DNA from: Gluconobacter morbifer G707
GTDB taxonomy: Bacteria; Pseudomonadota; Alphaproteobacteria; Acetobacterales; Acetobacteraceae
NCBI RefSeq assembly: GCF_000234355.1
Contig: NZ_AGQV01000002.1
Span: 186,001 to 250,000, forward strand
DNA: 64,000 nt
Reading direction: 5' to 3'
The position numbers were made by a program, and so were the translations under genes. Positions 1 to 64,000 of this stretch are shown one piece after another. The notes under the pieces are model-generated. The model was not told the origin of the DNA and did not search any database. It was given only the letters and a program-made list of their open reading frames with translations. Each line of letters starts with the position of its first letter. Position 1 is the first letter of the stretch.

Positions 1-993
1 GCGGAGCCGCTGGGTCACGCCCAAAAGGATGACACGTGCCGAATGGAATCTGTGCAGCCCGAGCCGGGCGGCCAGCTTGATCCACCCCAGAGGCGAAGGG
101 TCACCTCCCAGGTCACCGGCGATGTCATAGAGATTGGGAACCACGAGCGCCATCGCCACCGGCTCGTCATCCTGTTCGATCTGAACGTAATGTTCGGGTC
201 GAAGCAGCGGTTTGAGCTGGTGGATCATGGCCTGCATCTCATAATCCTGAAGCGGAACAAAATTGAACTTGTCACTCCAGGCATCATTGTAGAGCCGGCG
301 CAGGACCTCGCCCTGTTCTGTAATCTGTTTCTTGGACAGGCGCTTGATCGAGATGGAACCCAGTCGTCCTTCACCGACCTTCAGATCGCCCGGGATGCGA
401 AAGCGCGACTCCGTGCTGTCATCAAGATCGAGCTTGTAACTCAGAAGATCCTCGACGGGGCTGTAGCCCGCGTCTTCCACGAGTTTGCCCAGCAGGCGCG
501 GATGCCAGGGCATGGCAATCATGAGGGGCTGGTCCTGCCCTTCGATCATGAGTCCGGATTCGCCGTTACCACTAAGGGTCACGGGGCCACGCATTCTCTT
601 CATGCCCTGAAGGCGGAGCCAGTTGCGGGCCGTTTCCAGCAGAAGCGTCACAACTGCTTTCTCGGAAACGGCATCCAGCGCACCAAAAGAGCCGATCTTC
701 TGGTCCCAGTGCTCAATGGCGCGATGATCCACGATGGCTGCGATGCGCCCTACAGGCGTCCGACCACGCCAGGCTATGAAATAGCGGATGCTGGCATGCC
801 GGAAAATAGCAGCTTTCCGGGGGTTGAGAAGGTCGTTCTGCTCCATGTCCAGCGGCGCCACGAAACCGGGCATGTCTGCATAGAGACGGCGAGGCAGCGT
901 AATGAAAAGCCGGAGATCTGCCCGTGTCGTGACAGGGCGAACCACAAGAGCGTCATGTGGAGCAGGCATGTCAGTCTTGTCGGGCAATGTCAT
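1..993 (-). CDS. GNAT-fold acyltransferase-like protein (3' end beyond the window)
   Basis: The gene reads leftward from an ATG at 993 and is still open at base 1. It shows 331 residues; I expect about 50 more, because relatives are usually near 380 aa. Landmarks are GRIAAIVDH at residues 82-90 and a conserved block at 135-163 (RGP, then SGNGESGLMIEG, then MPW), typical of a family of large GNAT-like proteins annotated loosely as N-acetyltransferases in alphaproteobacteria. The bacterial ceramide synthase of Caulobacter belongs to this broad fold group, so transfer of an acyl chain to an amine is plausible but not shown. The gene diverges from a short-chain dehydrogenase 142 bp away. A long open frame on the opposite strand here is a shadow. 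The family call is fairly sure; the substrate is unknown. Confidence 0.75.
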   Translation of the reverse strand, partial: MTLPDKTDMPAPHDALVVRPVTTRADLRLFITLPRRLYADMPGFVAPLDMEQNDLLNPRKAAIFRHASIRYFIAWRGRTPVGRIAAIVDHRAIEHWDQKIGSFGALDAVSEKAVVTLLLETARNWLRLQGMKRMRGPVTLSGNGESGLMIEGQDQPLMIAMPWHPRLLGKLVEDAGYSPVEDLLSYKLDLDDSTESRFRIPGDLKVGEGRLGSISIKRLSKKQITEQGEVLRRLYNDAWSDKFNFVPLQDYEMQAMIHQLKPLLRPEHYVQIEQDDEPVAMALVVPNLYDIAGDLGGDPSPLGWIKLAARLGLHRFHSARVILLGVTQRLR

Positions 994-1135
994 AGGGTAG
1001 GGCCTTGCACCTCTGATCTGAAAACATATCCCGCAAGGCAGGATACTGTGCCCTTGCGGCACGGGGTCGCGTCTTGTTGCATGGGAGGGCTATACCTTTC
1101 CAGCATCCATCCGACCACGAATAATATGGTTTTCC

Positions 1136-1957
1136 ATGTCCGACGATCCTGTTTCTTCCACATCCCCCCGGTTTCACGCCCTCATTACCGGTGCATCCAG
1201 CGGCATCGGGGCGGCTCTGGCACTCTATTACGCCCGTCCGGGGACGCATCTTTCTCTCTGGGGAAGAAACATGCGCCGGCTTGAAGAGACCGCCGAGCAG
1301 GTCCGCAAGCGGGGAAGTACTGTCTCCGTCCTGTCGCTGGATCTGTGTGAGACGGAAACGGCCTTTGAGACCCTGCGGGCCGCGGATGACGAAAACACGG
1401 TCGACCTTCTTGTTCTCGGTGCAGGACTGGGAGATATCCGGCCGGAAGGCGCGCTCGCGGAAGCGGCTGAAGATGTGCGGAAAATCTCACTCGTCAATTT
1501 CACCACGCCTGCCACGCTTGCCACGGAAATGGCTGGCCGCATGGCGCTCCGCAAGCAGGGCAACATTGTTCTTCTGGGGTCTGTCGCGGCATTTCACGAT
1601 CTTCCGGTTGCTACGGCATATAGCGGTTCGAAAGCCGGTCTGGCCCGCTTCAGCACGGCTCTTCATGCCGCCATGGCACCGCACGGCGTAAAAATCACGC
1701 TGGTTTCTCCCGGCTATGTCGATACTCCAATGAGTCGCCGCCTCGAGGGACCGCGTCCTTTCCTGGTAACACCCCAGAAAGCCGCGCGCCTGATCGGGCG
1801 CGCTGTCCGTCAGGGCAGGGCGCACCTTGTTTTCCCATGGCCATTCATGATCGCCCGGATACTGGAAATGCTTGTGCCCCGTCCTGTCGCACATCGACTG
1901 CTGCGCAGTGCAGAAGTGAAGCAGGCACCTGTCAGCCCTACACACGAAAAATTGTGA
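1136..1957 (+). CDS. Short-chain dehydrogenase/reductase (SDR family)
   Basis: This 273-aa protein is a classical SDR that uses NAD(P)H to reduce a carbonyl or oxidise an alcohol. The Rossmann cofactor motif TGASSGIG is at residues 18-25. The catalytic set is Asn121, Ser149, Tyr162 and Lys166 (YSGSK). The usual NAG turn is replaced by GAG near residue 95. After the core comes a basic and hydrophobic tail (about 225-260, with the aromatic stretch FPWPFMIARIL) that could dock on membranes, as in long-chain 3-ketosphinganine reductases. No strong ribosome-binding site precedes the ATG. It is divergent from the GNAT-like gene, which raises a lipid role (see findings). The substrate cannot be read from the sequence. 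Confidence 0.85.
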   Translation: MSDDPVSSTSPRFHALITGASSGIGAALALYYARPGTHLSLWGRNMRRLEETAEQVRKRGSTVSVLSLDLCETETAFETLRAADDENTVDLLVLGAGLGDIRPEGALAEAAEDVRKISLVNFTTPATLATEMAGRMALRKQGNIVLLGSVAAFHDLPVATAYSGSKAGLARFSTALHAAMAPHGVKITLVSPGYVDTPMSRRLEGPRPFLVTPQKAARLIGRAVRQGRAHLVFPWPFMIARILEMLVPRPVAHRLLRSAEVKQAPVSPTHEKL

Positions 1958-2035
1958 AAAGCTTGACGGCACCTTGGCAGTAGGCAACTGCTTTTCGTCA
2001 TTCTGCCGTCCGGATTTAATGAGGATTATACGACC

Positions 2036-3004
2036 ATGAGGGAAATTGTTGCTGTCGATATCGGAGGAACTCACGCCCGATTTGCGATAGCTGCCATTGA
2101 TGACGGCAAGGTGGTTTCCCTCTCTCAGGAGACCACGCTGAAATGTTCGGATCATGCAAGCCTGGCGCTTGCCTGGGAAACGTTTGGTCGTCAACTTGAC
2201 CGTCCGCTTCCCAAGGAAGCCGGAATCGCCGTTGCATGCCCTGTCACTGGCGAAATTCTGAAGATGACCAATAACCCATGGATCATTCAGCCAAGCCAGT
2301 TGGCGAGACGTCTGCATCTCGACAAATTCGTGCTCGTCAATGATTTCGGTGCTGTTGCGCACGCTGTCGCACAGGTCGACTCATCACAGATGAAACATCT
2401 CTGCGGCCCTGACGTCGATCTTCCGTCAGAGGGGGCAATTACAATTGTCGGTCCAGGCACAGGGCTGGGCGCTGCCTGTCTTTTACGCCGCAAGGACAGG
2501 TATTTCGTCATGGAAACCGAAGGAGGGCATCTCGATTACCCTCCACTGGATGAACTGGAAGACAAGATTCTGCATGCCCTGCGGCTGAGATTCCGTCGTG
2601 TTTCAGCAGAACGGATTGTTTCCGGGCCGGGTCTGACGAACCTGTACGAAGTCATTGCGGAAATGCAGGGCTGGCCCATCACGCTGCGTGATAACCGGAC
2701 ATTATGGAAAAACGCACTTGAAGGTTCCGATACCGTGGCAGCAGCCGCTCTGGAACGCTTCTGTCTCAGTCTTGGTGCCATTTCGGGCGATCTGGCGCTT
2801 GCCCATGGCGCCCGTGGTGTCGTTATCGGTGGTGGGTTGGGCCTGCGTCTGGCCAATATCCTCAGTGATTCGGGATTTGCCGAGCGCTTTGTCGCAAAAG
2901 GCCGTTTCGAAGCGATGATGAGCGAGATGCCCGTCAAGATCATCATGCATCCGCAGCCTGGTCTTTTTGGAGCCGCAGCTGCTTACGCTGCTGAATATCC
3001 CTGA
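2036..3004 (+). CDS. glk: Glucokinase (Escherichia coli Glk type)
   Basis: Glucokinase phosphorylates free glucose with ATP to glucose 6-phosphate in the cytoplasm. The 322-aa length matches the family. The phosphate-1 motif DIGGTH is at residues 8-13, the catalytic Asp is in VNDFGA (101-106), the ATP-binding glycine motif GPGTGLG is at 139-145, the sugar-binding EGGHLDYPP is at 152-160, and a second glycine motif lies near 255. AGGA sits about ten bases before the ATG. A CTTGAC box at 1962-1967 could be the -35 of its promoter. It stands alone, 78 bp after the SDR gene. In acetic acid bacteria most glucose is oxidised in the periplasm, so this enzyme feeds the smaller intracellular route (pentose phosphate and Entner-Doudoroff). 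Confidence 0.95.
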   Translation: MREIVAVDIGGTHARFAIAAIDDGKVVSLSQETTLKCSDHASLALAWETFGRQLDRPLPKEAGIAVACPVTGEILKMTNNPWIIQPSQLARRLHLDKFVLVNDFGAVAHAVAQVDSSQMKHLCGPDVDLPSEGAITIVGPGTGLGAACLLRRKDRYFVMETEGGHLDYPPLDELEDKILHALRLRFRRVSAERIVSGPGLTNLYEVIAEMQGWPITLRDNRTLWKNALEGSDTVAAAALERFCLSLGAISGDLALAHGARGVVIGGGLGLRLANILSDSGFAERFVAKGRFEAMMSEMPVKIIMHPQPGLFGAAAAYAAEYP

Positions 3005-3021
3005 ACAGGAATCACGGCATC

Positions 3022-3059
3022 TTCGGATTTTCAGGAAAAATCTTTTCTGAAAATCCGAA
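3022..3059 (+). terminator. Hairpin downstream of glk, possible terminator
   Basis: A perfect 13-bp inverted repeat (3022-3034 with 3047-3059, arm TTCGGATTTTCAG) begins 18 bases after the glk stop codon. The 12-base spacer can itself pair AAAA with TTTT. No run of T follows, so it may stop transcription only weakly, stabilise the 3' end, or bind a protein. Confidence 0.4.
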
Positions 3060-3311
3060 TGAAAGAATGTCCTAGGATTTACCGAAGCAATCCCAATAAC
3101 AAGCAGACATCTGTGAACGGTCCTGTCGACTGGCAGGTGCGTAATACGCGGCCCCATTAGATCGCGGCTATCACCAGCAACAAGACATCGTCAGAAATGG
3201 AGAGATATACCTGATCAGTCGGTCAAGGCGGCTGGCAAAACAGGCTATAGTGCTGCCTGAGACTATAAAGACCGTCTGAAAATAGCCGTTTACTGCGAGG
3301 AGGGAAATATC

Positions 3312-3385
3312 TGGAGGTCCGGGCGGGAATCGAACCCACATACGCGGATTTGCAGTCCGCTACATCACCATTCTGCCACCGGACC
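3312..3385 (-). tRNA. tRNA-Cys (GCA)
   Basis: Read on the minus strand this folds as a 74-nt tRNA with CCA encoded. The acceptor arm is GGTCCGG (3379-3385) paired with CCGGACC (3316-3322). The anticodon stem-loop has GCA between GCGGA and TCCGC, and the T-arm carries GGTTCGATTCC. The GCA anticodon reads cysteine codons. A good promoter lies just upstream on the same strand. Confidence 0.96.
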
Positions 3386-3399
3386 CCGAGAGCAGGCAG

Positions 3400-3429
3400 C
3401 TATATCTCTCCTCGGCGCCGATTGGTCAA
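3400..3429 (-). promoter_or_regulatory. Promoter of tRNA-Cys
   Basis: On the minus strand, TTGACC (3424-3429) and ATATAG (3400-3405) are separated by 18 bp and lie 15 bases before the mature tRNA 5' end. This matches the strong CTTGAC-type promoters of alphaproteobacterial stable RNA genes. It is inferred from sequence only. Confidence 0.6.
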
Positions 3430-3539
3430 GAGGGGATATTCTGACAGTAAGAATTTTCTTCTGTCCCTCATCAGGGTATTAAGAACTCATTCACCAAACG
3501 CTGGCATACATGCCGACGTGGAGAGGGCAGGAACAACTC

Positions 3540-4997
3540 ATGAACTCAGGACACTACGGTACGACAAAGCTGACGGTCCCAGTCGGACTCGGTCTGCTGT
3601 CCTTCCTCCTGACTGGTACTTCCCTGGCGCAGAAATATGATGGGAGCGGATCTCCGACTTTCGTTCCGCATACCCTTCAGGAAGCCCTCTCAACCGCTTA
3701 CCTCACCAATCCGACCCTTCGTGAAGAACGGGCCAAGCTACGTTCAATTGACGAACAGGTTCCGACTGCGCTTGCCGGCTGGCGCCCCACCGTCCAGACA
3801 AATGCCAGCCTGACCTATTATAACGGCTCAAGCGATTATGCTGCCTCCGCCGGATATCAGGGTAGCAACAGACGATACGAAACTCCGGGCTATATGGGCG
3901 GTGTGACTATCACCCAGCCTTTATATCAGGGTGGAAAGACCGTTGCCGGCGTCCATGCGGCCACCAATCAGGTCATGGCGGAACGCGCCAAGCTGATCGA
4001 GACCGAGCAGGAAGTCTTCAGCAATGTCGTTCAGGCTTATGTCGGGGTCGTCGAGGACGAACAGCTTCTCCAGATCGCCATTAACAACGAGCATGTGCTG
4101 CAACATCAGCTTGAAGCCACACAGGAGCGATTCCACGTCGGTGAAATTACACGGACTGACGTTGCGCAGGCCCAGGCCGCTCTCGCCAGCGCAGTTGCGG
4201 AGCGGCAACAGGCAGAAGGTACACTCCAGAGCGCGCAGGCAACGTATCTTCAGGTAGTGGGGATCACCAGCGCACCTAATCTCGTGGCACCACAGCCGCT
4301 CAATCTACCTATAAAAAGCGAGCAGGAAGCCGTTTCTCTGGCAGTCCAGAACAATCCAAATGTCGTCAATGCCCTCTTCGCGGAAGCTCAGAGCAAGGAC
4401 AACGTCTCCGTACAGATTTCCCAGATCATGCCGAAAGTCTCTGCAAGCCTGAATTATCAGCACGAACTCAACCAAGCATATGGACACTCCATACAGGACA
4501 ACAAGTTCGGTGAAATCAGCTTCCAGATTCCGCTTTATCAGGGCGGTTCTGAATATGCCTCCATCCGAGGGGCCCGTCAGCAGGCACAGGCGGCCCACCG
4601 CGAAGTGGATGTCCAGCGACGGACTGCTCTGCAGAAAGCTGCATCGAACTGGCAGCAGATGGTATCTTACCGGCAGTCAATCGGGAGCGACCGTGAGGCC
4701 ATTTCCGCCAATGTGATTGCACTTGACGGCGTGGAAAGACAGGCACTCGTGGGAACCAGTACCACACTGGCTGTGCTTCAGCAGCAGCAGACCCTTCTTC
4801 AGTCGCAACGGACGCTGGTTCAGCATCTTTCCAATCTGGTCATGTCTTCCTACGCGGTCGCAGCAGCCATGGGACGACTCACAGCTGTGGATCTCAAACT
4901 TGGCGTGCCGCTTTACGACGAAAAAGCCTATTACAATGCAGTAAAGAACAAGCTGTGGGGCACGAGCGATTACGCCATCAATCAGCCTGGTCGCTGA
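3540..4997 (+). CDS. tolC: TolC-family outer-membrane efflux channel
   Basis: This 485-aa protein has the layout of TolC: a signal peptide (cleavage likely after LA near residue 29), then two similar halves rich in long amphipathic helices and short strands. Each half carries the barrel signature (ITQPLYQGGK and FQIPLYQGGS). The channel spans the outer membrane and the periplasm and joins inner-membrane pumps for type I secretion or drug efflux. I chose the ATG at 3540 because AGGA precedes it by eight bases and the signal peptide follows; an ATG at 3510 would add ten residues. It is followed by the popZ-like gene and valS, a gene order common in alphaproteobacteria. Which pump it serves is not shown here. 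Confidence 0.9.
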   Translation: MNSGHYGTTKLTVPVGLGLLSFLLTGTSLAQKYDGSGSPTFVPHTLQEALSTAYLTNPTLREERAKLRSIDEQVPTALAGWRPTVQTNASLTYYNGSSDYAASAGYQGSNRRYETPGYMGGVTITQPLYQGGKTVAGVHAATNQVMAERAKLIETEQEVFSNVVQAYVGVVEDEQLLQIAINNEHVLQHQLEATQERFHVGEITRTDVAQAQAALASAVAERQQAEGTLQSAQATYLQVVGITSAPNLVAPQPLNLPIKSEQEAVSLAVQNNPNVVNALFAEAQSKDNVSVQISQIMPKVSASLNYQHELNQAYGHSIQDNKFGEISFQIPLYQGGSEYASIRGARQQAQAAHREVDVQRRTALQKAASNWQQMVSYRQSIGSDREAISANVIALDGVERQALVGTSTTLAVLQQQQTLLQSQRTLVQHLSNLVMSSYAVAAAMGRLTAVDLKLGVPLYDEKAYYNAVKNKLWGTSDYAINQPGR

Positions 4998-5030
4998 AAT
5001 CATTTCAGATAACGGAACTGCTCTTCTTCA

Positions 5031-5540
5031 ATGACTTCTTCCACGCCCGATTCCCTTGCCGGTGATCATGAGACGGTCGCAAACGTCCTGAACTCGATCC
5101 GTCATATTCTGCATGATGACGCCTCTGCGGCTCCCGAACACAAGGAACACACCGCCATGCCTGATACCCGCGAAGAGGAACTGACGCTGGATACATCCAT
5201 GATGGTGTCTCCGGCGACTGGCGGGAACTCGGAAACGGCAACTTCGTCCGATAGGAAACCTGCAGAAGCAGGCAAGGGCAGTTTCGCGCCAGATCAGGAC
5301 AATCTGATGAATCCTCAAACCATTGCGTCCGCCGAGCGCTCACTGGACGCCCTGCAATCGGCCCTCAGCAAGCCCATCCCTTCCGATACCGTTGTTAGCC
5401 AGAGCAGCGGACTGACCATCGAGGATATGGTTAGAAGTGAAGTCCGGACAATGGTTCGGACCTGGCTTGATGCCCATCTGCCATCACTGGTTGAAATTCT
5501 TGTCCGCGCAGAAATTGCGCGTCTGCGCCCCCGCGAGTAA
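5031..5540 (+). CDS. popZ: PopZ-like pole-organising protein (DUF2497)
   Basis: This 169-aa protein has the three-part plan of PopZ, the cytoplasmic scaffold that gathers at cell poles and holds the chromosome origin through ParB in Caulobacter. A short N-terminal helix (residues 13-30, VANVLNSIRHILHDD) is the partner-binding part. A long acidic, proline- and serine-rich linker follows. The C-terminal helices (129-169, containing WLDAHLPSLVEILVRAEI) form the self-assembly region. It lies 33 bp after the TolC gene and 45 bp before valS; popZ also sits beside valS in Caulobacter. The linker fits no enzyme family. The family call is firm; polar action in this organism is inference. Confidence 0.88.
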   Translation: MTSSTPDSLAGDHETVANVLNSIRHILHDDASAAPEHKEHTAMPDTREEELTLDTSMMVSPATGGNSETATSSDRKPAEAGKGSFAPDQDNLMNPQTIASAERSLDALQSALSKPIPSDTVVSQSSGLTIEDMVRSEVRTMVRTWLDAHLPSLVEILVRAEIARLRPRE

Positions 5541-5585
5541 GAGCATCTGACGCTCTTTCCTGATTTTACTACTCTCTGGATAACC

Positions 5586-8252
5586 ATGCTCGAAAAAAGC
5601 TTTGTCCCCGCCGATCATGAGGCCGCTCTGTACGATGAGTGGGAAAAAAGTGGGGCCTTCCGGGCGCACCCTGATGCACCCGGTACGCCTTTTTCGATCA
5701 TGTTCCCTCCGCCAAATGTCACCGGGACACTGCATCTGGGGCATTCCCTTAATTTCGTGCTCCAGGACATGTTGATCCGCTGGAAGCGCCAGGAGGGCTA
5801 CAATGTTCTCTGGCAGCCGGGGACCGATCATGCCGGTATTGCAACCCAGATGGTTGTGGAACGCGCCCTTGATGCGGAAGGGACCAGTCGGACAACTCTT
5901 GGGCGTGAAAAATTCCTGGAACGGGTCTGGGACTGGAAGAACGAATATGGCGGGACCATTGTCCGCCAGCTTCGCAAGCTTGGGGCTTCAGCTGACTGGG
6001 AGCGGGAACGCTTCACAATGGATGAGGGCCTCTCCCGGGCTGTTCGCAAGGTCTTTGTTCAGCTTCACAGGGAAGGATTGATTTACCGCGACTGCCGTCT
6101 CGTCAACTGGGACCCGAAGTTCCGTTCAGCCATTTCCGACCTGGAAGTGGAGAACAGGGAAACCAAAGGCTCAATGTGGTATATCCGTTATCCGCTGGAG
6201 AACGGCCAGACCATTACCGTTGCAACGACACGCCCTGAAACGATGCTGGCGGACACTGCGGTTGCGGTTCATCCGGACGATGAACGCTACGCCGGCATGA
6301 TCGGCCAGTTTCTGACGCTTCCCCTGACGGGACGCCGCATTCCCGTCGTCGCAGACCTGCATTCCGACCCGGAGAAGGGAACGGGCGCCGTCAAGATCAC
6401 CCCGGCCCACGATTTCAACGATTTTGAAGTCGGACGCCGGCATGATCTTCCGACGCCCACAATTCTGGATGAAACGGCCTGCATCTGGCTGGACGAAATC
6501 CAGTCCGAACTGCGGGATGTGGATGGTCTGGCTTCAGTTGCGTTTGTCCAGTCTCTCTACGGCCTGAGCCGGGAGGACGCGCGCAAAGCCATCGTGACAG
6601 AACTCGAGCGCCTCGGGTGGCTCGAGAAGATCGAACCCCACAAACTTCAAGTGCCCTATGCGGAGCGTGGCGGAGCGATTGTCGAGCCACGCCTGACACT
6701 GCAATGGTATTGTGATGCCAAGACGTTGTCCGGGCCCGCGGTTGAAGCCGTCGAAAACGGAAAGATCGTTTTCGAGCCCCGCCAGTGGCAGAACACGTTC
6801 TTTGCGTGGATGAGGGACATCCAGCCTTGGTGCATCAGCCGCCAGCTGTGGTGGGGTCATCGTATCCCTGCCTGGTACGGGCCCGATGGCAGCGTTTATG
6901 TAGCCGAAACTCTGCAGGAAGCTCAGGCTCAGGCTGGCGCAGGCGTTGTCCTGACGCAGGACGAGGATGTTCTGGACACATGGTTCAGCTCCGGCCTGTG
7001 GCCTTTTACTACTCTGGGATGGCCTGATCAGACAGAAGAACTGGCTAAATATTACCCGACCAGCGTTCTTGTCACGGGTTTTGACATCATTTTCTTCTGG
7101 GTCGCCCGGATGATGATGATGGGCCTGCATTTCATGAAGGATGTTCCATTCCGGACCGTCCTGATTCACGGTCTTGTCCGGGATGAAAAAGGGCAGAAAA
7201 TGTCCAAATCCCGCGGGAATGGACTGGACCCGCTGGATCTGGTGAATGAATTTGGTGCTGATGCAACACGACTGGCCATCTGTGCGGGAACAGGGCCGGG
7301 GCGTGACATCAAGCTGGGTCGCAAGCGGGTGGAAGAGCATCGAGCTTTCATCACGAAGCTCTGGAACGCAGCGCGTTTCCTTGAAATGAACGGCGCAAAA
7401 CCTGTTCAGGACTTTGATCCTGCGACTGTCAGGAGCGCGCTTGGTCGATGGATCCTTTCCGAAGCCAATGTCGCTGTCACCGAAGCCCAGCGTGCGCTGA
7501 CAGCCTATCGCTTCGATGAATATGCGAACTGCTGTTACAGGTTTGTCTGGAGCCGTTTCTGCGACTGGTTCGTGGAATTTGCAAAACCGGTTTTTGCAAC
7601 CGAAACAGACGAGACAACAGAAATTCGTGTCGTCAGCGCGCATGTCCTGGGACTGATTCTGCGTCTCATGCAGCCGGTCATTCCATTCGTAACCGCCACA
7701 TTATGGAAAGAACTGGAATATCCGGGCGCGTTTGAAACAGTCCGCTGGCCTGATGTCACACCGGTTCCGGCAGCAGAGGAGGCGCAGGATGAACTGGACT
7801 GGGTAATCCGGCTCATCAGTGAGGTCCGCACGGTCCGGTCGGAAATGAACATTCCGCCGTCCCAGAAAGCGCCTTTGCTGTTCCGGGATGCGAAGCCCGA
7901 GAACTTGGCACGCGCCAAAACATGGGCTGAAGCCATCGGGCGTATGGCGCGCGTTTCCGAAGTCGGTGTTCTGGAAGCGGAAACGCCGAAAAATGCTGCT
8001 CAGATCGTACTGGATGAGGCAACCGTATTCATTCCGCTTGAAGGACTGATTGATCTTGATGCGGAACGGGCCCGTCTGGCCAAAGAGATCAGCAAAAACG
8101 AAACCGAACTTCAGAAGGTTCTGCGGAAGCTGGCGAACGCCGATTTCGTCGCCCGGGCCAAGCCGGAAGTGGTGGAAGAAAATCGCGAGCGACAGGCAAC
8201 CTTTGAACGCGACCTCGTGCGTCTCAAGGCTGCCTTGGGACGTCTTGCGTAA
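5586..8252 (+). CDS. valS: Valyl-tRNA synthetase
   Basis: ValS attaches valine to tRNA-Val. At 888 aa it has the bacterial length. The class I signature HLGH is at residues 50-53 within PPNVTGTLHLGH, and the KMSKS loop is at 538-542. The CP1 editing domain that hydrolyses mischarged Thr-tRNA lies between them (TTRPETMLADTAVAVHP region). The anticodon-binding helical domain follows. The C-terminal coiled coil (about 820-888, rich in Glu, Lys, Arg and Leu) is typical of ValS. No T-box or other leader is evident in the 45 bp before the start. Confidence 0.98.
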   Translation: MLEKSFVPADHEAALYDEWEKSGAFRAHPDAPGTPFSIMFPPPNVTGTLHLGHSLNFVLQDMLIRWKRQEGYNVLWQPGTDHAGIATQMVVERALDAEGTSRTTLGREKFLERVWDWKNEYGGTIVRQLRKLGASADWERERFTMDEGLSRAVRKVFVQLHREGLIYRDCRLVNWDPKFRSAISDLEVENRETKGSMWYIRYPLENGQTITVATTRPETMLADTAVAVHPDDERYAGMIGQFLTLPLTGRRIPVVADLHSDPEKGTGAVKITPAHDFNDFEVGRRHDLPTPTILDETACIWLDEIQSELRDVDGLASVAFVQSLYGLSREDARKAIVTELERLGWLEKIEPHKLQVPYAERGGAIVEPRLTLQWYCDAKTLSGPAVEAVENGKIVFEPRQWQNTFFAWMRDIQPWCISRQLWWGHRIPAWYGPDGSVYVAETLQEAQAQAGAGVVLTQDEDVLDTWFSSGLWPFTTLGWPDQTEELAKYYPTSVLVTGFDIIFFWVARMMMMGLHFMKDVPFRTVLIHGLVRDEKGQKMSKSRGNGLDPLDLVNEFGADATRLAICAGTGPGRDIKLGRKRVEEHRAFITKLWNAARFLEMNGAKPVQDFDPATVRSALGRWILSEANVAVTEAQRALTAYRFDEYANCCYRFVWSRFCDWFVEFAKPVFATETDETTEIRVVSAHVLGLILRLMQPVIPFVTATLWKELEYPGAFETVRWPDVTPVPAAEEAQDELDWVIRLISEVRTVRSEMNIPPSQKAPLLFRDAKPENLARAKTWAEAIGRMARVSEVGVLEAETPKNAAQIVLDEATVFIPLEGLIDLDAERARLAKEISKNETELQKVLRKLANADFVARAKPEVVEENRERQATFERDLVRLKAALGRLA

Positions 8253-8290
8253 GACCTTGCACCCGACGTTACTACTTTTTTAACCCGTTG

Positions 8291-8318
8291 GTCTTTTCCT
8301 GCTCCGGCAGGAAAAGAC
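8291..8318 (+). terminator. Strong hairpin 38 bases after valS
   Basis: A perfect 12-bp stem (8291-8302 with 8307-8318, arm GTCTTTTCCTGC) is closed by the stable tetraloop TCCG. A run of six T lies just before it, not after it, so it is not a textbook intrinsic terminator. It probably protects or ends the valS transcript. Confidence 0.5.
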
Positions 8319-8993
8319 ATGCGCCCGGGACGGACAGACCTGAAAACGGGTTCTGTTGGAAGCGATGTGCAATAAATAGTGTGATCCGTCAGCCTCATAG
8401 AATTCCACCTTGCCGGAGCATTCTGACGGTTTGGGGAGCGGAATAGCTGGACTATCCGCGATCTGACTGCTCCTATGGCGTATCAAGCCCGCAGATAGTC
8501 TGGTCATCCTTTCCGCCCTGCAATTGTCAGAGCAACGCATTTCCGCCGGTTCACAAAAAATCCGTTCAGCCTCTTGAGTACTGAGGCCGTTTTAGGATGA
8601 GCCGTCAGGAGTTTTCCGACCATTCAGCCGGGATGTCGGTTCTGGACCAGATTGCAGTTTATGCGTCCGCGGATGAATCGATGGTCAATGTCAGGCATCC
8701 GTCCCCCCACTTATGTTGAACCGGACGGGATGCGTGGGTTTCATATCAAAGCGGAAAGAGACTGCTCTGCGTTGCCAGTTTGAGAGAACGTTGGATGTCT
8801 CAGCCTGGCGAAGACGAGCCGGATTCAATTCTCGAACAGGCAGGCATTCCTGAAACCACGACACAAGGATGCAACCAGTTGACGGGAAAGCAATGGGTCC
8901 ATGCCCGGGTCGGGAACAAGCGACCGGTTTCATGCCGCTCTTTTGGCTGGAACATTGATGTTGCGCCGGCTACGGGGCATGATGAAGATAGCG

Positions 8994-9018
8994 GGCCTCT
9001 TCCGTACTGAAAGAGGCC
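8994..9018 (-). terminator. Hairpin after ilvD, possible terminator
   Basis: An 8-bp perfect stem (GGCCTCTT at 8994-9001 with AAGAGGCC at 9011-9018, nine-base loop) lies 12 bases beyond the ilvD stop codon in its reading direction. No T-run follows, so termination strength is uncertain. Confidence 0.4.
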
Positions 9019-9030
9019 TTGGGAATATCC

Positions 9031-10887
9031 TCAGCCGCGTGTCTTCACGACGATCTGCGATAGATCCCGAACGGCACCGTTTGCCGCGCTTGTCGTCATG
9101 GCGGCATAGGCCTGAAGAGCGCGGGAAACCGTCCGTTCACGGTTGGGCTTCCAGGCATTGTCACCCTTTTCATGCATCCGTTCCCGACGCGACGCGATAT
9201 CCGCGTCTGAAACGTCGAGATGCAGACTGCGGGCCGGAATGTCGATCACGATACGATCTCCGTCTTCCACCAGGCCAATCAGACCGCCTTCAGCGGCCTC
9301 GGGGGAAATGTGTCCGATGGAAAGACCCGAGCTTCCACCGGAAAAGCGGCCATCCGTGATCAGGGCGCAGACTTCTCCCAGCCCCTTGGATTTCAGATAG
9401 CTGGTCGGGTACAGCATTTCCTGCATGCCAGGACCGCCTTTCGGGCCTTCATAGCGGATGACAACCACGTCTCCGGCCACGATTTTCCCGGCCAAAATGG
9501 CCGTAACAGCATTATCCTGACTTTCGAAGACGCGTGCCGTTCCATTGAATGTCAGGATCTTGTCGGAAACACCTGCTGTTTTGACGATGGCCCCATCTTC
9601 GGCAAGATTTCCGTACAGGACGGCCAGACCACCGTCTTGGGAGAAGGCATGGGCCTTGTCACGCAGGACGCCTGTGCTGCGATCGAGATCAAGGTCATGA
9701 TACCGGCTGGACTGGGAGAAGGCATGGACGGTCCGGACACCGCCCGGCGCCGCGCTGAACAACTGGCGCGCCTCTTTGTCACCATGCACGATGTCCCATT
9801 TTTTCAGGGCGTCCCCGAGGGTCGGGGCATGGACCGTGCCGACAGACGTTTCCACCAGTCCTGCCCGGGCCAGTTCCCCGAGGATGGCGGGAATACCACC
9901 GGCGCGATGTACGTCTTCCATGTGTACGTCAGCCTTCGCAGGGGCCACCTTGCAGAGATTGGGTACCTTGCGCGACAGACGATCGATGTCGGCCATGTGG
10001 AAATCGACTTCGCCTTCGCGGGCAGCTGCGAGAAGATGAAGGACCGTATTGGTTGAGCCACCCATGGCGATGTCGAGCGTCATGGCATTCTCGAACGCCT
10101 GACGGGTCGCGATGCTGCGGGGCAGGGCAGACGCGTCATCCTGTTCATACCAGCGTCGGGCCAGTTCAACGGACAGGCGGCCAGCACGGAGAAACAGATC
10201 CCGACGGTCTGTATGCGTCGCCAGCAGCGATCCATTGCCCGGAAGGGAAAGGCCGAGCGCTTCGGTCAGGCAGTTCATCGAGTTGGCGGTAAACATCCCC
10301 GAGCATGAGCCACAGGTCGGGCAGGCGGAACGTTCAATCTGCTCGGACTCATCATCACTGACCTTCGGGTTGGCGGCAGCGACCATGGAATCCACGAGAT
10401 CCAGTTTCCGCTCGATGCCGGGGCCGTTCAGCTTTCCCGCCTCCATCGGGCCACCGGAAACGAACACTACAGGGATGTTGAGGCGTAGGGACGCCATCAG
10501 CATGCCAGGCGTGATCTTGTCGCAGTTGCTGATGCAGACGATGGCGTCAGCGCAGTGGGCATTCACCATGTATTCGACGGAGTCTGCGATCAGTTCGCGA
10601 GAAGGCAGGGAATACAGCATTCCTCCATGCCCCATGGCGATGCCGTCATCGACTGCGATCGTGTTGAATTCCTTCGCCACGCCACCGGCTTCCTCGACGG
10701 CAGATGCCACCAGCGCACCCATATCCTTCAGATGAACATGACCGGGAACAAACTGCGTGAAGGAATTGGCGATGGCGATGATGGGTTTGCCGAAATCACC
10801 ATCTTTCATCCCGGTTGCCCTCCAGAGGGCACGGGCGCCTGCCATGTTGCGGCCATGAGTGGTGGTACGGGAACGATAGGCAGGCAT
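9031..10887 (-). CDS. ilvD: Dihydroxy-acid dehydratase
   Basis: IlvD dehydrates 2,3-dihydroxy-isovalerate and its methylvalerate homologue, the third step of valine and isoleucine synthesis (its products also feed leucine and pantothenate). The 618-aa length fits. The ATG at 10887 gives the standard N-terminus [20 protein letters not shown]; an upstream in-frame start at 10926 would add 13 atypical residues. Iron-sulfur ligands are visible in [10 protein letters not shown] and in [13 protein letters not shown]. The C-terminus carries the conserved [15 protein letters not shown]. It is monocistronic and diverges from the ester hydrolase gene across 154 bp. No leader-peptide attenuator is apparent. 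Confidence 0.97.
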
Positions 10888-11041
10888 GAATTTCGACTTT
10901 CGTAACGGAAGAAGGCCCCGCTCCATAGCGAATCAATCGTCAGGAGGCCAGTGCAGGAAATATGTGCAAACCATATCTGGTACCTCTTGTCGGAATAACA
11001 ACGAAAAGGCCAAACTTCCCGCCAGATATCAGGAGCTTTTC

Positions 11042-12979
11042 GTGACTCGCATTTTTCTCAGCCTCGGTACGACCCTTGCCCTGACCTGCCTGTCCGCAGC
11101 ACAGGCCGCCGATCCCGGTTCCGTCGCACAGACGGTCACCCCGGACATGATCCAGAACGGCAGCGACATTCCTTCTCATGTGGTCATGCCGACAGACCAG
11201 CGGGACTACATCAAGAAAGACGTCATGATCCCCATGCGGGATGGCGTGAAGCTTCATACTGTCATCGTCATTCCCAAAGGCGCGAAAAACGCTCCTATTC
11301 TCCTGACACGCACACCCTATCATGCCAGTGAGCGGCTGAACCGCATTCCGAATGCCCCCACCATGCGTGCCATCTCTCCGCAGGGAGACGGTGTCTTCAT
11401 CGATGAAGGCTATATCCGCGTCTTTCAGGACATCCGGGGCAAGTATGGCTCCGAAGGCCATTACGTCATGACACGGCCACCCATCGGTCCGCTCAATTCC
11501 AGCAAGACCGACGACACTACCGATGCGTGGGACACGATTGACTGGCTGGTGAAAAATACTCCGGAAAGCAATGGACGGGTGGGGATGACGGGGTCATCCT
11601 ATGAAGGGTGGACCGTTGTGATGGCGCTTCTAGACCCACATCCCGCCCTGAAGGTTGCCGCCCCGGAAAGCCCGATGGTGGATGGCTGGATGGGCGATGA
11701 CTGGTTCCATTACGGTGCCTTCCGTCAGGCCGGTTTCGACTACTTCACGGCACAGATGAGCGAAGCCGGCTCAGGTCCGGGCATTCCGCGTCCTGATGCG
11801 GATGATTACACGACGTTCCTTGCGGATGTTTCTGCTGGCGGCTTCGCAACAAAAGCCGGGCTTGACCAGTTCCCATGGTGGCGGCGCATGAAGGCGCATC
11901 CGGATTATGACGCATTCTGGCAGGAACAGGCGCTGGATCAGTTGATCGTCCGTCATCCCCTCAAGGTCCCCACCATCTGGGAACAGGGGCTCTGGGACCA
12001 GGAAGACATGTGGGGCGCCATCCATTCATGGATGAATCTCAAGGCCCACCACACACAGGTTCCCAACATCCTTGTCATGGGGCCTTGGCGGCATAGCGGC
12101 GTGAACTATGACGGTTCCACTCTGGGGCCGCTGCATTTCAATGGTGATACCGCCTTATGGTATCGCACCAATGTCATGCGGCCCTTCTTCGATCACTACC
12201 TCCGGAATGCTCCCGATCCGCATCTGGACGAAGCCATCATCTACAATACTGGCGAAGACCACTGGGATCATTTCCGCAACTGGCTGTCAGACTGTGGTGA
12301 GACCTGCATGCAGAAGGGGGAAAGACTTTATCTTCAGCCGGACCATGGCCTTGCCTTCGGCCGGACTCTGCCCGGATCGGACAGCTATGTTTCCGATCCC
12401 GCCCATCCTGTTCCCTTCATGACGCGCCCCTATCAGATGAACGCCGATCCACGCTGGAAGCCCTGGCTTGTCAGTGACCAGCGTTTTGCGGAGAGCCGGC
12501 CGGATGTCCTGACCTATGAAACGCCGGTGCTTGATCAGCCCGTTCGGGTTTCCGGTGTCCCCACGGCGGATCTTTTCGCCTCCACAACCGGGACGGATGC
12601 GGACTGGGTGGTCAAGATCATTGACGTACAACCTGGCGTAACGCCGGACCGTCCGGAAATGGGCGGTTATGAGCTTCCCATGTCGATGGATATCTTCCGG
12701 GGACGTTACCGTCAGAGTTTCAGTCATCCTACGGCTATCCCGGCAGGACAGGTGCAGGAATACCGCTTCACATTGCCGGCGGTGAACCATGTCTTCCAGA
12801 AAGGGCACCGGATCATGGTGCAGATCCAGTCAAGCTGGTTCCCGCTCTATGACCGCAACCCGCAGACGTTCTTGCCGAACATCTTCAATGCGAAAGCCGG
12901 TGACTACCATCCGGCAACCCAGACCATCCACCGTGGTGGCGACCATGCCAGTGCAATCTGGCTTCCGGTCGTGAAATAG
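11042..12979 (+). CDS. Secreted alpha-amino acid ester hydrolase (CocE/NonD, S15-like)
   Basis: This serine hydrolase of 645 aa cleaves alpha-amino acid esters and transfers the acyl group to beta-lactam nuclei; the Acetobacter turbidans and Xanthomonas enzymes are the known examples. The nucleophile is Ser186 in GSSYEG. By alignment from memory, the acid is the Asp of LWDQED and the base is the His of GPWRHS, 32 residues apart as in the turbidans enzyme. Long stretches such as HPALKVAAPESPMVDGWMGD are near-identical to that family. The GTG at 11042 is the best start: AGGAG lies six bases upstream and a clear Sec signal peptide ending in AQA follows at once. Upstream in-frame codons to 10886 look non-coding. 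A terminator follows at 12987. The natural role is unknown. Confidence 0.92.
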   Translation: MTRIFLSLGTTLALTCLSAAQAADPGSVAQTVTPDMIQNGSDIPSHVVMPTDQRDYIKKDVMIPMRDGVKLHTVIVIPKGAKNAPILLTRTPYHASERLNRIPNAPTMRAISPQGDGVFIDEGYIRVFQDIRGKYGSEGHYVMTRPPIGPLNSSKTDDTTDAWDTIDWLVKNTPESNGRVGMTGSSYEGWTVVMALLDPHPALKVAAPESPMVDGWMGDDWFHYGAFRQAGFDYFTAQMSEAGSGPGIPRPDADDYTTFLADVSAGGFATKAGLDQFPWWRRMKAHPDYDAFWQEQALDQLIVRHPLKVPTIWEQGLWDQEDMWGAIHSWMNLKAHHTQVPNILVMGPWRHSGVNYDGSTLGPLHFNGDTALWYRTNVMRPFFDHYLRNAPDPHLDEAIIYNTGEDHWDHFRNWLSDCGETCMQKGERLYLQPDHGLAFGRTLPGSDSYVSDPAHPVPFMTRPYQMNADPRWKPWLVSDQRFAESRPDVLTYETPVLDQPVRVSGVPTADLFASTTGTDADWVVKIIDVQPGVTPDRPEMGGYELPMSMDIFRGRYRQSFSHPTAIPAGQVQEYRFTLPAVNHVFQKGHRIMVQIQSSWFPLYDRNPQTFLPNIFNAKAGDYHPATQTIHRGGDHASAIWLPVVK

Positions 12980-12986
12980 GAGAGGC

Positions 12987-13016
12987 GTCTCCCCATATGG
13001 GGAGACAACCTTTTTC
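12987..13016 (+). terminator. Rho-independent terminator after the ester hydrolase
   Basis: GTCTCCCC (12987-12994) pairs perfectly with GGGGAGAC (12999-13006) around the loop ATAT. Five T follow at 13011-13015. It lies seven bases after the stop codon and just before the msrA ribosome-binding site. Confidence 0.85.
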
Positions 13017-13029
13017 AGGAGATCCGGAT

Positions 13030-13587
13030 ATGAACACACAGTCTTCAGGGCCTCTGGCTTCAATCCTGCTAGGCGGCGGATGTTTCTGGTGTGTGGAAGC
13101 TGTCTTTACCGGGCTGCGCGGCATTGTCTCCGCCGATCCGGGCTATGCTGGCGGTCATGTTGCGAACCCGAGCTATGAGCAGGTTTGCACGGGACAGACG
13201 GGCCATGCCGAAGTCGTGAACGTCGTTTTCGATCCGCAGGAGATTTCCCTGGAGGATGTTCTGCGCGTCTTTTTCACGACCCATGATCCTACCCAGCGAA
13301 ACCGGCAGGGCAATGATGTCGGGACACAATATCGTTCCGTTATCTTCGGGACGCCGGAGCAGCAGGAAACCGCCCGCAAGATCCGCGACGAGATCGCAGC
13401 GGAAAAGATCTGGCCCGACCCGATCGTCACCGCCATCAGAGGACCGGCACATTTCTGGCCGGCTGAAGAGAAACACCGCGATTATTTCACCCGTAATCCC
13501 GAGACCGCTTACTGTGCGGCTGTGGTTGCGCCGAAAGTCGCGAAAGCACGGAAACTGTATCGGGACCGTCTGAAACATCCGGCGTGA
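13030..13587 (+). CDS. msrA: Peptide methionine sulfoxide reductase MsrA
   Basis: MsrA reduces methionine-S-sulfoxide in proteins and repairs oxidative damage. The 185-aa protein carries the active-site GCFWC at residues 17-21 with Cys18 as nucleophile, the conserved YAGG, the substrate-binding region FFTTHDPTQRNRQGNDVGTQYRS (key HDPT, RQGND, QYRS), and a likely recycling Cys in NPETAYC near the C-terminus. The ATG at 13030 has CAGGAGA nine bases upstream; an in-frame ATG at 12997 lies inside the preceding terminator and is unlikely. No signal peptide is present, so it is cytoplasmic. It is separated from the ester hydrolase by an intrinsic terminator and so probably has its own promoter. Confidence 0.95.
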   Translation: MNTQSSGPLASILLGGGCFWCVEAVFTGLRGIVSADPGYAGGHVANPSYEQVCTGQTGHAEVVNVVFDPQEISLEDVLRVFFTTHDPTQRNRQGNDVGTQYRSVIFGTPEQQETARKIRDEIAAEKIWPDPIVTAIRGPAHFWPAEEKHRDYFTRNPETAYCAAVVAPKVAKARKLYRDRLKHPA

Positions 13588-13630
13588 TTTCGGTTGGTCA
13601 GGCAGACATTGCCCGTTATCCTGATTCATT

Positions 13631-15013
13631 ATGGCATCTCTCACACCGTCAGTTCCGGTCCGTTCCCGCCAGACCCGCTATGCAGCGGGAATGGCGCTCC
13701 GCAAGACGGTGCCCCGCAGCAGCCATGCTCCCTGGACGCCTACAGCGAAGCGCGCGGACCCGGTCAGCATCCTGTTGAAACAGGGCACGACGCGGATCTC
13801 TACCCTGCTGCCTATCCGGCATCAGCGCATGAAGGCTTCTCCACTGGCGTTCCTGCGCGGTGCTGCAGCCGTCATGGCGGCTGATCTGGCCACGACCCCG
13901 ACCACGGGCCTGCGGGTTCAGGCCTGCGGGGATTGCCATCTAAACAATTTCGGCTGTTACCCTTCGCCGGAAGGCATTCCGGTTTTTGACATCAACGATT
14001 TCGATGAGACGGCACCCGCGCCTTTCGAGTGGGATCTCAAACGTCTTGTCACGAGCCTTGTCCTGGCGGGGCGGGAGGCTTCCCTGCCCGAAAAGGCATG
14101 TCAACAGCTGGCGGTTTCCGCGTCTGAGCAGTATGTAGCGGAAATTCACCGCCTCGCGACGATGCCGCCTCTGCAGGCCTGGAACGAGCGGATTGACGTG
14201 CGCGCTATCATTTCCGGTATCGGCGGTCACAAGACGCGCGACCGGATGCGCCGCCAGCTGGACAGGCAGCTTGGAGCGATTTCCAATCAGTTCGGCATGA
14301 TCGATCCGTCTTCCGCCCGTCAGCTGAAGGAAAAGCCGCCTTTCGTGCGCCGTCTGCCAGAGAATAACGATATCGTCCGGGATGCGTTTGGCCTCTATGT
14401 CGCCCAGCTGCCGCCCGAACGGCGGATCGTGCTGGAACGCTATGCTCTTCAGGATGTCATTTTCAAGGTTGTGGGCGTTGGCAGCGTCGGAACGTTCTGT
14501 GCGCTCGGTCTTTTCACGACCGGTGACAACGATCCGCTGATCCTTCAGATCAAGGAGGCACAGACCTCGGTTCTGGAGCCTTATGCCGGAGTAGTCCCCT
14601 TCGCCAATCATGGACAGCGTGTCGTCGTCGGTCAGCGCATCATGCAGGCGACATCCGACGCTTTCCTAGGATGGACACACACGGACGGCAAACGGACTAC
14701 CAAGCAGGTTGGCAAGACGGCCGGGGGCGGACGGGATTTCTATGTCCGTCAGACCAAGGACAGTCGCCTTGCCCTGATCGGTGAAAAAATCGAGGATGAT
14801 CTCCTGCCGGAATATGCCGAACTCTGTGGCAGGACGCTTGGCAGGGCGCATGGCCGCTCGGCAGATCTGGCCGTTCTGAGCGGTTATCTGGGGCGGGGAC
14901 GGTCCTTTTCCGCGGCGATAGCGGAATTTGCCACTCATTATGCCGATCAGAGCGAACAGGACTGGCGGGCCTTCGTGCAGGCCATTGCGGAAAAGCGGGT
15001 TTCCTGCGCCTGA
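13631..15013 (+). CDS. DUF2252 family protein, kinase-like fold
   Basis: The 460-aa protein matches DUF2252. Landmarks are the CGDCHLNNFG motif, VFDINDFDETAPAPFEWDLKRL, and later VGVGSVGTFC and LGRAHGRSADLA. The HxxN and NDFD elements resemble the catalytic loop (HxDxxxxN) and the metal-binding DFD of aminoglycoside-phosphotransferase-like kinases, so a small-molecule kinase is possible, but no activity is established for the family. It starts 44 bp after msrA with no clear ribosome-binding site and ends 3 bp from the convergent ABC gene. There is no signal peptide. The family call is good; the function is unknown. Confidence 0.85.
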   Translation: MASLTPSVPVRSRQTRYAAGMALRKTVPRSSHAPWTPTAKRADPVSILLKQGTTRISTLLPIRHQRMKASPLAFLRGAAAVMAADLATTPTTGLRVQACGDCHLNNFGCYPSPEGIPVFDINDFDETAPAPFEWDLKRLVTSLVLAGREASLPEKACQQLAVSASEQYVAEIHRLATMPPLQAWNERIDVRAIISGIGGHKTRDRMRRQLDRQLGAISNQFGMIDPSSARQLKEKPPFVRRLPENNDIVRDAFGLYVAQLPPERRIVLERYALQDVIFKVVGVGSVGTFCALGLFTTGDNDPLILQIKEAQTSVLEPYAGVVPFANHGQRVVVGQRIMQATSDAFLGWTHTDGKRTTKQVGKTAGGGRDFYVRQTKDSRLALIGEKIEDDLLPEYAELCGRTLGRAHGRSADLAVLSGYLGRGRSFSAAIAEFATHYADQSEQDWRAFVQAIAEKRVSCA

Positions 15014-15016
15014 ACG

Positions 15017-16330
15017 CTATTCCTCGTTTTCGAGGTGAAAACGGTCGGATTCCTCGTCGTAATCGAAGAGTTCCACATAGCGCGCCCAGCCAATGACCGT
15101 AGTCAGGGTCTGGCGGGCGTAATCGGGAGACATGTTCTCCTCCATTGCCTTGCGGAACCGGGCGGCATCGACCGTGTGATTTGGTCGTTCATCCAGCGTA
15201 CTGCGGATCGACTTCAGAAGGGGGATATGATGAAGCAGGGCCGTCCGCATGATGTCGCGGCGCGTATCACTGTCCCCTTCGACGAACGCCCGCCCGTCCA
15301 TCGTGAGGAGGATGTCGCCGTCTTCGAGTTCGGCCAGATCCAGAAGCTGAAGCGATTCTCCGAGAGGGAGAAGATCATCGAGCGTCATCTGGAGGCGCTG
15401 TGCCAGTTCCGGCAGGTCGGCCCGGCCGGCAAGGGGATCAGACCCCAGTACTTCCAGCAGGCCAACCAGAACCTCGATCGGGAGGTCAGGCAGAACGATC
15501 GAGAAAGGTGGCAGGGTGGATGATCCCGCAGACAGGGATGCTGTCGGGTCTACCTCCGAGACGACCGGCGCGCGGCGGGTCATGAGCATGTAGATCTGAT
15601 CCACGAAGCGGCGGAAATTTTCATCCTCGCGGTTTCGGGGATGCGGAAAGGGCACATGGATTTCGTGTGTCACCCGCCCGGGACTTGAGGAGACGAGAAG
15701 AATGCGGTCACACATCAGCACGGCCTCCTCGATCCCGTGGGTGGCCAGCAGCATGGCCTTCAGGGGCAGGCGCTTCTCATCCCACAGTTCGATCAGATCC
15801 GTCCGCAGGTTCTCCGCGCTCAGGACATCCAGCGCGGAAAAGGGCTCGTCCAGAAGAAGCAGTTCCGGCTGAAGGGCCAGCGCACGGGCAAAGGAGACAC
15901 GCTGGCTCAGGGCGTCGGACAGTTCCTTGGGATACGCATTCTCGTAGCCTTCAAGGCCCATGACCTGTGTTGCGGCATCCGTCATCTTTTCCCGTTGCGC
16001 ACGGGGCAGACGTCGCATTTCCAGTCCCAGTGCCACATTCTGACGCAGCGTCAGCCAGGGAAAAAGGGCACCGGACTGAAAAACCGTCGCTACACCGTCC
16101 AGCGGTCCCTTTACGGGCAGTCCTTTCCAGAAGATCTGCCCGGATGTGGGCTGTGTCAGACCTGCCATGATCCGCAGAAGGGAGGACTTGCCCGAACCGG
16201 AACGCCCCAGCAGGCCCAGGATTTCACCGGACCGGACATCCAGGCTGACCTGATCCAGAACGACGAGATCGGTGCTGCTTTCCTTGAGATAGGTCTGTCG
16301 GCAGTCACGCAGGGAGAGGAGCGGTTTCAT
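15017..16330 (-). CDS. ABC transporter ATPase with C-terminal AAA-associated domain (nitrate/sulfonate type)
   Basis: This 437-aa protein has an ABC ATPase domain (residues 1-245) of the NitT/TauT type: Walker A GRSGSGKSS at 42-50, Walker B LLLLDEP at 157-163, and a switch His at 188. The signature motif, normally LSGGMRQRV, reads LSDALSQRV (137-145), so both conserved glycines are lost; the Arg and the following FARAL are kept. The C-terminal 130 residues (about 300-435) match the AAA-associated domain found on some nitrate and sulfonate ATPases. Its start overlaps the permease stop by four bases, so the pair is translated together. The substrate is unknown and no binding protein is encoded nearby. 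Confidence 0.88.
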   Translation of the reverse strand: MKPLLSLRDCRQTYLKESSTDLVVLDQVSLDVRSGEILGLLGRSGSGKSSLLRIMAGLTQPTSGQIFWKGLPVKGPLDGVATVFQSGALFPWLTLRQNVALGLEMRRLPRAQREKMTDAATQVMGLEGYENAYPKELSDALSQRVSFARALALQPELLLLDEPFSALDVLSAENLRTDLIELWDEKRLPLKAMLLATHGIEEAVLMCDRILLVSSSPGRVTHEIHVPFPHPRNREDENFRRFVDQIYMLMTRRAPVVSEVDPTASLSAGSSTLPPFSIVLPDLPIEVLVGLLEVLGSDPLAGRADLPELAQRLQMTLDDLLPLGESLQLLDLAELEDGDILLTMDGRAFVEGDSDTRRDIMRTALLHHIPLLKSIRSTLDERPNHTVDAARFRKAMEENMSPDYARQTLTTVIGWARYVELFDYDEESDRFHLENEE

Positions 16331-17970
16331 GGGATCGCATATTTCTGGGCGGCATGGACCGCGAGGGGTTGCAGAACGAGGCGGTCCAACAACATGGAAA
16401 GCAGGGTCAGAAGCATCAGGGCCACGATCTGTGCATGGACCTGGCCGAGCATGGCTTCGGACAGGAGGGTCGCGCCCAGTCCGCTGTCAGACGGAACGAA
16501 GGCTTCGGCCACCATGACCGCATTCCAGACCGGGACGGCCGCCATCAGCAGGCCGCCGCATAGATCCGGCGCAATCGCGGGGAGAAGCAGCCGGCGCCAT
16601 AGCAGGGAGCCCCGCAGACGAAGACCACGTGCCACCTGTCTCAGGCCAGAGGGAATGCCCTCTACTCCGTCCAGAACGGCAAGACCAACCAGCCAGTGCG
16701 CCCCGAGGAAAAGCAGAACCGCGGCGGCATCGAGATGAAGTAGACGGCAAACAGGATAGAGCAGAACCGCCGGGAAGACCGAACAGGGCATGATAGCCGT
16801 GCGGACATGATGCCGTTCCTGCGGAGAAAGCTCTCCGAGGGCAACGCCGAGCGGAACCCAGAGCAAGATACTGATCAACAGCGCGCCACAGACATGCGAG
16901 AGGGTCAGGACGCTCTCCAGCAGGTCGAAAGGAAGCGTCGGCAGAGCATGACGGAAAAACAGGACCACGACCAGCAAGGCCGCCGAGAACCATGGAAGAA
17001 TAGGCCATTGTACGGGTTCGACCGTCATCACGGGCCGGAATCGCCGCGCCCGGCCAATACGGCAGTTCCCAACCGCGGAAACAAGGTGCCGCAGGAAAAC
17101 GCTCAGGCGACTGAGCAGCCGGCTGTTGCGCCAGAGCTTCAGAACCCAGGAATAGGTCCGTCTGCCACTTTCAGCCGGCCCCTCCAGGCGATAGCGCTGT
17201 GCCCAGCCGAGCATGGGACTGGTCAGCCCCTGGTCCACGGCGAATACCAGCAGAAGAATAACCGCCGCAGCCTCGAACACCCAGGTCGGGCGGTCCTGCA
17301 TCATGCCGGTCAGGGCCAGTGTTCCGCATCCGCCCACGTCATGATGGGTCAGGAGCATCAGGAGACCTTCCGCCGACAGGATCCGGACCCATAGCCCCGG
17401 AATGGCCTGAGCCGCCCGATAGGCCGACATCGGGACGGCCAGTGGCATCAGAAGGCGCCAGAAGCGCTGCCATCCCGTCATGCGCAGACTGAGGGAGACG
17501 GCTTCAAGTTCTGCCGGAAGGCTGTCTTCGGCATCCAGAATGGCTGTCGTCACGCGCCAGATCATGCTGGACGCTCCAACAAGCATGATGGTGACAACGG
17601 GCGAGCAGAACGGTGCAAGCAGACCGATCAGCCCCAGTCCCGGAATGGCGCGGCCAACGGAAAGGCCCGGCACCAGGATCTGCCGGAAACGGGGCCACTG
17701 GCTGGCTGCTCCGGCGAGCATCATGGAGGCCGTCACCACAACGCCGATAGACAGAAAAAAATGTACGAAGGTCAGCCCAAAATCTTTCCAGAGAGGAAAG
17801 ACCGGGTGGGACGGCAGGACGGGGACGAGCGTGGTGACGGCGGACCGGTCCGGCAACATCCCGAGCGCAATGGCCGTCAGGACGAACAGAATGGACAGCT
17901 CAACACCGCTCATACGCTGTTTCCAGCGCTGCATGACACGGATGGGCATGGCCAGTGGGCTGCCCGTCAT
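16327..17970 (-). CDS. ABC transporter permease with two fused permease domains
   Basis: This 547-aa membrane protein has about twelve hydrophobic segments in two halves. Each half carries an EAA-type coupling loop where the ATPase docks (ELEAVSLSLRMTGWQRFWRLL near residue 170 and QVARGLRLRGSLLWRRLLLP near residue 450; more than one Gly in each is kept). The two halves are usually separate subunits of a NitT/TauT importer; here one chain supplies both. The partner ATPase overlaps by four bases downstream. No periplasmic binding protein is encoded beside it, so the binding protein is elsewhere, or the system does not work as a standard importer. Upstream is dut, 90 bp away. Confidence 0.85.
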   Translation of the reverse strand: MTGSPLAMPIRVMQRWKQRMSGVELSILFVLTAIALGMLPDRSAVTTLVPVLPSHPVFPLWKDFGLTFVHFFLSIGVVVTASMMLAGAASQWPRFRQILVPGLSVGRAIPGLGLIGLLAPFCSPVVTIMLVGASSMIWRVTTAILDAEDSLPAELEAVSLSLRMTGWQRFWRLLMPLAVPMSAYRAAQAIPGLWVRILSAEGLLMLLTHHDVGGCGTLALTGMMQDRPTWVFEAAAVILLLVFAVDQGLTSPMLGWAQRYRLEGPAESGRRTYSWVLKLWRNSRLLSRLSVFLRHLVSAVGNCRIGRARRFRPVMTVEPVQWPILPWFSAALLVVVLFFRHALPTLPFDLLESVLTLSHVCGALLISILLWVPLGVALGELSPQERHHVRTAIMPCSVFPAVLLYPVCRLLHLDAAAVLLFLGAHWLVGLAVLDGVEGIPSGLRQVARGLRLRGSLLWRRLLLPAIAPDLCGGLLMAAVPVWNAVMVAEAFVPSDSGLGATLLSEAMLGQVHAQIVALMLLTLLSMLLDRLVLQPLAVHAAQKYAIP

Positions 17971-18060
17971 GGCGTCCTGTATCCTCCGTGAACGTTACGC
18001 TCCGAGACTAGGGACGGTTCTCCCGGAGGCTCAAGCCTTTTCTGCATCGTTCGGATGGTT

Positions 18061-18516
18061 TCAGCGTCCCGTACTTCCGAAACCGCCCGTTCCACGCACC
18101 GTCTCGTCGAGAGAGGAGACCTCCTGCCACCGCAGGCGGGACACTGGGGCAAAGACGCCCTGGGCAATGCGTGTTCCCCGTTCGACCATAAATGCGTCCT
18201 GCCCGGCATTCATGACAATGATCCGGATTTCACCCCGGTAGTCCTCGTCGATCGTGCCGGGCGTGTTGGGGAGCGTGATGCCGTGTTTGAGCGCCAACCC
18301 GGAACGGGGGCGGACCTGGAGCTCGTAGTCTGCGGGAAGAGCGACGCACAGCCCGGTCGGGATCAGGGCCCTTTCTCCCGGCGCGATCGCAACCGGTGCA
18401 TCGACGGCCGCAAGAAAATCGAATCCGGCCGCCCCGGCAGTGGCGTAGGCTGGTAGCGGAAGTCCTTCAGCGTGAGGAAGGCGCATGATTCGGACGTCGA
18501 TCAGATTGGTGTTCAT
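18061..18516 (-). CDS. dut: dUTP diphosphatase
   Basis: Dut hydrolyses dUTP to dUMP, keeping uracil out of DNA and feeding thymidylate synthesis. At 151 aa it is a typical trimeric enzyme. The family motifs appear in order: [36 protein letters not shown] (the catalytic Asp is in this stretch), [10 protein letters not shown] and the C-terminal [10 protein letters not shown] loop that closes over the nucleotide. It starts 19 bp after the coaBC stop in the same direction; coaBC-dut neighbours are common in bacteria. Confidence 0.97.
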
Positions 18517-18535
18517 GACGTCGTCTTATCGTGGA

Positions 18536-19741
18536 TCATCCGTTCTGTGGAGAGGCGGGATCATTCCGGAAAAACGCCTCCACACGCTCGACCAGCTTTT
18601 CCGCTACATCCGTCTTGTCCATCTCCGGCCAGTGCTCCGTGCCGTGCGAATCAATCAGGCTGACCGTATTACTGGCAGCGCCGAAAACGCCGTTTCGCAC
18701 GTCGTTCGCAACGAGCCAATCACAGCCCTTGCGAAGACGCTTGGCTGTCGCATTCTCCAGAACATCATCCGTTTCGGCCGCGAAGCCGATGACGAGGGCA
18801 GGGCGGCGCGTATTCCGGCACAGAGAGGCGAGAATGTCGGGATTTTCGGTTAGTTCCAGCACGGGAGGAGCATCCCCGTTCTTCTTGATCTTCCCTGAAG
18901 CGACCTTTTTTGCCCGCCAGTCACTGACGGCGGCCGTACAGACCGCCAGATCGATGGGCAGGGCTTCCTCACAGGCGGCCAGCATCTCCTGTGCCGTCGT
19001 GACGGAAAGACGGGTTACGCCATCCGGGACGGGCAGGCTGACGGGGCCGCTGACAAGTGTGACATCCGCACCCCGTGCGGCCAGGGCCCCTGCGATGGCA
19101 TAGCCCTGACGCCCGGAGGAATGATTGGAAATGAAGCGCACGGGGTCCAGCGGTTCCACCGTGGGGCCGGCCGTCACCAGAGCGCGGATCCCGCGCAGGG
19201 GACGGAATGGATTCAAAAAATCACGAATGACGCGTTGAATATGATCCGGCTGACTGAGACGGCCCGGGCCGGTCTCACCGCAGGCCATGGCGCCCACATC
19301 CGGCCCCACCACATGCACGCCACGCGCTTTCAGCAGGGTCAGGCTGGCCTGTGTTGCCGGATGTTCCCACATGCGCACATTCATTGACGGCGCAATAAGA
19401 ATGGGGGTCGTCGTTGCCAGCAGAAGCGTTGTGGCCAGATCATCGGCCAATCCGTGCGCCATGCGTGCCATGAGATCCGCCGTGGCCGGGCACACCACGA
19501 CCAGATCGGTGCTCCGCGCAAGGGCGATATGCCCGATCTCGCTTTCCTGCGTCGGGGCGAACAGGGCGTCATGCACCTTCTCACTCGTCAGGGCTTCGAG
19601 ACTAAGAGGCGTTACGAACGCCTTTGCGGCCTCGGTCATGACGGGCGTGACCACGACTCCATCCGCACGCAGCAAACGTACAAGCTCCAGCGCCCGGTAG
19701 GCCGCAATTCCGCCGCCGACGATCAGCAGAACGCGGCGCAT
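18536..19741 (-). CDS. coaBC: Bifunctional phosphopantothenoylcysteine decarboxylase / phosphopantothenate-cysteine ligase
   Basis: CoaBC makes 4'-phosphopantetheine on the path to coenzyme A. The N-terminal half (about 1-185) is the FMN-dependent decarboxylase CoaC, with GGGIAAYRA at the start, an active-site His in IGHIALA, the PSMN motif in [10 protein letters not shown], and the catalytic Cys in ACGETGPGR. The C-terminal half is the CTP-using ligase CoaB, beginning at ALVTAGPT with [14 protein letters not shown] following. The 401-aa length is normal. It lies between ubiE (3 bp gap) and dut (19 bp gap), all on the minus strand, and is probably one transcript with both. Confidence 0.97.
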
Positions 19742-19744
19742 GGG

Positions 19745-20533
19745 TTACAGGCGCCAGCCGGAGTGAATGGCTGCGATACCGCCAGACAGGTTCCGGTACT
19801 GAACGCGCTCCAGGCCTGCGTCACGCATCATCTGCGCCAGCGTTTCCTGATCGGGGAACATGCGGATGCTCTCGGCCAGATACTGGTAGCTTTCCGAATC
19901 CTTGGCGATAAGCTGTCCCATCCGGGGCAGAACCTGAAAGGACCAGGCGTCATAGACCGGGGAGAGGGCAGCTACCTCGACGCGGGAAAATTCAAGACAG
20001 AAAAAACGCCCACCGGGCTTGAGAACACGCCGCGCTTCCCGCAGGACGGCGTCCTTGTCAGTACAGTTGCGCAGTCCGAAAGCGATTGTCACCCGGTCCA
20101 CCGAGCAGTCGGGCAGGGGGATGGCTTCCGCATCCACGACGCAGACTTCGATATCCCCGATCAGTCCGGCCTTGATGGCACGGTCCCGTCCGACGGAAAG
20201 CATGGCGGCATTAATGTCCGTCAGGAGTGCCGGGCCCCCACCGGAGCGCAGCCAGCCAAAGGTGATGTCTCCCGTGCCGCCTGCCAGATCGAGGAGTTTC
20301 ATGTTCGGACGCGGGCTGAGCATCCCTACGAAAATGCGTTTCCAGACACGGTGAATGCCCAAGGACATCACGTCATTCATGATATCGTACTTGCCGGCGA
20401 CGCTCTCGAACACCTCCCGGACCATCGTCTTTTTCTGCTCCCGCGGGACATTGCGGAAGCCGAAATCGGTGGTGTCCCCTGTTTCCGGAGAGGACTGGAA
20501 GGGCGAGGCGGTGTGTTCAGCGCTATCGGTCAT
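19745..20533 (-). CDS. ubiE: Ubiquinone biosynthesis C-methyltransferase UbiE
   Basis: UbiE methylates the ring carbon of the demethoxy-quinol precursor with S-adenosylmethionine in ubiquinone synthesis. Ubiquinone is the electron acceptor of the membrane dehydrogenases typical of acetic acid bacteria. The 262-aa protein carries [18 protein letters not shown], the SAM motif [10 protein letters not shown], and the family block [13 protein letters not shown]. The ATG at 20533 gives the standard N-terminus; the longer open frame upstream is non-coding and would overlap mutM. The divergent mutM start is only 30 bp away, so the two promoters must share or overlap this space. coaBC follows after 3 bp. 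Confidence 0.95.
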
Positions 20534-20563
20534 GAGGCAATCGATATATCTTTGTGCGCAGCC

Positions 20564-21406
20564 ATGCCAGAGCTTCCCGAAGTTGAAACCGTCATGCGCG
20601 GGTTCCGTGATGCCTTCGAAGGGCAGCGGATCAGCCGCGTTTCCGTCAACCGTCCAGACCTGCGCTGGCCGTTTCCCCTGGATCTGCGCGAAAAACTGGA
20701 AGGCCGCACTGTCCTCTCCTTCCATCGCCGCGCCAAGTATATCCTGATGAGGGTAGAGGGCGGCTGGACCATGATGCTGCATCTCGGCATGTCCGGCCGC
20801 CTTCTTCTGGGCCGCGCGGGACAGAACACGACTCCGCCCAGACATGAGCATCTGGTGCTGGAAACAGAGAACGGCGCGCGGGCCGGACTGGTCGATCCAC
20901 GCCGCTTCGGCATGGTCGATCTTGTCCACACGGCGGAAGAGACAGATCACCGCCTTCTGGCAGGTCTCGGGATCGAACCTCTGGAGCCCCGTCTGGACGG
21001 GGCTCTGCTGTCAGAGCTGCTGGCGGGCCGCAGAACGCCGATCAAGACAGCATTGCTGGATCAGAAACTGATCGTGGGGCTTGGCAATATCTATGTCTGT
21101 GAGGCGCTGTTCCGCTGCGGCATTCATCCGGAGCGTCCGGCTGCCACCATCACTGCACAGGACGCGGAAAATCTCGTGAAGGCCATCCGTTCCATCCTGA
21201 ACGAAGCCATAGCGGCGGGAGGATCATCGCTTCGGGACTATGTGCAGGCGGATGGCACGAAAGGAAGTTTTCAGAATCTCCATCTCGTTTACGGACGCGA
21301 GGGAGAAACCTGCCTGACCTGTGGAGAAGCGGGCAGAATTACAAGAATAACGCAGGCTGGCCGATCGACGTTCTTCTGCCCCTCCTGTCAGATCAGACCG
21401 GATTGA
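20564..21406 (+). CDS. mutM: Formamidopyrimidine-DNA glycosylase
   Basis: MutM (Fpg) removes 8-oxoguanine and related lesions from DNA and nicks the abasic site. The 280-aa protein begins with the catalytic MPELPEVE (Pro as nucleophile after removal of Met, then Glu). The conserved Lys is in RRAKYI, and the helix-two-turn-helix and [12 protein letters not shown] follow. At the C-terminus is the zinc finger C-x2-C-x16-C-x2-C (CLTC to CPSC). The ATG at 20564 is fixed by the requirement for Pro2; a longer open frame begins at 19454 but overlaps ubiE and coaBC and is spurious. No good ribosome-binding site is visible. Confidence 0.97.
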
Positions 21407-21446
21407 GAACCCGGCTCTCCCGATCCTGTGTAAAATGTGCAAAACA

Positions 21447-21477
21447 CTTGACGGGAAGGGATCTGTCGGAGTAGAGG
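21447..21477 (+). promoter_or_regulatory. Possible rpsT promoter
   Basis: CTTGACG (21447-21453) is a good alphaproteobacterial -35 box. A weak -10 match (TAGAGG, 21472-21477) lies 18 bp downstream and about 45 bp before the rpsT start. The -10 is poor, so confidence is limited. Confidence 0.4.
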
Positions 21478-21523
21478 GCGCCAATCATTTACGCGACAGA
21501 CCGCAAACTGAACCGAAAGATCC

Positions 21524-21793
21524 ATGGCAAATACAGCTTCCGCCCGCAAGCGCATCCGTCAGAACGCACGTCGCCGCGAGCGCAATGTCGCCCGCATGTC
21601 CCGTATGCGTACCTTCATCAAGAAGGTCGAGCTGGCTATCCAGTCCGGTGACAAGACCGCTGCCGCTGACGCTTTCAAGGTGGCACAGCCGGAAATGCAG
21701 CGTGCCGTCGGCAAAGGCGTAATCGCCAAGAACACCGTAAGCCGCAAGCTGTCCCGTCTTTCCGCCCGTATCAAGGGTCTTGCGACGGCCTGA
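21524..21793 (+). CDS. rpsT: 30S ribosomal protein S20
   Basis: This is the small, very basic S20 (89 aa), which binds 16S rRNA early in assembly of the small subunit. The N-terminus [20 protein letters not shown] is diagnostic (the family begins MANxxSAxKR). The rest is three helices rich in Lys, Arg and Ala. A strong intrinsic terminator follows 23 bp after the stop. It sits between mutM and dnaA, a common place for rpsT in alphaproteobacteria. Confidence 0.98.
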
Positions 21794-21816
21794 ACCCTTC
21801 CTTCGGGTATGGATTG

Positions 21817-21855
21817 AAGAACGCGCTTCCCATCATCGGGAGCGCGTTCTTTTTT
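21817..21855 (+). terminator. Rho-independent terminator of rpsT
   Basis: AAGAACGCGC (21817-21826) pairs with GCGCGTTCTT (21842-21851), and an inner TCCC/GGGA helix is offset by a one-base bulge. The hairpin runs straight into a T tract ending at 21855. This is a strong, textbook terminator. Confidence 0.93.
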
Positions 21856-22108
21856 GACTGTGGCCTCTGGCCAACATTCTCTGACAGACTGCTGAACCCT
21901 CCGTGTTCCAGCTTGCTTCGGTCCGTCGGGACGCTTATCGTGCCTGTCTAGCCGAAGCATCGTGTCAGACTGACTGCCCTCCGGAAAGCTGCCGGATTTT
22001 CCCGGCCCACCTCCCGAATTCATGGGGAGGACCGCTTTCCGCTGGAAAAACTGACCCCTGCATACGGGGAACCATGACAGACCCCTGACACAGGCGCAGG
22101 GACGGGGA
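21856..22108. other. Leader region upstream of dnaA, no oriC signature seen
   Basis: I searched these 253 bp by eye for DnaA boxes (TTATNCACA and close variants on both strands) and for an AT-rich unwinding element, and found none. The sequence is ordinary in composition. It presumably carries the dnaA promoter, which I could not place with confidence. Confidence 0.5.
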
Positions 22109-23545
22109 ATGAAAGGGGGTACCAAGGTGGAACACGCTCAGTATCTGGACGCCAGCGCCTCCGCCCCCGGCACCGCGAACCCACTTGAAGCCGCATGGCA
22201 CCGGGTCCGCGAGAAGCTGAAAAGTGAGGTTGGCGAAGTCGAATACCGAACCTGGCTGCGTCAGATTGTTCTGGGGCCGCTGGAAGAAGATGAACTCATC
22301 CTCTATCTGCCGACACGCTTTCTGCGGGACTGGGTCCGCAGCCAGTACGGCGACCGGTTGCAGACCCTCTGGCGCAACGAACGCGATGACGTCCAGGCCA
22401 TAGAATTACAGGTCAAGCGCGGCCTTCCGGAAATTCCCGCAGATGAGGGTTCCGAAAAGGAAGAACCTTCTTCCGAACCGCTTCCATCCGCATCGGTCAG
22501 CGCGCCGGAAATCCGCAGCGACCTGACCGTTCCGCTTGATCCGCGCTTTACCTTCGATACGTTCGTGGTCGGCAAGCCTAACGAATTTGCGTATGCCTGC
22601 GCCCGACGTGTAGCGGAAAAGCCTTCCAGCCCCGGTTTCAATCCCCTGTTCCTCTACGGCGGGGTGGGCTTGGGTAAGACGCATCTGATGCACGCAATCG
22701 GCACGGAACTGACGAAGACGGGCAATGTCTCGGTGGCCTATATGTCCGCCGAGAAATTCATGTATCGTTTCATCGCGGCCATCCGGTCCCAGTCCACGAT
22801 GGAATTCAAGGAGCAGCTCCGCTCCGTCGATGTGCTGATGATCGATGATCTTCAGTTCCTGATCGGCAAGGACAACACGCAGGAAGAATTCTTCCATACG
22901 TTCAATGCTCTTGTGGACGCGGGGCGGCAGATCATCGTCAGTGCCGACAAAAGTCCATCCGATCTTTCCGGGCTGGAGGATCGTCTCCGCACCCGCCTCG
23001 GCTGCGGCATGGTAGCGGATATTCACGCCACGACCTTCGAGCTGCGTATTTCCATTCTGGAAGCCAAGGCGAAAGCGTCGGGAACCCATGTGCCATCCAA
23101 GGTGCTGGAATATCTGGCGCACAAGATCACGACAAACGTGCGTGAACTTGAAGGAGCCCTGAACCGGCTCATCGCCCATGCCGATCTGGTGGGACGTCCC
23201 GTTACGCTGGATACGACGCAGGATGTCCTCAAGGACATGCTCAAGGCGCATGACCGTCGTGTCACGATCGAGGAAATCCAGCGCAAAGTAGCGGAACACT
23301 GGAACATCCGCCTGACCGACATGTCGTCGGCCCGCCGCGCGCGTGCCGTGGCCCGTCCGCGGCAGGTTGCAATGTTCCTGGCCAAACAGCTGACCAGCCG
23401 GTCACTTCCTGAAATCGGGCGCAAGTTCGGAAACCGCGATCACACGACGGTCATGCACGCCGTGAACCGCGTTGCCGAACTGATGGATCAGGATGTCTCC
23501 TTCGCGGAAGATGTCGAACTTCTGCGCCGGATGCTGGAAGGCTGA
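22109..23545 (+). CDS. dnaA: Chromosomal replication initiator DnaA
   Basis: DnaA binds oriC and opens the duplex to start replication. This 478-aa protein has all four parts: domain I (about 25-110), an acidic linker, the AAA+ domain with Walker A GGVGLGKT at 184-191 and Walker B LMIDDLQFL, and the C-terminal helix-turn-helix with the DnaA signature LPEIGRKFGNRDHTTVMHA. The ATG at 22109 follows AGGGACGGGG; a GTG at 22127 is an alternative, also preceded by a G-rich Shine-Dalgarno-like run. dnaN follows after 87 bp. In alphaproteobacteria the cell-cycle level of DnaA is regulated, but no CtrA site is obvious here. Confidence 0.98.
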   Translation: MKGGTKVEHAQYLDASASAPGTANPLEAAWHRVREKLKSEVGEVEYRTWLRQIVLGPLEEDELILYLPTRFLRDWVRSQYGDRLQTLWRNERDDVQAIELQVKRGLPEIPADEGSEKEEPSSEPLPSASVSAPEIRSDLTVPLDPRFTFDTFVVGKPNEFAYACARRVAEKPSSPGFNPLFLYGGVGLGKTHLMHAIGTELTKTGNVSVAYMSAEKFMYRFIAAIRSQSTMEFKEQLRSVDVLMIDDLQFLIGKDNTQEEFFHTFNALVDAGRQIIVSADKSPSDLSGLEDRLRTRLGCGMVADIHATTFELRISILEAKAKASGTHVPSKVLEYLAHKITTNVRELEGALNRLIAHADLVGRPVTLDTTQDVLKDMLKAHDRRVTIEEIQRKVAEHWNIRLTDMSSARRARAVARPRQVAMFLAKQLTSRSLPEIGRKFGNRDHTTVMHAVNRVAELMDQDVSFAEDVELLRRMLEG

Positions 23546-23632
23546 TTCATACCGAAAGCCTGCGCCGTGTCTCTTCCGCCCGGTGCAGGCGTCTGCTAAG
23601 AACCGGGAATTACTTCAAGTTCGAGGCTCGGA

Positions 23633-24757
23633 ATGAAATTCAAGGTTGACCGCACCCTGCTGCAACGGGCTCTGGCACATATCCATGGCGTTGCAGAAAA
23701 GCGGAACACCATTCCCATTCTAGCGAACGTTCTTCTGGCATTCGAAGGCGATATTCTGCGCCTTACTGCCACGGACATGGAAATTGCCGTGGTCGAGGAT
23801 GTGCCGGCCACCGGCGAGCGGCTTGGCTCCACGACGGTTCCGGCCGCTGTTCTGTTCGAGATTGTCCGCAAGCTTCCGGACGGCGTGGCAATCGAGTTCG
23901 ATCACGCCGACAGCGAAGCGCCGCTGGCGCTCAGGGCAGGGCGTTATGCCACCAGTCTGAATGTTCTGCCGGTGGATGATTTTCCTGCCATGGTAGCTGG
24001 TGACCTGCCGCATCGTTTTCATATCCCCGCCGGTACGCTACGCGGTCTGATCGACCGGACAAAGTTTGCGATTTCCAACGAGGAAACGCGGTATTACCTG
24101 AACGGAATTTATCTGCACGTCGCCGAGAACGGTTCCATCCCCATGCTTCGCGCAGTTGCAACGGATGGTCACCGCCTCGCACGCGTAGAGACGGAACTTC
24201 CGGAAGGCGCGCGCGGTATGCCGGGTGTCATCATTCCGCGCAAAACCATCAACGAACTGCGCAAACTGCTGGATGAAGGCGCGGCCGATCTGGAAGTGTC
24301 CCTTTCCGACACGCGCATTCAGTTCCAGGCCGGACCGGTTCTGCTGACGTCCAAGCTGATTGATGGCACATTCCCGGAATATGAACGCGTTATTCCCAAG
24401 GGTAACGATCGTATCCTGCGTGTCGGCAAGAAAGATTTTTCGGCGGCAGTCGGTCGTGTCGCTGCCATCAGCCAGGAGCGTTCGCGTCCGGTCAAGCTCT
24501 CTGCCACGCACAACATGCTGACGCTGTCGGCCATCAGCCCCGATCAGGGTGTGGCACACGAAGAGCTGGACGAAAATACCGTTACCTATGATGCCGCGCC
24601 TATCGAAATCGGTTTTCAGGCCCGTTATCTGACGGATATTACCGATCAGATCGATGTCGAAGTCGAATTTGCCTTTTCAGACAGTTCCGCACCCACCCTG
24701 GTCCGAGATACTGGCTCACCATCCGCGCTTTATGTCCTGATGCCGATGCGGGTCTGA
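23633..24757 (+). CDS. dnaN: DNA polymerase III beta subunit (sliding clamp)
   Basis: DnaN forms the ring-shaped dimer that tethers polymerase III to DNA and serves as a docking platform for repair enzymes. The 374-aa protein shows the three repeated clamp domains and ends with the conserved SPSALYVLMPMRV, where MPMR is the usual terminus. The start MKFKVDRTLLQRALAHI is canonical. It lies between dnaA and recF in the classic order, with recF only 10 bp downstream and so probably on the same transcript. Confidence 0.98.
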   Translation: MKFKVDRTLLQRALAHIHGVAEKRNTIPILANVLLAFEGDILRLTATDMEIAVVEDVPATGERLGSTTVPAAVLFEIVRKLPDGVAIEFDHADSEAPLALRAGRYATSLNVLPVDDFPAMVAGDLPHRFHIPAGTLRGLIDRTKFAISNEETRYYLNGIYLHVAENGSIPMLRAVATDGHRLARVETELPEGARGMPGVIIPRKTINELRKLLDEGAADLEVSLSDTRIQFQAGPVLLTSKLIDGTFPEYERVIPKGNDRILRVGKKDFSAAVGRVAAISQERSRPVKLSATHNMLTLSAISPDQGVAHEELDENTVTYDAAPIEIGFQARYLTDITDQIDVEVEFAFSDSSAPTLVRDTGSPSALYVLMPMRV

Positions 24758-24767
24758 TCGGTCTGCG

Positions 24768-25871
24768 TTGAATCTGACACGCCTGGTCCTGACGGATTTC
24801 CGAAATTACAGGCGCATGGTCTGGAAACCGGAAAGCGCGATTTCAGTCCTTACGGGCGAAAATGGCTCCGGCAAGACCAATCTTCTTGAAGCTGTTTCGC
24901 TGCTTGCGCCCGGTCGGGGTCTGAGAAGCGCCCCCATGTCCATGCTCTGCCGCCACGGCGTAGAACGTTGGGGCGTTGCCGGCACATTCAGGAAAGGGCT
25001 GGATGACGTCCGGATCGGGACGGGAAGCGATCTTTCCGGACAGGGACGACGCGTTTTTCATTTGGATGGAGAAACCGTCCGGTCGCAGGCGGAAATCGGG
25101 GAAGTTTTTTCGTGTGTCTGGCTGACTCCCCAGATGGACCGCCTGTTCCAGGAAGGGGCAAGCGGACGGCGGCGTTTCCTGGACCGGTTGGTCATGGCCC
25201 TGTCGCCAGATCACGGACGGCAGATTGCGGCTCATGACCGCTCCGTAACCAGCCGCAACCGCCTCTTGGCCGATCGTCCGAATCAGAATGAGTGGCTGAA
25301 TTCCATTGAGGATTCCATTGCACGGCATGCGGTGGCCGCATCAGCTGCGCGACTTTCTTTTTTGGAAAGCATGAACGCGCATCCGTTTGAAACTGCTTCT
25401 TTTCCACGCAGTCTTTTCAGGCTGGACTGCGCAATTTCCACCCGTCTTTCGAAGGCACCATCCCTTGAGGTGGAAGACTGGCTGAAATCCTGCCTCCGGG
25501 GCAGCCGACAGGAAGACCGTGCGAAAGGAACGACCTCGATTGGCGCGCATCGGGCGGATTTTTCACTCTTCGACGTTCAAAGCGGCCGCTCGGCAGAACT
25601 CTCGAGTAGCGGACAGCAGAAAGCCATGCTGATCGGGATTATCCTGTCCCATGCGAACCTGATGACCCAGCTCCGGGGACAGGCACCGGCCATTCTGCTG
25701 GATGAGCCACTGGTTCATCTGGATGAAATCCGTAGAGGCGCCCTGCTGGAGAGTTTGCCTTCACTCAATGCACCCGTACTGCTGACGGGGACGGATGCCG
25801 CACCATTCGAAAAGCTCAGGGAAACGGCCCGGTTCTTCCACGTTCATGATGGCCAGCTTTCGACGTCCTGA
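24768..25871 (+). CDS. recF: DNA replication and repair protein RecF (TTG start)
   Basis: RecF is an SMC-like ATPase that helps load RecA at single-strand gaps and restart stalled forks. The 367-aa protein starts with the typical MNLTRLVLTDFRNY. Walker A is GENGSGKT at residues 30-37, the ABC-type signature is LSSSGQQKAMLIGI, and Walker B is PAILLDEPLVHLD. The only start that gives this N-terminus is TTG at 24768; there is no in-frame ATG upstream that avoids dnaN. With no clear ribosome-binding site and a 10-bp gap, translation likely depends on coupling to dnaN, which would keep RecF scarce. Confidence 0.95.
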   Translation: MNLTRLVLTDFRNYRRMVWKPESAISVLTGENGSGKTNLLEAVSLLAPGRGLRSAPMSMLCRHGVERWGVAGTFRKGLDDVRIGTGSDLSGQGRRVFHLDGETVRSQAEIGEVFSCVWLTPQMDRLFQEGASGRRRFLDRLVMALSPDHGRQIAAHDRSVTSRNRLLADRPNQNEWLNSIEDSIARHAVAASAARLSFLESMNAHPFETASFPRSLFRLDCAISTRLSKAPSLEVEDWLKSCLRGSRQEDRAKGTTSIGAHRADFSLFDVQSGRSAELSSSGQQKAMLIGIILSHANLMTQLRGQAPAILLDEPLVHLDEIRRGALLESLPSLNAPVLLTGTDAAPFEKLRETARFFHVHDGQLSTS

Positions 25872-25898
25872 AAAAGGCCAAGCTGGCTTCCGGTCGCC

Positions 25899-29176
<3,278 letters not shown>

Positions 29177-29279
29177 CGCTTTCTTCCCGACGTCCGCAAT
29201 AATCGGCAATCGGAAGTGATGGACCAATCATCATCCTCCGTTTGACGTCAGAAACTGGTTTGGATACCCGGGACGGGAC

Positions 29280-30614
29280 ATGACCGATACTGCACATCGT
29301 ACCAAGGCAATTATTCTTGCTGCGGGTCTTGGAACCCGCATGAAATCCAGTCTTCCCAAGGCGTTACACCGTCTGGGAAACCGCCCCATGATCACGCATC
29401 TGATCGAAACTGCACGGCAGGTCTTTGATGACGTGGTGGTTGTTGTGGGGCCTGACATGCCAGAACTGGAAAAGGCCGTTCGCCCCTACCGAACAGTTGT
29501 TCAGACCGAACGTCTCGGGACGGCCCATGCCGCCAATACGGCCCGGGATCTGTTCGGGGACGGCGATGTCGCCATTCTCTATGCTGACAATCCACTGATT
29601 ACCACAGAAACCATGCGTAATCTCCTGACGACGCGACAGAATGGCGCCGCGCTGGCGCTGCTCGGCATGCGTCCGGCTGATCCGGGACGATACGGACGGA
29701 TCGTGGAACAGGCCGGCGCGGTCACACGGATTGTCGAGTATAAGGATGCTTCCGAAGCGGAACGTCGCATTCCATTGTGCAATGCGGGCGTCATGTGTGC
29801 CGGGGCAGAGGATTTCCGCCGCTGGCTTTCGGACATCCGTAATGATAACGCGCAGAAAGAATACTATCTGACGGATGTGGTCGCCCTTGCGGCTGCCGCA
29901 GGACGGGTTGTCTGTGTGGAAGCGCCGGAAGACGAACTGAGAGGCGTCAATTCCCGCGCAGAGCTTGCTCTTGCGGAGACAACGCTCCAGCATCGACTGC
30001 GCACTGCAGCCATGGAGGCGGGGGTTACGCTTGTTGCGCCTGAGACGGTGTTCTTCAGTGTGGATACACGCTTGGCGCCGGATGTCACGGTGGAACCGAA
30101 CGTATTCTTCGGTCCCGGCGTTACGGTGGAGAGCGGCGCTGTCATCCGCGCTTTTTCCCATCTCGAAGGCTGTATGGTTGGTGAGGCAGCCCTGATCGGT
30201 CCTTACGCCCGGTTGCGGCCCGGAACCGTCTGTGCAGCCCGGACCCATGTCGGCAATTTCGTCGAGCTCAAGAATGTCGAGCTTGGTCATGGCGCAAAAG
30301 CCAATCACCTGACTTATCTGGGTGATGCATCCGTAGGAGCTGAAACAAATGTCGGGGCAGGGACCATTACCTGCAACTACGACGGCGTCTTCAAACACCG
30401 GACCATCATCGGCGAGCGTGTTTTCGTAGGATCGAACGCCATCATGGTAGCCCCCGTACAGGTTGGAGATGATGCCCTGATCGCAGCAGGGAGCGTCATC
30501 ACCCATGACGTTCCCGCCAGGGCCCTGGCTCTGGGACGCGCGCGTCAGACTGACAAGCCTGAACGCGGCCTGCAGATCAGAACGACACTCAGAACAAAGA
30601 AGGAGAACGGCTGA
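29280..30614 (+). CDS. glmU: Bifunctional N-acetylglucosamine-1-phosphate uridyltransferase / glucosamine-1-phosphate acetyltransferase
   Basis: GlmU makes UDP-GlcNAc, the precursor of peptidoglycan and lipid A. The N-terminal uridyltransferase domain has LAAGLGTRMKSSLPK, the QxxxLGTAHA motif (QTERLGTAHAA), and YADNPLI where most family members have GDxPL. The C-terminal half is a left-handed beta helix of hexapeptide repeats with the acetyltransferase site (NFVELKN, HLTYLGDASVG, NYDG). At 444 aa it is slightly short of the usual 450-456 aa. Its stop overlaps the glmS start by one base (TGATG), so UDP-GlcNAc supply is encoded as one unit. Confidence 0.97.
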   Translation: MTDTAHRTKAIILAAGLGTRMKSSLPKALHRLGNRPMITHLIETARQVFDDVVVVVGPDMPELEKAVRPYRTVVQTERLGTAHAANTARDLFGDGDVAILYADNPLITTETMRNLLTTRQNGAALALLGMRPADPGRYGRIVEQAGAVTRIVEYKDASEAERRIPLCNAGVMCAGAEDFRRWLSDIRNDNAQKEYYLTDVVALAAAAGRVVCVEAPEDELRGVNSRAELALAETTLQHRLRTAAMEAGVTLVAPETVFFSVDTRLAPDVTVEPNVFFGPGVTVESGAVIRAFSHLEGCMVGEAALIGPYARLRPGTVCAARTHVGNFVELKNVELGHGAKANHLTYLGDASVGAETNVGAGTITCNYDGVFKHRTIIGERVFVGSNAIMVAPVQVGDDALIAAGSVITHDVPARALALGRARQTDKPERGLQIRTTLRTKKENG

Positions 30615-32440
30615 TGTGTGGAATCTGTGGCGTTGTTGGCCATCGTCCAGCCACTCCGATCATTTTCGAAGCGCTGCGCCGGCTGGAATATCGCGGGTAT
30701 GATTCCGCTGGTATCGCGACACTCACGGTCGATGGCCAGATCGACCGCCGGCGCGCGGCGGGCAAGCTCGATAACCTTGAAGCCGTGCTGAAAGAGCATC
30801 CCCTCAGCGGCGTGACGGGCATTGGCCATACACGTTGGGCCACGCATGGTGCCCCGACGGAACGGAACGCCCATCCGCACGCTGCCGGCCAGGTGGCGAT
30901 CGTCCATAACGGAATCATCGAAAATTTTGGCGCTCTCAAGCAGGAGCTTGAAGCTGCCGGACGCGTTTTCGTCACGGAAACGGACTCCGAAACCGTAGCA
31001 CATCTGGTCGATTTCTATCTGCAGCAGGGCAAGGCTCCGCGCGATGCGGCGTTCGCGGCCATCCAGCGCCTTGAAGGCGCATATGCCATTGCAATGATCT
31101 TTCAGGACCATGAAGGTCTTCTCATCGGCGCGCGCCATGGTGCACCGCTGGCTGTTGGCTATGGCGACGGGGAAATGTTCCTCGGTTCCGACAGTCTGGC
31201 CCTGGCGCCGCTGGCAAACCGCATCACCTATCTCGAAGAAGGTGACTGGTGCGAACTGACACCGGAGAAGGCAACCATCTTCGACAGCACGGGCAAGGAA
31301 ATCAGTCGCCCCGTACAGAACGTCGCTTTCATGGCGGGGCAGGTCGGCAAGGATGGCTACCGTCACTACATGGAGAAGGAACTCCATGAGCACCCGGTTG
31401 CCATCGGCCAGACGCTGCAGCGCATCACGGACCCTGCCTCCAAGAAGATTGTACTGCCCGCCCTGCCTTTCGATCCCGCAACCGTCCCCCGCATGACAGT
31501 TACGGCCTGCGGATCGGCCTATTATGCGGGAATGGTGGGACGATACTGGCTGGAATCCCTGGCTCGCCTGCCGATCGAGATCGATGTGGCCTCGGAGTTG
31601 CGTTACCGTAATCCCCCCCAGCCGGATAAAGGCGTGGCGCTTCTGATTTCGCAGTCCGGGGAAACGGCCGATACGCTTGGTGTTCTCCGGGCGCTCAAGA
31701 AAGCCGGGCAAAGTGTCGTGTCTGTCCTGAACGTTGAACATTCAACAATGGGACGGGAGAGCGATCTCGTTCTGGGCATGGTGGCCGGACCCGAGATCTC
31801 CGTTGCGTCCACCAAGGCCTTCACGGCGCAGCTTGCGGTTCTGGCCGCGCTTTCCATCGAAATGGCCCGGAGCCGCGGCACGATTGACGAAGCGCAGGAA
31901 GAAGCCCTGACGGCAAGTTTGCTCGACCTTCCATCCCGTGCGGCGGAAGTTTTCACGCGTACCCCCGACATCCAGGCCATGGCGCAGATTGTTGCGGAAG
32001 CACGGGATGTTCTTTACCTGGGCCGTGGCATCTGCACCCCTATTGCTTATGAAGGCGCCTTGAAATTAAAGGAAATCAGTTACATACACGCTGAAGCTTA
32101 TGCTGCGGGTGAACTGAAACATGGTCCGATCAGCCTGATTGACCGGACGGTTCCGGTCGTAGCTATCGCGCCATCCACCATCCTGTTCGACAAGACGCTC
32201 TCCAATCTTCAGGAAGCAAAGGCACGCGGGGGACGTATCCTGGCCTTTACGGATGCGGCAGGGGCGAAACGTCTGGAGGGTGTGGCAGAGAGGGTAGTCA
32301 TCCTGCCGGATGTGGATGCATTCGTGGCACCCATTCTTTATGCCATCCCGGTTCAGATTCTGGCTTACGAGGTCGCTATCCTGAAAGGGACGGATGTAGA
32401 TCAGCCGCGAAATCTTGCAAAATCCGTCACGGTTGAATGA
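30614..32440 (+). CDS. glmS: Glutamine-fructose-6-phosphate aminotransferase (isomerizing)
   Basis: GlmS converts fructose 6-phosphate and glutamine to glucosamine 6-phosphate, the committed step to UDP-GlcNAc. The 608-aa protein has the N-terminal nucleophile domain (Cys2 in MCGICGVVGH, then GHTRWATHG and HNGIIENF) and two SIS sugar-isomerase domains (ACGSAYYA, ISQSGETADT, STKAFTAQ), ending in the canonical NLAKSVTVE. It starts within the glmU stop codon. The glmS ribozyme of Gram-positive bacteria is neither expected nor seen, and there is no room for one. Confidence 0.98.
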   Translation: MCGICGVVGHRPATPIIFEALRRLEYRGYDSAGIATLTVDGQIDRRRAAGKLDNLEAVLKEHPLSGVTGIGHTRWATHGAPTERNAHPHAAGQVAIVHNGIIENFGALKQELEAAGRVFVTETDSETVAHLVDFYLQQGKAPRDAAFAAIQRLEGAYAIAMIFQDHEGLLIGARHGAPLAVGYGDGEMFLGSDSLALAPLANRITYLEEGDWCELTPEKATIFDSTGKEISRPVQNVAFMAGQVGKDGYRHYMEKELHEHPVAIGQTLQRITDPASKKIVLPALPFDPATVPRMTVTACGSAYYAGMVGRYWLESLARLPIEIDVASELRYRNPPQPDKGVALLISQSGETADTLGVLRALKKAGQSVVSVLNVEHSTMGRESDLVLGMVAGPEISVASTKAFTAQLAVLAALSIEMARSRGTIDEAQEEALTASLLDLPSRAAEVFTRTPDIQAMAQIVAEARDVLYLGRGICTPIAYEGALKLKEISYIHAEAYAAGELKHGPISLIDRTVPVVAIAPSTILFDKTLSNLQEAKARGGRILAFTDAAGAKRLEGVAERVVILPDVDAFVAPILYAIPVQILAYEVAILKGTDVDQPRNLAKSVTVE

Positions 32441-32511
32441 TGGAATTGCCACACTGTGGCATTTCATGAAGGATGTGGAAAAGATCTACTGTTCCACAGG
32501 GAGGGCCAGAA

Positions 32512-35499
32512 ATGGGCGGAGATATCACGGTAACGCCGCAAACCGGTAATTCTGGCCTTTTCCTTGCTCCAGCGGAGCTTGCCACGAGAGAAAGCTTCCT
32601 GCGTCGTCTGGCACTGGAAGGCTTCTCTGGAGACATTGCGCCGGAAGTCTCTTCGCGCCTGACTGCGGCGACGGACAACAGCATCTACCAGCGTCTTCCT
32701 GTCGCCGTTCTTTATCCCCGTACAGGAGAAGATCTGAACAGCGTGGTCCGCGCGGCTCAGGATGGTGCCCTGACACTCTCCGTCCGTGGCGGTGGTACGG
32801 GAACGAACGGGCAGTCCCTGACATCCGGTGTGATCGTCGATGTTTCCCGTCATCTTGACCGTATCCTCGGCTTCGATCCTGAAACAGAGACAGTGACGGT
32901 TGAACCGGGCGTTATCCTTGCGCGCCTGAACGCCTTTCTGAAACCCTATGGCTATTTCTTTCCACCCACGGTTTCTACCGCCACGCGCGCGACAATCGGC
33001 GGCATGATCGCCACAGATGCGTCAGGAAAAGGCTCGCGCATCTACGGACGGACATCCGATTACGTTGAAACTCTGGACGTCGTCCTGTCAGACGGATCCG
33101 ATTTCCAGGTCCGTCACCTGACTGCTGAAGATCTGGAAAGAAGCGTGGAGGGTGAGGGGTTGGCAGCCCGGGCCTGTCGTGAGGTCCAACGCGTCGTCAA
33201 CGAACAAAGGGACGAAATCACCCGGGTCTTTCCGGACATGAACCGGGGTCTCACGGGCTACAATCTCCAGAACATTCTCCGTGCGGATGGCAGCTTCCAT
33301 CTGGCGCGCCTGCTGGCCGGTTCCGAGGGAACGCTGGCGCTGACGAAGCGGGTTGTTCTGAATGTTCGGCGACTTCCCGCCCTGCGCCGCCTTCTGGTCA
33401 TTCGATACGCCAGCTTCAATGACACGCTAAGGGACGTTCAGGCACTTCTGCCCACCAGCCCATCCGCCATTGAAGTACTGGATGAGCGCGTACTCGAAAA
33501 AGCGCAACAGGACATTATCTGGCATTCGCTGGAACAGGTCCTGGGTGCCCGCTCCGAGCGGCCTGTCAGAGGACTAAGTTTTGTCGAGTTTGTGGGAGAC
33601 GACGCAGAAGCACTCCGGCTGCAGATGGACGACGCGGTTCAAAGACTTCAGAAGTCTTCGTTTAAAGTCATTGATTATAAAACAGTTTCAGACACAGAAA
33701 CGATAGGACAATTCTGGACGCTGCGGGAAAAATCCGTTGGTCTTCTGGGGCGTCCTGACGGGCATCGGCAGGGTGTTCCCTTTGTAGAGGACACAGCCGT
33801 TCCGCCGGCTGTCCTTGCAGATTATGTCCGTGAGTTCCGTGATATCCTGGACGGCTATGGCCTGTCTTACGGCATGTTCGGTCACGCGGATGTCGGCTGT
33901 CTGCATGTCCGGCCGTTCCTGGACATGCTTTCGCCGGAAGATCGCGCCCTGATCCGGCCCATTTCCGATGCTGTGGCGCATCTGACGAAGAAACACGGCG
34001 GCCTGCTTTGGGGTGAACATGGCCGAGGGTACAGGGGAGAATTCTCTCCGCTGTTCTTTGGCGAGACGCTCTTTCAGGAACTCTGCCGGATCAAGGAAGT
34101 CTTTGATCCCAAAGATATTTTCAACCGCGGAAAGCTTGCGCCTGTCCGACAATATGCTGTTGATCGCATTGATGGTGTTCCCTTCAAAGGGGCATTTGAC
34201 GCTGAAATCCAGCCCGGATTGAGAGACCGCTACGCCTTGGCTGTCAGCTGCAACGGAAACGGCGCCTGCTACAACCGCGAACCGGATATGGCGATGTGTC
34301 CGTCCTACAAGGGGACGAAAGACCGGCGCCAGTCCCCGAAAGGACGTGCGCTGCTCCTGCGGAGCTGGGCACGGTTGCGTTCCCTGCCAGCGTCCTCGCC
34401 AGATCGGGTAGCGCTTCCCGCCTTGACCGAGGAACTGAAGGCGTCGCTCGATACGTGCCTATCCTGCAAGGCCTGCGCCACCCAGTGCCCAATCCGGGTG
34501 GATATTCCGTCCATGCGGTCGAAGTTCCTGGCGTTCTATTTCCAGGACCGTCGCCGTCCGCTGCGGGATTACGCCATATACTGGCTTGAACCCCTGCTCG
34601 CTGTTGGCCGCATCATGCCTGCATTGGCCAATGTCCTGATGCATAACCCCTTCTCGGAAAAGGTTCTGAAAAAACTTGGACTGGTGGATCTTCCGCGCCT
34701 GCGCCCGGCTGTCCTGCCTTCCGAAGCGCGGCTGAACCACTCATGGCTGCGGCGGACAGGACAGCGTCCAAAAGCGGCAGTCCTGTTACAGGATTCCTTT
34801 ACGGGCAGTTTTGACGGCGGTCTGGTCGAACAGGCCTATGCACTTTTGACCGCTCTGGGGCTGGATATACGCGTGACGCCAGTCTGGGATAATGGCAAGG
34901 CCCGTCACGTTCTGGGTTTCCGAAAAGGATTTGGCATTACGGCGCGCCAGACCCTCCGCAAAGTCCGGCACCTGGCGCGGTCTGGTGTGCCGATCATTTC
35001 GCTGGATGCGGCTACAGGGCTAATGTTCCAGCAGGAATACAAGGAGGTCGCAGGCCAGCTGCCGATCCCCGAGGTCCTGTCACTGGAAAAATATCTTCAG
35101 CGTCAGATTGCTGCCGGTCATCTGGAGCCGTTCAGGGCCAGTGCGGGAGAGACGCTGAAGGTTATCTCACACTGCACGGAACAGGCTGTGCGTCCGGAGA
35201 GCGCTGGAGAATGGGCCGCCATCCTGCAACATTTCGGTGTGAATGCGGAAGCCGGAAAAGCAGGCTGCTGCGGCATGGCGGGGCTGTTCGGTCATGAGGA
35301 AAAGAACGCGGCCCTTTCACGCAGGATCTTTGACCAGAACTGGGCGGAGAAAGTCACGACCCCTGTGCTGGCAACGGGTTTTTCCTGCCGGTGCCAGACT
35401 AGGCGGTTTGCAGGGTACCGTCCATCCCATCCTGTCGAGGCACTCGTAGCGGCCCTGCGAAATTCCACCGGTGAAATTTCCACTGGGAAAATCAGGTGA
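32512..35499 (+). CDS. FAD- and iron-sulfur-binding D-2-hydroxyacid dehydrogenase (YdiJ-like)
   Basis: This 995-aa protein is a fusion. It has an FAD-binding domain of the vanillyl-alcohol-oxidase type (about 45-260, with VRGGGTGTNGQSL and GGMIATDASGKGS), then the FAD-oxidase C-terminal domain (GLLWGEHGRGYRGEF). Next comes a ferredoxin-like cluster with Cys649, Cys652, Cys655 and Cys659 (CxxCxxCxxxCP), and a C-terminal heterodisulfide-reductase-like part (AGCCGMAGLFGHE). This is the YdiJ layout, whose members oxidise D-2-hydroxyglutarate or D-lactate and pass electrons to the respiratory chain. The ATG at 32512 has GGGAGG nine bases upstream. The substrate here is unproven. Seventy-one bp separate it from glmS. 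Confidence 0.9.
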   Translation: MGGDITVTPQTGNSGLFLAPAELATRESFLRRLALEGFSGDIAPEVSSRLTAATDNSIYQRLPVAVLYPRTGEDLNSVVRAAQDGALTLSVRGGGTGTNGQSLTSGVIVDVSRHLDRILGFDPETETVTVEPGVILARLNAFLKPYGYFFPPTVSTATRATIGGMIATDASGKGSRIYGRTSDYVETLDVVLSDGSDFQVRHLTAEDLERSVEGEGLAARACREVQRVVNEQRDEITRVFPDMNRGLTGYNLQNILRADGSFHLARLLAGSEGTLALTKRVVLNVRRLPALRRLLVIRYASFNDTLRDVQALLPTSPSAIEVLDERVLEKAQQDIIWHSLEQVLGARSERPVRGLSFVEFVGDDAEALRLQMDDAVQRLQKSSFKVIDYKTVSDTETIGQFWTLREKSVGLLGRPDGHRQGVPFVEDTAVPPAVLADYVREFRDILDGYGLSYGMFGHADVGCLHVRPFLDMLSPEDRALIRPISDAVAHLTKKHGGLLWGEHGRGYRGEFSPLFFGETLFQELCRIKEVFDPKDIFNRGKLAPVRQYAVDRIDGVPFKGAFDAEIQPGLRDRYALAVSCNGNGACYNREPDMAMCPSYKGTKDRRQSPKGRALLLRSWARLRSLPASSPDRVALPALTEELKASLDTCLSCKACATQCPIRVDIPSMRSKFLAFYFQDRRRPLRDYAIYWLEPLLAVGRIMPALANVLMHNPFSEKVLKKLGLVDLPRLRPAVLPSEARLNHSWLRRTGQRPKAAVLLQDSFTGSFDGGLVEQAYALLTALGLDIRVTPVWDNGKARHVLGFRKGFGITARQTLRKVRHLARSGVPIISLDAATGLMFQQEYKEVAGQLPIPEVLSLEKYLQRQIAAGHLEPFRASAGETLKVISHCTEQAVRPESAGEWAAILQHFGVNAEAGKAGCCGMAGLFGHEEKNAALSRRIFDQNWAEKVTTPVLATGFSCRCQTRRFAGYRPSHPVEALVAALRNSTGEISTGKIR

Positions 35500-35645
35500 T
35501 TTTTCAGCAGCATGCCCCTCTCGACGGAAAGAGAGCAACCTGTAACAGTGGTCAGGCCACCCTTTGCGAGCATCGTGTCAAACCGGGAAAAACGGCCTGA
35601 TAACGTTGAATTTCGCTTTCGTGCACTGATGGAGATTTCTGTCCC

Positions 35646-36266
35646 ATGTCCCGTCTGCCTTCGAAAATCTATCCCGTCGTCGATCATCCCCGCTGGGTGG
35701 AAACGCTTGGGAGTGCCGGAGCCCGGTTCATCGAGCTTTATCTGCGCGATCTCGATCTGCCGGAAGAAGAACTCCGGGCGCAGGCAATCACTGCACAGGA
35801 ACTGGCCGTCCGCCATAATGTCACGCTGGTCCTGAACACCTACTGGCAGATTGCGATCGAGCTAGGTTATGAATGGGTTCATCTGGGACCAGAAGATCTC
35901 GCAACGGCCGATCTGACTACTCTGCGCAACAGTGGCATCCGGCTTGGAACGGCAACGCATACCCATACTGAGTTCGAAAAAGCCCTGGCCATCAGTCCGG
36001 ATTACATATCTTTTGGCCCCGTCTGGGAAACGAAGAGTGTAAAGACAACGTTTGCACCCCAAGGGCTGGAACGCCTGAAAGAATGGCGTGGCCTCTGTGG
36101 AGACGTTCCGCTGGTAGCAATCGGAGGGGTAACACTGGAGCACCTTCCAGCCTGTCTGGAAGCCGGAGCGGACAGCGTTGCCGGAATGAGCGGGTTCATG
36201 AAGCAGGACGATCCGGAAGGACAGGTCCGTCGCTGGCTTGAGGCCGCCAGGTCGTTCCCGGCCTGA
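35646..36266 (+). CDS. Thiamine phosphate synthase family protein (ThiE-like)
   Basis: The 206-aa protein has a ThiE-type TIM barrel. It carries LYPVVDHP-like IYPVVDHP at the start, ARFIELYLRD, VHLGPEDL (family: HLGQEDL), GTATHTHTE (family: GxSTH), YISFGPVWETKSVKT (family: YxxxGPxFxTxTK) and VAIGGVT. ThiE joins the pyrimidine and thiazole halves of thiamine. The usual KD-Arg and NDR elements near residue 60 are altered (VLNTYWQIAIELG), so substrate use may differ from authentic ThiE. No THI-box (TPP) leader is seen before it. It is followed by the antiporter gene after 48 bp. Confidence 0.8.
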   Translation: MSRLPSKIYPVVDHPRWVETLGSAGARFIELYLRDLDLPEEELRAQAITAQELAVRHNVTLVLNTYWQIAIELGYEWVHLGPEDLATADLTTLRNSGIRLGTATHTHTEFEKALAISPDYISFGPVWETKSVKTTFAPQGLERLKEWRGLCGDVPLVAIGGVTLEHLPACLEAGADSVAGMSGFMKQDDPEGQVRRWLEAARSFPA

Positions 36267-36314
36267 AAAATGACCCGGACGGGCAGGAGGATTGATGACG
36301 GAGTATAGGCCACA

Positions 36315-38897
36315 ATGATGGTGACAGGACTGGCAGCCGTCCTCCTTGCGCTTGCGTTCCTGCTCACGCTGGTCAGCATCATTCAGCCCCTGGCAAAACG
36401 TCTGGAGATTTCCGAAGCGGTTCTCCTGGCCCTGACCGGCATCGTTCTGGGGGGCACGGCATCGCTGATCGTGCGTTCTTCTGCAACGGACCTGCTGGAC
36501 GGGGCGGCGGAAGCGCTGATCTATTTCCCGATCAACAGCGAAGCCTTCCTGCTGATCTTCCTGCCCGTGCTGGTCTTCCAGGGCGCAATGGCCATTGATG
36601 TACGCCGGCTGGCGCATGAAGCGGCAACCGTGCTGCTGCTGGCTGTCGTAGCCGTTGTGGTGTCCACTGCCACAATCGGTTTCGCCCTGTATCCCTTTGC
36701 GGGGCAGAGCCAAGTCGTATGTCTTCTTCTCGGCTCCATCGTGGCGACGACCGATCCTTCGGCCGTGGCGGGGATCTTTCGCGAGATTGGTGCCGCTTCC
36801 CGTCTGACCCGACTGGTAGAAGGCGAGGCGCTTCTCAATGATGCCGCAGCGATTTCCATCTTCTCGATCCTGCTGGCCTCTGTCACGGCGCATCATCACA
36901 TCCATCTGGGTGATGCCGTACTGGACTTCCTGACGGCGTTTGGGGGCGCCATTGTCGTTGGTGTCTGTCTGGCACGTCTGACACTGCTCCTCATCACGGG
37001 TCTGGGGGCATCTCCAGCATCGGAAATGAGTCTGACGCTGGCGCTGCCATATATGGTATATATTCTCTGCGATGAACTGCTGGGCTTTTCCGGTGTGGTC
37101 GCCACGGCCGCGGCAGGACTGACCGTCTCGGCTTACGGACCGTCCACGTTCCGTCCGCAGGTCTGGCGTTTTCTGAATGACATGTGGGAACAGCTCATGT
37201 TCTGGGCTGGCTCACTGGTGTTCCTGCTGGCCTCGATGCTAGTGCCGCGGCTACTGATCGGCATGACTAAATGGGACTGTGTCCTGATCCTGATCGCCAG
37301 CGTGGCGGGATTGGCCGCGCGGGCAGCCGTGATTTTCGGCATGCTGCCGCTTCTGGCCATCACAAAGCTCTCTCCACCCGTTCCGCTGCCTTTCAAGGCT
37401 ACAATGGCCTGGGGGGGACTGCGCGGCGCCATCACGCTGGCACTGGCGCTGGCCGTTACTGAAAATCAGAGCGTCTCCAGTCCGATCGCCCATTTCATTG
37501 GTATTATCGCAACCGGCTTCGTGCTGATTACGCTGCTCGTCAACGGTACGACCCTGCGGTCTCTGGTGCTGTTTTTCAAACTGGATCAGCTTTCACCCGT
37601 CGATCAGGCAATCCGGCAACAGATCCTAGGAATCGGGCTAGGAGAAGTCGCAGAACGGACGAAAACACTTTCCGAAGAACTCGGCTTCAGCGAGCAGACC
37701 CGTACCGGCGTCATACGACGACTGGAAAAGCGTGCGGAAAGGGAGAGGGCGGCCAATAATTTCGAATCCGCACTCGGCGACCGGGACCGTGTCAACGTTG
37801 CCCTGATTACCCTTGCAAATCAGGAGCGCTCCATTCTGCTGGACCTGTTCCGTATGCAGGGCCTGTCACGACGCGTGATGGAAACCCTGCTGCGGACAGC
37901 GGAGGCCATGGCGGATGGTGCGCGGCTTGAAGGGCGATATGGATATGTCCGTGCCCTCAAGAGGCGTCTCCAGCCAACACTGCGTTTCCGAATTGCGCAG
38001 ATGCTGCACAGCCGGTTTCACATCGACGAGCCGCTAACGCATTGCATGATGGAACGGTTCGAGATGCTCATTATCGTGCATCTTGTCTCGCTTTCCCTGC
38101 AACGCTTCATCCGTCAGCGGATGGAGCCGACGCTCGGGCCGCGCATTACGGAAATCGTGTCGGAAGTTCTGGGGCGCCAGCGCAAGCTTCTGGACGATGC
38201 CCTTGAAACGTTGCGCCTGCATTATGCGGGGTATTCGGAGGCGCTTGAAAGCCGCATCCTGCGGCAGATCGCGCTGCGTCTCGAGGACGAGGAATACGAT
38301 GCGCTCGAATCAGATAGCCTCATTTCAGAGGAACTGCATCGGGAACTTCATCGGGATATCGAGCGCCGTCGCAGCCGCCTGGACGCTCCGCTGCGTTTCA
38401 ACCTGAAAAGTGGGATCGAGCAGCGCCTGCGGGCTTTTCCGGCATTCAATGGCCTGCCGGACAGCGCCATCCGCAAGCTGTCACGCCGCGTTTCCCTGCA
38501 TTTCGTCTCTCCAGGAGAAATCCTGTGTAAGCGCGACCAGCGGGTAAAGGTCGTATATGCACAGGTTGCCGGACTGGCTGAGGTTCACCTTCCGGAACAG
38601 GAAATTCTCTACGGCAGCGGAGATCTGATCGGAGCGGCTTCTGCCATTCGGAATGAGCGGATGGCGGGCACCGTACGGTGCCTCCAGTTCAGTCATCTCC
38701 TCGCTATTCCGCGACCAGTTTTCAACCGCCTTCTGCGGAAATATCCCATCGTAAAGCGCACCATTATCAAAAGAACAGAAAAGCGCGAGGAGGGGGCCCT
38801 AAGGCCCATGGTTCTACGCGCGCCGGACGGTACGGCTATTCCACCCGCAGCCATTATTGAAGTCCGCAAGACAACAATGCCTTCTCACTCACCCTGA
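36315..38897 (+). CDS. Cation/proton antiporter (NhaP type) with C-terminal regulatory region
   Basis: This 860-aa protein has about twelve membrane segments (residues 1-410) of the CPA1 Na+/H+ antiporter family. Key residues are the ion-site ND in GEALLNDAAAIS, TTDPSAVAG, and WGGLRGAITLALAL. The C-terminal 440 residues are cytosolic and helical, ending in a cyclic-nucleotide-binding-like beta barrel (about 715-820, FPAFNGLPDSAIRKLS then the ILCKRDQR and LAEVHL strands). The plan resembles plant SOS1 and a bacterial subset of NhaP. The consensus phosphate-binding cassette of true cNMP domains is not evident, so ligand binding is uncertain. Its end overlaps the convergent POT gene by 13 bp. 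Such pumps would aid pH and Na+/K+ balance during acid production. Confidence 0.88.
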   Translation: MMVTGLAAVLLALAFLLTLVSIIQPLAKRLEISEAVLLALTGIVLGGTASLIVRSSATDLLDGAAEALIYFPINSEAFLLIFLPVLVFQGAMAIDVRRLAHEAATVLLLAVVAVVVSTATIGFALYPFAGQSQVVCLLLGSIVATTDPSAVAGIFREIGAASRLTRLVEGEALLNDAAAISIFSILLASVTAHHHIHLGDAVLDFLTAFGGAIVVGVCLARLTLLLITGLGASPASEMSLTLALPYMVYILCDELLGFSGVVATAAAGLTVSAYGPSTFRPQVWRFLNDMWEQLMFWAGSLVFLLASMLVPRLLIGMTKWDCVLILIASVAGLAARAAVIFGMLPLLAITKLSPPVPLPFKATMAWGGLRGAITLALALAVTENQSVSSPIAHFIGIIATGFVLITLLVNGTTLRSLVLFFKLDQLSPVDQAIRQQILGIGLGEVAERTKTLSEELGFSEQTRTGVIRRLEKRAERERAANNFESALGDRDRVNVALITLANQERSILLDLFRMQGLSRRVMETLLRTAEAMADGARLEGRYGYVRALKRRLQPTLRFRIAQMLHSRFHIDEPLTHCMMERFEMLIIVHLVSLSLQRFIRQRMEPTLGPRITEIVSEVLGRQRKLLDDALETLRLHYAGYSEALESRILRQIALRLEDEEYDALESDSLISEELHRELHRDIERRRSRLDAPLRFNLKSGIEQRLRAFPAFNGLPDSAIRKLSRRVSLHFVSPGEILCKRDQRVKVVYAQVAGLAEVHLPEQEILYGSGDLIGAASAIRNERMAGTVRCLQFSHLLAIPRPVFNRLLRKYPIVKRTIIKRTEKREEGALRPMVLRAPDGTAIPPAAIIEVRKTTMPSHSP

Positions 38898-40297
38898 GAA
38901 GGAGCGGAAACTGATGTTTCGGGTGCCAGAAGGGGCCGGAAAATCATGGCGCAGAATCCCAGAACCACCGAGGCTCCAAGGGCTGCCCCGGAGTGAAGGA
39001 ACCAGAATGTAGCGTCACTGACATGTCCAAGGAGCGTTGAGAACTTGCCGACGATCAGGTTGGCCAGAAACAAGTGAAGCGAAAAACAGGCCACCATGAT
39101 GGTGTTCACACTTTTCGGGGCAGCCCGTGAGAACAGAGCCATCCCGATGGCGTAGTTCATCGCAAAACCGATATCGTTGACGGTATGGAACGCAATGCCC
39201 CAGAGCAGACTGAGCTGATGGGGCTGGGGAGTGATCCATGATCCGAGAGCGAGCAGAAGCGGGCTGAAAGACGCAATGAATGTACCGATCGCAACTTTCG
39301 TGATTTCGGACACGTCCGGGCGATAGCGGGCATAGACTTTCCAGAATCCCAGAACCGCGACAGCCGTTATGGTGCTGATAAAACCATCAAGAGAAAGCAG
39401 CGCGCTGACCGGGAAGGGATAGCCCAGCAGGGTCAAGGCGTAGTGCTGCTGTCCCCACAGAAGGTAACCATCAAAAATTTCTTCATTCGGCAGGGCGGCA
39501 ATTGCCAGAACCGGAATGAGAAACAGGAGAAGTGCGCAGGTTTTCTTTTCCGTCCGTGTCAGGGCAGGGCGAGGAACCGAGACCTTTCTTGCGGCAATGT
39601 TCTCGGACGGTAGCCAGTGTCGCCCGGCAGCATAAATGACCAGTCCGATCAGCATTCCCAGACCGGCCGCCAGAAACCCCCAGTGCCAGGCGACCTGCGC
39701 CAGTGCGCCGCAGAGAAGCGGAGAGACGATCACCGCAGCCTGAATGCCCAGCATGTAAATCTGGTAGGCATCCGAGCGTCGTCGATCGTCCACGGCATAA
39801 AGCGCGCCGACCTGTGCCCGGAGACCGCCTGCAGCGCCAATCCCCAGCAGCAGCAATCCCAAAGCGATCACAAAGCTCCAGTCAAATGACAGCAGGATAT
39901 GTCCCGCTGTCATCAGAACGGCCCCAAGCAGGATCGTACGGGTCTGGCCAAGCACGCGATCTGCCAGAAAACCGCCAAACAGCGGCATGGCGTAAATTCC
40001 CGCCAAAAAAAGCCCCGTGATCGCACCTGCCGTGGCCTGACGGCCGGAAGGTGCATAAAGGAATGAGACGAAGTGGTGCAGGGCGCCATACCCCCAGACA
40101 TGGGCGACATGCTCCGGTGTCAGAAGGCTGTACGTAAGATAGAGAACGAGAATGGCCTGCATCCCATAAAGCGAGAACGCCACCCAGGCTTCTGTCAGCA
40201 CCAGAATCCACAGGCCCCTGGGATGTCCCATAAAATCGGGCCTTGCAGAGGCAGAAAAAGAATCCGTGGGAGGGGAAACGGGCAGAATTTCGGCCAA
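38885..40297 (-). CDS. POT family peptide/proton symporter
   Basis: The 470-aa protein has about twelve to fourteen membrane spans and POT/PTR2 landmarks: LYGMQAILVLYLTY in helix 1 (family: YYGMRAxLxxYL), the A-motif-like FGGFLADRVLGQTRTILLG, and GNGxFKP-like AAGGLRAQVG. The family imports di- and tripeptides with protons. The usual ExxER motif of helix 1 is reduced to TEAWVAFSLYG, so the conserved Glu/Arg charges are partly lost and the coupling could differ. The only start giving the full N-terminus is TTG at 40297, with AAGAGA about six bases upstream; an ATG at 40231 is an alternative. Upstream lies the palindrome-rich gap. Confidence 0.82.
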   Translation of the reverse strand: MAEILPVSPPTDSFSASARPDFMGHPRGLWILVLTEAWVAFSLYGMQAILVLYLTYSLLTPEHVAHVWGYGALHHFVSFLYAPSGRQATAGAITGLFLAGIYAMPLFGGFLADRVLGQTRTILLGAVLMTAGHILLSFDWSFVIALGLLLLGIGAAGGLRAQVGALYAVDDRRRSDAYQIYMLGIQAAVIVSPLLCGALAQVAWHWGFLAAGLGMLIGLVIYAAGRHWLPSENIAARKVSVPRPALTRTEKKTCALLLFLIPVLAIAALPNEEIFDGYLLWGQQHYALTLLGYPFPVSALLSLDGFISTITAVAVLGFWKVYARYRPDVSEITKVAIGTFIASFSPLLLALGSWITPQPHQLSLLWGIAFHTVNDIGFAMNYAIGMALFSRAAPKSVNTIMVACFSLHLFLANLIVGKFSTLLGHVSDATFWFLHSGAALGASVVLGFCAMIFRPLLAPETSVSAPSQGE

Positions 40298-40371
40298 GGC
40301 TTTTCTCTTGCTCAGTCAGGGCAGGTGTAAGAATGGCGTAATGGCCAAACACAGGAATGGTAAAGAGGGAA

Positions 40372-40400
40372 AGCGCTTATGGCGCTTTGCCATAAGCGCT
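40372..40400. repeat. 12-bp perfect inverted repeat (stem A)
   Basis: AGCGCTTATGGC (40372-40383) and GCCATAAGCGCT (40389-40400) are exact reverse complements with a five-base loop. This stem shares bases with stem B (40378-40422), so the two cannot form in one RNA molecule at once. Confidence 0.9.
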
Positions 40401-40422
40401 CATTCCATGGCAAAGCGCCATA
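40378..40422. repeat. 15-bp perfect inverted repeat (stem B), mutually exclusive with stem A
   Basis: TATGGCGCTTTGCCA (40378-40392) and TGGCAAAGCGCCATA (40408-40422) are exact reverse complements, 15 bases apart. The left arm overlaps both arms of stem A, giving two competing folds on either strand. Confidence 0.9.
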
Positions 40423-40498
40423 GAACATGATTGGGCCATTTTGCCATAGACCGTATCAAACTGGCCTTTTGGCAATTTGCCTTAAAGAAGAAACCCAA

Positions 40499-40524
40499 GT
40501 TTCCCGCAGAATTCTGCGGGAAAC
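40499..40524. repeat. Perfect 26-bp palindrome
   Basis: From 40499 to 40524 the sequence equals its own reverse complement, centred on GAATTC with arms GTTTCCCGCA. A gapless palindrome this long suits a dimeric DNA-binding protein or a cruciform. It belongs to neither flanking gene. Confidence 0.9.
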
Positions 40525-40860
40525 GACACATCTAAATCAGTGGCAAAATGCCAAAATTGGCTTTGGTCTTTGCGGTGGTTGGATTTACACGAGCCCGAGG
40601 ATTGCAAGGCTGAGGCCATCAAACAGGATGAAATTCGATTGTCATCGAGAATGGAAACAGGAACACACGCAAGTCGTATAAGATATATTATGCCAACTAG
40701 TGTGGTAAAAATATCGATTTTTCTGACGATTACGTGAGCACACACGCAATTGTTGCGAAGAATGTCCGAATGATCGCTAGGAAGAATAAAGTTCAGTTCA
40801 TCTGGCTGTCATGTCTGAGCCGCAGCCGGATTTTTTGCCACCGCTGGGAGCGGCTACCGC

Positions 40861-42498
40861 ATGCCCCGTTTTTGTTTTCGTAATCTATTCCTGTTTGGCA
40901 GTGCCCTGTGTGTTGGATCACTTTCCTTCTTCCCGTCATCAGCCTTCGCTGATGATTATACGGAGTTGCTCGATATTCTTCGGGCAAAAGGCAGCCTCAC
41001 GCGCTCTGAGTACAGTAGCCTTCTCGCGCATCACCTGCATCATGCGCGTCCTTCCCTGACGCCTGAACGGCAGACCGCCTATCAGCCTGCCAGCCGGCAT
41101 CGTAACCGCTACATGCGTTATGGGCCCCAGAATGAAGGCAGTACGCTTGAAGCTCCTCCTGACGTCGAGACAATCGCTTCGATCAACGCGGCACGGCAGG
41201 CTGCGCAGGATGCCCGCATGAGTGCAGCTGACGCTCGCAACTCCCTCATGGAGGCCCGCCGGACCTACAATCCGGACAGCATTGTGAGGGTAAAACCCTA
41301 TGTTGCGGGTAAAGGCGTTACGATTCAGGCCGGACAGATCGATATTAACGTCTCCGGCTTCGTAAATGCCTATTACACCTACAACAGCCCTGCAGGCGGC
41401 CGGGCGGTTGCCGGTGGTGTCTCCACAGGCAGCAGCGGATTCGATTCCTCGTCCATCCGTAATGGACTGCTGCCTGGCGGCCTGATCCTGAAGCTCAATA
41501 CGACGCAGTCCGGAATTGATCTCGGGGCCGTCTTCGGCATGTATCCAGGTATCAACAACGCAGATGTGGGGACGTTCAATGCCAACTCGGGCGGTAGCCC
41601 CGTTGGTCTGGGCACGGCCGGACTGGATTTTCGTCAGGTTTACATGACCGCCGGAACCAAGGATTTCGGTACCGTCAAGCTGGGTCGTGATATCGCCCTG
41701 TTTGCTTCTGACGCCATCCTGAATGACGCCACGCTTCTCAGTGTGGGCAGTACGGGCAGTAACGCCAATCCGGCCAATACGTCCCTTGGCCGTATCGGCG
41801 TGGGTTATGTTTATACGGACTGGCTGCCGCAGATCACCTACATTTCTCCGAAATGGCGTGGTTTCCAGGCTTCCGTCGGCATCATGACACCGCTGGATGA
41901 ATTCAATTATGCGGGCGGCGGTCTCTCCGCCACGACAACGCAGCACAGTTCACCCATGCTTCAGGGCAAACTGACCTATGACGGCAACATTGCCGGCTTC
42001 ACCACCCGGTTCTGGACGAGTTACCTCGTGCAGCATCAGCAGAATCTTACGAGTTCCACTCTGGGAAGCAGCAGCCGGAAAGGTACGACGGTTGAAGCCG
42101 GCGACGTCGGCGTGAAAATCAGTCGCGGTCCGTTTGAAGGCGTGGCCTATTACTACTACGGCAGCGGCCTTGGCACGACGGGACTGTTCTTTGACGGTGT
42201 CGCCAGCAATGGACGCAAGCGTGATTCTGAAGGGTATTACGTCCAGGCAGCCTACAAGATCCTGCCGAAACTTAAGATGGTCGGCAGCTATGGTGTCAGT
42301 AATCTCTATCGGGCACAGGGAGATGACAGCCCGTCACTGGTCCGGCGCAACCAGTCCGAAGTGGGTGCTATTTACTACAACCTGACCGACTGGTTCACGA
42401 TCGTGGGCGAATACGCTCATACGGAATCGGACGGACACAGCCGCCTCTACAAGGAGAGCGATCATACATTCTCCGCTGGTGCGATGATGACGTTCTGA
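40861..42498 (+). CDS. Outer-membrane porin
   Basis: This 545-aa protein has a signal peptide (cleavage after Ala30, AFA), a periplasmic helical N-terminus of about 100 residues (ELLDILRAKGSLTRSEYSSLL, then an Ala/Arg/Asp coiled-coil-like stretch at about 105-135), and a long beta-barrel part from about residue 160. That part has alternating polar and aromatic strands and ends in a terminal Phe (GAMMTF), the usual signal for outer-membrane insertion. It resembles porins found in several copies in acetic acid bacteria. GGAG lies ten bases before the ATG. A strong terminator follows. Solute selectivity cannot be read. Confidence 0.85.
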   Translation: MPRFCFRNLFLFGSALCVGSLSFFPSSAFADDYTELLDILRAKGSLTRSEYSSLLAHHLHHARPSLTPERQTAYQPASRHRNRYMRYGPQNEGSTLEAPPDVETIASINAARQAAQDARMSAADARNSLMEARRTYNPDSIVRVKPYVAGKGVTIQAGQIDINVSGFVNAYYTYNSPAGGRAVAGGVSTGSSGFDSSSIRNGLLPGGLILKLNTTQSGIDLGAVFGMYPGINNADVGTFNANSGGSPVGLGTAGLDFRQVYMTAGTKDFGTVKLGRDIALFASDAILNDATLLSVGSTGSNANPANTSLGRIGVGYVYTDWLPQITYISPKWRGFQASVGIMTPLDEFNYAGGGLSATTTQHSSPMLQGKLTYDGNIAGFTTRFWTSYLVQHQQNLTSSTLGSSSRKGTTVEAGDVGVKISRGPFEGVAYYYYGSGLGTTGLFFDGVASNGRKRDSEGYYVQAAYKILPKLKMVGSYGVSNLYRAQGDDSPSLVRRNQSEVGAIYYNLTDWFTIVGEYAHTESDGHSRLYKESDHTFSAGAMMTF

Positions 42499-42509
42499 TC
42501 CACCGGAAC

Positions 42510-42555
42510 ACGATCGGATCGGGTATGGCCTCCCTGCCCGATCCGATCGTTTGTT
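42510..42555. terminator. Hairpin terminator between porin and MBL genes
   Basis: A perfect 14-bp stem (ACGATCGGATCGGG at 42510-42523 with its complement at 42537-42550) is followed by TTGTT on the plus strand. It lies between convergent genes and ends at the MBL stop codon, so it probably ends transcription from both sides, mainly the porin. Confidence 0.75.
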
Positions 42556-43346
42556 CAGAGATCCAGCACCATACCGTCATAAGCCGGTTCGACATCTGCG
42601 GGCAGCGTCTGACAGAGCATTCGGTAATCCATCTCCGGCCCCATGTGAGTCAGAATGGTTCTGGGGCAGCCAATCCTGTCACGCCATTCCAGCACGCGCT
42701 GCACCCAGGCGTGTGCCGGATGGGGCTCGTGCTGGAAGCAGTCCACGACCCATGTCCTGATGCCAGTCAGCGCCATCAATCCGTCTTCGGAAAGTGTGTC
42801 GACATCCGTGGAATAGGCGAAGTCATCTACCCGGATGCCCAGGGACGTGATTCGTCCATGCTGCTGTTCAAACAGACGGAGCGTCATCTCTGGTAGCGGA
42901 ATGACGTCCCCTGCCCTGACAATGGTTTCATCAAAGACCGGTCGATAAAAATCCGGTCCTTTCCACGGCGCAAAGGCATAGGCGTAACGCAGGCGCAGTT
43001 CGTCCATGACGTCCTGTGCGGCAAAAAGCGGCAACGGTGATTCAATGACACGATTGACGGCCCGCAACTCATCCAGACCGCCAATATGATCCCCGTGCGC
43101 ATGCGTATAGATCACACCATGAACATGGCTGAGCCCGCAGGCCAGCATCTGGTGACGGAAATCAGGGCCTGAATCCACCAGCAGCCGAAAGCCGTTTTCA
43201 CTCTCCAGAACAGCGGAGGTGCGGGTGCGCCTGTTACGGGGTTCCTGCGGATCGCAGGAACCCCAGATTCCCGTCTGTAGACCCTCCCCGCCCCCGATCA
43301 TCGGGACACCGGCAGAGCCTCCACATCCGAGAATCGTTACTTTCAC
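42555..43346 (-). CDS. Metallo-beta-lactamase-fold phosphodiesterase (PhnP-like)
   Basis: The 263-aa protein belongs to the PhnP/RNase Z-like branch of the MBL fold. It starts MKVTILGCGGSAGVPMIGG (family: LGxGxSxGxPxxG), with the metal motif THAHGDH and later Asp and His ligands (DFAYSTD, ILTHMG). PhnP proper opens cyclic ribose phosphates in phosphonate breakdown, but in alphaproteobacteria this gene sits after tatD and metG with no phosphonate genes, so its substrate is open. It is the last gene of the eight-gene minus-strand run, overlapping tatD by four bases. Confidence 0.88.
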   Translation of the reverse strand: MKVTILGCGGSAGVPMIGGGEGLQTGIWGSCDPQEPRNRRTRTSAVLESENGFRLLVDSGPDFRHQMLACGLSHVHGVIYTHAHGDHIGGLDELRAVNRVIESPLPLFAAQDVMDELRLRYAYAFAPWKGPDFYRPVFDETIVRAGDVIPLPEMTLRLFEQQHGRITSLGIRVDDFAYSTDVDTLSEDGLMALTGIRTWVVDCFQHEPHPAHAWVQRVLEWRDRIGCPRTILTHMGPEMDYRMLCQTLPADVEPAYDGMVLDL

Positions 43347-44128
43347 AGGCGGGTCCTTGCAAACAGGCGATGGACATTGGCAGTTGTCACATCCGCCATT
43401 TCTTCCGGACTGACGCCCCGCTCCTGCGCCAGATGCGCAGCCGTGTGCGCGACGTAACCTGGTGTGTTGGGTTTGCCACGTTTCGGGACTGGCGCGAGGA
43501 ACGGACTATCCGTTTCAACCAGAATGCGATCCTGAGGCAACGCCCGCGCAACTTCCCGGATTTCCTCGCATTTCGGAAATGTGAGAAGACCGGAGAAACT
43601 GATATAACCGCCCAGTTCCAGTGCAGCCTGCGCCAGCTTTGGCCCGGATGCAAAGCAATGGATCAGAAAGGGAAAGGCCCCTTTCCCGTGCTCATCCCGA
43701 AGAATGGCAATCGTATCGTCATCCGCCTGACGCGTGTGGATCACGACGGGAAGTCCGGTCCTGCGAGCCGCAGCGATATGGGTGCGGAACGCCGCATGCT
43801 GGGCAGGTTTGGCCTCGTCCCCGCTATGGAAATAATCCAGCCCTGATTCTCCGATGGCAACAATACCCGGATGTTCAGTTCTGGCGACGATTTCATCCAC
43901 GGAAGGAAGCGGTTCCTCCACGACATGATCGGGATGAATGCCAATCGCACACCAGACACGCATCTGCGGCGTATCATATCGCGTCAGGTCAATCTGGCGG
44001 CTTGCCTGTGTCCAGCGCGTACCGATCGTAATCATGCCTGATAGACCGGATCCCCGCGCGATATCCAGAGCGGCGGGAACATCATCCAGAAGATCCAGAT
44101 GACAGTGGCTGTCGATCAGTCCGGTCAT
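43343..44128 (-). CDS. tatD: TatD family metal-dependent deoxyribonuclease
   Basis: The 261-aa TIM-barrel hydrolase has SHCHLD near the start (metal His pair), the Glu of IGESGLDYF, HTRQADDDT, IHCFASG and the late Asp of ILVETDSPFLAP. TatD/YcfH proteins are 3'-5' DNA exonucleases tied to DNA repair and chaperoning. It overlaps metG upstream and the MBL gene downstream by four bases each (ATGA type), so all three are likely translated together. The order metG-tatD-MBL is widely conserved. Confidence 0.95.
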   Translation of the reverse strand: MTGLIDSHCHLDLLDDVPAALDIARGSGLSGMITIGTRWTQASRQIDLTRYDTPQMRVWCAIGIHPDHVVEEPLPSVDEIVARTEHPGIVAIGESGLDYFHSGDEAKPAQHAAFRTHIAAARRTGLPVVIHTRQADDDTIAILRDEHGKGAFPFLIHCFASGPKLAQAALELGGYISFSGLLTFPKCEEIREVARALPQDRILVETDSPFLAPVPKRGKPNTPGYVAHTAAHLAQERGVSPEEMADVTTANVHRLFARTRL

Positions 44129-45660
44129 GCGCTTTCCTCAACAAAGCGCGGGAAAAGCCCGGTCGGTTTCGGCAGGATCTGCCCGCCCGGCAGAGGCGTC
44201 TCCAGAGCGTCGAAACCGCGTTCGCTATCTTCAACGCCAAGCTGGGTCAGCATTTTTGCCATCGTATCGGGCATGTAAGGCTGAAGCAGCGTCGCGATGG
44301 CCCGGATGACATCCACCAGAACACGCAGTACGTCCGCCATGCGCGCCGTATCTGTTTTTTTCAGCGCCCAAGGCGCCTGACGGTCGATATAGGCATTGGC
44401 TGCCCGGATGACTTTCCAGACTTCCTCCAGAGCATCCGTAATGGCCTTGCGCTCGATCTGTTCAGTCATGATGGTTGGAAGAACTTCCGTCATGGCGAGT
44501 ATGGCCTGGTCATCTTCCGTCAGCGCGCCGCGTTCTGGCAGAACACCGTCGAGATTCCTGGCGATCTGGCTCAGTGTGCGCTGGCACAGATTTCCCAGAT
44601 CATTTGCCAGTTCGACATTCGTGCGCGTGATCATGGAACGGCGACTGAAATTGGAATCCCCGCCAAACGGCACTTCCCGCATCAGAAAGAAGCGCAGCGC
44701 ATCCAGACCGAATTCATCAGCCAGCGCCTTCGGATCCAAGACATTCCCGAGGGACTTGCTCATTTTTTCGCCCTCGACTGTCCACCAGCCATGGGCAAAG
44801 ACGCTTTTCGGCAGAGGCAGTCCGGCCGCCATCAGGAAAGCCGGCCAGTATACACAGTGGAAGCGCGCGATTTCCTTGCCGACAACGTGCAGGTCAGCTG
44901 GCCAGAACCTAGCCCTCGGATTATTCAGATCTGGATACCCTACAGCCGTCAGATAGTTGGCCAGAGCATCGAACCAGACATACATCACGTGATCCGGGTC
45001 ATTCGGAACCGGCACGCCCCATCTGAAACTGGTGCGGCTGATGGACAGGTCCTTCAGGCCCTGTCTGACAAAACTTTCAATTTCCCGTTTCGGACCATGC
45101 GGACCAATGAAATCGGGGTTATTTTCATAAAGTTCGAGCAGCCGTCCTTCGAATTCGGAGAGTTTGAAGAAGTAGGATGGCTCCTTGACGCGCTCGACCG
45201 GTGCACCGGACGGCGCCATCATCGTCCCATCAGGTTTCCTGACCAGTTCGTCTTCGCCAATGAATGCCTCATCACGCGTGGAATACCAGCCTTCATAAGC
45301 TCCGAGATAAATGAACCCGTTTGCCGCGACCTTCTCCCACAGTGCACAGGCGGCATTCTTGTGACGGTCCTCGGTCGTGCGGATGAACTCGTCGGTCGAG
45401 ATCGCCATGTCCTTCTGCATCTGACGGAAGCTGGCTGAAATCTCATCCGCGTATGCCTGAGGCTCTTTGCCGAGCGAACGCGCCGTCTGCTCGACCTTCT
45501 GGCCATGCTCGTCCGTCCCGCTGACGAACAGGACGTCTTCCCCGTTCAGACGATGGAAACGCGCCATGACATCGGCGGCGATGCAGGTATAGGCGTGCCC
45601 GATATGAGGAGCACCGTTCACATAGAAAATCGGGGTCGTGATGGTGAAGCGCCGCGTCAT
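44125..45660 (-). CDS. metG: Methionyl-tRNA synthetase
   Basis: MetG charges tRNA-Met for initiation and elongation. The signature HIGH occurs in GAPHIGHAYT near residue 18, and the KMSKS loop in GEKMSKSLGN. At 511 aa it ends after the anticodon-binding helices and lacks the C-terminal EMAP/Arc1p-like dimerisation domain of longer forms. The connective domain shows no Cys zinc knuckle, so it is the zinc-free MetG type. I place the start at ATG 45660 (MTRRFTITTPIFYV); an upstream GTG at 45666 would add two residues. holB lies 28 bp upstream. Confidence 0.97.
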   Translation of the reverse strand: MTRRFTITTPIFYVNGAPHIGHAYTCIAADVMARFHRLNGEDVLFVSGTDEHGQKVEQTARSLGKEPQAYADEISASFRQMQKDMAISTDEFIRTTEDRHKNAACALWEKVAANGFIYLGAYEGWYSTRDEAFIGEDELVRKPDGTMMAPSGAPVERVKEPSYFFKLSEFEGRLLELYENNPDFIGPHGPKREIESFVRQGLKDLSISRTSFRWGVPVPNDPDHVMYVWFDALANYLTAVGYPDLNNPRARFWPADLHVVGKEIARFHCVYWPAFLMAAGLPLPKSVFAHGWWTVEGEKMSKSLGNVLDPKALADEFGLDALRFFLMREVPFGGDSNFSRRSMITRTNVELANDLGNLCQRTLSQIARNLDGVLPERGALTEDDQAILAMTEVLPTIMTEQIERKAITDALEEVWKVIRAANAYIDRQAPWALKKTDTARMADVLRVLVDVIRAIATLLQPYMPDTMAKMLTQLGVEDSERGFDALETPLPGGQILPKPTGLFPRFVEESA

Positions 45661-45688
45661 ATCCACTCATTTCGTCACGCCGGAACCA

Positions 45689-46612
45689 TCACACGCCGGC
45701 AGCGAGTTCCACTGCCTGCCGGATGGCCTGGGCCTTATCCAGATTGAAGCCTTCCGTCTGCCGCTTCAGTGTGTCGAGTTCCGAACACATCCGGGCCGCA
45801 GTGTCAGCCTGTGTCAGGTTACCGTGCCGCGCTGCTTGGCGCGCACGATCTGCCAGACCCTCACCTAGCAAATCGCACAGCAATGCAAAACCGTCTGCTT
45901 CCCGCGCGATACGATCAATCAGCACCATCATGGCCGCATCCAGCATCCGGCCCTTCAGGATATCCGCCACGAATGCAGCGATTGCTCCATCCCGGTCACG
46001 GGAAAGAAATACGGCGCGTCCCGGTGAACCATGCGCCCGTTCCAGCACGTGTTCCGGTACATCCGGCAGGACAGCATGCATGTCATCCGCAGAAAGCGGA
46101 GAGAGAGCCAGAGGACGGCAGCGGCTGCGGATGGTCGGCAGCAGAGCACCGGGAGATGACGTCGTCAGCAGTACGATGGCACGTGGTGGGGGCTCTTCCA
46201 GAATCTTGAGCAGGGCATTGGCGGCAAAGCGGTTGAGGTATTCCGCCCCATCCACGATCACTACGCGCCATCCGCCTTCCGTCGCCGTATGGTGCAGGAA
46301 GGACTGGACGGGCCTGACATCCGCAGCCGTGATTTCCCCCCTCAGCCGTCCCTTCTTTTCGTCCATGGCGCGGGAGATTTCTAACAAATCTCCATGCGTT
46401 CCGGCTGTAATCCGGCGTCCGGCTGGCGATTCAGGGTCTTCGCCATGCAGCAGAAGACGGGCGAGACGGAAGGCCAGCGTGGCCTTTCCCACACCGGCCG
46501 GCCCTGAAATCAGCCAGGCGTGGTGCAGTCGCCCAGAGGCCAGCGCTGCTCGAAAAGACTGCTCCGCCGCGTCATGCCCACGGAGGGTAAAAGTATGCCG
46601 TGGATCGGTCAC
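45689..46612 (-). CDS. holB: DNA polymerase III delta prime subunit
   Basis: HolB is part of the clamp loader that opens the DnaN ring. The 307-aa AAA+ protein has a P-loop-like GPAGVGKAT (37-45), the GDLLEI region, DGAEYLNRFAANALLKILEEPP, which is the family signature, and LLTTSSPGALLPTIRSRC (the sensor/SRC motif). The Cys zinc module of the E. coli protein is missing, as in other alphaproteobacteria. Its start overlaps tmk by four bases; tmk-holB is an almost universal pair. Confidence 0.95.
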   Translation of the reverse strand: MTDPRHTFTLRGHDAAEQSFRAALASGRLHHAWLISGPAGVGKATLAFRLARLLLHGEDPESPAGRRITAGTHGDLLEISRAMDEKKGRLRGEITAADVRPVQSFLHHTATEGGWRVVIVDGAEYLNRFAANALLKILEEPPPRAIVLLTTSSPGALLPTIRSRCRPLALSPLSADDMHAVLPDVPEHVLERAHGSPGRAVFLSRDRDGAIAAFVADILKGRMLDAAMMVLIDRIAREADGFALLCDLLGEGLADRARQAARHGNLTQADTAARMCSELDTLKRQTEGFNLDKAQAIRQAVELAAGV

Positions 46613-47268
46613 GCCACCCCGGCATTTTCGGTCTGCGTCAGTCGTTGATGAACCAGTTCCAGCAGGACATGACTGACGGCTTCAGGAGTCTGATCCGCAT
46701 CAATGCGCTGCACGCGGTCCGGCTCCGCCACGGCAATCCGGTCAAAAGCCATCAGAACCCGGTCATGAAACGCCTCGGCCTGCCCTTCATATCGATCCGT
46801 GCGGCCGCCACGTGCTTTCAGGCGCGTAATCGCCTTCGTCCGCGATACATCGAGCAGAAGGGTAAGGTCCGGTTCGCACCCCACGAGAGTCCGGGCCTTT
46901 TTCAGAAATGCCAGTCTGGCCGGCGCCCCCTGCCCGATCCCGTAACCCTGATAGGCCAGGGTCGAGTCGTGGAAACGGTCACAGATCACGATCTCACCAC
47001 GCGCAAGCGCCGGTAGGATGGCATTGTCCAGATGATCGCATCTGGCGGCCATATGTCCCAGAATTTCCGCACGCCATGAGAGGTCAGCTTCACCAAACAG
47101 CAGAAGGTGACGGATTTCCTCGGCACCAGGTGTCCCGCCCGGCTCTCGGGTCTGGAACACCGACCGGCCTTCTGCCCTCAGCGCATCGGCCAGAAGGCGT
47201 GCCTGGGTGGATTTTCCGGCTCCCTCGCCGCCTTCCAGCGTAACGAACAGTCCTTTACGCTGGGCCAT
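46609..47268 (-). CDS. tmk: Thymidylate kinase
   Basis: Tmk phosphorylates dTMP to dTDP. The 219-aa protein has the P-loop GGEGAGKST at residues 13-21, the DRFHDSTLAYQG (family: DRYxxSxxAYQ) and the REPGGTPGAEEIR element. I chose the ATG at 47268 (MAQRKGLFVTLEGG), which gives the normal N-terminus; an in-frame start at 47289 would add seven residues. It overlaps the carboxypeptidase gene by 14 bases and holB by four, so expression is coupled on both sides. Confidence 0.97.
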   Translation of the reverse strand: MAQRKGLFVTLEGGEGAGKSTQARLLADALRAEGRSVFQTREPGGTPGAEEIRHLLLFGEADLSWRAEILGHMAARCDHLDNAILPALARGEIVICDRFHDSTLAYQGYGIGQGAPARLAFLKKARTLVGCEPDLTLLLDVSRTKAITRLKARGGRTDRYEGQAEAFHDRVLMAFDRIAVAEPDRVQRIDADQTPEAVSHVLLELVHQRLTQTENAGVA

Positions 47269-48529
47269 GGCCCAGCCGCGCCATGGCACGTCCTATCAGC
47301 CCGAGCTGTCCAACGGAACGCCCTGCCTGAAGCGGCACCCGGATATCCGGCATTCCCGCGGCGGAAATCACCAGTGCACCACAGACCTGCCCTTCCCGTA
47401 CCGGTGCGATCACCGGAGAAGAGTAGTCCACTCCGATATGAGAGCGCTGCTGCCAGCCGATCGGCAGGGTCATGACGATATCGGAACCGGCCACCAGAGG
47501 TACGTCCTTGTGTTCCCCCATCCAGACCGGGGCATGATCCACAACCTGTCCCCGGCGGAACAGGGTCGCGTTTTCGAAATTGGCGAACGCCCAGGCCATG
47601 AGCCGTTCCCCTTCATGGGCACGCTCGTTACTGGAAGACGTTCCATTGATGACCACGATCACGCGGTTGCCGTTACGGTTCGAACTGGCACAAAGACCGA
47701 AGCCACCCGCGTCGGTATGTCCGGTCTTGAGACCATCCGCGAGTCCCTTGTCCACAAGAACGTTGCGGTTGCCCTGCTTGATGCGGTTGAAGGTAAATTC
47801 GGTTTCCCCGAAGAAGTGATAATACTGCGGGAAATCACGGATCAGGTGCAGCGCGACTGTGCCGACGTCATGGGCGGACATATAATGCCCCTCAGCCGGC
47901 AGACCCGTCACGTTCATAAAGTGCGAATTGGTCAGGCCGATCTTGGGCGCTTCCTCATTCATCATTGCAACGAAGCGTTCTTCCGAACCGGCAATGCCTT
48001 CGGCCAGAACTACACAGGCATCATTGCCAGACTGAATGACCATGCCCTGAATGAGATCGGATACCAGAACGCTTTCGCCCAGCGGCACGAACATCTTTGA
48101 GCCCTGGGTGCGCCATGCCTTCTCACTCACCGGCAGGGACTGATCGAGGCGGATCCGTCCCGTCGCCAGCATTCCGAAGACGATGTAGGCCGTCATCATT
48201 TTCGTCAGGGACGACGGCGCCATGCGTTCATCCGACGCCTTGTCCAGCAGCACCGCGCCCGTCGTGTAATCAACGACATAGGCCCAGCGCGCCACTGTAT
48301 CGAACGGCCCGATGGGTGTGTTGGCCGGAACCGAAGGTACGGCGTCAGCACCGGCAGCCACGCTGGCGGCCTTGGCATGGGCGGGATGAGCATGATGATG
48401 CGGGCGGGCGAAAGCCCTCAGTGGCCCCGCCAGAGAAGCGCAGGCTGCAAAACCTGCCACACCACCAAAAAGAGAGCGTCTAGTCCGCACGTTCGTCCCC
48501 AGTTGTTCGGCCGTCAGAATGGCCGTCAT
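47255..48529 (-). CDS. D-alanyl-D-alanine carboxypeptidase with Tat-type signal
   Basis: This penicillin-binding protein of the DacA/PBP5 class trims the terminal D-Ala from peptidoglycan stem peptides. The active site shows Ser107 and Lys110 (SSLTK), SGN in MVIQSGNDA, and KTG in DGLKTGHT. A PBP5-like beta-rich C-terminal domain follows (about 315-424). The N-terminus has a twin-arginine signal (RTRRSLFGG, Arg17-Arg18) followed by a moderately hydrophobic stretch ending at AFA, which suggests export folded through Tat. A His/Ala-rich linker follows the signal. The usual C-terminal amphipathic anchor is not obvious. It is coupled to rlpA (four-base overlap) and tmk (14-base overlap). Confidence 0.92.
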   Translation of the reverse strand: MTAILTAEQLGTNVRTRRSLFGGVAGFAACASLAGPLRAFARPHHHAHPAHAKAASVAAGADAVPSVPANTPIGPFDTVARWAYVVDYTTGAVLLDKASDERMAPSSLTKMMTAYIVFGMLATGRIRLDQSLPVSEKAWRTQGSKMFVPLGESVLVSDLIQGMVIQSGNDACVVLAEGIAGSEERFVAMMNEEAPKIGLTNSHFMNVTGLPAEGHYMSAHDVGTVALHLIRDFPQYYHFFGETEFTFNRIKQGNRNVLVDKGLADGLKTGHTDAGGFGLCASSNRNGNRVIVVINGTSSSNERAHEGERLMAWAFANFENATLFRRGQVVDHAPVWMGEHKDVPLVAGSDIVMTLPIGWQQRSHIGVDYSSPVIAPVREGQVCGALVISAAGMPDIRVPLQAGRSVGQLGLIGRAMARLGHGPA

Positions 48530-49383
48530 TCCACAATGATCCGCGCGCCCTCTACCCCGCAGAGCCGGGTATGGTCCAGTGCTTCATCAGCCTGCGACAC
48601 ATCGCGATAGGGGCCACTCCTGACCCGCCAGTCCAGTCCGGTCCCGTCACGGGTATGCAGAACCGTACCATTACAGCGGGCCGCAACACGGGCGGCCGTG
48701 GCCTGCCCGGAAAAAATTCCCACCAATACGTAAAGATCGTGCGGGCCCGGCGCCCCCTGCTGCCAGACGGTAGGAAGGGGCGCCACGGAAGCCCTGGAGG
48801 TATCCGCCTCGGAGGAACCGTTGCCATAGACGCGCGATGTTCCGTCATTCAGGGATGTCGCCTGAACTTCTCCGACCGGCGCAGACTGAATGACCAGTGC
48901 GGGTGTCTTCATCAACACGGCTGAAAGCCTGTGACTTTCCTGCTCGTCTTCGGTTATCTCGACAGGAGTATCACCTTTCATGACAAGAAGTTCTGCCACC
49001 TTTGGCGAAACTGCGAGGATGCGCCCCTGATCGGCCGGGCCACGGTCATTCAGTCGAATCCGTACAATACGGCCATTCTCTAGATTGCGGACATTCACGA
49101 TCGCAGGCAGTTGGAGGGTCTGGTGAGCGCCTGTCATGCTGGACGCCGACCAGATTTCCCCATCCGCGGTTACATGTGAATCCTGATCCTTCTCGATCGT
49201 GGCCAGACCGGTGGCGTGGTAGTCGAACTGCTCGTTCGGATAGAACCAGCCATACGTTCCATGCCAACCATTGCCGAGTTCATAATGCATGCTCTCTACC
49301 GGAGCAGGCGCTTCCCGATGACAGGCCACCAGAAGCGGCAGGACTGTCAGAAGCGTCGCGGCTTTACGAGGCGGGAGAAACAA
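48526..49383 (-). CDS. rlpA: RlpA-like septal lipoprotein (DPBB and SPOR domains)
   Basis: RlpA proteins are lytic transglycosylases acting on stem-peptide-free glycan at the septum, or septal binding proteins. This 285-aa protein has a lipoprotein signal (LLVAC with Cys21), a double-psi beta-barrel (about 42-150, TGLATIEKD, then RNLENGRIVRIRLNDRGPAD, which has the family Asp) and a C-terminal SPOR domain (about 215-285, YVLVGIFSGQATAARVAARC) that binds denuded glycan. It would sit on the inner leaflet of the outer membrane at division sites. It is sandwiched between a lytic transglycosylase and a carboxypeptidase with short overlaps, so the three form a wall-remodelling set. Confidence 0.9.
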   Translation of the reverse strand: MFLPPRKAATLLTVLPLLVACHREAPAPVESMHYELGNGWHGTYGWFYPNEQFDYHATGLATIEKDQDSHVTADGEIWSASSMTGAHQTLQLPAIVNVRNLENGRIVRIRLNDRGPADQGRILAVSPKVAELLVMKGDTPVEITEDEQESHRLSAVLMKTPALVIQSAPVGEVQATSLNDGTSRVYGNGSSEADTSRASVAPLPTVWQQGAPGPHDLYVLVGIFSGQATAARVAARCNGTVLHTRDGTGLDWRVRSGPYRDVSQADEALDHTRLCGVEGARIIVE

Positions 49384-50353
49384 TGCCTGTCCCCAGAAGA
49401 CCTACGCCTAGCGCGTAGTAGTCAGATGGATTATAGCGCCGGATCACGTTGAAATTATGGTAAACCATGAAGGCCTGCGTTCCTGGTCCGTCAGGCTGGA
49501 TGACAGCCCCCACGACATCGGGCCGTGAGAAAGGCTGCCCGTCAGCACGACGCACACCATTCTGCATCCATTCTGCCAGTGTCCGGGTGTTCGTCCGTCC
49601 GATCTGGTTTTTGGCCAGCACGGTCTGGAGAGAAACCTCCTGTCCCCAGGGTTCCTGTGGCTGCCAGCCGCATTTTCCGAGGTAATTGGCGATAGAGGCG
49701 AACACATCGGGTTCCGACGTCCAGATGTTACGCTTCCCGTCTCCGTCTCCGTCAGCAGCATATCGCAGATAGGCACTTGGCATGAACTGCGCCTGCCCCA
49801 TAGCACCCGCATAGCTGCCGATCATGGCGGCGGGAGTAATGTCTCCGTCGTTGAGAATCTGAAGAGCCTTGAGCAGTTCACCCCGGAAAAAGGAAGCCCG
49901 GCGTCCGTCAAAGGCCAGCGTCGCGAGTGCATCAACCACGGAATAGGTGCCGTCATGCGCGCCGAATCCCGACTCGAGCCCCCAGATCCCCATGACGGCC
50001 CGGTCATCGCAGCCGAAGCGGTCGCTGATCGGCGTCATGACCGACTGTTGTGAAGCATAGATGGTCCGTCCCTTCTCGAAACGCGACTCGGGCAGGACAC
50101 GATCACGGTACTGTGCCCATGTCAGGGTAAATTCCGGCTGATGCCGGTCAAGTTTCAGGACCTTCGGATTGGGCTGACGCGTCAGGGCCAGAGCCTGCGT
50201 CACGATGGAGGATGATACACCTTGGGCAATGGCCTGCGCCCGGACACCTGCCAGGAAAGCGCCATAGTCCAGAGCCAGCGCAGGCCGCCCTCCCATGGCC
50301 GCCAGACCGGCGGCAGAAGTCAGGACAGTGAGAAGTGAGCGTCTTTGAAGCAC
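49364..50353 (-). CDS. Lytic murein transglycosylase (MltB-like)
   Basis: MltB-type enzymes cut glycan strands with formation of anhydro-muropeptides. The catalytic Glu is in GIWGLESGFGAHDG; GSYAGAMGQAQFMPS and YAADGDGDGKRNIW (family DGDGR element) are clear. Starting at GTG 50353 the protein is 329 aa, with an export signal of the form VLQRRSLLTVLTSAAGLA, which has a twin arginine, followed by AxA near residue 25. The open frame extends to 50449 without other convincing starts. No clear ribosome-binding site is seen, so the start is uncertain by up to about 30 residues. It is the first gene of the minus-strand run and overlaps rlpA by 20 bases. Confidence 0.9.
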   Translation of the reverse strand: MLQRRSLLTVLTSAAGLAAMGGRPALALDYGAFLAGVRAQAIAQGVSSSIVTQALALTRQPNPKVLKLDRHQPEFTLTWAQYRDRVLPESRFEKGRTIYASQQSVMTPISDRFGCDDRAVMGIWGLESGFGAHDGTYSVVDALATLAFDGRRASFFRGELLKALQILNDGDITPAAMIGSYAGAMGQAQFMPSAYLRYAADGDGDGKRNIWTSEPDVFASIANYLGKCGWQPQEPWGQEVSLQTVLAKNQIGRTNTRTLAEWMQNGVRRADGQPFSRPDVVGAVIQPDGPGTQAFMVYHNFNVIRRYNPSDYYALGVGLLGTGIVSPAS

Positions 50354-50554
50354 AGGCCAGAACAGTCCGCAGCAAAGGGGAAATTGCGTTTCACAGGCTA
50401 GCAATCCGCGTGCCGGACCGCCAGTGGCACGCCTTTGCAGGCAGGACATTCATCGAAAATCGTGCGGCAAGATTGTCGTCCGGTCTCTGGCGTGCGAAAC
50501 CGGCGCTGCAATGTTCATGAAACTGTCCCTTTCGTGATTGCCATTGGTCCTGCC

Positions 50555-51100
50555 ATGGCATCCCAGCCGGCCTGGCTGAAAGCTGCCACCATCATCGTCG
50601 GCACCTTCATTCTTGAAGATGTGGCCACCGTGCTGTCCGCCATTGCCACCCGCGCCGGCGAGGTCAGCATGCCACTGGCGCTGATCGCCCTTTATTTCGG
50701 CGTTGCGGTGGGTGACATGGGACTTTACGGACTGGGCGCCGCAGGCGCGCGCTGGCCCTATCTGCGCCGCTTCCTGACATTGCCGAAGCGCGAACGCACC
50801 CATGACTGGTTCACGAAGCACGTCATCCGCGTTGTTGCCATTTCGCGTTTCATTCCCGGTGCACGACTGCCGCTCTATACGGCGTGCGGATTTTTCCGGG
50901 CGCCTTTTCTCCCCTTTGCGCTGACTGCCGTTCTCGCTACGCTTGTCTGGACGACACTCCTGTTTCTTCTGGCCATGCGGGTCGGCGGCTGGCTGCTCGC
51001 CCATCAGGGCGGCTGGCGCTGGGCGGGGCTTGCCGGATTTGTTCTGTGTATCGTCCTTATCGGGCGTCTGATCGCCCGCATCCAGACCATGAGCCAGTAA
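50555..51100 (+). CDS. DedA/SNARE-associated-type membrane protein
   Basis: The 181-aa membrane protein has the DedA (VTT) layout with re-entrant segments: GTFILEDVATVLSAIA (family: E/D-rich loop), GVAVGDMGLYGLG (family GD near residue 54), and the conserved FIPGARLPLYTACGFF (family FxPGxRxxxxxxAGxxxM). About five hydrophobic stretches are seen. DedA proteins move or flip lipids, including undecaprenyl phosphate and phosphatidylethanolamine, with proton coupling. The start at ATG 50555 is likely; GTG at 50534 or 50435 would extend it. It is followed after four bases by the ATP-grasp gene, so they share an operon. Confidence 0.82.
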   Translation: MASQPAWLKAATIIVGTFILEDVATVLSAIATRAGEVSMPLALIALYFGVAVGDMGLYGLGAAGARWPYLRRFLTLPKRERTHDWFTKHVIRVVAISRFIPGARLPLYTACGFFRAPFLPFALTAVLATLVWTTLLFLLAMRVGGWLLAHQGGWRWAGLAGFVLCIVLIGRLIARIQTMSQ

Positions 51101-51104
51101 CAGC

Positions 51105-52169
51105 ATGTCCGAGACAGAGACCAACACAAACCCGCTTTCCCTTTTCGAATTCTGGCCGGGATCGATTTTCTATACGCCCATCGTCCTGTACTGGATCGCC
51201 ATGGGGCTGAAATACCGCGATCTCAGCATCGCTACCGCCGCAAATCCCCGGATCGAGACCGGCGGCCTCTGCGGGGAGAGCAAGTCCTCGATCCTCGACA
51301 TGGCCGGTCCTGTCGCACGTGCGGTCATCGCGCCCTATGTCGTCTTCCACAGCGGACGCGGCGCCATGCAGCGCGCGCTTGAGGGCATGAAGCGCGAAGG
51401 GTTGTTCTTTCCCGTCGTCGTGAAGCCCGATATCGGCTGCAACGGGACGGGTGTGAAACTTGTCCAGAATGAACAGCATCTGGAAACCATCCTGACGCAG
51501 TTCCCTGACAACGTGAATCTCATGGCACAGGAACTGATCGACCTGCCGTTCGAAGCCGGCCTGTTCTACATCCGCCATCCGGACGAACCCCACGGACGCA
51601 TCACCTCCATCACCTACAAGGAAACGCCGCTTCTGACCGGAGATGGCGTCTCCACGGTGGAGGAACTGATCATGCAGGACCCGCGGATGGGTCAGGTTCC
51701 CCAGATTTACCTTCCCCGCCTGGCCGGACGCGAAAAAACCGTTCTCGCAAAAGGGGAGGAAATGCAGCTCGTCTTTGCCGGCAATCACTGCAAAGGATCC
51801 GTGTTCCGAGACGGGCGCGCGGATACAACACCCGAACTGACGGCACGACTGGATGCCATCATGAAGGACGTCCCGGATTTTCATTTCGGACGTGTTGACG
51901 TCAAGGCTGCGTCTATTGAGGCGCTGCGCCGTGGCGAGGATTTCCGTATCATCGAGATCAACGGTGTGGGATCGGAAGCCACCCACATCTGGGACCGCCG
52001 CACGACCCTGTGGGAGGCCTACCGCGCCCAGTTCTCGCATTACCGTCAGACATTCCTGATCGGGGCGGCCAACAAATCCCGCGGGTGGAAGTCGTCCGGA
52101 GCATTCAACATGCTGCATTCCTGGCGCAAGCAGCGCCGCCTGCTGGCCTCTTATCCGCTGAACGACTAG
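51105..52169 (+). CDS. ATP-grasp enzyme of unknown substrate
   Basis: I recognise an ATP-grasp fold but not a named family. The nucleotide-binding loop VVVKPDIGCNGTG is at residues 104-116 and the Mg-binding block RVDVKA (263-268) with EINGVGSE (284-291, giving the E-x-N metal triad) closes the site. ATP-grasp enzymes join an acyl phosphate made from a carboxylate to an amine or thiol. The N-terminal 35 residues contain a hydrophobic stretch (FYTPIVLYWIAMGLKY) that could anchor it at the membrane, and a basic region (WRKQRRLLASYPL) ends the protein. It starts four bases after the DedA gene, suggesting a joint role in envelope or lipid modification. A cytoplasmic-face enzyme is inferred. The substrate is unknown. 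Confidence 0.75.
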   Translation: MSETETNTNPLSLFEFWPGSIFYTPIVLYWIAMGLKYRDLSIATAANPRIETGGLCGESKSSILDMAGPVARAVIAPYVVFHSGRGAMQRALEGMKREGLFFPVVVKPDIGCNGTGVKLVQNEQHLETILTQFPDNVNLMAQELIDLPFEAGLFYIRHPDEPHGRITSITYKETPLLTGDGVSTVEELIMQDPRMGQVPQIYLPRLAGREKTVLAKGEEMQLVFAGNHCKGSVFRDGRADTTPELTARLDAIMKDVPDFHFGRVDVKAASIEALRRGEDFRIIEINGVGSEATHIWDRRTTLWEAYRAQFSHYRQTFLIGAANKSRGWKSSGAFNMLHSWRKQRRLLASYPLND

Positions 52170-52184
52170 TCCGAACGGCTGGCG

Positions 52185-52649
52185 TTACTGTCCCAGGCTA
52201 CCACCACCGAAAATGTAATTGCTGACCTGCTGCTCCAGTGAAAGCTGGTCCTGTGTGTCCCGGATGGTGCCGCCCGGCGGCAGGGCTGTCCGGGAATGCC
52301 CCGGATGGATCTCCAGGGCATTGTCGGCCGTCATGGTCGGAGCGTTGATCCCGACAGCCGTATCGTCCGGAAGGGTGATGCGTCTGTCCATGGTAAAAGC
52401 CACATCGGCCATCTGTGTTCTGGGATCCAGCGTGATCGCATTCACCCGCCCGATCGTCACGCCAGCCAGATCGACATTCGCACCGACCTTCAACCCGTTG
52501 GCTGAATTGAACGAGGCATGCAGGGTCTTTCCCTGCATCGCCGGGCCCTTGCGGAGGTCATTGCTGTAAAGCAGGAATGCACCGGCTACAACCAGCACCA
52601 GCCCGCTGGCCAAGATGGCACCTCCACGGCCGCTCAGAGTTGACTGCAT
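52185..52649 (-). CDS. MlaD/MCE-domain lipid-transport protein, lone copy
   Basis: The 154-aa protein has one N-terminal membrane anchor (about 10-28) and one MCE domain (from residue 38, ASFNSANGLKVGANVDLAGVTIGRVN, the usual opening of MlaD). MlaD forms a hexameric ring that ferries phospholipids between membranes with MlaE and MlaF. Here no mlaE or mlaF gene lies beside it; the neighbours are the ATP-grasp gene (convergent, 15 bp) and uppP (divergent). It resembles the last subunit of a Mla system encoded elsewhere, or a separate one. The length is near that of MlaD. Confidence 0.85.
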   Translation of the reverse strand: MQSTLSGRGGAILASGLVLVVAGAFLLYSNDLRKGPAMQGKTLHASFNSANGLKVGANVDLAGVTIGRVNAITLDPRTQMADVAFTMDRRITLPDDTAVGINAPTMTADNALEIHPGHSRTALPPGGTIRDTQDQLSLEQQVSNYIFGGGSLGQ

Positions 52650-52778
52650 TCGAGCCCCGCTTTCCGGAAAATCATGAACAGAACGGGAGTTAGTCCTCTC
52701 CCGACAGGCTGGTCAAGGTTGCGTCCCCTGCCCCCATGAGGCAAGGGACTTCCTTTTCCGCCTTTAAGTGCAGGTTTC

Positions 52779-53621
52779 ATGACACTTCTTCAGGCCATCA
52801 TCCTCGCCATCGTTCAGGGCATCACCGAACCCTTTCCGGTCAGCAGCCTTGGTCATGCCGTCCTTCTTCCAGCCCTTCTGCACTGGAATCTGGACGAGCA
52901 TGCACCGATGTTTCTGCCGTTCCTGACCATGTTGCATGTCGGCACGCTCGTCGCGCTTGCCGGCGTCTTCTGGAAGGACTGGATGGCCATTCTGGATGGC
53001 ATGACAGGGCGGTATGGCCAGTATGCCCAGATGGAGGCGATTCGGATTTTCGGGCTTCTGGTGATCGCCACCATTCCCGCCGTTCTGGTCGGTGGCCTTC
53101 TGGAACATCGCCTGCGAGCCTTTTTTGGTGCCCCTCTTGCGGTCGCTGGCTTTCTTGTTCTCAATGGCCTGCTTCTCATGACAACCGAATGGCTACGACG
53201 TCAGCAGGGCCGCAGCGATCACAAGCCGATTGCCGCCCTTGCGCCACGTGACGCCCTTATCATTGGAATTTGGCAGTGCCTCGCTCTCCTGCCTGGGCTG
53301 TCACGCTCCGGCGCCACGATGAATGGTGGCCTTCTGCGGGGGCTCGATCATGAAACGGCTGCACGCTTCTCGCTGCTCATGGCCCAGCCGATCGTACTGG
53401 CCGCCACCGTCAAGGAAGCGTGGCAGATCCGTCATGTACCCCTGACACATGATATTCTGGTGCAGTGTGGTGTCGGGGCGGTGGTTGCAGGCGTAACGGC
53501 CCTGGTGTGTTCCCTGCTCATGCTCCGTTTCTTCCGCAATCATGATGGATGGGCTCTGACACCCTTTGGACTTTACTGCATGGCTGCCGGGCTTCTGGCC
53601 GCCGGTGTCATCCTTTTCTGA
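52779..53621 (+). CDS. uppP: Undecaprenyl-diphosphatase
   Basis: UppP (BacA) dephosphorylates undecaprenyl diphosphate to recycle the lipid carrier of peptidoglycan. The 280-aa membrane protein has about eight spans. Motif 1 reads GITEPFPVSSLGHAVLLP (family: GxxEFLPISSTGHLxL, with the catalytic Glu and His retained). Motif 2 reads PGLSRSGATM (family: PGxSRSGATI), which binds diphosphate. Its N-terminus MTLLQAIILAIVQG is typical. It may be transcribed together with the amino acid permease 37 bp downstream. Confidence 0.95.
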   Translation: MTLLQAIILAIVQGITEPFPVSSLGHAVLLPALLHWNLDEHAPMFLPFLTMLHVGTLVALAGVFWKDWMAILDGMTGRYGQYAQMEAIRIFGLLVIATIPAVLVGGLLEHRLRAFFGAPLAVAGFLVLNGLLLMTTEWLRRQQGRSDHKPIAALAPRDALIIGIWQCLALLPGLSRSGATMNGGLLRGLDHETAARFSLLMAQPIVLAATVKEAWQIRHVPLTHDILVQCGVGAVVAGVTALVCSLLMLRFFRNHDGWALTPFGLYCMAAGLLAAGVILF

Positions 53622-53658
53622 CCTTTCCAGCCGCCGCGTTTCCCGGCACACAGAGATC

Positions 53659-55188
53659 ATGCCAGCTCCGATACGATCCAGTTCCTCCTCCGCCCGCCGC
53701 AAGACCCTTGAACAGGTCATGTTCGAAAATGATACAAGCGGGTTGAAACGGAGCCTGACAGCGACCCAGCTTGTCGTTCTGGGTGTGGGATCGACCATTG
53801 GCGCGGGTATCTATGTCATGACCGGCACTGCGGCGGCAGAATATGCCGGCCCGTCGATCCTGATCTCTTTCGTCATTGCGGCGCTGGCCTGTCTGTTCAC
53901 CGCCTTTTCATACGGAGAGCTTTCTTCAACGCTGCCTGTTTCCGGCTCTGCCTATTCCTACGCCTATATTTCCATGGGAGAACGTGTAGCCTGGATCGTC
54001 GGCTGGCTGCTGCTTCTGGAATACGGTATTTCCTGTGCGGCTGTGGCGGCGGGACTATCCGGCTATGCCAGTTCACTTCTGGAGGTGTTTGGCTTCCACC
54101 TGCCGGCCGCCCTCACCCATGCCACGCTCCAGCCTGTTCCGGGAACGGATGGCGGTGCCATTGCCGCCGGGTGGCGTTTTGACCTGATCGGCTTTACCGC
54201 GACCCTGCTCGTCACGGCGCTTCTTGTGCGGGGCATTGAGGAATCCGCCAAGGTCAACACCATGATCGTCATACTGAAGGTCGGGGTTCTGTTTGTTTTC
54301 GTGGCGCTCGGAATTCATGCGGTCAATCCGGCGAACTGGCATCCATTCATCCCGCCCAGCGAAGGCGGCTTTCATTACGGAACCAAGGGCATCTTCCGGG
54401 CGGCTTCGGTGATTTTCTTTGCCTATGTCGGGTTCGAGGCCGTCTCCACCGCTTCGGCCGAAGCCCGGAACCCGACCCGCGACGTTCCCATCGGCATCAT
54501 CGGCAGCCTGCTGGTCTGTACGGTGGTCTATATCATCGTTGCAGCCGTTCTGCTGGGGATTGTGCCCTACCGCCAGCTTGACGTACCCGATCCGCTCGCC
54601 ATTGCAGTTCGGATCATGCACACGCCATGGCTGGCCCTTGTCATCAATATCGGAGCCACGATCGGTCTGTGCTCGGTTCTGACGGGCCTGATGTATGCGC
54701 AGTCCCGGGTCTTGCTGACCATCAGCCGGGATGGTCTGATTCCGCGCCTTTTCGGGGTCATCCATCCCCGTTTCCGTACCCCTTGGCTGGGAACGATCAT
54801 TCTGGGTATCGTGGTGGCTCTCATGACTGCCACACTGCCCATCGACATCATCAGCGACCTCGTATCCATCGGCACGGCGGCGGCTTTCGGGATCGTCTGT
54901 TTCACGGTCATCTGGCAGCGGAACATGCATCCTGACCTTGAGCGGCCTTTCAGCGTGCCTTTTGGTGGAATTCGTATCCGGGGAATCTGGATCGGCCTGA
55001 CACCTGTCCTCGGTATCCTGTTCTGCCTGTTCATGACTGTCCCGCTGGTGACGGACATGGTTCATGCCGTGGCCAGCGGAAACCCCGTACCCCTGATCCT
55101 GCTGGTGACCTACATCGTACTGGGCGCGGCAACCTATATTTTTTACGGTCGCCGGAATTCACTCATGCGCCAGCCCCCTGACGCCTGA
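53659..55188 (+). CDS. Amino acid permease (APC family)
   Basis: The 509-aa protein has about twelve to thirteen membrane segments. The APC signature is GVGSTIGAGIYVMTG near residue 40 (family: G[V/I]G..IG.GIF), where the substrate and Na+ or H+ bind. The N-terminus SARRKTLEQVMFENDTSGLKRSL is typical of the cationic amino acid transporter subgroup. I use the ATG at 53659, because the RRKxLE element belongs to the protein; an ATG at 53719 would cut it. An upstream in-frame start overlaps uppP. The exact amino acid is not readable. Confidence 0.9.
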   Translation: MPAPIRSSSSSARRKTLEQVMFENDTSGLKRSLTATQLVVLGVGSTIGAGIYVMTGTAAAEYAGPSILISFVIAALACLFTAFSYGELSSTLPVSGSAYSYAYISMGERVAWIVGWLLLLEYGISCAAVAAGLSGYASSLLEVFGFHLPAALTHATLQPVPGTDGGAIAAGWRFDLIGFTATLLVTALLVRGIEESAKVNTMIVILKVGVLFVFVALGIHAVNPANWHPFIPPSEGGFHYGTKGIFRAASVIFFAYVGFEAVSTASAEARNPTRDVPIGIIGSLLVCTVVYIIVAAVLLGIVPYRQLDVPDPLAIAVRIMHTPWLALVINIGATIGLCSVLTGLMYAQSRVLLTISRDGLIPRLFGVIHPRFRTPWLGTIILGIVVALMTATLPIDIISDLVSIGTAAAFGIVCFTVIWQRNMHPDLERPFSVPFGGIRIRGIWIGLTPVLGILFCLFMTVPLVTDMVHAVASGNPVPLILLVTYIVLGAATYIFYGRRNSLMRQPPDA

Positions 55189-55201
55189 ACCTTCAACCTT
55201 C

Positions 55202-56410
55202 TCAGGACTTCGGAGATCCCATCCCTGGTCCAGGTGTTCCTGGCCCCATGTAACTTCCGGGGGGTGGTCGATTGATCGGGGGGGAAATCATGTCTGAAGG
55301 CCATGCCTCCATTCCCGGCTTCGGCGGCACCATCGCGAAGCGGGCCCGGGGCAGCGCCTCGGGACATTCTTCCCTGAGCCGGGAGATGATCTTCTCCCGG
55401 ATGTCGCATCGCAGATCCCAGCTCTGAAGCGCATTCCGTGCGCTGGCAATGATGCGGATAGACATGACATGGGAGTCACAGTCGGCCACCTGCGCATCAA
55501 ACACCTTGCCGTCCCAGAGCGGACAGGTCCGGATGATCTCGTTCAGCATTTCACGGACACGGTCCATTGGCGCCTCATAGTCCAGCCACAGAAACACCAC
55601 ACCGATGATGGCCGCGGAATTATGGGTCCAGTTCTCGAACTGGTTTTCCAGAAAATAGGAAATCGGCACGATATGACGCCGCCAGTCCCAGACCCGCAGT
55701 ACGACATACGTGGCGTTGATTTCCTCCACCCAGCACCAGTCCCCGTTGATGATGACGAGGTCTTCCATCCGGATCGGCTGGGTGATGGCGATCTGCACAC
55801 CGGCGATCAGGTTTGTCAGAAGTCCCCGCGCCGACAGACCGACAATCAGGGATGCTGCACCGGCCGAAGCGAACAGGGACACGCCATACTGCTTGACAGA
55901 GGGAAACAGCATCAACGCCGAAGCCACCGTCACGATACCCACCATGATCTCAGTCAGACGCCGCAGAACACGGATCTGTGTCTGATGGGTCCGGATCATG
56001 ATGTCATCCGTCTGCTCCCGGGAGGACAGGCGGTTCAGATAGGCTTCCGTCATGATCCGGAAGACGATGATCGCGGAGAATCCAAACGTCAGGACCAGGA
56101 GGAACAGGAAGAACAGCTTGAGGTCCTGTGCGTTCTCGTATGAAAACCCGGTCGCGGCCGGCAACGCCGACAGCATGGCGAGCAGGGCAACCATAATGCG
56201 CGTGGGCCGGCGCAGGGCCGCCACGATGGTCCGGATCAGGGCCGCGCTTCGTGTCCCGGGGATACGAAGCAGCAGCGATGTGACGAGATTACCGCAATAG
56301 AACGCCAGCACGCCGACCACTGCAAGCATCAGGACAGAGACCACGGATGCTGGCAGCCAGGTGAAATAGGAACGGATGGCAAACAGCGTGCTGACGAAAT
56401 GCTGCGTCAC
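55202..56410 (-). CDS. MscS-type mechanosensitive ion channel
   Basis: The 402-aa protein carries about four or five N-terminal membrane spans, and the pore-lining TM3 region ASAGAASLIVGLSARGLLTNLIAGVQIAI (glycine- and alanine-rich, as in MscS), then the beta domain IRMEDLVIINGDWCWVEEINATYVVLRVWDWRR and the cytosolic cage. It opens when membrane tension rises under osmotic down-shock. The extra N-terminal spans are typical of the longer MscS relatives. A Pro/Gly-rich tail of about 25 residues ends it. It is convergent with the amino acid permease (13 bp). Confidence 0.92.
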   Translation of the reverse strand: MTQHFVSTLFAIRSYFTWLPASVVSVLMLAVVGVLAFYCGNLVTSLLLRIPGTRSAALIRTIVAALRRPTRIMVALLAMLSALPAATGFSYENAQDLKLFFLFLLVLTFGFSAIIVFRIMTEAYLNRLSSREQTDDIMIRTHQTQIRVLRRLTEIMVGIVTVASALMLFPSVKQYGVSLFASAGAASLIVGLSARGLLTNLIAGVQIAITQPIRMEDLVIINGDWCWVEEINATYVVLRVWDWRRHIVPISYFLENQFENWTHNSAAIIGVVFLWLDYEAPMDRVREMLNEIIRTCPLWDGKVFDAQVADCDSHVMSIRIIASARNALQSWDLRCDIREKIISRLREECPEALPRARFAMVPPKPGMEAWPSDMISPPINRPPPGSYMGPGTPGPGMGSPKS

Positions 56411-56520
56411 TAGGGAGAAATCTCCTTGAATCAGGTCTGTTTTGAAAGGTCTCTATAAGAGACACGTCCATTCTGAAAAATGCGACCCGAAAAACATCTT
56501 ATTTTTCCGGCAATAACGTG

Positions 56521-56548
56521 TTGACACCTCTCGGGATCCTCCTTAAAA
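56521..56548 (+). promoter_or_regulatory. Promoter of tRNA-Met
   Basis: TTGACA (56521-56526, consensus -35) and TTAAAA (56543-56548) are spaced 16 bp apart and end 33 bp before the tRNA. This fits a strong housekeeping promoter. Confidence 0.65.
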
Positions 56549-56581
56549 CCCCGCCTCAACGCCGGGAACACCCGGCCGGAT

Positions 56582-56656
56582 GGCGGCGTAGCTCAGCGGT
56601 AGAGCAGGGGAATCATAATCCCTTGGTCGGCGGTTCAAATCCGTCCGCCGCTACCA
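56582..56656 (+). tRNA. tRNA-Met (CAT anticodon)
   Basis: A 75-nt tRNA with encoded CCA. The acceptor GGCGGCG pairs with CGCCGCT, starting with a G-U pair. The anticodon CAT is at 56614-56616 in AATCATAATC, and the T-loop is GGTTCAAATC. The lack of the three G-C pairs in the anticodon stem and the normal acceptor pairing argue against initiator tRNA. A CAT tRNA could also be the isoleucine-2 species, in which the C becomes lysidine; overall likeness favours elongator Met. Confidence 0.88.
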
Positions 56657-56732
56657 TCCTTATTCTCCTGAAAATAAAAGAATTCTTTCGCGGCATTTGA
56701 CCTGAAGGCAATTCTGTATTCTGAACAGCGGC

Positions 56733-57598
56733 ATGAAAAAGCCTCTCGCTGTTGTCACCATGGTTTACAACGAACCAGCCCTTCTCCCAGCCTGGTGCCG
56801 CCATTATGGCGCTCAGGTCGGTGCGGAATCCTGCTACGTGATCGATCATGGTTCAAGCGATGGTACGACCCGGAATTGCGGTGCGGTCAATGTCAGGCGC
56901 ATTCCCCGTTCTCCGCAGGACGACGAGCGCCGCACGCGATCCGTCGGGCATTTCTGCGAAAGCCTGCTCGAATGGTATGAGAGTGTCATCTACGTGGACG
57001 TGGATGAATTCCTTCTGGCCGACCCTGCCCTGTTCCCGTCCCTGACGGAATTTGCCTGCGCCACGCAGGCTCCAGTCATCACTGCGACAGGCTTTGACGT
57101 TGTTCATGTGCTGGAACAGGAAGAAGCGTTCGACTATTCACGCCTTATCTCCTTCAGCGAACCCATCTGCGCTTTTCCAGCGCCATGTGTAAACCCGTGC
57201 TGATCCGTGCACCCGTGACATGGGCGCCCGGATTTCACTGCTGCGCCGAAATTCCCCCTCAACTGACTGCGCCGCTGTTCCTGTTCCACCTGCGCTATGC
57301 AGATCTTTCATCAGGGCTGGCCCGCCTAAAACGCACACGTGAGCAACCATGGTGTTCCGACGATGCCGGTCGGCACCAGCGGCTTGCGGATACAGACTGG
57401 GAAAACATGCTGAACGGCATGGCGGCCCTGCCCTGTGTCCCGGTCACGCTGGATCAGACTGACAGGCGGCTTGCCAACTGGCGGAGGGCAGTGGAACAGA
57501 GCGCGGTCAGTCGTCACCAGGAGCGTTACCAGCTGGATCTTCATCTGAGCGGAACAGAACTCTGGAAGCTGCCGTCCCGTTTTATCGGGCGTATCTAG
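56733..57598 (+). pseudogene. Glycosyltransferase family 2 protein, frameshifted in the middle
   Basis: Two consecutive reading frames make one protein. The first (56733-57203) begins MKKPLAVVTMVYNEPALLPAW and carries the GT2 markers VIDHGSSDGT and the metal site DVDEFL (DxD). The second (from about 57170, ATG at 57185) has MCKPVLIRAPV, TWAPGFH and FLFHLRYAD, the normal second half of this glycosyltransferase 2 type. The frame changes by -1 near 57160-57180 (one base lost or two gained), so translation ends early at 57203. A continuous protein would be about 288 aa. A sequencing slip, a real mutation or recoding cannot be separated here. The nucleotide-sugar donor and the acceptor are unknown. 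Confidence 0.8.
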
Positions 57599-57602
57599 GC
57601 AC

Positions 57603-57634
57603 AAAAAAACCCGGCTCCTGATGAGACCGGGTTT
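57603..57634 (-). terminator. Rho-independent terminator of the DUF4167 gene
   Basis: On the minus strand AAACCCGG (57627-57634) pairs with CCGGGTTT (57607-57614) across a 12-base loop, and a T run follows (A run 57603-57609 on the plus strand). It lies about 13 bases beyond the DUF4167 stop codon. On the plus strand it may also end the glycosyltransferase transcript. Confidence 0.88.
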
Positions 57635-57647
57635 ACGAGAAGAGAAC

Positions 57648-58175
57648 TTATTCTTCTTCGCTGGATGAAACTTCTTCCACCCGCTCTTGGCTGTTGTTCC
57701 GTGGCTGACGTTCACCGCGGTCTGTCCGCGGGGAGCGGCGTGACTGACGAGGCGGAGGCGCTTCAGACGAAGGCTGCTCGCTGTTTTCCGCTTCAGGTTC
57801 GCCCAGCGAGGATCCACCTTCTTCATCATTCCGTTCGCTGCGACGGTCCTCGAAAGCGCGCTGGCGCTGCTGCTGACGCTCCGCACGCTCCTGCTGGCTC
57901 TTTTCCGCAGCCTGGTTCATGGCGTTGAGAATACGGAAATAGTGCTCCGCGTGCTGGAAATAGGCTTCCGCCAGTATGCGGTCCCCGGTTCCTGTCGCAT
58001 CCCGGCCGAGCTGGAGATATTTCTCGAACAGCTGCTGAGCCGTCCCGCGGATCCGGAGATCCGGACCGTTGCTGTCAAACACATGGTTGCGGTTCAGAGG
58101 AGTCTGGGCATTACTGTTACGTGATGACCCACCGCCCGTACGGTGATGCCGGCCTCTTATACGCTTCATATTCAT
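57648..58175 (-). CDS. DUF4167 domain protein
   Basis: A 175-aa, highly charged protein. The N-terminal half has the DUF4167 core: KRIRGRHHR, the conserved FDSNGPDLRIRGTAQQLFEKY and a helical AxAYFQHAEHYFRILNA block. The C-terminal half (from about residue 90) is a Gln/Arg-rich helix followed by an acidic, Ser/Glu/Pro-rich tail. The family sits beside prmC and prfA in many alphaproteobacteria. It may bind RNA, given its Arg- and Gly-rich start, but no function is known. I use the ATG at 58175; a GTG at 58190 would add five residues. A strong terminator follows. Confidence 0.88.
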   Translation of the reverse strand: MNMKRIRGRHHRTGGGSSRNSNAQTPLNRNHVFDSNGPDLRIRGTAQQLFEKYLQLGRDATGTGDRILAEAYFQHAEHYFRILNAMNQAAEKSQQERAERQQQRQRAFEDRRSERNDEEGGSSLGEPEAENSEQPSSEAPPPRQSRRSPRTDRGERQPRNNSQERVEEVSSSEEE

Positions 58176-58411
58176 CGACCCGTGATGCACTTTCCTGATG
58201 GCGGGGCGTTGTCTGCTTTCAGCAGAAAACTCCTACCGCCGCTGCCGAAAAGACGTCCTGTCTGTTTCGCTGTGGCCGGACTTCCTCCGGCCTGCCTTCC
58301 ACCACTTACCCTTTCCGGGAGCAGGTAACGGGCGTAACCACCGCTGAGAAGAGCCACAAAGACCCTACGCATCTGGCGTATGAAGCCTTTACTCATATCC
58401 CACAATGAAGG

Positions 58412-59278
58412 TCAAGCCAACGTTTTCCCTTGGCTTCCCGTCCATCGCATGACAAGTGCCCGTTCCACTCCTCCCAGATCCGCCCGACGGGCGACTTCAT
58501 GAAGGCCATTGCACCGGCCAAGAGCCGAGACTGCCTCCATCTGCCCGATTCCCATTTCCAGGATGACATGCCCACCCGACACAAGAAGCGTAGGCATGGC
58601 TTTACAGATAAGCCGGTAAGCTTCCAGTCCGTCATTGCCACCATCAAGCGCCCGGACGGGCTCGTACCGCGATACCTCTGGCATCAGTCCGGCAATATCC
58701 GCACTTTCAATGTAAGGGGGATTGGACAGCACAACATCAAACCGTCCACACAGGGCATCTCCCCAGTGCCCCGCCAGAAACATGCATCGTTCTGCAAGTC
58801 CCGTGCGTCTGGCATTGCGCCGGGCCAAGTCAACCGCCTGGGGCGCAAGATCTACCCCCACCCCCCAGGCATTCGGATATTCAGAAAGAGCTGCCAGCAG
58901 GAGACATCCAGTTCCCGTACCCAGATCCAGAATGGACAGGGGAACCTTCTGGTCCGGCCGGACAGCCAGAAGCACCTCGATCAGGCTTTCACTGTCACCC
59001 CGAGGGATCAGCGTATCCGGAGCCGTTTCAAGATCCAGCGTCCAGAAGCCGGTTTCACCTGTAATAAATGCCATCGGCTCACGCGTGGCACGACGTTCAA
59101 GAGCTTTTTCGAATCGATCAGCCTGTACATCATTGATCTGATCGATCTGCCACAGACCCGCAGCATCCAGTCCCGTCGCCCAGCAGAGCAGAAGACGCGC
59201 TTCCCACCGGGCATCCTCAATCTCTGCCTCCTTCAGAACCTGAACGGCATTTTGAAGAAGCGTGTCTTTGGCGATCAT
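58412..59278 (-). CDS. prmC: Peptide chain release factor N5-glutamine methyltransferase
   Basis: PrmC (HemK) methylates the Gln of the GGQ motif of release factors, here of PrfA encoded just upstream. The 288-aa protein has the N-terminal helical domain (ARWEARLLLCWATG), the SAM-binding DLGTGTGCLLLA and the catalytic NPPY. The ATG at 59278 gives the expected start (MIAKDTLLQNAV); open codons up to 59320 would add 14 residues. Here prmC is separated from prfA by a secreted-protein gene on the opposite strand, so it cannot share the usual direct operon, and the spacer is only 31 bp from that gene. Confidence 0.94.
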   Translation of the reverse strand: MIAKDTLLQNAVQVLKEAEIEDARWEARLLLCWATGLDAAGLWQIDQINDVQADRFEKALERRATREPMAFITGETGFWTLDLETAPDTLIPRGDSESLIEVLLAVRPDQKVPLSILDLGTGTGCLLLAALSEYPNAWGVGVDLAPQAVDLARRNARRTGLAERCMFLAGHWGDALCGRFDVVLSNPPYIESADIAGLMPEVSRYEPVRALDGGNDGLEAYRLICKAMPTLLVSGGHVILEMGIGQMEAVSALGRCNGLHEVARRADLGGVERALVMRWTGSQGKTLA

Positions 59279-59309
59279 CTTTTTAACGGAACCTGCTATA
59301 CTGGAAACC

Positions 59310-59768
59310 ATGAAGTCCAAACGTGCATTTCTCTTTTCCGCCCTTCTGTTTGGTTGTGCCTTACACCCGGCTTTGGCCCAGTCAGAACTGCCCGGTGCCT
59401 TTACCGTTACCGACGAGCGCGCACCCGAAGAGATTTCCGAGATTTCCCGTCTTTACCTCGACGGCAATCTTGTCGCCACCTTCCGCCTCGGACTTTCGAA
59501 ATCTCACGAAACCCAGACCATTCGGCTCCCTGCAGGACGGCTGGATGTGGACTATGCCCTGTGTGGCGAAATCACCATCGTCCATAACGGACATCAGGAA
59601 ACACATCAGGTCAGCAGTGAAGGTCAGCTCCACAACCCGGAAGGTCATTCACTTGACGCCGTGGGAAGCAATAATTTCACGGATTTCTTCCTCGTGGATT
59701 ACGACGACTCGACCGTGGCAACACATCGGCATGGGCGCGCAGCTGTCTGCGCCAGCCCCAGCGCCTAG
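59310..59768 (+). CDS. Small exported protein of unknown function
   Basis: A 152-aa protein with a Sec signal peptide (MKSKRAFLFSALLFGCALH, cleavage likely after Ala23, ALA-Q). I do not recognise the rest. It looks all-beta, with strands such as ISRLYLDGNLVATFRL, TIRLPAGRLDVDYAL and EITIVHNG, and has two Cys in the mature part (ALCGEI and AVCASP) that may form a disulfide. It sits in the opposite strand between prmC (31 bp) and prfA (5 bp). A candidate -10 box (TATACT) is about 15 bp upstream. Secretion is likely; the role is unknown. Confidence 0.75.
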   Translation: MKSKRAFLFSALLFGCALHPALAQSELPGAFTVTDERAPEEISEISRLYLDGNLVATFRLGLSKSHETQTIRLPAGRLDVDYALCGEITIVHNGHQETHQVSSEGQLHNPEGHSLDAVGSNNFTDFFLVDYDDSTVATHRHGRAAVCASPSA

Positions 59769-59773
59769 CCTCC

Positions 59774-60835
59774 TCAGAGCCCTTCCGCTGCCAGAAGCGC
59801 TGTCTGTTCTTCCTGCGTCAGGGCGTCGATGATCTCATCGAATTCTCCCGCCATGACGCGGTCAATCTTGTAAAGAGTCAGATTGATCCGGTGATCGGTC
59901 ACACGCCCCTGCGGGAAGTTGTAGGTACGGATCCGTTCCGAACGGTCTCCCGTCCCGACCTGTGATTTCCGGTCCGCTGCCCGTGATTCATGAGCAGCCG
60001 AGCGCTGCCGTTCATAGAGACGGGCACGCAGGATCTTCATTGCCTTGGCGCGGTTCTTGTGCTGGCTTTTCTCTTCCTGCATCGCCACCACGACCCCGGT
60101 CGGAAGATGCGTGATCCGGACCGCACTCTCGGTCTTGTTGACGTGCTGTCCACCGGCGCCAGACGCACGATAGACATCAATGCGCAGATCATCATCATTG
60201 ATCGTCACATCCACTTCTTCCGCTTCGGGAAGTACGGCGACAGTCACGGTCGAGGTGTGGATGCGTCCCTGACTTTCCGTGGCTGGAACACGCTGGACGC
60301 GGTGCACGCCGGATTCGTATTTGAGTCGTGCAAAGACAGATCTGCCTGAAATGGTCGCCATTCCCTCCTTGAGGCCTGCGACTTCATTCTCGGCATATTC
60401 CATGACTTCGAAACGCCAGCCATTCTGTTCAGCAAACCGGCGGTAGGCATCAAACAGTTCTGCTGCGAACAAGCCCGCTTCATCTCCGCCAGCGGCAGGC
60501 CTTACTTCAAGGATGGCGCTGCGTTCATCTGCGGCATCACGGGGCAGAAGGGCCAGACGCAGATCGTGCTGTAGCCTGGGAAGGCTGGCATTGACCTCGT
60601 CCAGTTCCGCCTGCGCCAGTTCCCGCATTTCCGGATCTTCCAGCAGAGACAGCGCCCCTTTCCGCGCCTTTTCGGCTTCCTGCCAGGCACGAATGGACGT
60701 TACGACAGGCTCGAGTTCCGCATATTCACGGGAAAGCGCCGTAAACTCCTCTCCCGCGATGTCGCCGGACGCCATGAGCGCCTGGATTTCCTCGGATCGC
60801 GCAACGATCCGTTCAAGCCTGTCATCAAACGCCAT
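59774..60835 (-). CDS. prfA: Peptide chain release factor 1
   Basis: RF1 ends translation at UAA and UAG. The 353-aa protein carries the GGQ motif ([12 protein letters not shown]), the PxT-type stop-codon-reading region ([20 protein letters not shown]) and the C-terminal [19 protein letters not shown]. The ATG at 60835 gives the standard [10 protein letters not shown] start; upstream in-frame codons are inside hisS. It lies 4 bp after hisS, while the partner methyltransferase prmC lies downstream, across the small exported-protein gene. Confidence 0.98.
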
Positions 60836-60839
60836 GGTT

Positions 60840-62081
60840 TCAGGCGCCTCCCAGCGCCTCGACCAGAGCGGAAAGCGCCACATCCTTCTGCTCGCGGGTC
60901 TGAAGATCGCGAAGCTGCACGACGTCGCGGGCAAGCTCGTCCTCTCCCAGCACCACGACATGTGATGCACCGGATTTTACGACCCGCTCCATCCGCTTTT
61001 TCACGTTGCCACGGGTCTCGATCTCTGCCCGAAAACCGGAATTCCGAAGACGACGTGCCACGGACGCCGCCGCAAGGGTCGCCTCCGTCCCCATCGGAAC
61101 GATTCCGATCCCTGCGGGGACATCAGGCACATGATCCACCAGCAGGGCCAGCCGCTCAATTCCAGCAGCCCACCCAATAGCCGGAACGGCCGGGCCGCCC
61201 ATCTGTTCGACAAGGCCTTCATAGCGACCACCCGCCAGCACTGTGCCTTGCGCACCCAGCTTGGTGGTCACGAACTCGAACGCCGTGTGGCTGTAGTAAT
61301 CGAGACCACGGACGATCCGGGGATTTTCCCTGAATGTCACGCCAAAGGCCGTCAGGAAATTCCGCAGTTCATCCCAGAACCGGCGCGAATCATCGTTCAG
61401 GTAATCCGCGAATGCCGGCGCTTCATCGAGAAGCCTGCGGTCCTGTTCGGACTTGCTGTCAAGAATGCGCAGCGGGTTGGCATCAAGCCGGATACGGCTT
61501 TCCTCGGACAACGCGTCCTCATGCTGGCGGAAATACGCGACTAGAGCCTCGCGCCAGGCCTGACGACTGGCCAGGTCACCCAGTGTGTTCAGTTCCAGCG
61601 CGACATCATCCGCCAGTCCAAGCGCCGTCAGGATATCCTGCGCCATGGCAATGACTTCCGCGTCCCGCAACGGACCTTCCGCCCCCAGTAGTTCTGCACC
61701 GATCTGGTGGAACTGGCGGTAGCGGCCTTTCTGCGGACGCTCGTAGCGGAACATCGGGCCGTGATAGAAGACCTTCTGCGGAAGCGTCTGGGTCAGCCCG
61801 TTCGTGACCAGCGCGCGACAGATGGACGCCGTGTTTTCAGGACGCAGCGTGATGCTTTCCCCGCCCCGATCCTCAAAGGTGTACATTTCCTTGGAAACGA
61901 CATCCGAGGTTTCACCGAGGGTGCGGGAAAAAACCCGCGTATCCTCGAAAACCGGCGTACTCCATTCCTCGAACCCATAGGTCTCCAGCACCCGACTTGC
62001 TGTTTCCACCACATGCCGGTGACGGCGCATGGTTTCACCAATCAGGTCGTGCGTGCCGCGGGGGGGCTGAAGTCCTGCCAT
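60840..62081 (-). CDS. hisS: Histidyl-tRNA synthetase
   Basis: HisS charges tRNA-His. It is class II: motif 1 is near [11 protein letters not shown], motif 2 near [20 protein letters not shown], and the histidine-binding [12 protein letters not shown] and motif 3 near AAGIERLAL are all clear. A C-terminal anticodon-binding domain follows. The 413-aa length is normal. Its ATG overlaps the ispG stop by one base, and prfA follows after 4 bp, so ispG-hisS-prfA form one transcript. Confidence 0.98.
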
Positions 62082-63226
62082 CAGTTGCCCGCCGGGTCCA
62101 TCTGCTTGGCCGTGCTTGCCTCGGCCTTTCCGGCTTCAATATCGGCAACCTTCTGTTCGACCATTTCAACAATATGCTCGATCATGTCACCTGCCGGCAT
62201 CGTATGATCCTGACGTCCTGCCGAATAGACCATATGACGACCATTGCCGCCGCCCGTCACACCGAGATCGGTCATCAGTGCCTCACCCGGCCCATTCACG
62301 ACGCAGCCGATGATGGACAGCGTGAGCGGGGTCTTGATGTGCTGAAGGCGGTCTTCAAGCGTCTGTACGGTTTCCACCACATTGAAGCCCTGACGGGCGC
62401 AGGACGGGCAGGAAATGATCTTCACACCGCGATGACGCAGGCCGAGGGACTTCAGGATATCCCAGCCCACGAGCACTTCCTCTTCTGGCGCGGCGGAAAG
62501 GGAGACGCGCATGGTGTCACCCACACCGGCCCAGAGCAGATTCCCCAGCCCGATAGAGGATTTCACCGTTCCCGCCCGCTTGGAGCCAGCTTCCGTGATG
62601 CCGATATGCAGGGGATGGTCACAGCAGTCAGCAAGCTGTTGATAGGCAGCAACGGCCATGAAGACATCCGAAGCCTTCACGCTGATCTTGAATTCATGAA
62701 AGTCATGATCTTCAAGAATTTTAGCGTGTTCCAGGGCACTTTCGACAAGTGCTTCCGGGTTGGGTTCACCGTATTTCTCAAGCAGGTGCTTTTCCAGTGA
62801 TCCGGCGTTCACACCGATCCGGATGGAACAGCCATAATCCCTGGCGGCATTCACCACTTCGCGCACACGTTCGGCACTGCCGATATTGCCGGGGTTGATG
62901 CGCAGGCAGGCAGCCCCGGCCTTTGCCGCTTCAATGGCGCGTTTGTAGTGGAAATGAATATCCGCAACGATCGGAACGTTCACTTCATGCACGATTTCCT
63001 TGAGAGCCTCGGTACTGGCTTCATCGGGACAGGAAACGCGCACGATGTCCACGCCTGCCAGTTCGGCACGGCGGATCTGCTCGATCGTGGCCTGCGCGTC
63101 GGATGTCAGGGTGTTGGTCATGGTCTGCACGGAGATCGGCGCATCACCACCGACCGCAACCTTTCCGACATGAATCTGGCGCGACTTGCGACGCTCGATA
63201 TGCTGATAAGGGCGGTAGCTGCTCAT
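62081..63226 (-). CDS. ispG: 4-hydroxy-3-methylbut-2-enyl diphosphate synthase
   Basis: IspG makes HMBDP, the next-to-last step of the MEP route to isoprenoids (quinone side chains, undecaprenol and, in acetic acid bacteria, hopanoids). The 381-aa protein has a TIM barrel with QTMTNT near the start and a 4Fe-4S domain at the C-terminus with [10 protein letters not shown] and a third ligand Cys in [11 protein letters not shown]. The usual N-terminus begins [20 protein letters not shown]. Ubiquinone supply links it to UbiE in this window. It is the first shared gene of the ispG-hisS-prfA set, downstream of the RodZ-like gene by 59 bp. Confidence 0.97.
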
Positions 63227-63285
63227 GGTTTACCTCTTCGTGCCCGCTTGCGGGGTTTCTGGCTCTGGGGCGTCGTGTCGCCAGT

Positions 63286-64000
63286 TTAGTGCGACGGGGA
63301 TGATTGTTCCAGTTGTCGGGCGTTCAGATCATCAGCTGAAACATTTTCCGAAGGCGCTGCCGCCTTTCGGGGTTGGGGTGTCACATGGGGAACGAATGAC
63401 GCTGGCGGCGGCTCGCCCCCGGACGATTCGGCCTCGCTGGGAGAAGCATCCGGGGAAATGTCCGTCGGTGTCGGTGCAGACGGCTGAACCGGCAGGGCAA
63501 CTCCCCGTCCGAAAACACCGGTCCGGATGGCATCTTCCGTAACCTCGACATTGCGCCGGACTTCACCCGCCCGCCCGAGAGGCGCGCTCGTTGTTCCGTC
63601 GGCAGACAGAACAACGCCACCGGCATTGCCAAAGGACATATGGAAAGGCTCGGCATTGCTGTCACCCTGCCAGCTTTCCCCGGCCTTCAGAAGACGGGAC
63701 AAAACAACATGTCCGTCCTTGTCCTTGACCTGCATCCAGACGGGCGCCAGCGTCCGAACGACCACACTTCCAGCAGGCACCGCAGGCGGAAGGGACGCTG
63801 CAGGCTCAGAAGCCGGCGCATTTTCCGTCGTGGGGGCCTGCGCGTCCTGAAAATCGGATTTCTCCGATGGGACCGGATCTGCAGAAGAGCCAGGCGGCCC
63901 CTCATTTTCCGTTACCTCTCCAGCTACAGGAGGAGAAGGAACGGAAGAGGCCTCCTGCTGTACCGGTCCTTCACTGTTCGATGGCACTTGCGGGACGGTT
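63286..64000 (-). CDS. RodZ-like cytoskeletal protein, C-terminal part (5' end beyond the window)
   Basis: The reading frame is open to base 64000, so the start and any helix-turn-helix and membrane segment lie outside. What is seen (238 codons) is a Pro/Ser/Glu-rich linker and then the DUF4115 domain of RodZ (about 63560-63790, VVVRTLAPVWMQVKDKDG, then SRLLKAGESW), ending in another disordered Pro/Ser tail. RodZ bridges MreB filaments to the cell-wall machinery. The domain call is good. The missing N-terminus must confirm it. The gene precedes ispG, as in many alphaproteobacteria. Confidence 0.8.
   Translation of the reverse strand, partial: TVPQVPSNSEGPVQQEASSVPSPPVAGEVTENEGPPGSSADPVPSEKSDFQDAQAPTTENAPASEPAASLPPAVPAGSVVVRTLAPVWMQVKDKDGHVVLSRLLKAGESWQGDSNAEPFHMSFGNAGGVVLSADGTTSAPLGRAGEVRRNVEVTEDAIRTGVFGRGVALPVQPSAPTPTDISPDASPSEAESSGGEPPPASFVPHVTPQPRKAAAPSENVSADDLNARQLEQSSPSH

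Follow-up and report, generated by a model that had tools for sequence, protein, structure and literature searches.

The window, that is the whole 64,000-nucleotide stretch of Gluconobacter morbifer G707 DNA that was analyzed, carries a gene for a POT-family (oligopeptide:H+ symporter-like) transporter at 38885–40297 on the minus strand, which matches PTR2 with 69.1 bits (cut-off 27) and TIGR00924 with 129.4 bits, slightly below the cut-off of 130.2. Its closest named relatives are found in G. albidus, G. sp. Gdi, G. cerinus and G. wancherniae, the related POT proteins are 55–71% identical to the copy in the window, and a megablast comparison of the gene with plasmids gave no match. A divergent gene, called a porin in the preliminary description, is located at 40861–42498 on the plus strand; it matches no family in Pfam, PHROGs or NCBIfam, has no relative in the PDB, and is conserved beside the palindrome array described below at all 20 loci compared, that of the window among them. 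A chromosomal dif site, comprising a XerC arm, a GATATA center and a XerD arm, is found at 40671–40698 on the plus strand, where it separates the array from the porin gene, and the piece between array and porin that is conserved at the level of BLAST contains it.

The 28-bp dif motif was found in 26 of 26 Gluconobacter genomes, 122–423 bp before the POT start in every one of them, and in the window its center lies 139–300 bp from the centers of the array sites. The motif that orients FtsK, KOPS, is GGGNAGGG, and over 204 kb it converges on this site, with 27 plus and 3 minus copies on the left and 1 plus and 31 minus copies on the right (Fisher 5e-13). Both the 28-bp motif and KOPS-like motifs pointing at it from either side, as is proper to a chromosomal dif, are therefore present here. 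GC skew differs across dif with no clean change of sign, and the cumulative skew has no extreme there. The same form of dif appears in the accessible text of PMC2731167. Second dif-like sites with another center occur on other contigs of six Gluconobacter genomes (G021:C33:3872, G015:C6:4052, G004:C25:20129, G023:C26:5955, G019:C10:8224, G019:C13:2579 and G017:C34:25229) and are perhaps plasmid Xer sites.

The interval between the two genes had been described as densely palindromic, and nearly all of the structures reported there were recovered: a 12-bp stem with arms at 40372–40383 and 40389–40400, a gapless 26-bp palindrome at 40499–40524 and two smaller palindromes, GGCAATTTGCC at 40471–40481 and TGGCAAAATGCCA at 40541–40553, the whole beginning 75 bp upstream of the TTG codon of POT (40297) as claimed. 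The stem said to compete with the first one also exists (40378–40393 and 40407–40422), with a length of 16 bp instead of the 15 bp reported; the two overlap because the sites called 1 and 2 below are adjacent inverted copies of one palindrome. Palindromes exceed chance by far in this DNA, since five centers with perfect arms of at least 12 bp occur in the 263 bp upstream of POT compared with a mean of 0.0005 in shuffled copies, which preserve base composition only and none of which (0 of 2000) reached the observed count. The 26-bp perfect palindrome, located between sites 4 and 5, is not of the operator type in sequence and was not seen in the POT–porin intergenic regions of the 19 relatives scanned. 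At the level of BLAST the genome holds no second copy of the intergenic region, the self-match of the palindrome aside.

Viewed as 13-bp cores, the array consists of five copies of the palindrome TGGCAWWWTGCCA, one of them degenerate. Putative operator site 1 (TGGCGCTTTGCCA, 40380–40392) has one mismatch to TGGCANNNTGCCA and is the nearest to POT, its center lying 89 bp before the start codon; site 2 (TGGCAAAGCGCCA, 40408–40420) is an exact inverted copy of it 28 bp away. Site 3 (GGCCATTTTGCCA, 40434–40446) is the degenerate copy with two mismatches, site 4 (TGGCAATTTGCCT, 40470–40482) is overlapped by a weaker TGGCCTTTTGGCA at 40462–40474, and site 5 (TGGCAAAATGCCA, 40541–40553) is the sole perfect array site in this genome. 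A matrix built from 16 distinct sites in the promoter of the regulator described below scores the five putative sites at 19.0, 16.3, 13.1, 18.9 and 22.7 respectively, so that they rank first in the window (next match 8.8) and also in the 204 kb around dif (next match 12.5, 97 kb away). The matrix finds a mean of 4.9 matches per POT upstream region (0 in G005) compared with 0.016 in shuffled sequence; its input sites were collected with a consensus learned from the array, one mismatch being allowed, and the comparison is thus not fully independent.

The DNA upstream of POT was compared in 26 Gluconobacter genomes, that of the window included, and in 25 of them it holds three to six copies of TGGCAWWWTGCCA with at most one mismatch (106 in total), which bears out the conservation among relatives asked for in the preliminary description. 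The nearest copy is centered 80–89 bp before the POT start in these 25 genomes, the distance being taken in G001, G008, G011 and G022 from the codon aligned to residue 1, which is no start codon in these four. The spacing between sites 1 and 2 is 26–28 bp in 21 of 22 genomes and 29 bp in the other one. The pairwise identity of site 1 amounts to 0.92, against 0.33 and 0.49 in the flanking 13 bp (25 genomes), which looks like the footprint of protein binding. In the exceptional genome, G005, the array is absent while the regulator with its own sites, POT and dif are all kept, POT standing 122 bp from dif; in G010 every array site has one mismatch and none is perfect. Some neighbouring inverted operators have off-consensus letters in common (sites 1 and 2 in the window and in L018, sites 3 and 4 in L013 and L016), as if one copy had corrected its neighbour.

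Between the array and POT a promoter can be presumed on the minus strand, with a –35 element TTTACC at 40359–40364, 22–26 bp downstream of the center of site 1, and a weak –10 element TACGCC at 40335–40340. TTTAC was found in 24 of 26 genomes, and a TACG-type element follows TTTACN after 17–18 bp in 20 of 26. According to the accessible text of PMC5756330, Gluconobacter promoters are lax and a G at position 3 is typical of their –35 regions; TTTACC lacks this G, and the presumed promoter is weak.

The preliminary description also proposed a search of the genome for a regulator, and a candidate can now be named: a XRE/HTH_3 protein of 130 residues encoded at G000:C7:15556–15948 on the minus strand, whose HTH_3 domain (PF01381, 40.4 bits) lies above the curated cut-off of 23. 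The gene is present in one copy in each of the 26 Gluconobacter genomes, and outside the genus it was found in one of ten family genomes of other genera (G033, at 83%), a few further genomes giving weak matches; between residues 30 and 105, 71 of 76 positions are invariant. Operators of the array type are located near –68 and –23 before its start codon at all 27 regulator loci, that is the 26 of Gluconobacter and that of G033, where the positions are –80 and –23. Hence, as for an autoregulated phage-type repressor, operators stand in the promoter region of the gene itself at 27 of 27 loci. A strongly conserved predicted promoter of the form TTGACN-N17-TAATTT lies past the 3' end of the gene, antisense to it and aimed toward a block of phage-like genes, and the 17-bp spacer holds an operator in 26 of 26 Gluconobacter genomes (26 of 27 loci by pattern); the 27th locus, G033, has a TTGACA variant of this promoter with the operator present. 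Operators in this antisense region (L073–L099) are found at about +588 and about +620 from the regulator start, the second one upstream of the promoter. An operator overlapping the predicted core promoter of phage-like genes is likewise a feature of phage-type repressors, and the placement of operators at this locus suggests the geometry of repression.

The distribution of the motif over whole genomes ties the two loci together. Perfect TGGCAWWWTGCCA occurs 109 times in the 26 genomes, against 5 occurrences of a reversed control pattern; 64 copies belong to the array, 34 lie within 1 kb of the regulator gene and 11 are elsewhere. Perfect array sites were found in 24 of 26 genomes and perfect sites at the regulator locus in 26 of 26, and the genome of the window has three, one in the array and two at the regulator locus. 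The looser search of this genome for TGGCA-N0-10-TGCCA, which had been recommended at the outset, gave 60 hits compared with 48 for the reversed control, the pattern being too loose to mean much. TGGCNWWWNGCCA gave 9 against 3, with four matches at the array or the regulator locus and five elsewhere, two of which were inspected and both lie within open reading frames. Sites with one mismatch compare with their controls as 8 to 7 in G033, 9 to 0 in G026 and 20 to 9 in G005.

The regulator gene is adjoined on the opposite strand by a terminase-head-tail block of about 15 kb at one chromosomal place (G000:C7, about 16.0–30.9 kb; L103:8064 onward, L152). Ten block proteins were compared with PHROGs and six matched, as small terminase, large terminase, major head protein, baseplate wedge and two proteins of unknown function; no integrase was among the matches, and the small terminase has a weak transposase match. 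The five genomes compared (G000, G021, G005, G001 and G033) have the same gene order in the block and share its flanks in part, with neighbours common to G000, G005 and G033. Head and packaging genes thus stand at one chromosomal place in all five, as in domesticated prophages and gene transfer agents, and the block is a candidate gene-transfer-agent-like cluster; no publication on it was found in the open PMC literature searched. Relatives of its head protein were found in 91 of 200 family genomes sampled. The block of G000 is without about 3.3 kb that are present in G021:C8 (near G000:C7 24.64 kb). A viral contig with an identical regulator is likewise short, at 16,991 bp; of nine other close matches, one is a fragment of 7.1 kb and the remaining eight measure 20.3–22.2 kb.

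Taken together, these observations make it likely that the array consists of five operators for the XRE/HTH_3 repressor that heads the phage-like cluster, and that this repressor also controls, most likely represses, POT. The 130-residue protein, encoded elsewhere in the same genome, would bind each ATGGCAWWWTGCCAT-type palindrome as a dimer; it would hold down its own promoter and so set its own level, and it would keep the promoters of the packaging, head and tail genes silent. At the array the same type of site would place POT under its control, most likely by repression. The sites are conserved, the motif is common to both loci, the two occur together throughout the genus and the placement at the regulator locus is repressor-like; from these features of the genomes we infer the binding by the XRE protein, its dimeric form and the direction of POT control. 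Some observations speak against this reading: G005 has no array, G010 has no perfect array site, 11 of the 109 perfect sites lie elsewhere, and the presumed –35 element of POT departs from the Gluconobacter type and is placed where an activator could also work. The conservation of the array, the matrix and the motif shared with the regulator locus give good support to the earlier suggestion that several sites serve one dimeric regulator, and the palindromes look like protein-binding sites and not like an RNA switch. The accompanying suggestion that both divergent transporters are controlled agrees, for POT, with position and conservation, and is doubtful for the porin, a poor target candidate because in G001, G008, G011 and G022 the ORF layout at the locus shows the array beside POT and dif with no porin adjacent, and because dif separates the porin from the array.

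Activation of POT by the same regulator, bound upstream of the –35 element, is possible because the presumed promoter begins 22–26 bp beyond the center of site 1, with the other sites further upstream still. We regard it as rather unlikely, given that the same motif sits in a repressor-like position at the regulator locus, that the POT promoter is itself presumed and that the related XRE proteins of Caulobacter are described as repressors in the accessible text of PMC13236601 and PMC10688885. What the two loci have in common is a motif, and on this ground some other regulator could bind the array, the XRE gene being just another target with the same operator. This appears improbable: no other regulator gene was seen beside such sites, whereas the XRE gene has them in all 26 genomes and in G033, near-fixed in position, which is typical of autoregulation. 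The nearness of dif, which lies 139–300 bp from the sites in the window and 122–423 bp before the POT start in 26 of 26 genomes, would fit an array that serves the terminus and not a gene, with a terminus protein docking there or using it as an accessory site, a reading to which we give very little weight. G005 has dif with no array, the contigs of the second dif-like sites in six genomes carry no perfect operator, and the near-constant distance is the one from the array to POT. Terminus sites of the matS kind are many and spread over the terminus region; here the operators are not scattered around dif, and apart from the five array sites no matrix match of at least 13 occurs in 204 kb. An equally slight chance attaches to the idea that the largest array of the repressor, standing beside dif, titrates or docks it and so makes free repressor and particle production depend on the state of the terminus or on how many copies of it there are, with POT co-regulated or a passenger.

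The other suggestion of the preliminary description, a RNA switch formed by the competing stems in the POT leader, was not borne out and seems extremely improbable. The strand does fold better than all 200 shuffled versions (z –6.7), and in some genomes neighbouring sites have off-consensus letters in common, as noted above; the match between sites 1 and 2 was reached in 41 of 5000 shuffles and that between sites 3 and 4 in 289 of 5000, numbers in which kinship is not controlled. Against this, folding is expected of any row of palindromes, in 6 of 22 genomes only 8 of the 13 core positions still pair between sites 1 and 2, the four Rfam matches are weak with none at the gathering score, and the presumed POT promoter lies downstream of the array.

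The repressor reading has partial counterparts in known systems. Caulobacter CdxB, CdxA, RtrA and RtrB and phage TgrL are small XRE regulators (CdxB has 132 aa, with an N-terminal helix-turn-helix), and the Caulobacter proteins repress genes controlling a prophage-like gene transfer agent, besides binding other chromosomal promoters, as described in the accessible text of PMC13236601 and PMC10688885. Likened by description, the logic is similar: a small XRE protein, a prophage-like cluster and further chromosomal sites. The Caulobacter proteins nevertheless have gafYZ and lypABC as their targets, and that text does not describe them as heading the particle cluster, whereas the Gluconobacter regulator gene adjoins the cluster and its likely further target is the gene of a transporter, located beside dif. 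The palindromic operators and the sites at its own promoter also recall phage repressors of the CI/C2 type, and the helix-turn-helix is related to that of P22 C2 (E 2e-4, or 5e-4 with a profile); unlike these, the Gluconobacter regulator has only 130 aa and belongs to a genus-conserved block instead of a whole phage genome. Its best NCBIfam match is the RstR family of repressors (NF041951), where 34.1 bits fall below the cut-off of 80 and do not place it in the family. The coat protein of the Komagataeibacter phages phiKX1 and phiKX2 is 66% identical to the head protein of the block, and the phiKX1 record lists small terminase, terminase, portal, coat, sheath and baseplate J in a similar order; unlike these phages with their 53-kb genome, the block covers about 15 kb at one chromosomal place.

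An operator array is ordinary in kind; the novelty lies in what it is combined with, namely a repressor of phage type, a phage-like block that is inherited and, at dif, the gene of a transporter. No account of such a regulon was found in the open PMC literature searched on Gluconobacter, and it is not reported in the accessible text of PMC5756330, PMC8566455 and PMC9379143. One short motif links a near-invariant phage-type repressor, an inherited phage-like cluster of head and tail genes and, at the chromosome terminus, a transporter for nutrients, which makes a small and directly testable regulon in an industrially used genus. If the repressor truly controls POT, this would be a clear case of a host gene recruited to a phage-derived circuit and kept genus-wide.

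The 11 perfect sites found elsewhere were placed on ORF maps, and none was retained as a core target. Two of them stand directly before a lysozyme-like gene (L106:4986 in G001 and L110:5432 in G008), a gene found in 4 of 26 genomes with one of the matches weak; four lie inside one reading frame in G001, G008, G011 and G022, taken for metG by its position, and the remaining ones are mostly within other reading frames. The single perfect operator of G033 stands close to where two reading frames start in divergent directions; no dif-like sequence was found in the 11 kb around it at the limit used, nor was the dif of this genome located. In G001 and G033 the regulator gene is followed by a gene for an AcrB-type pump (L107:6088–9252 and L117:1948–5112), with operators between the two.
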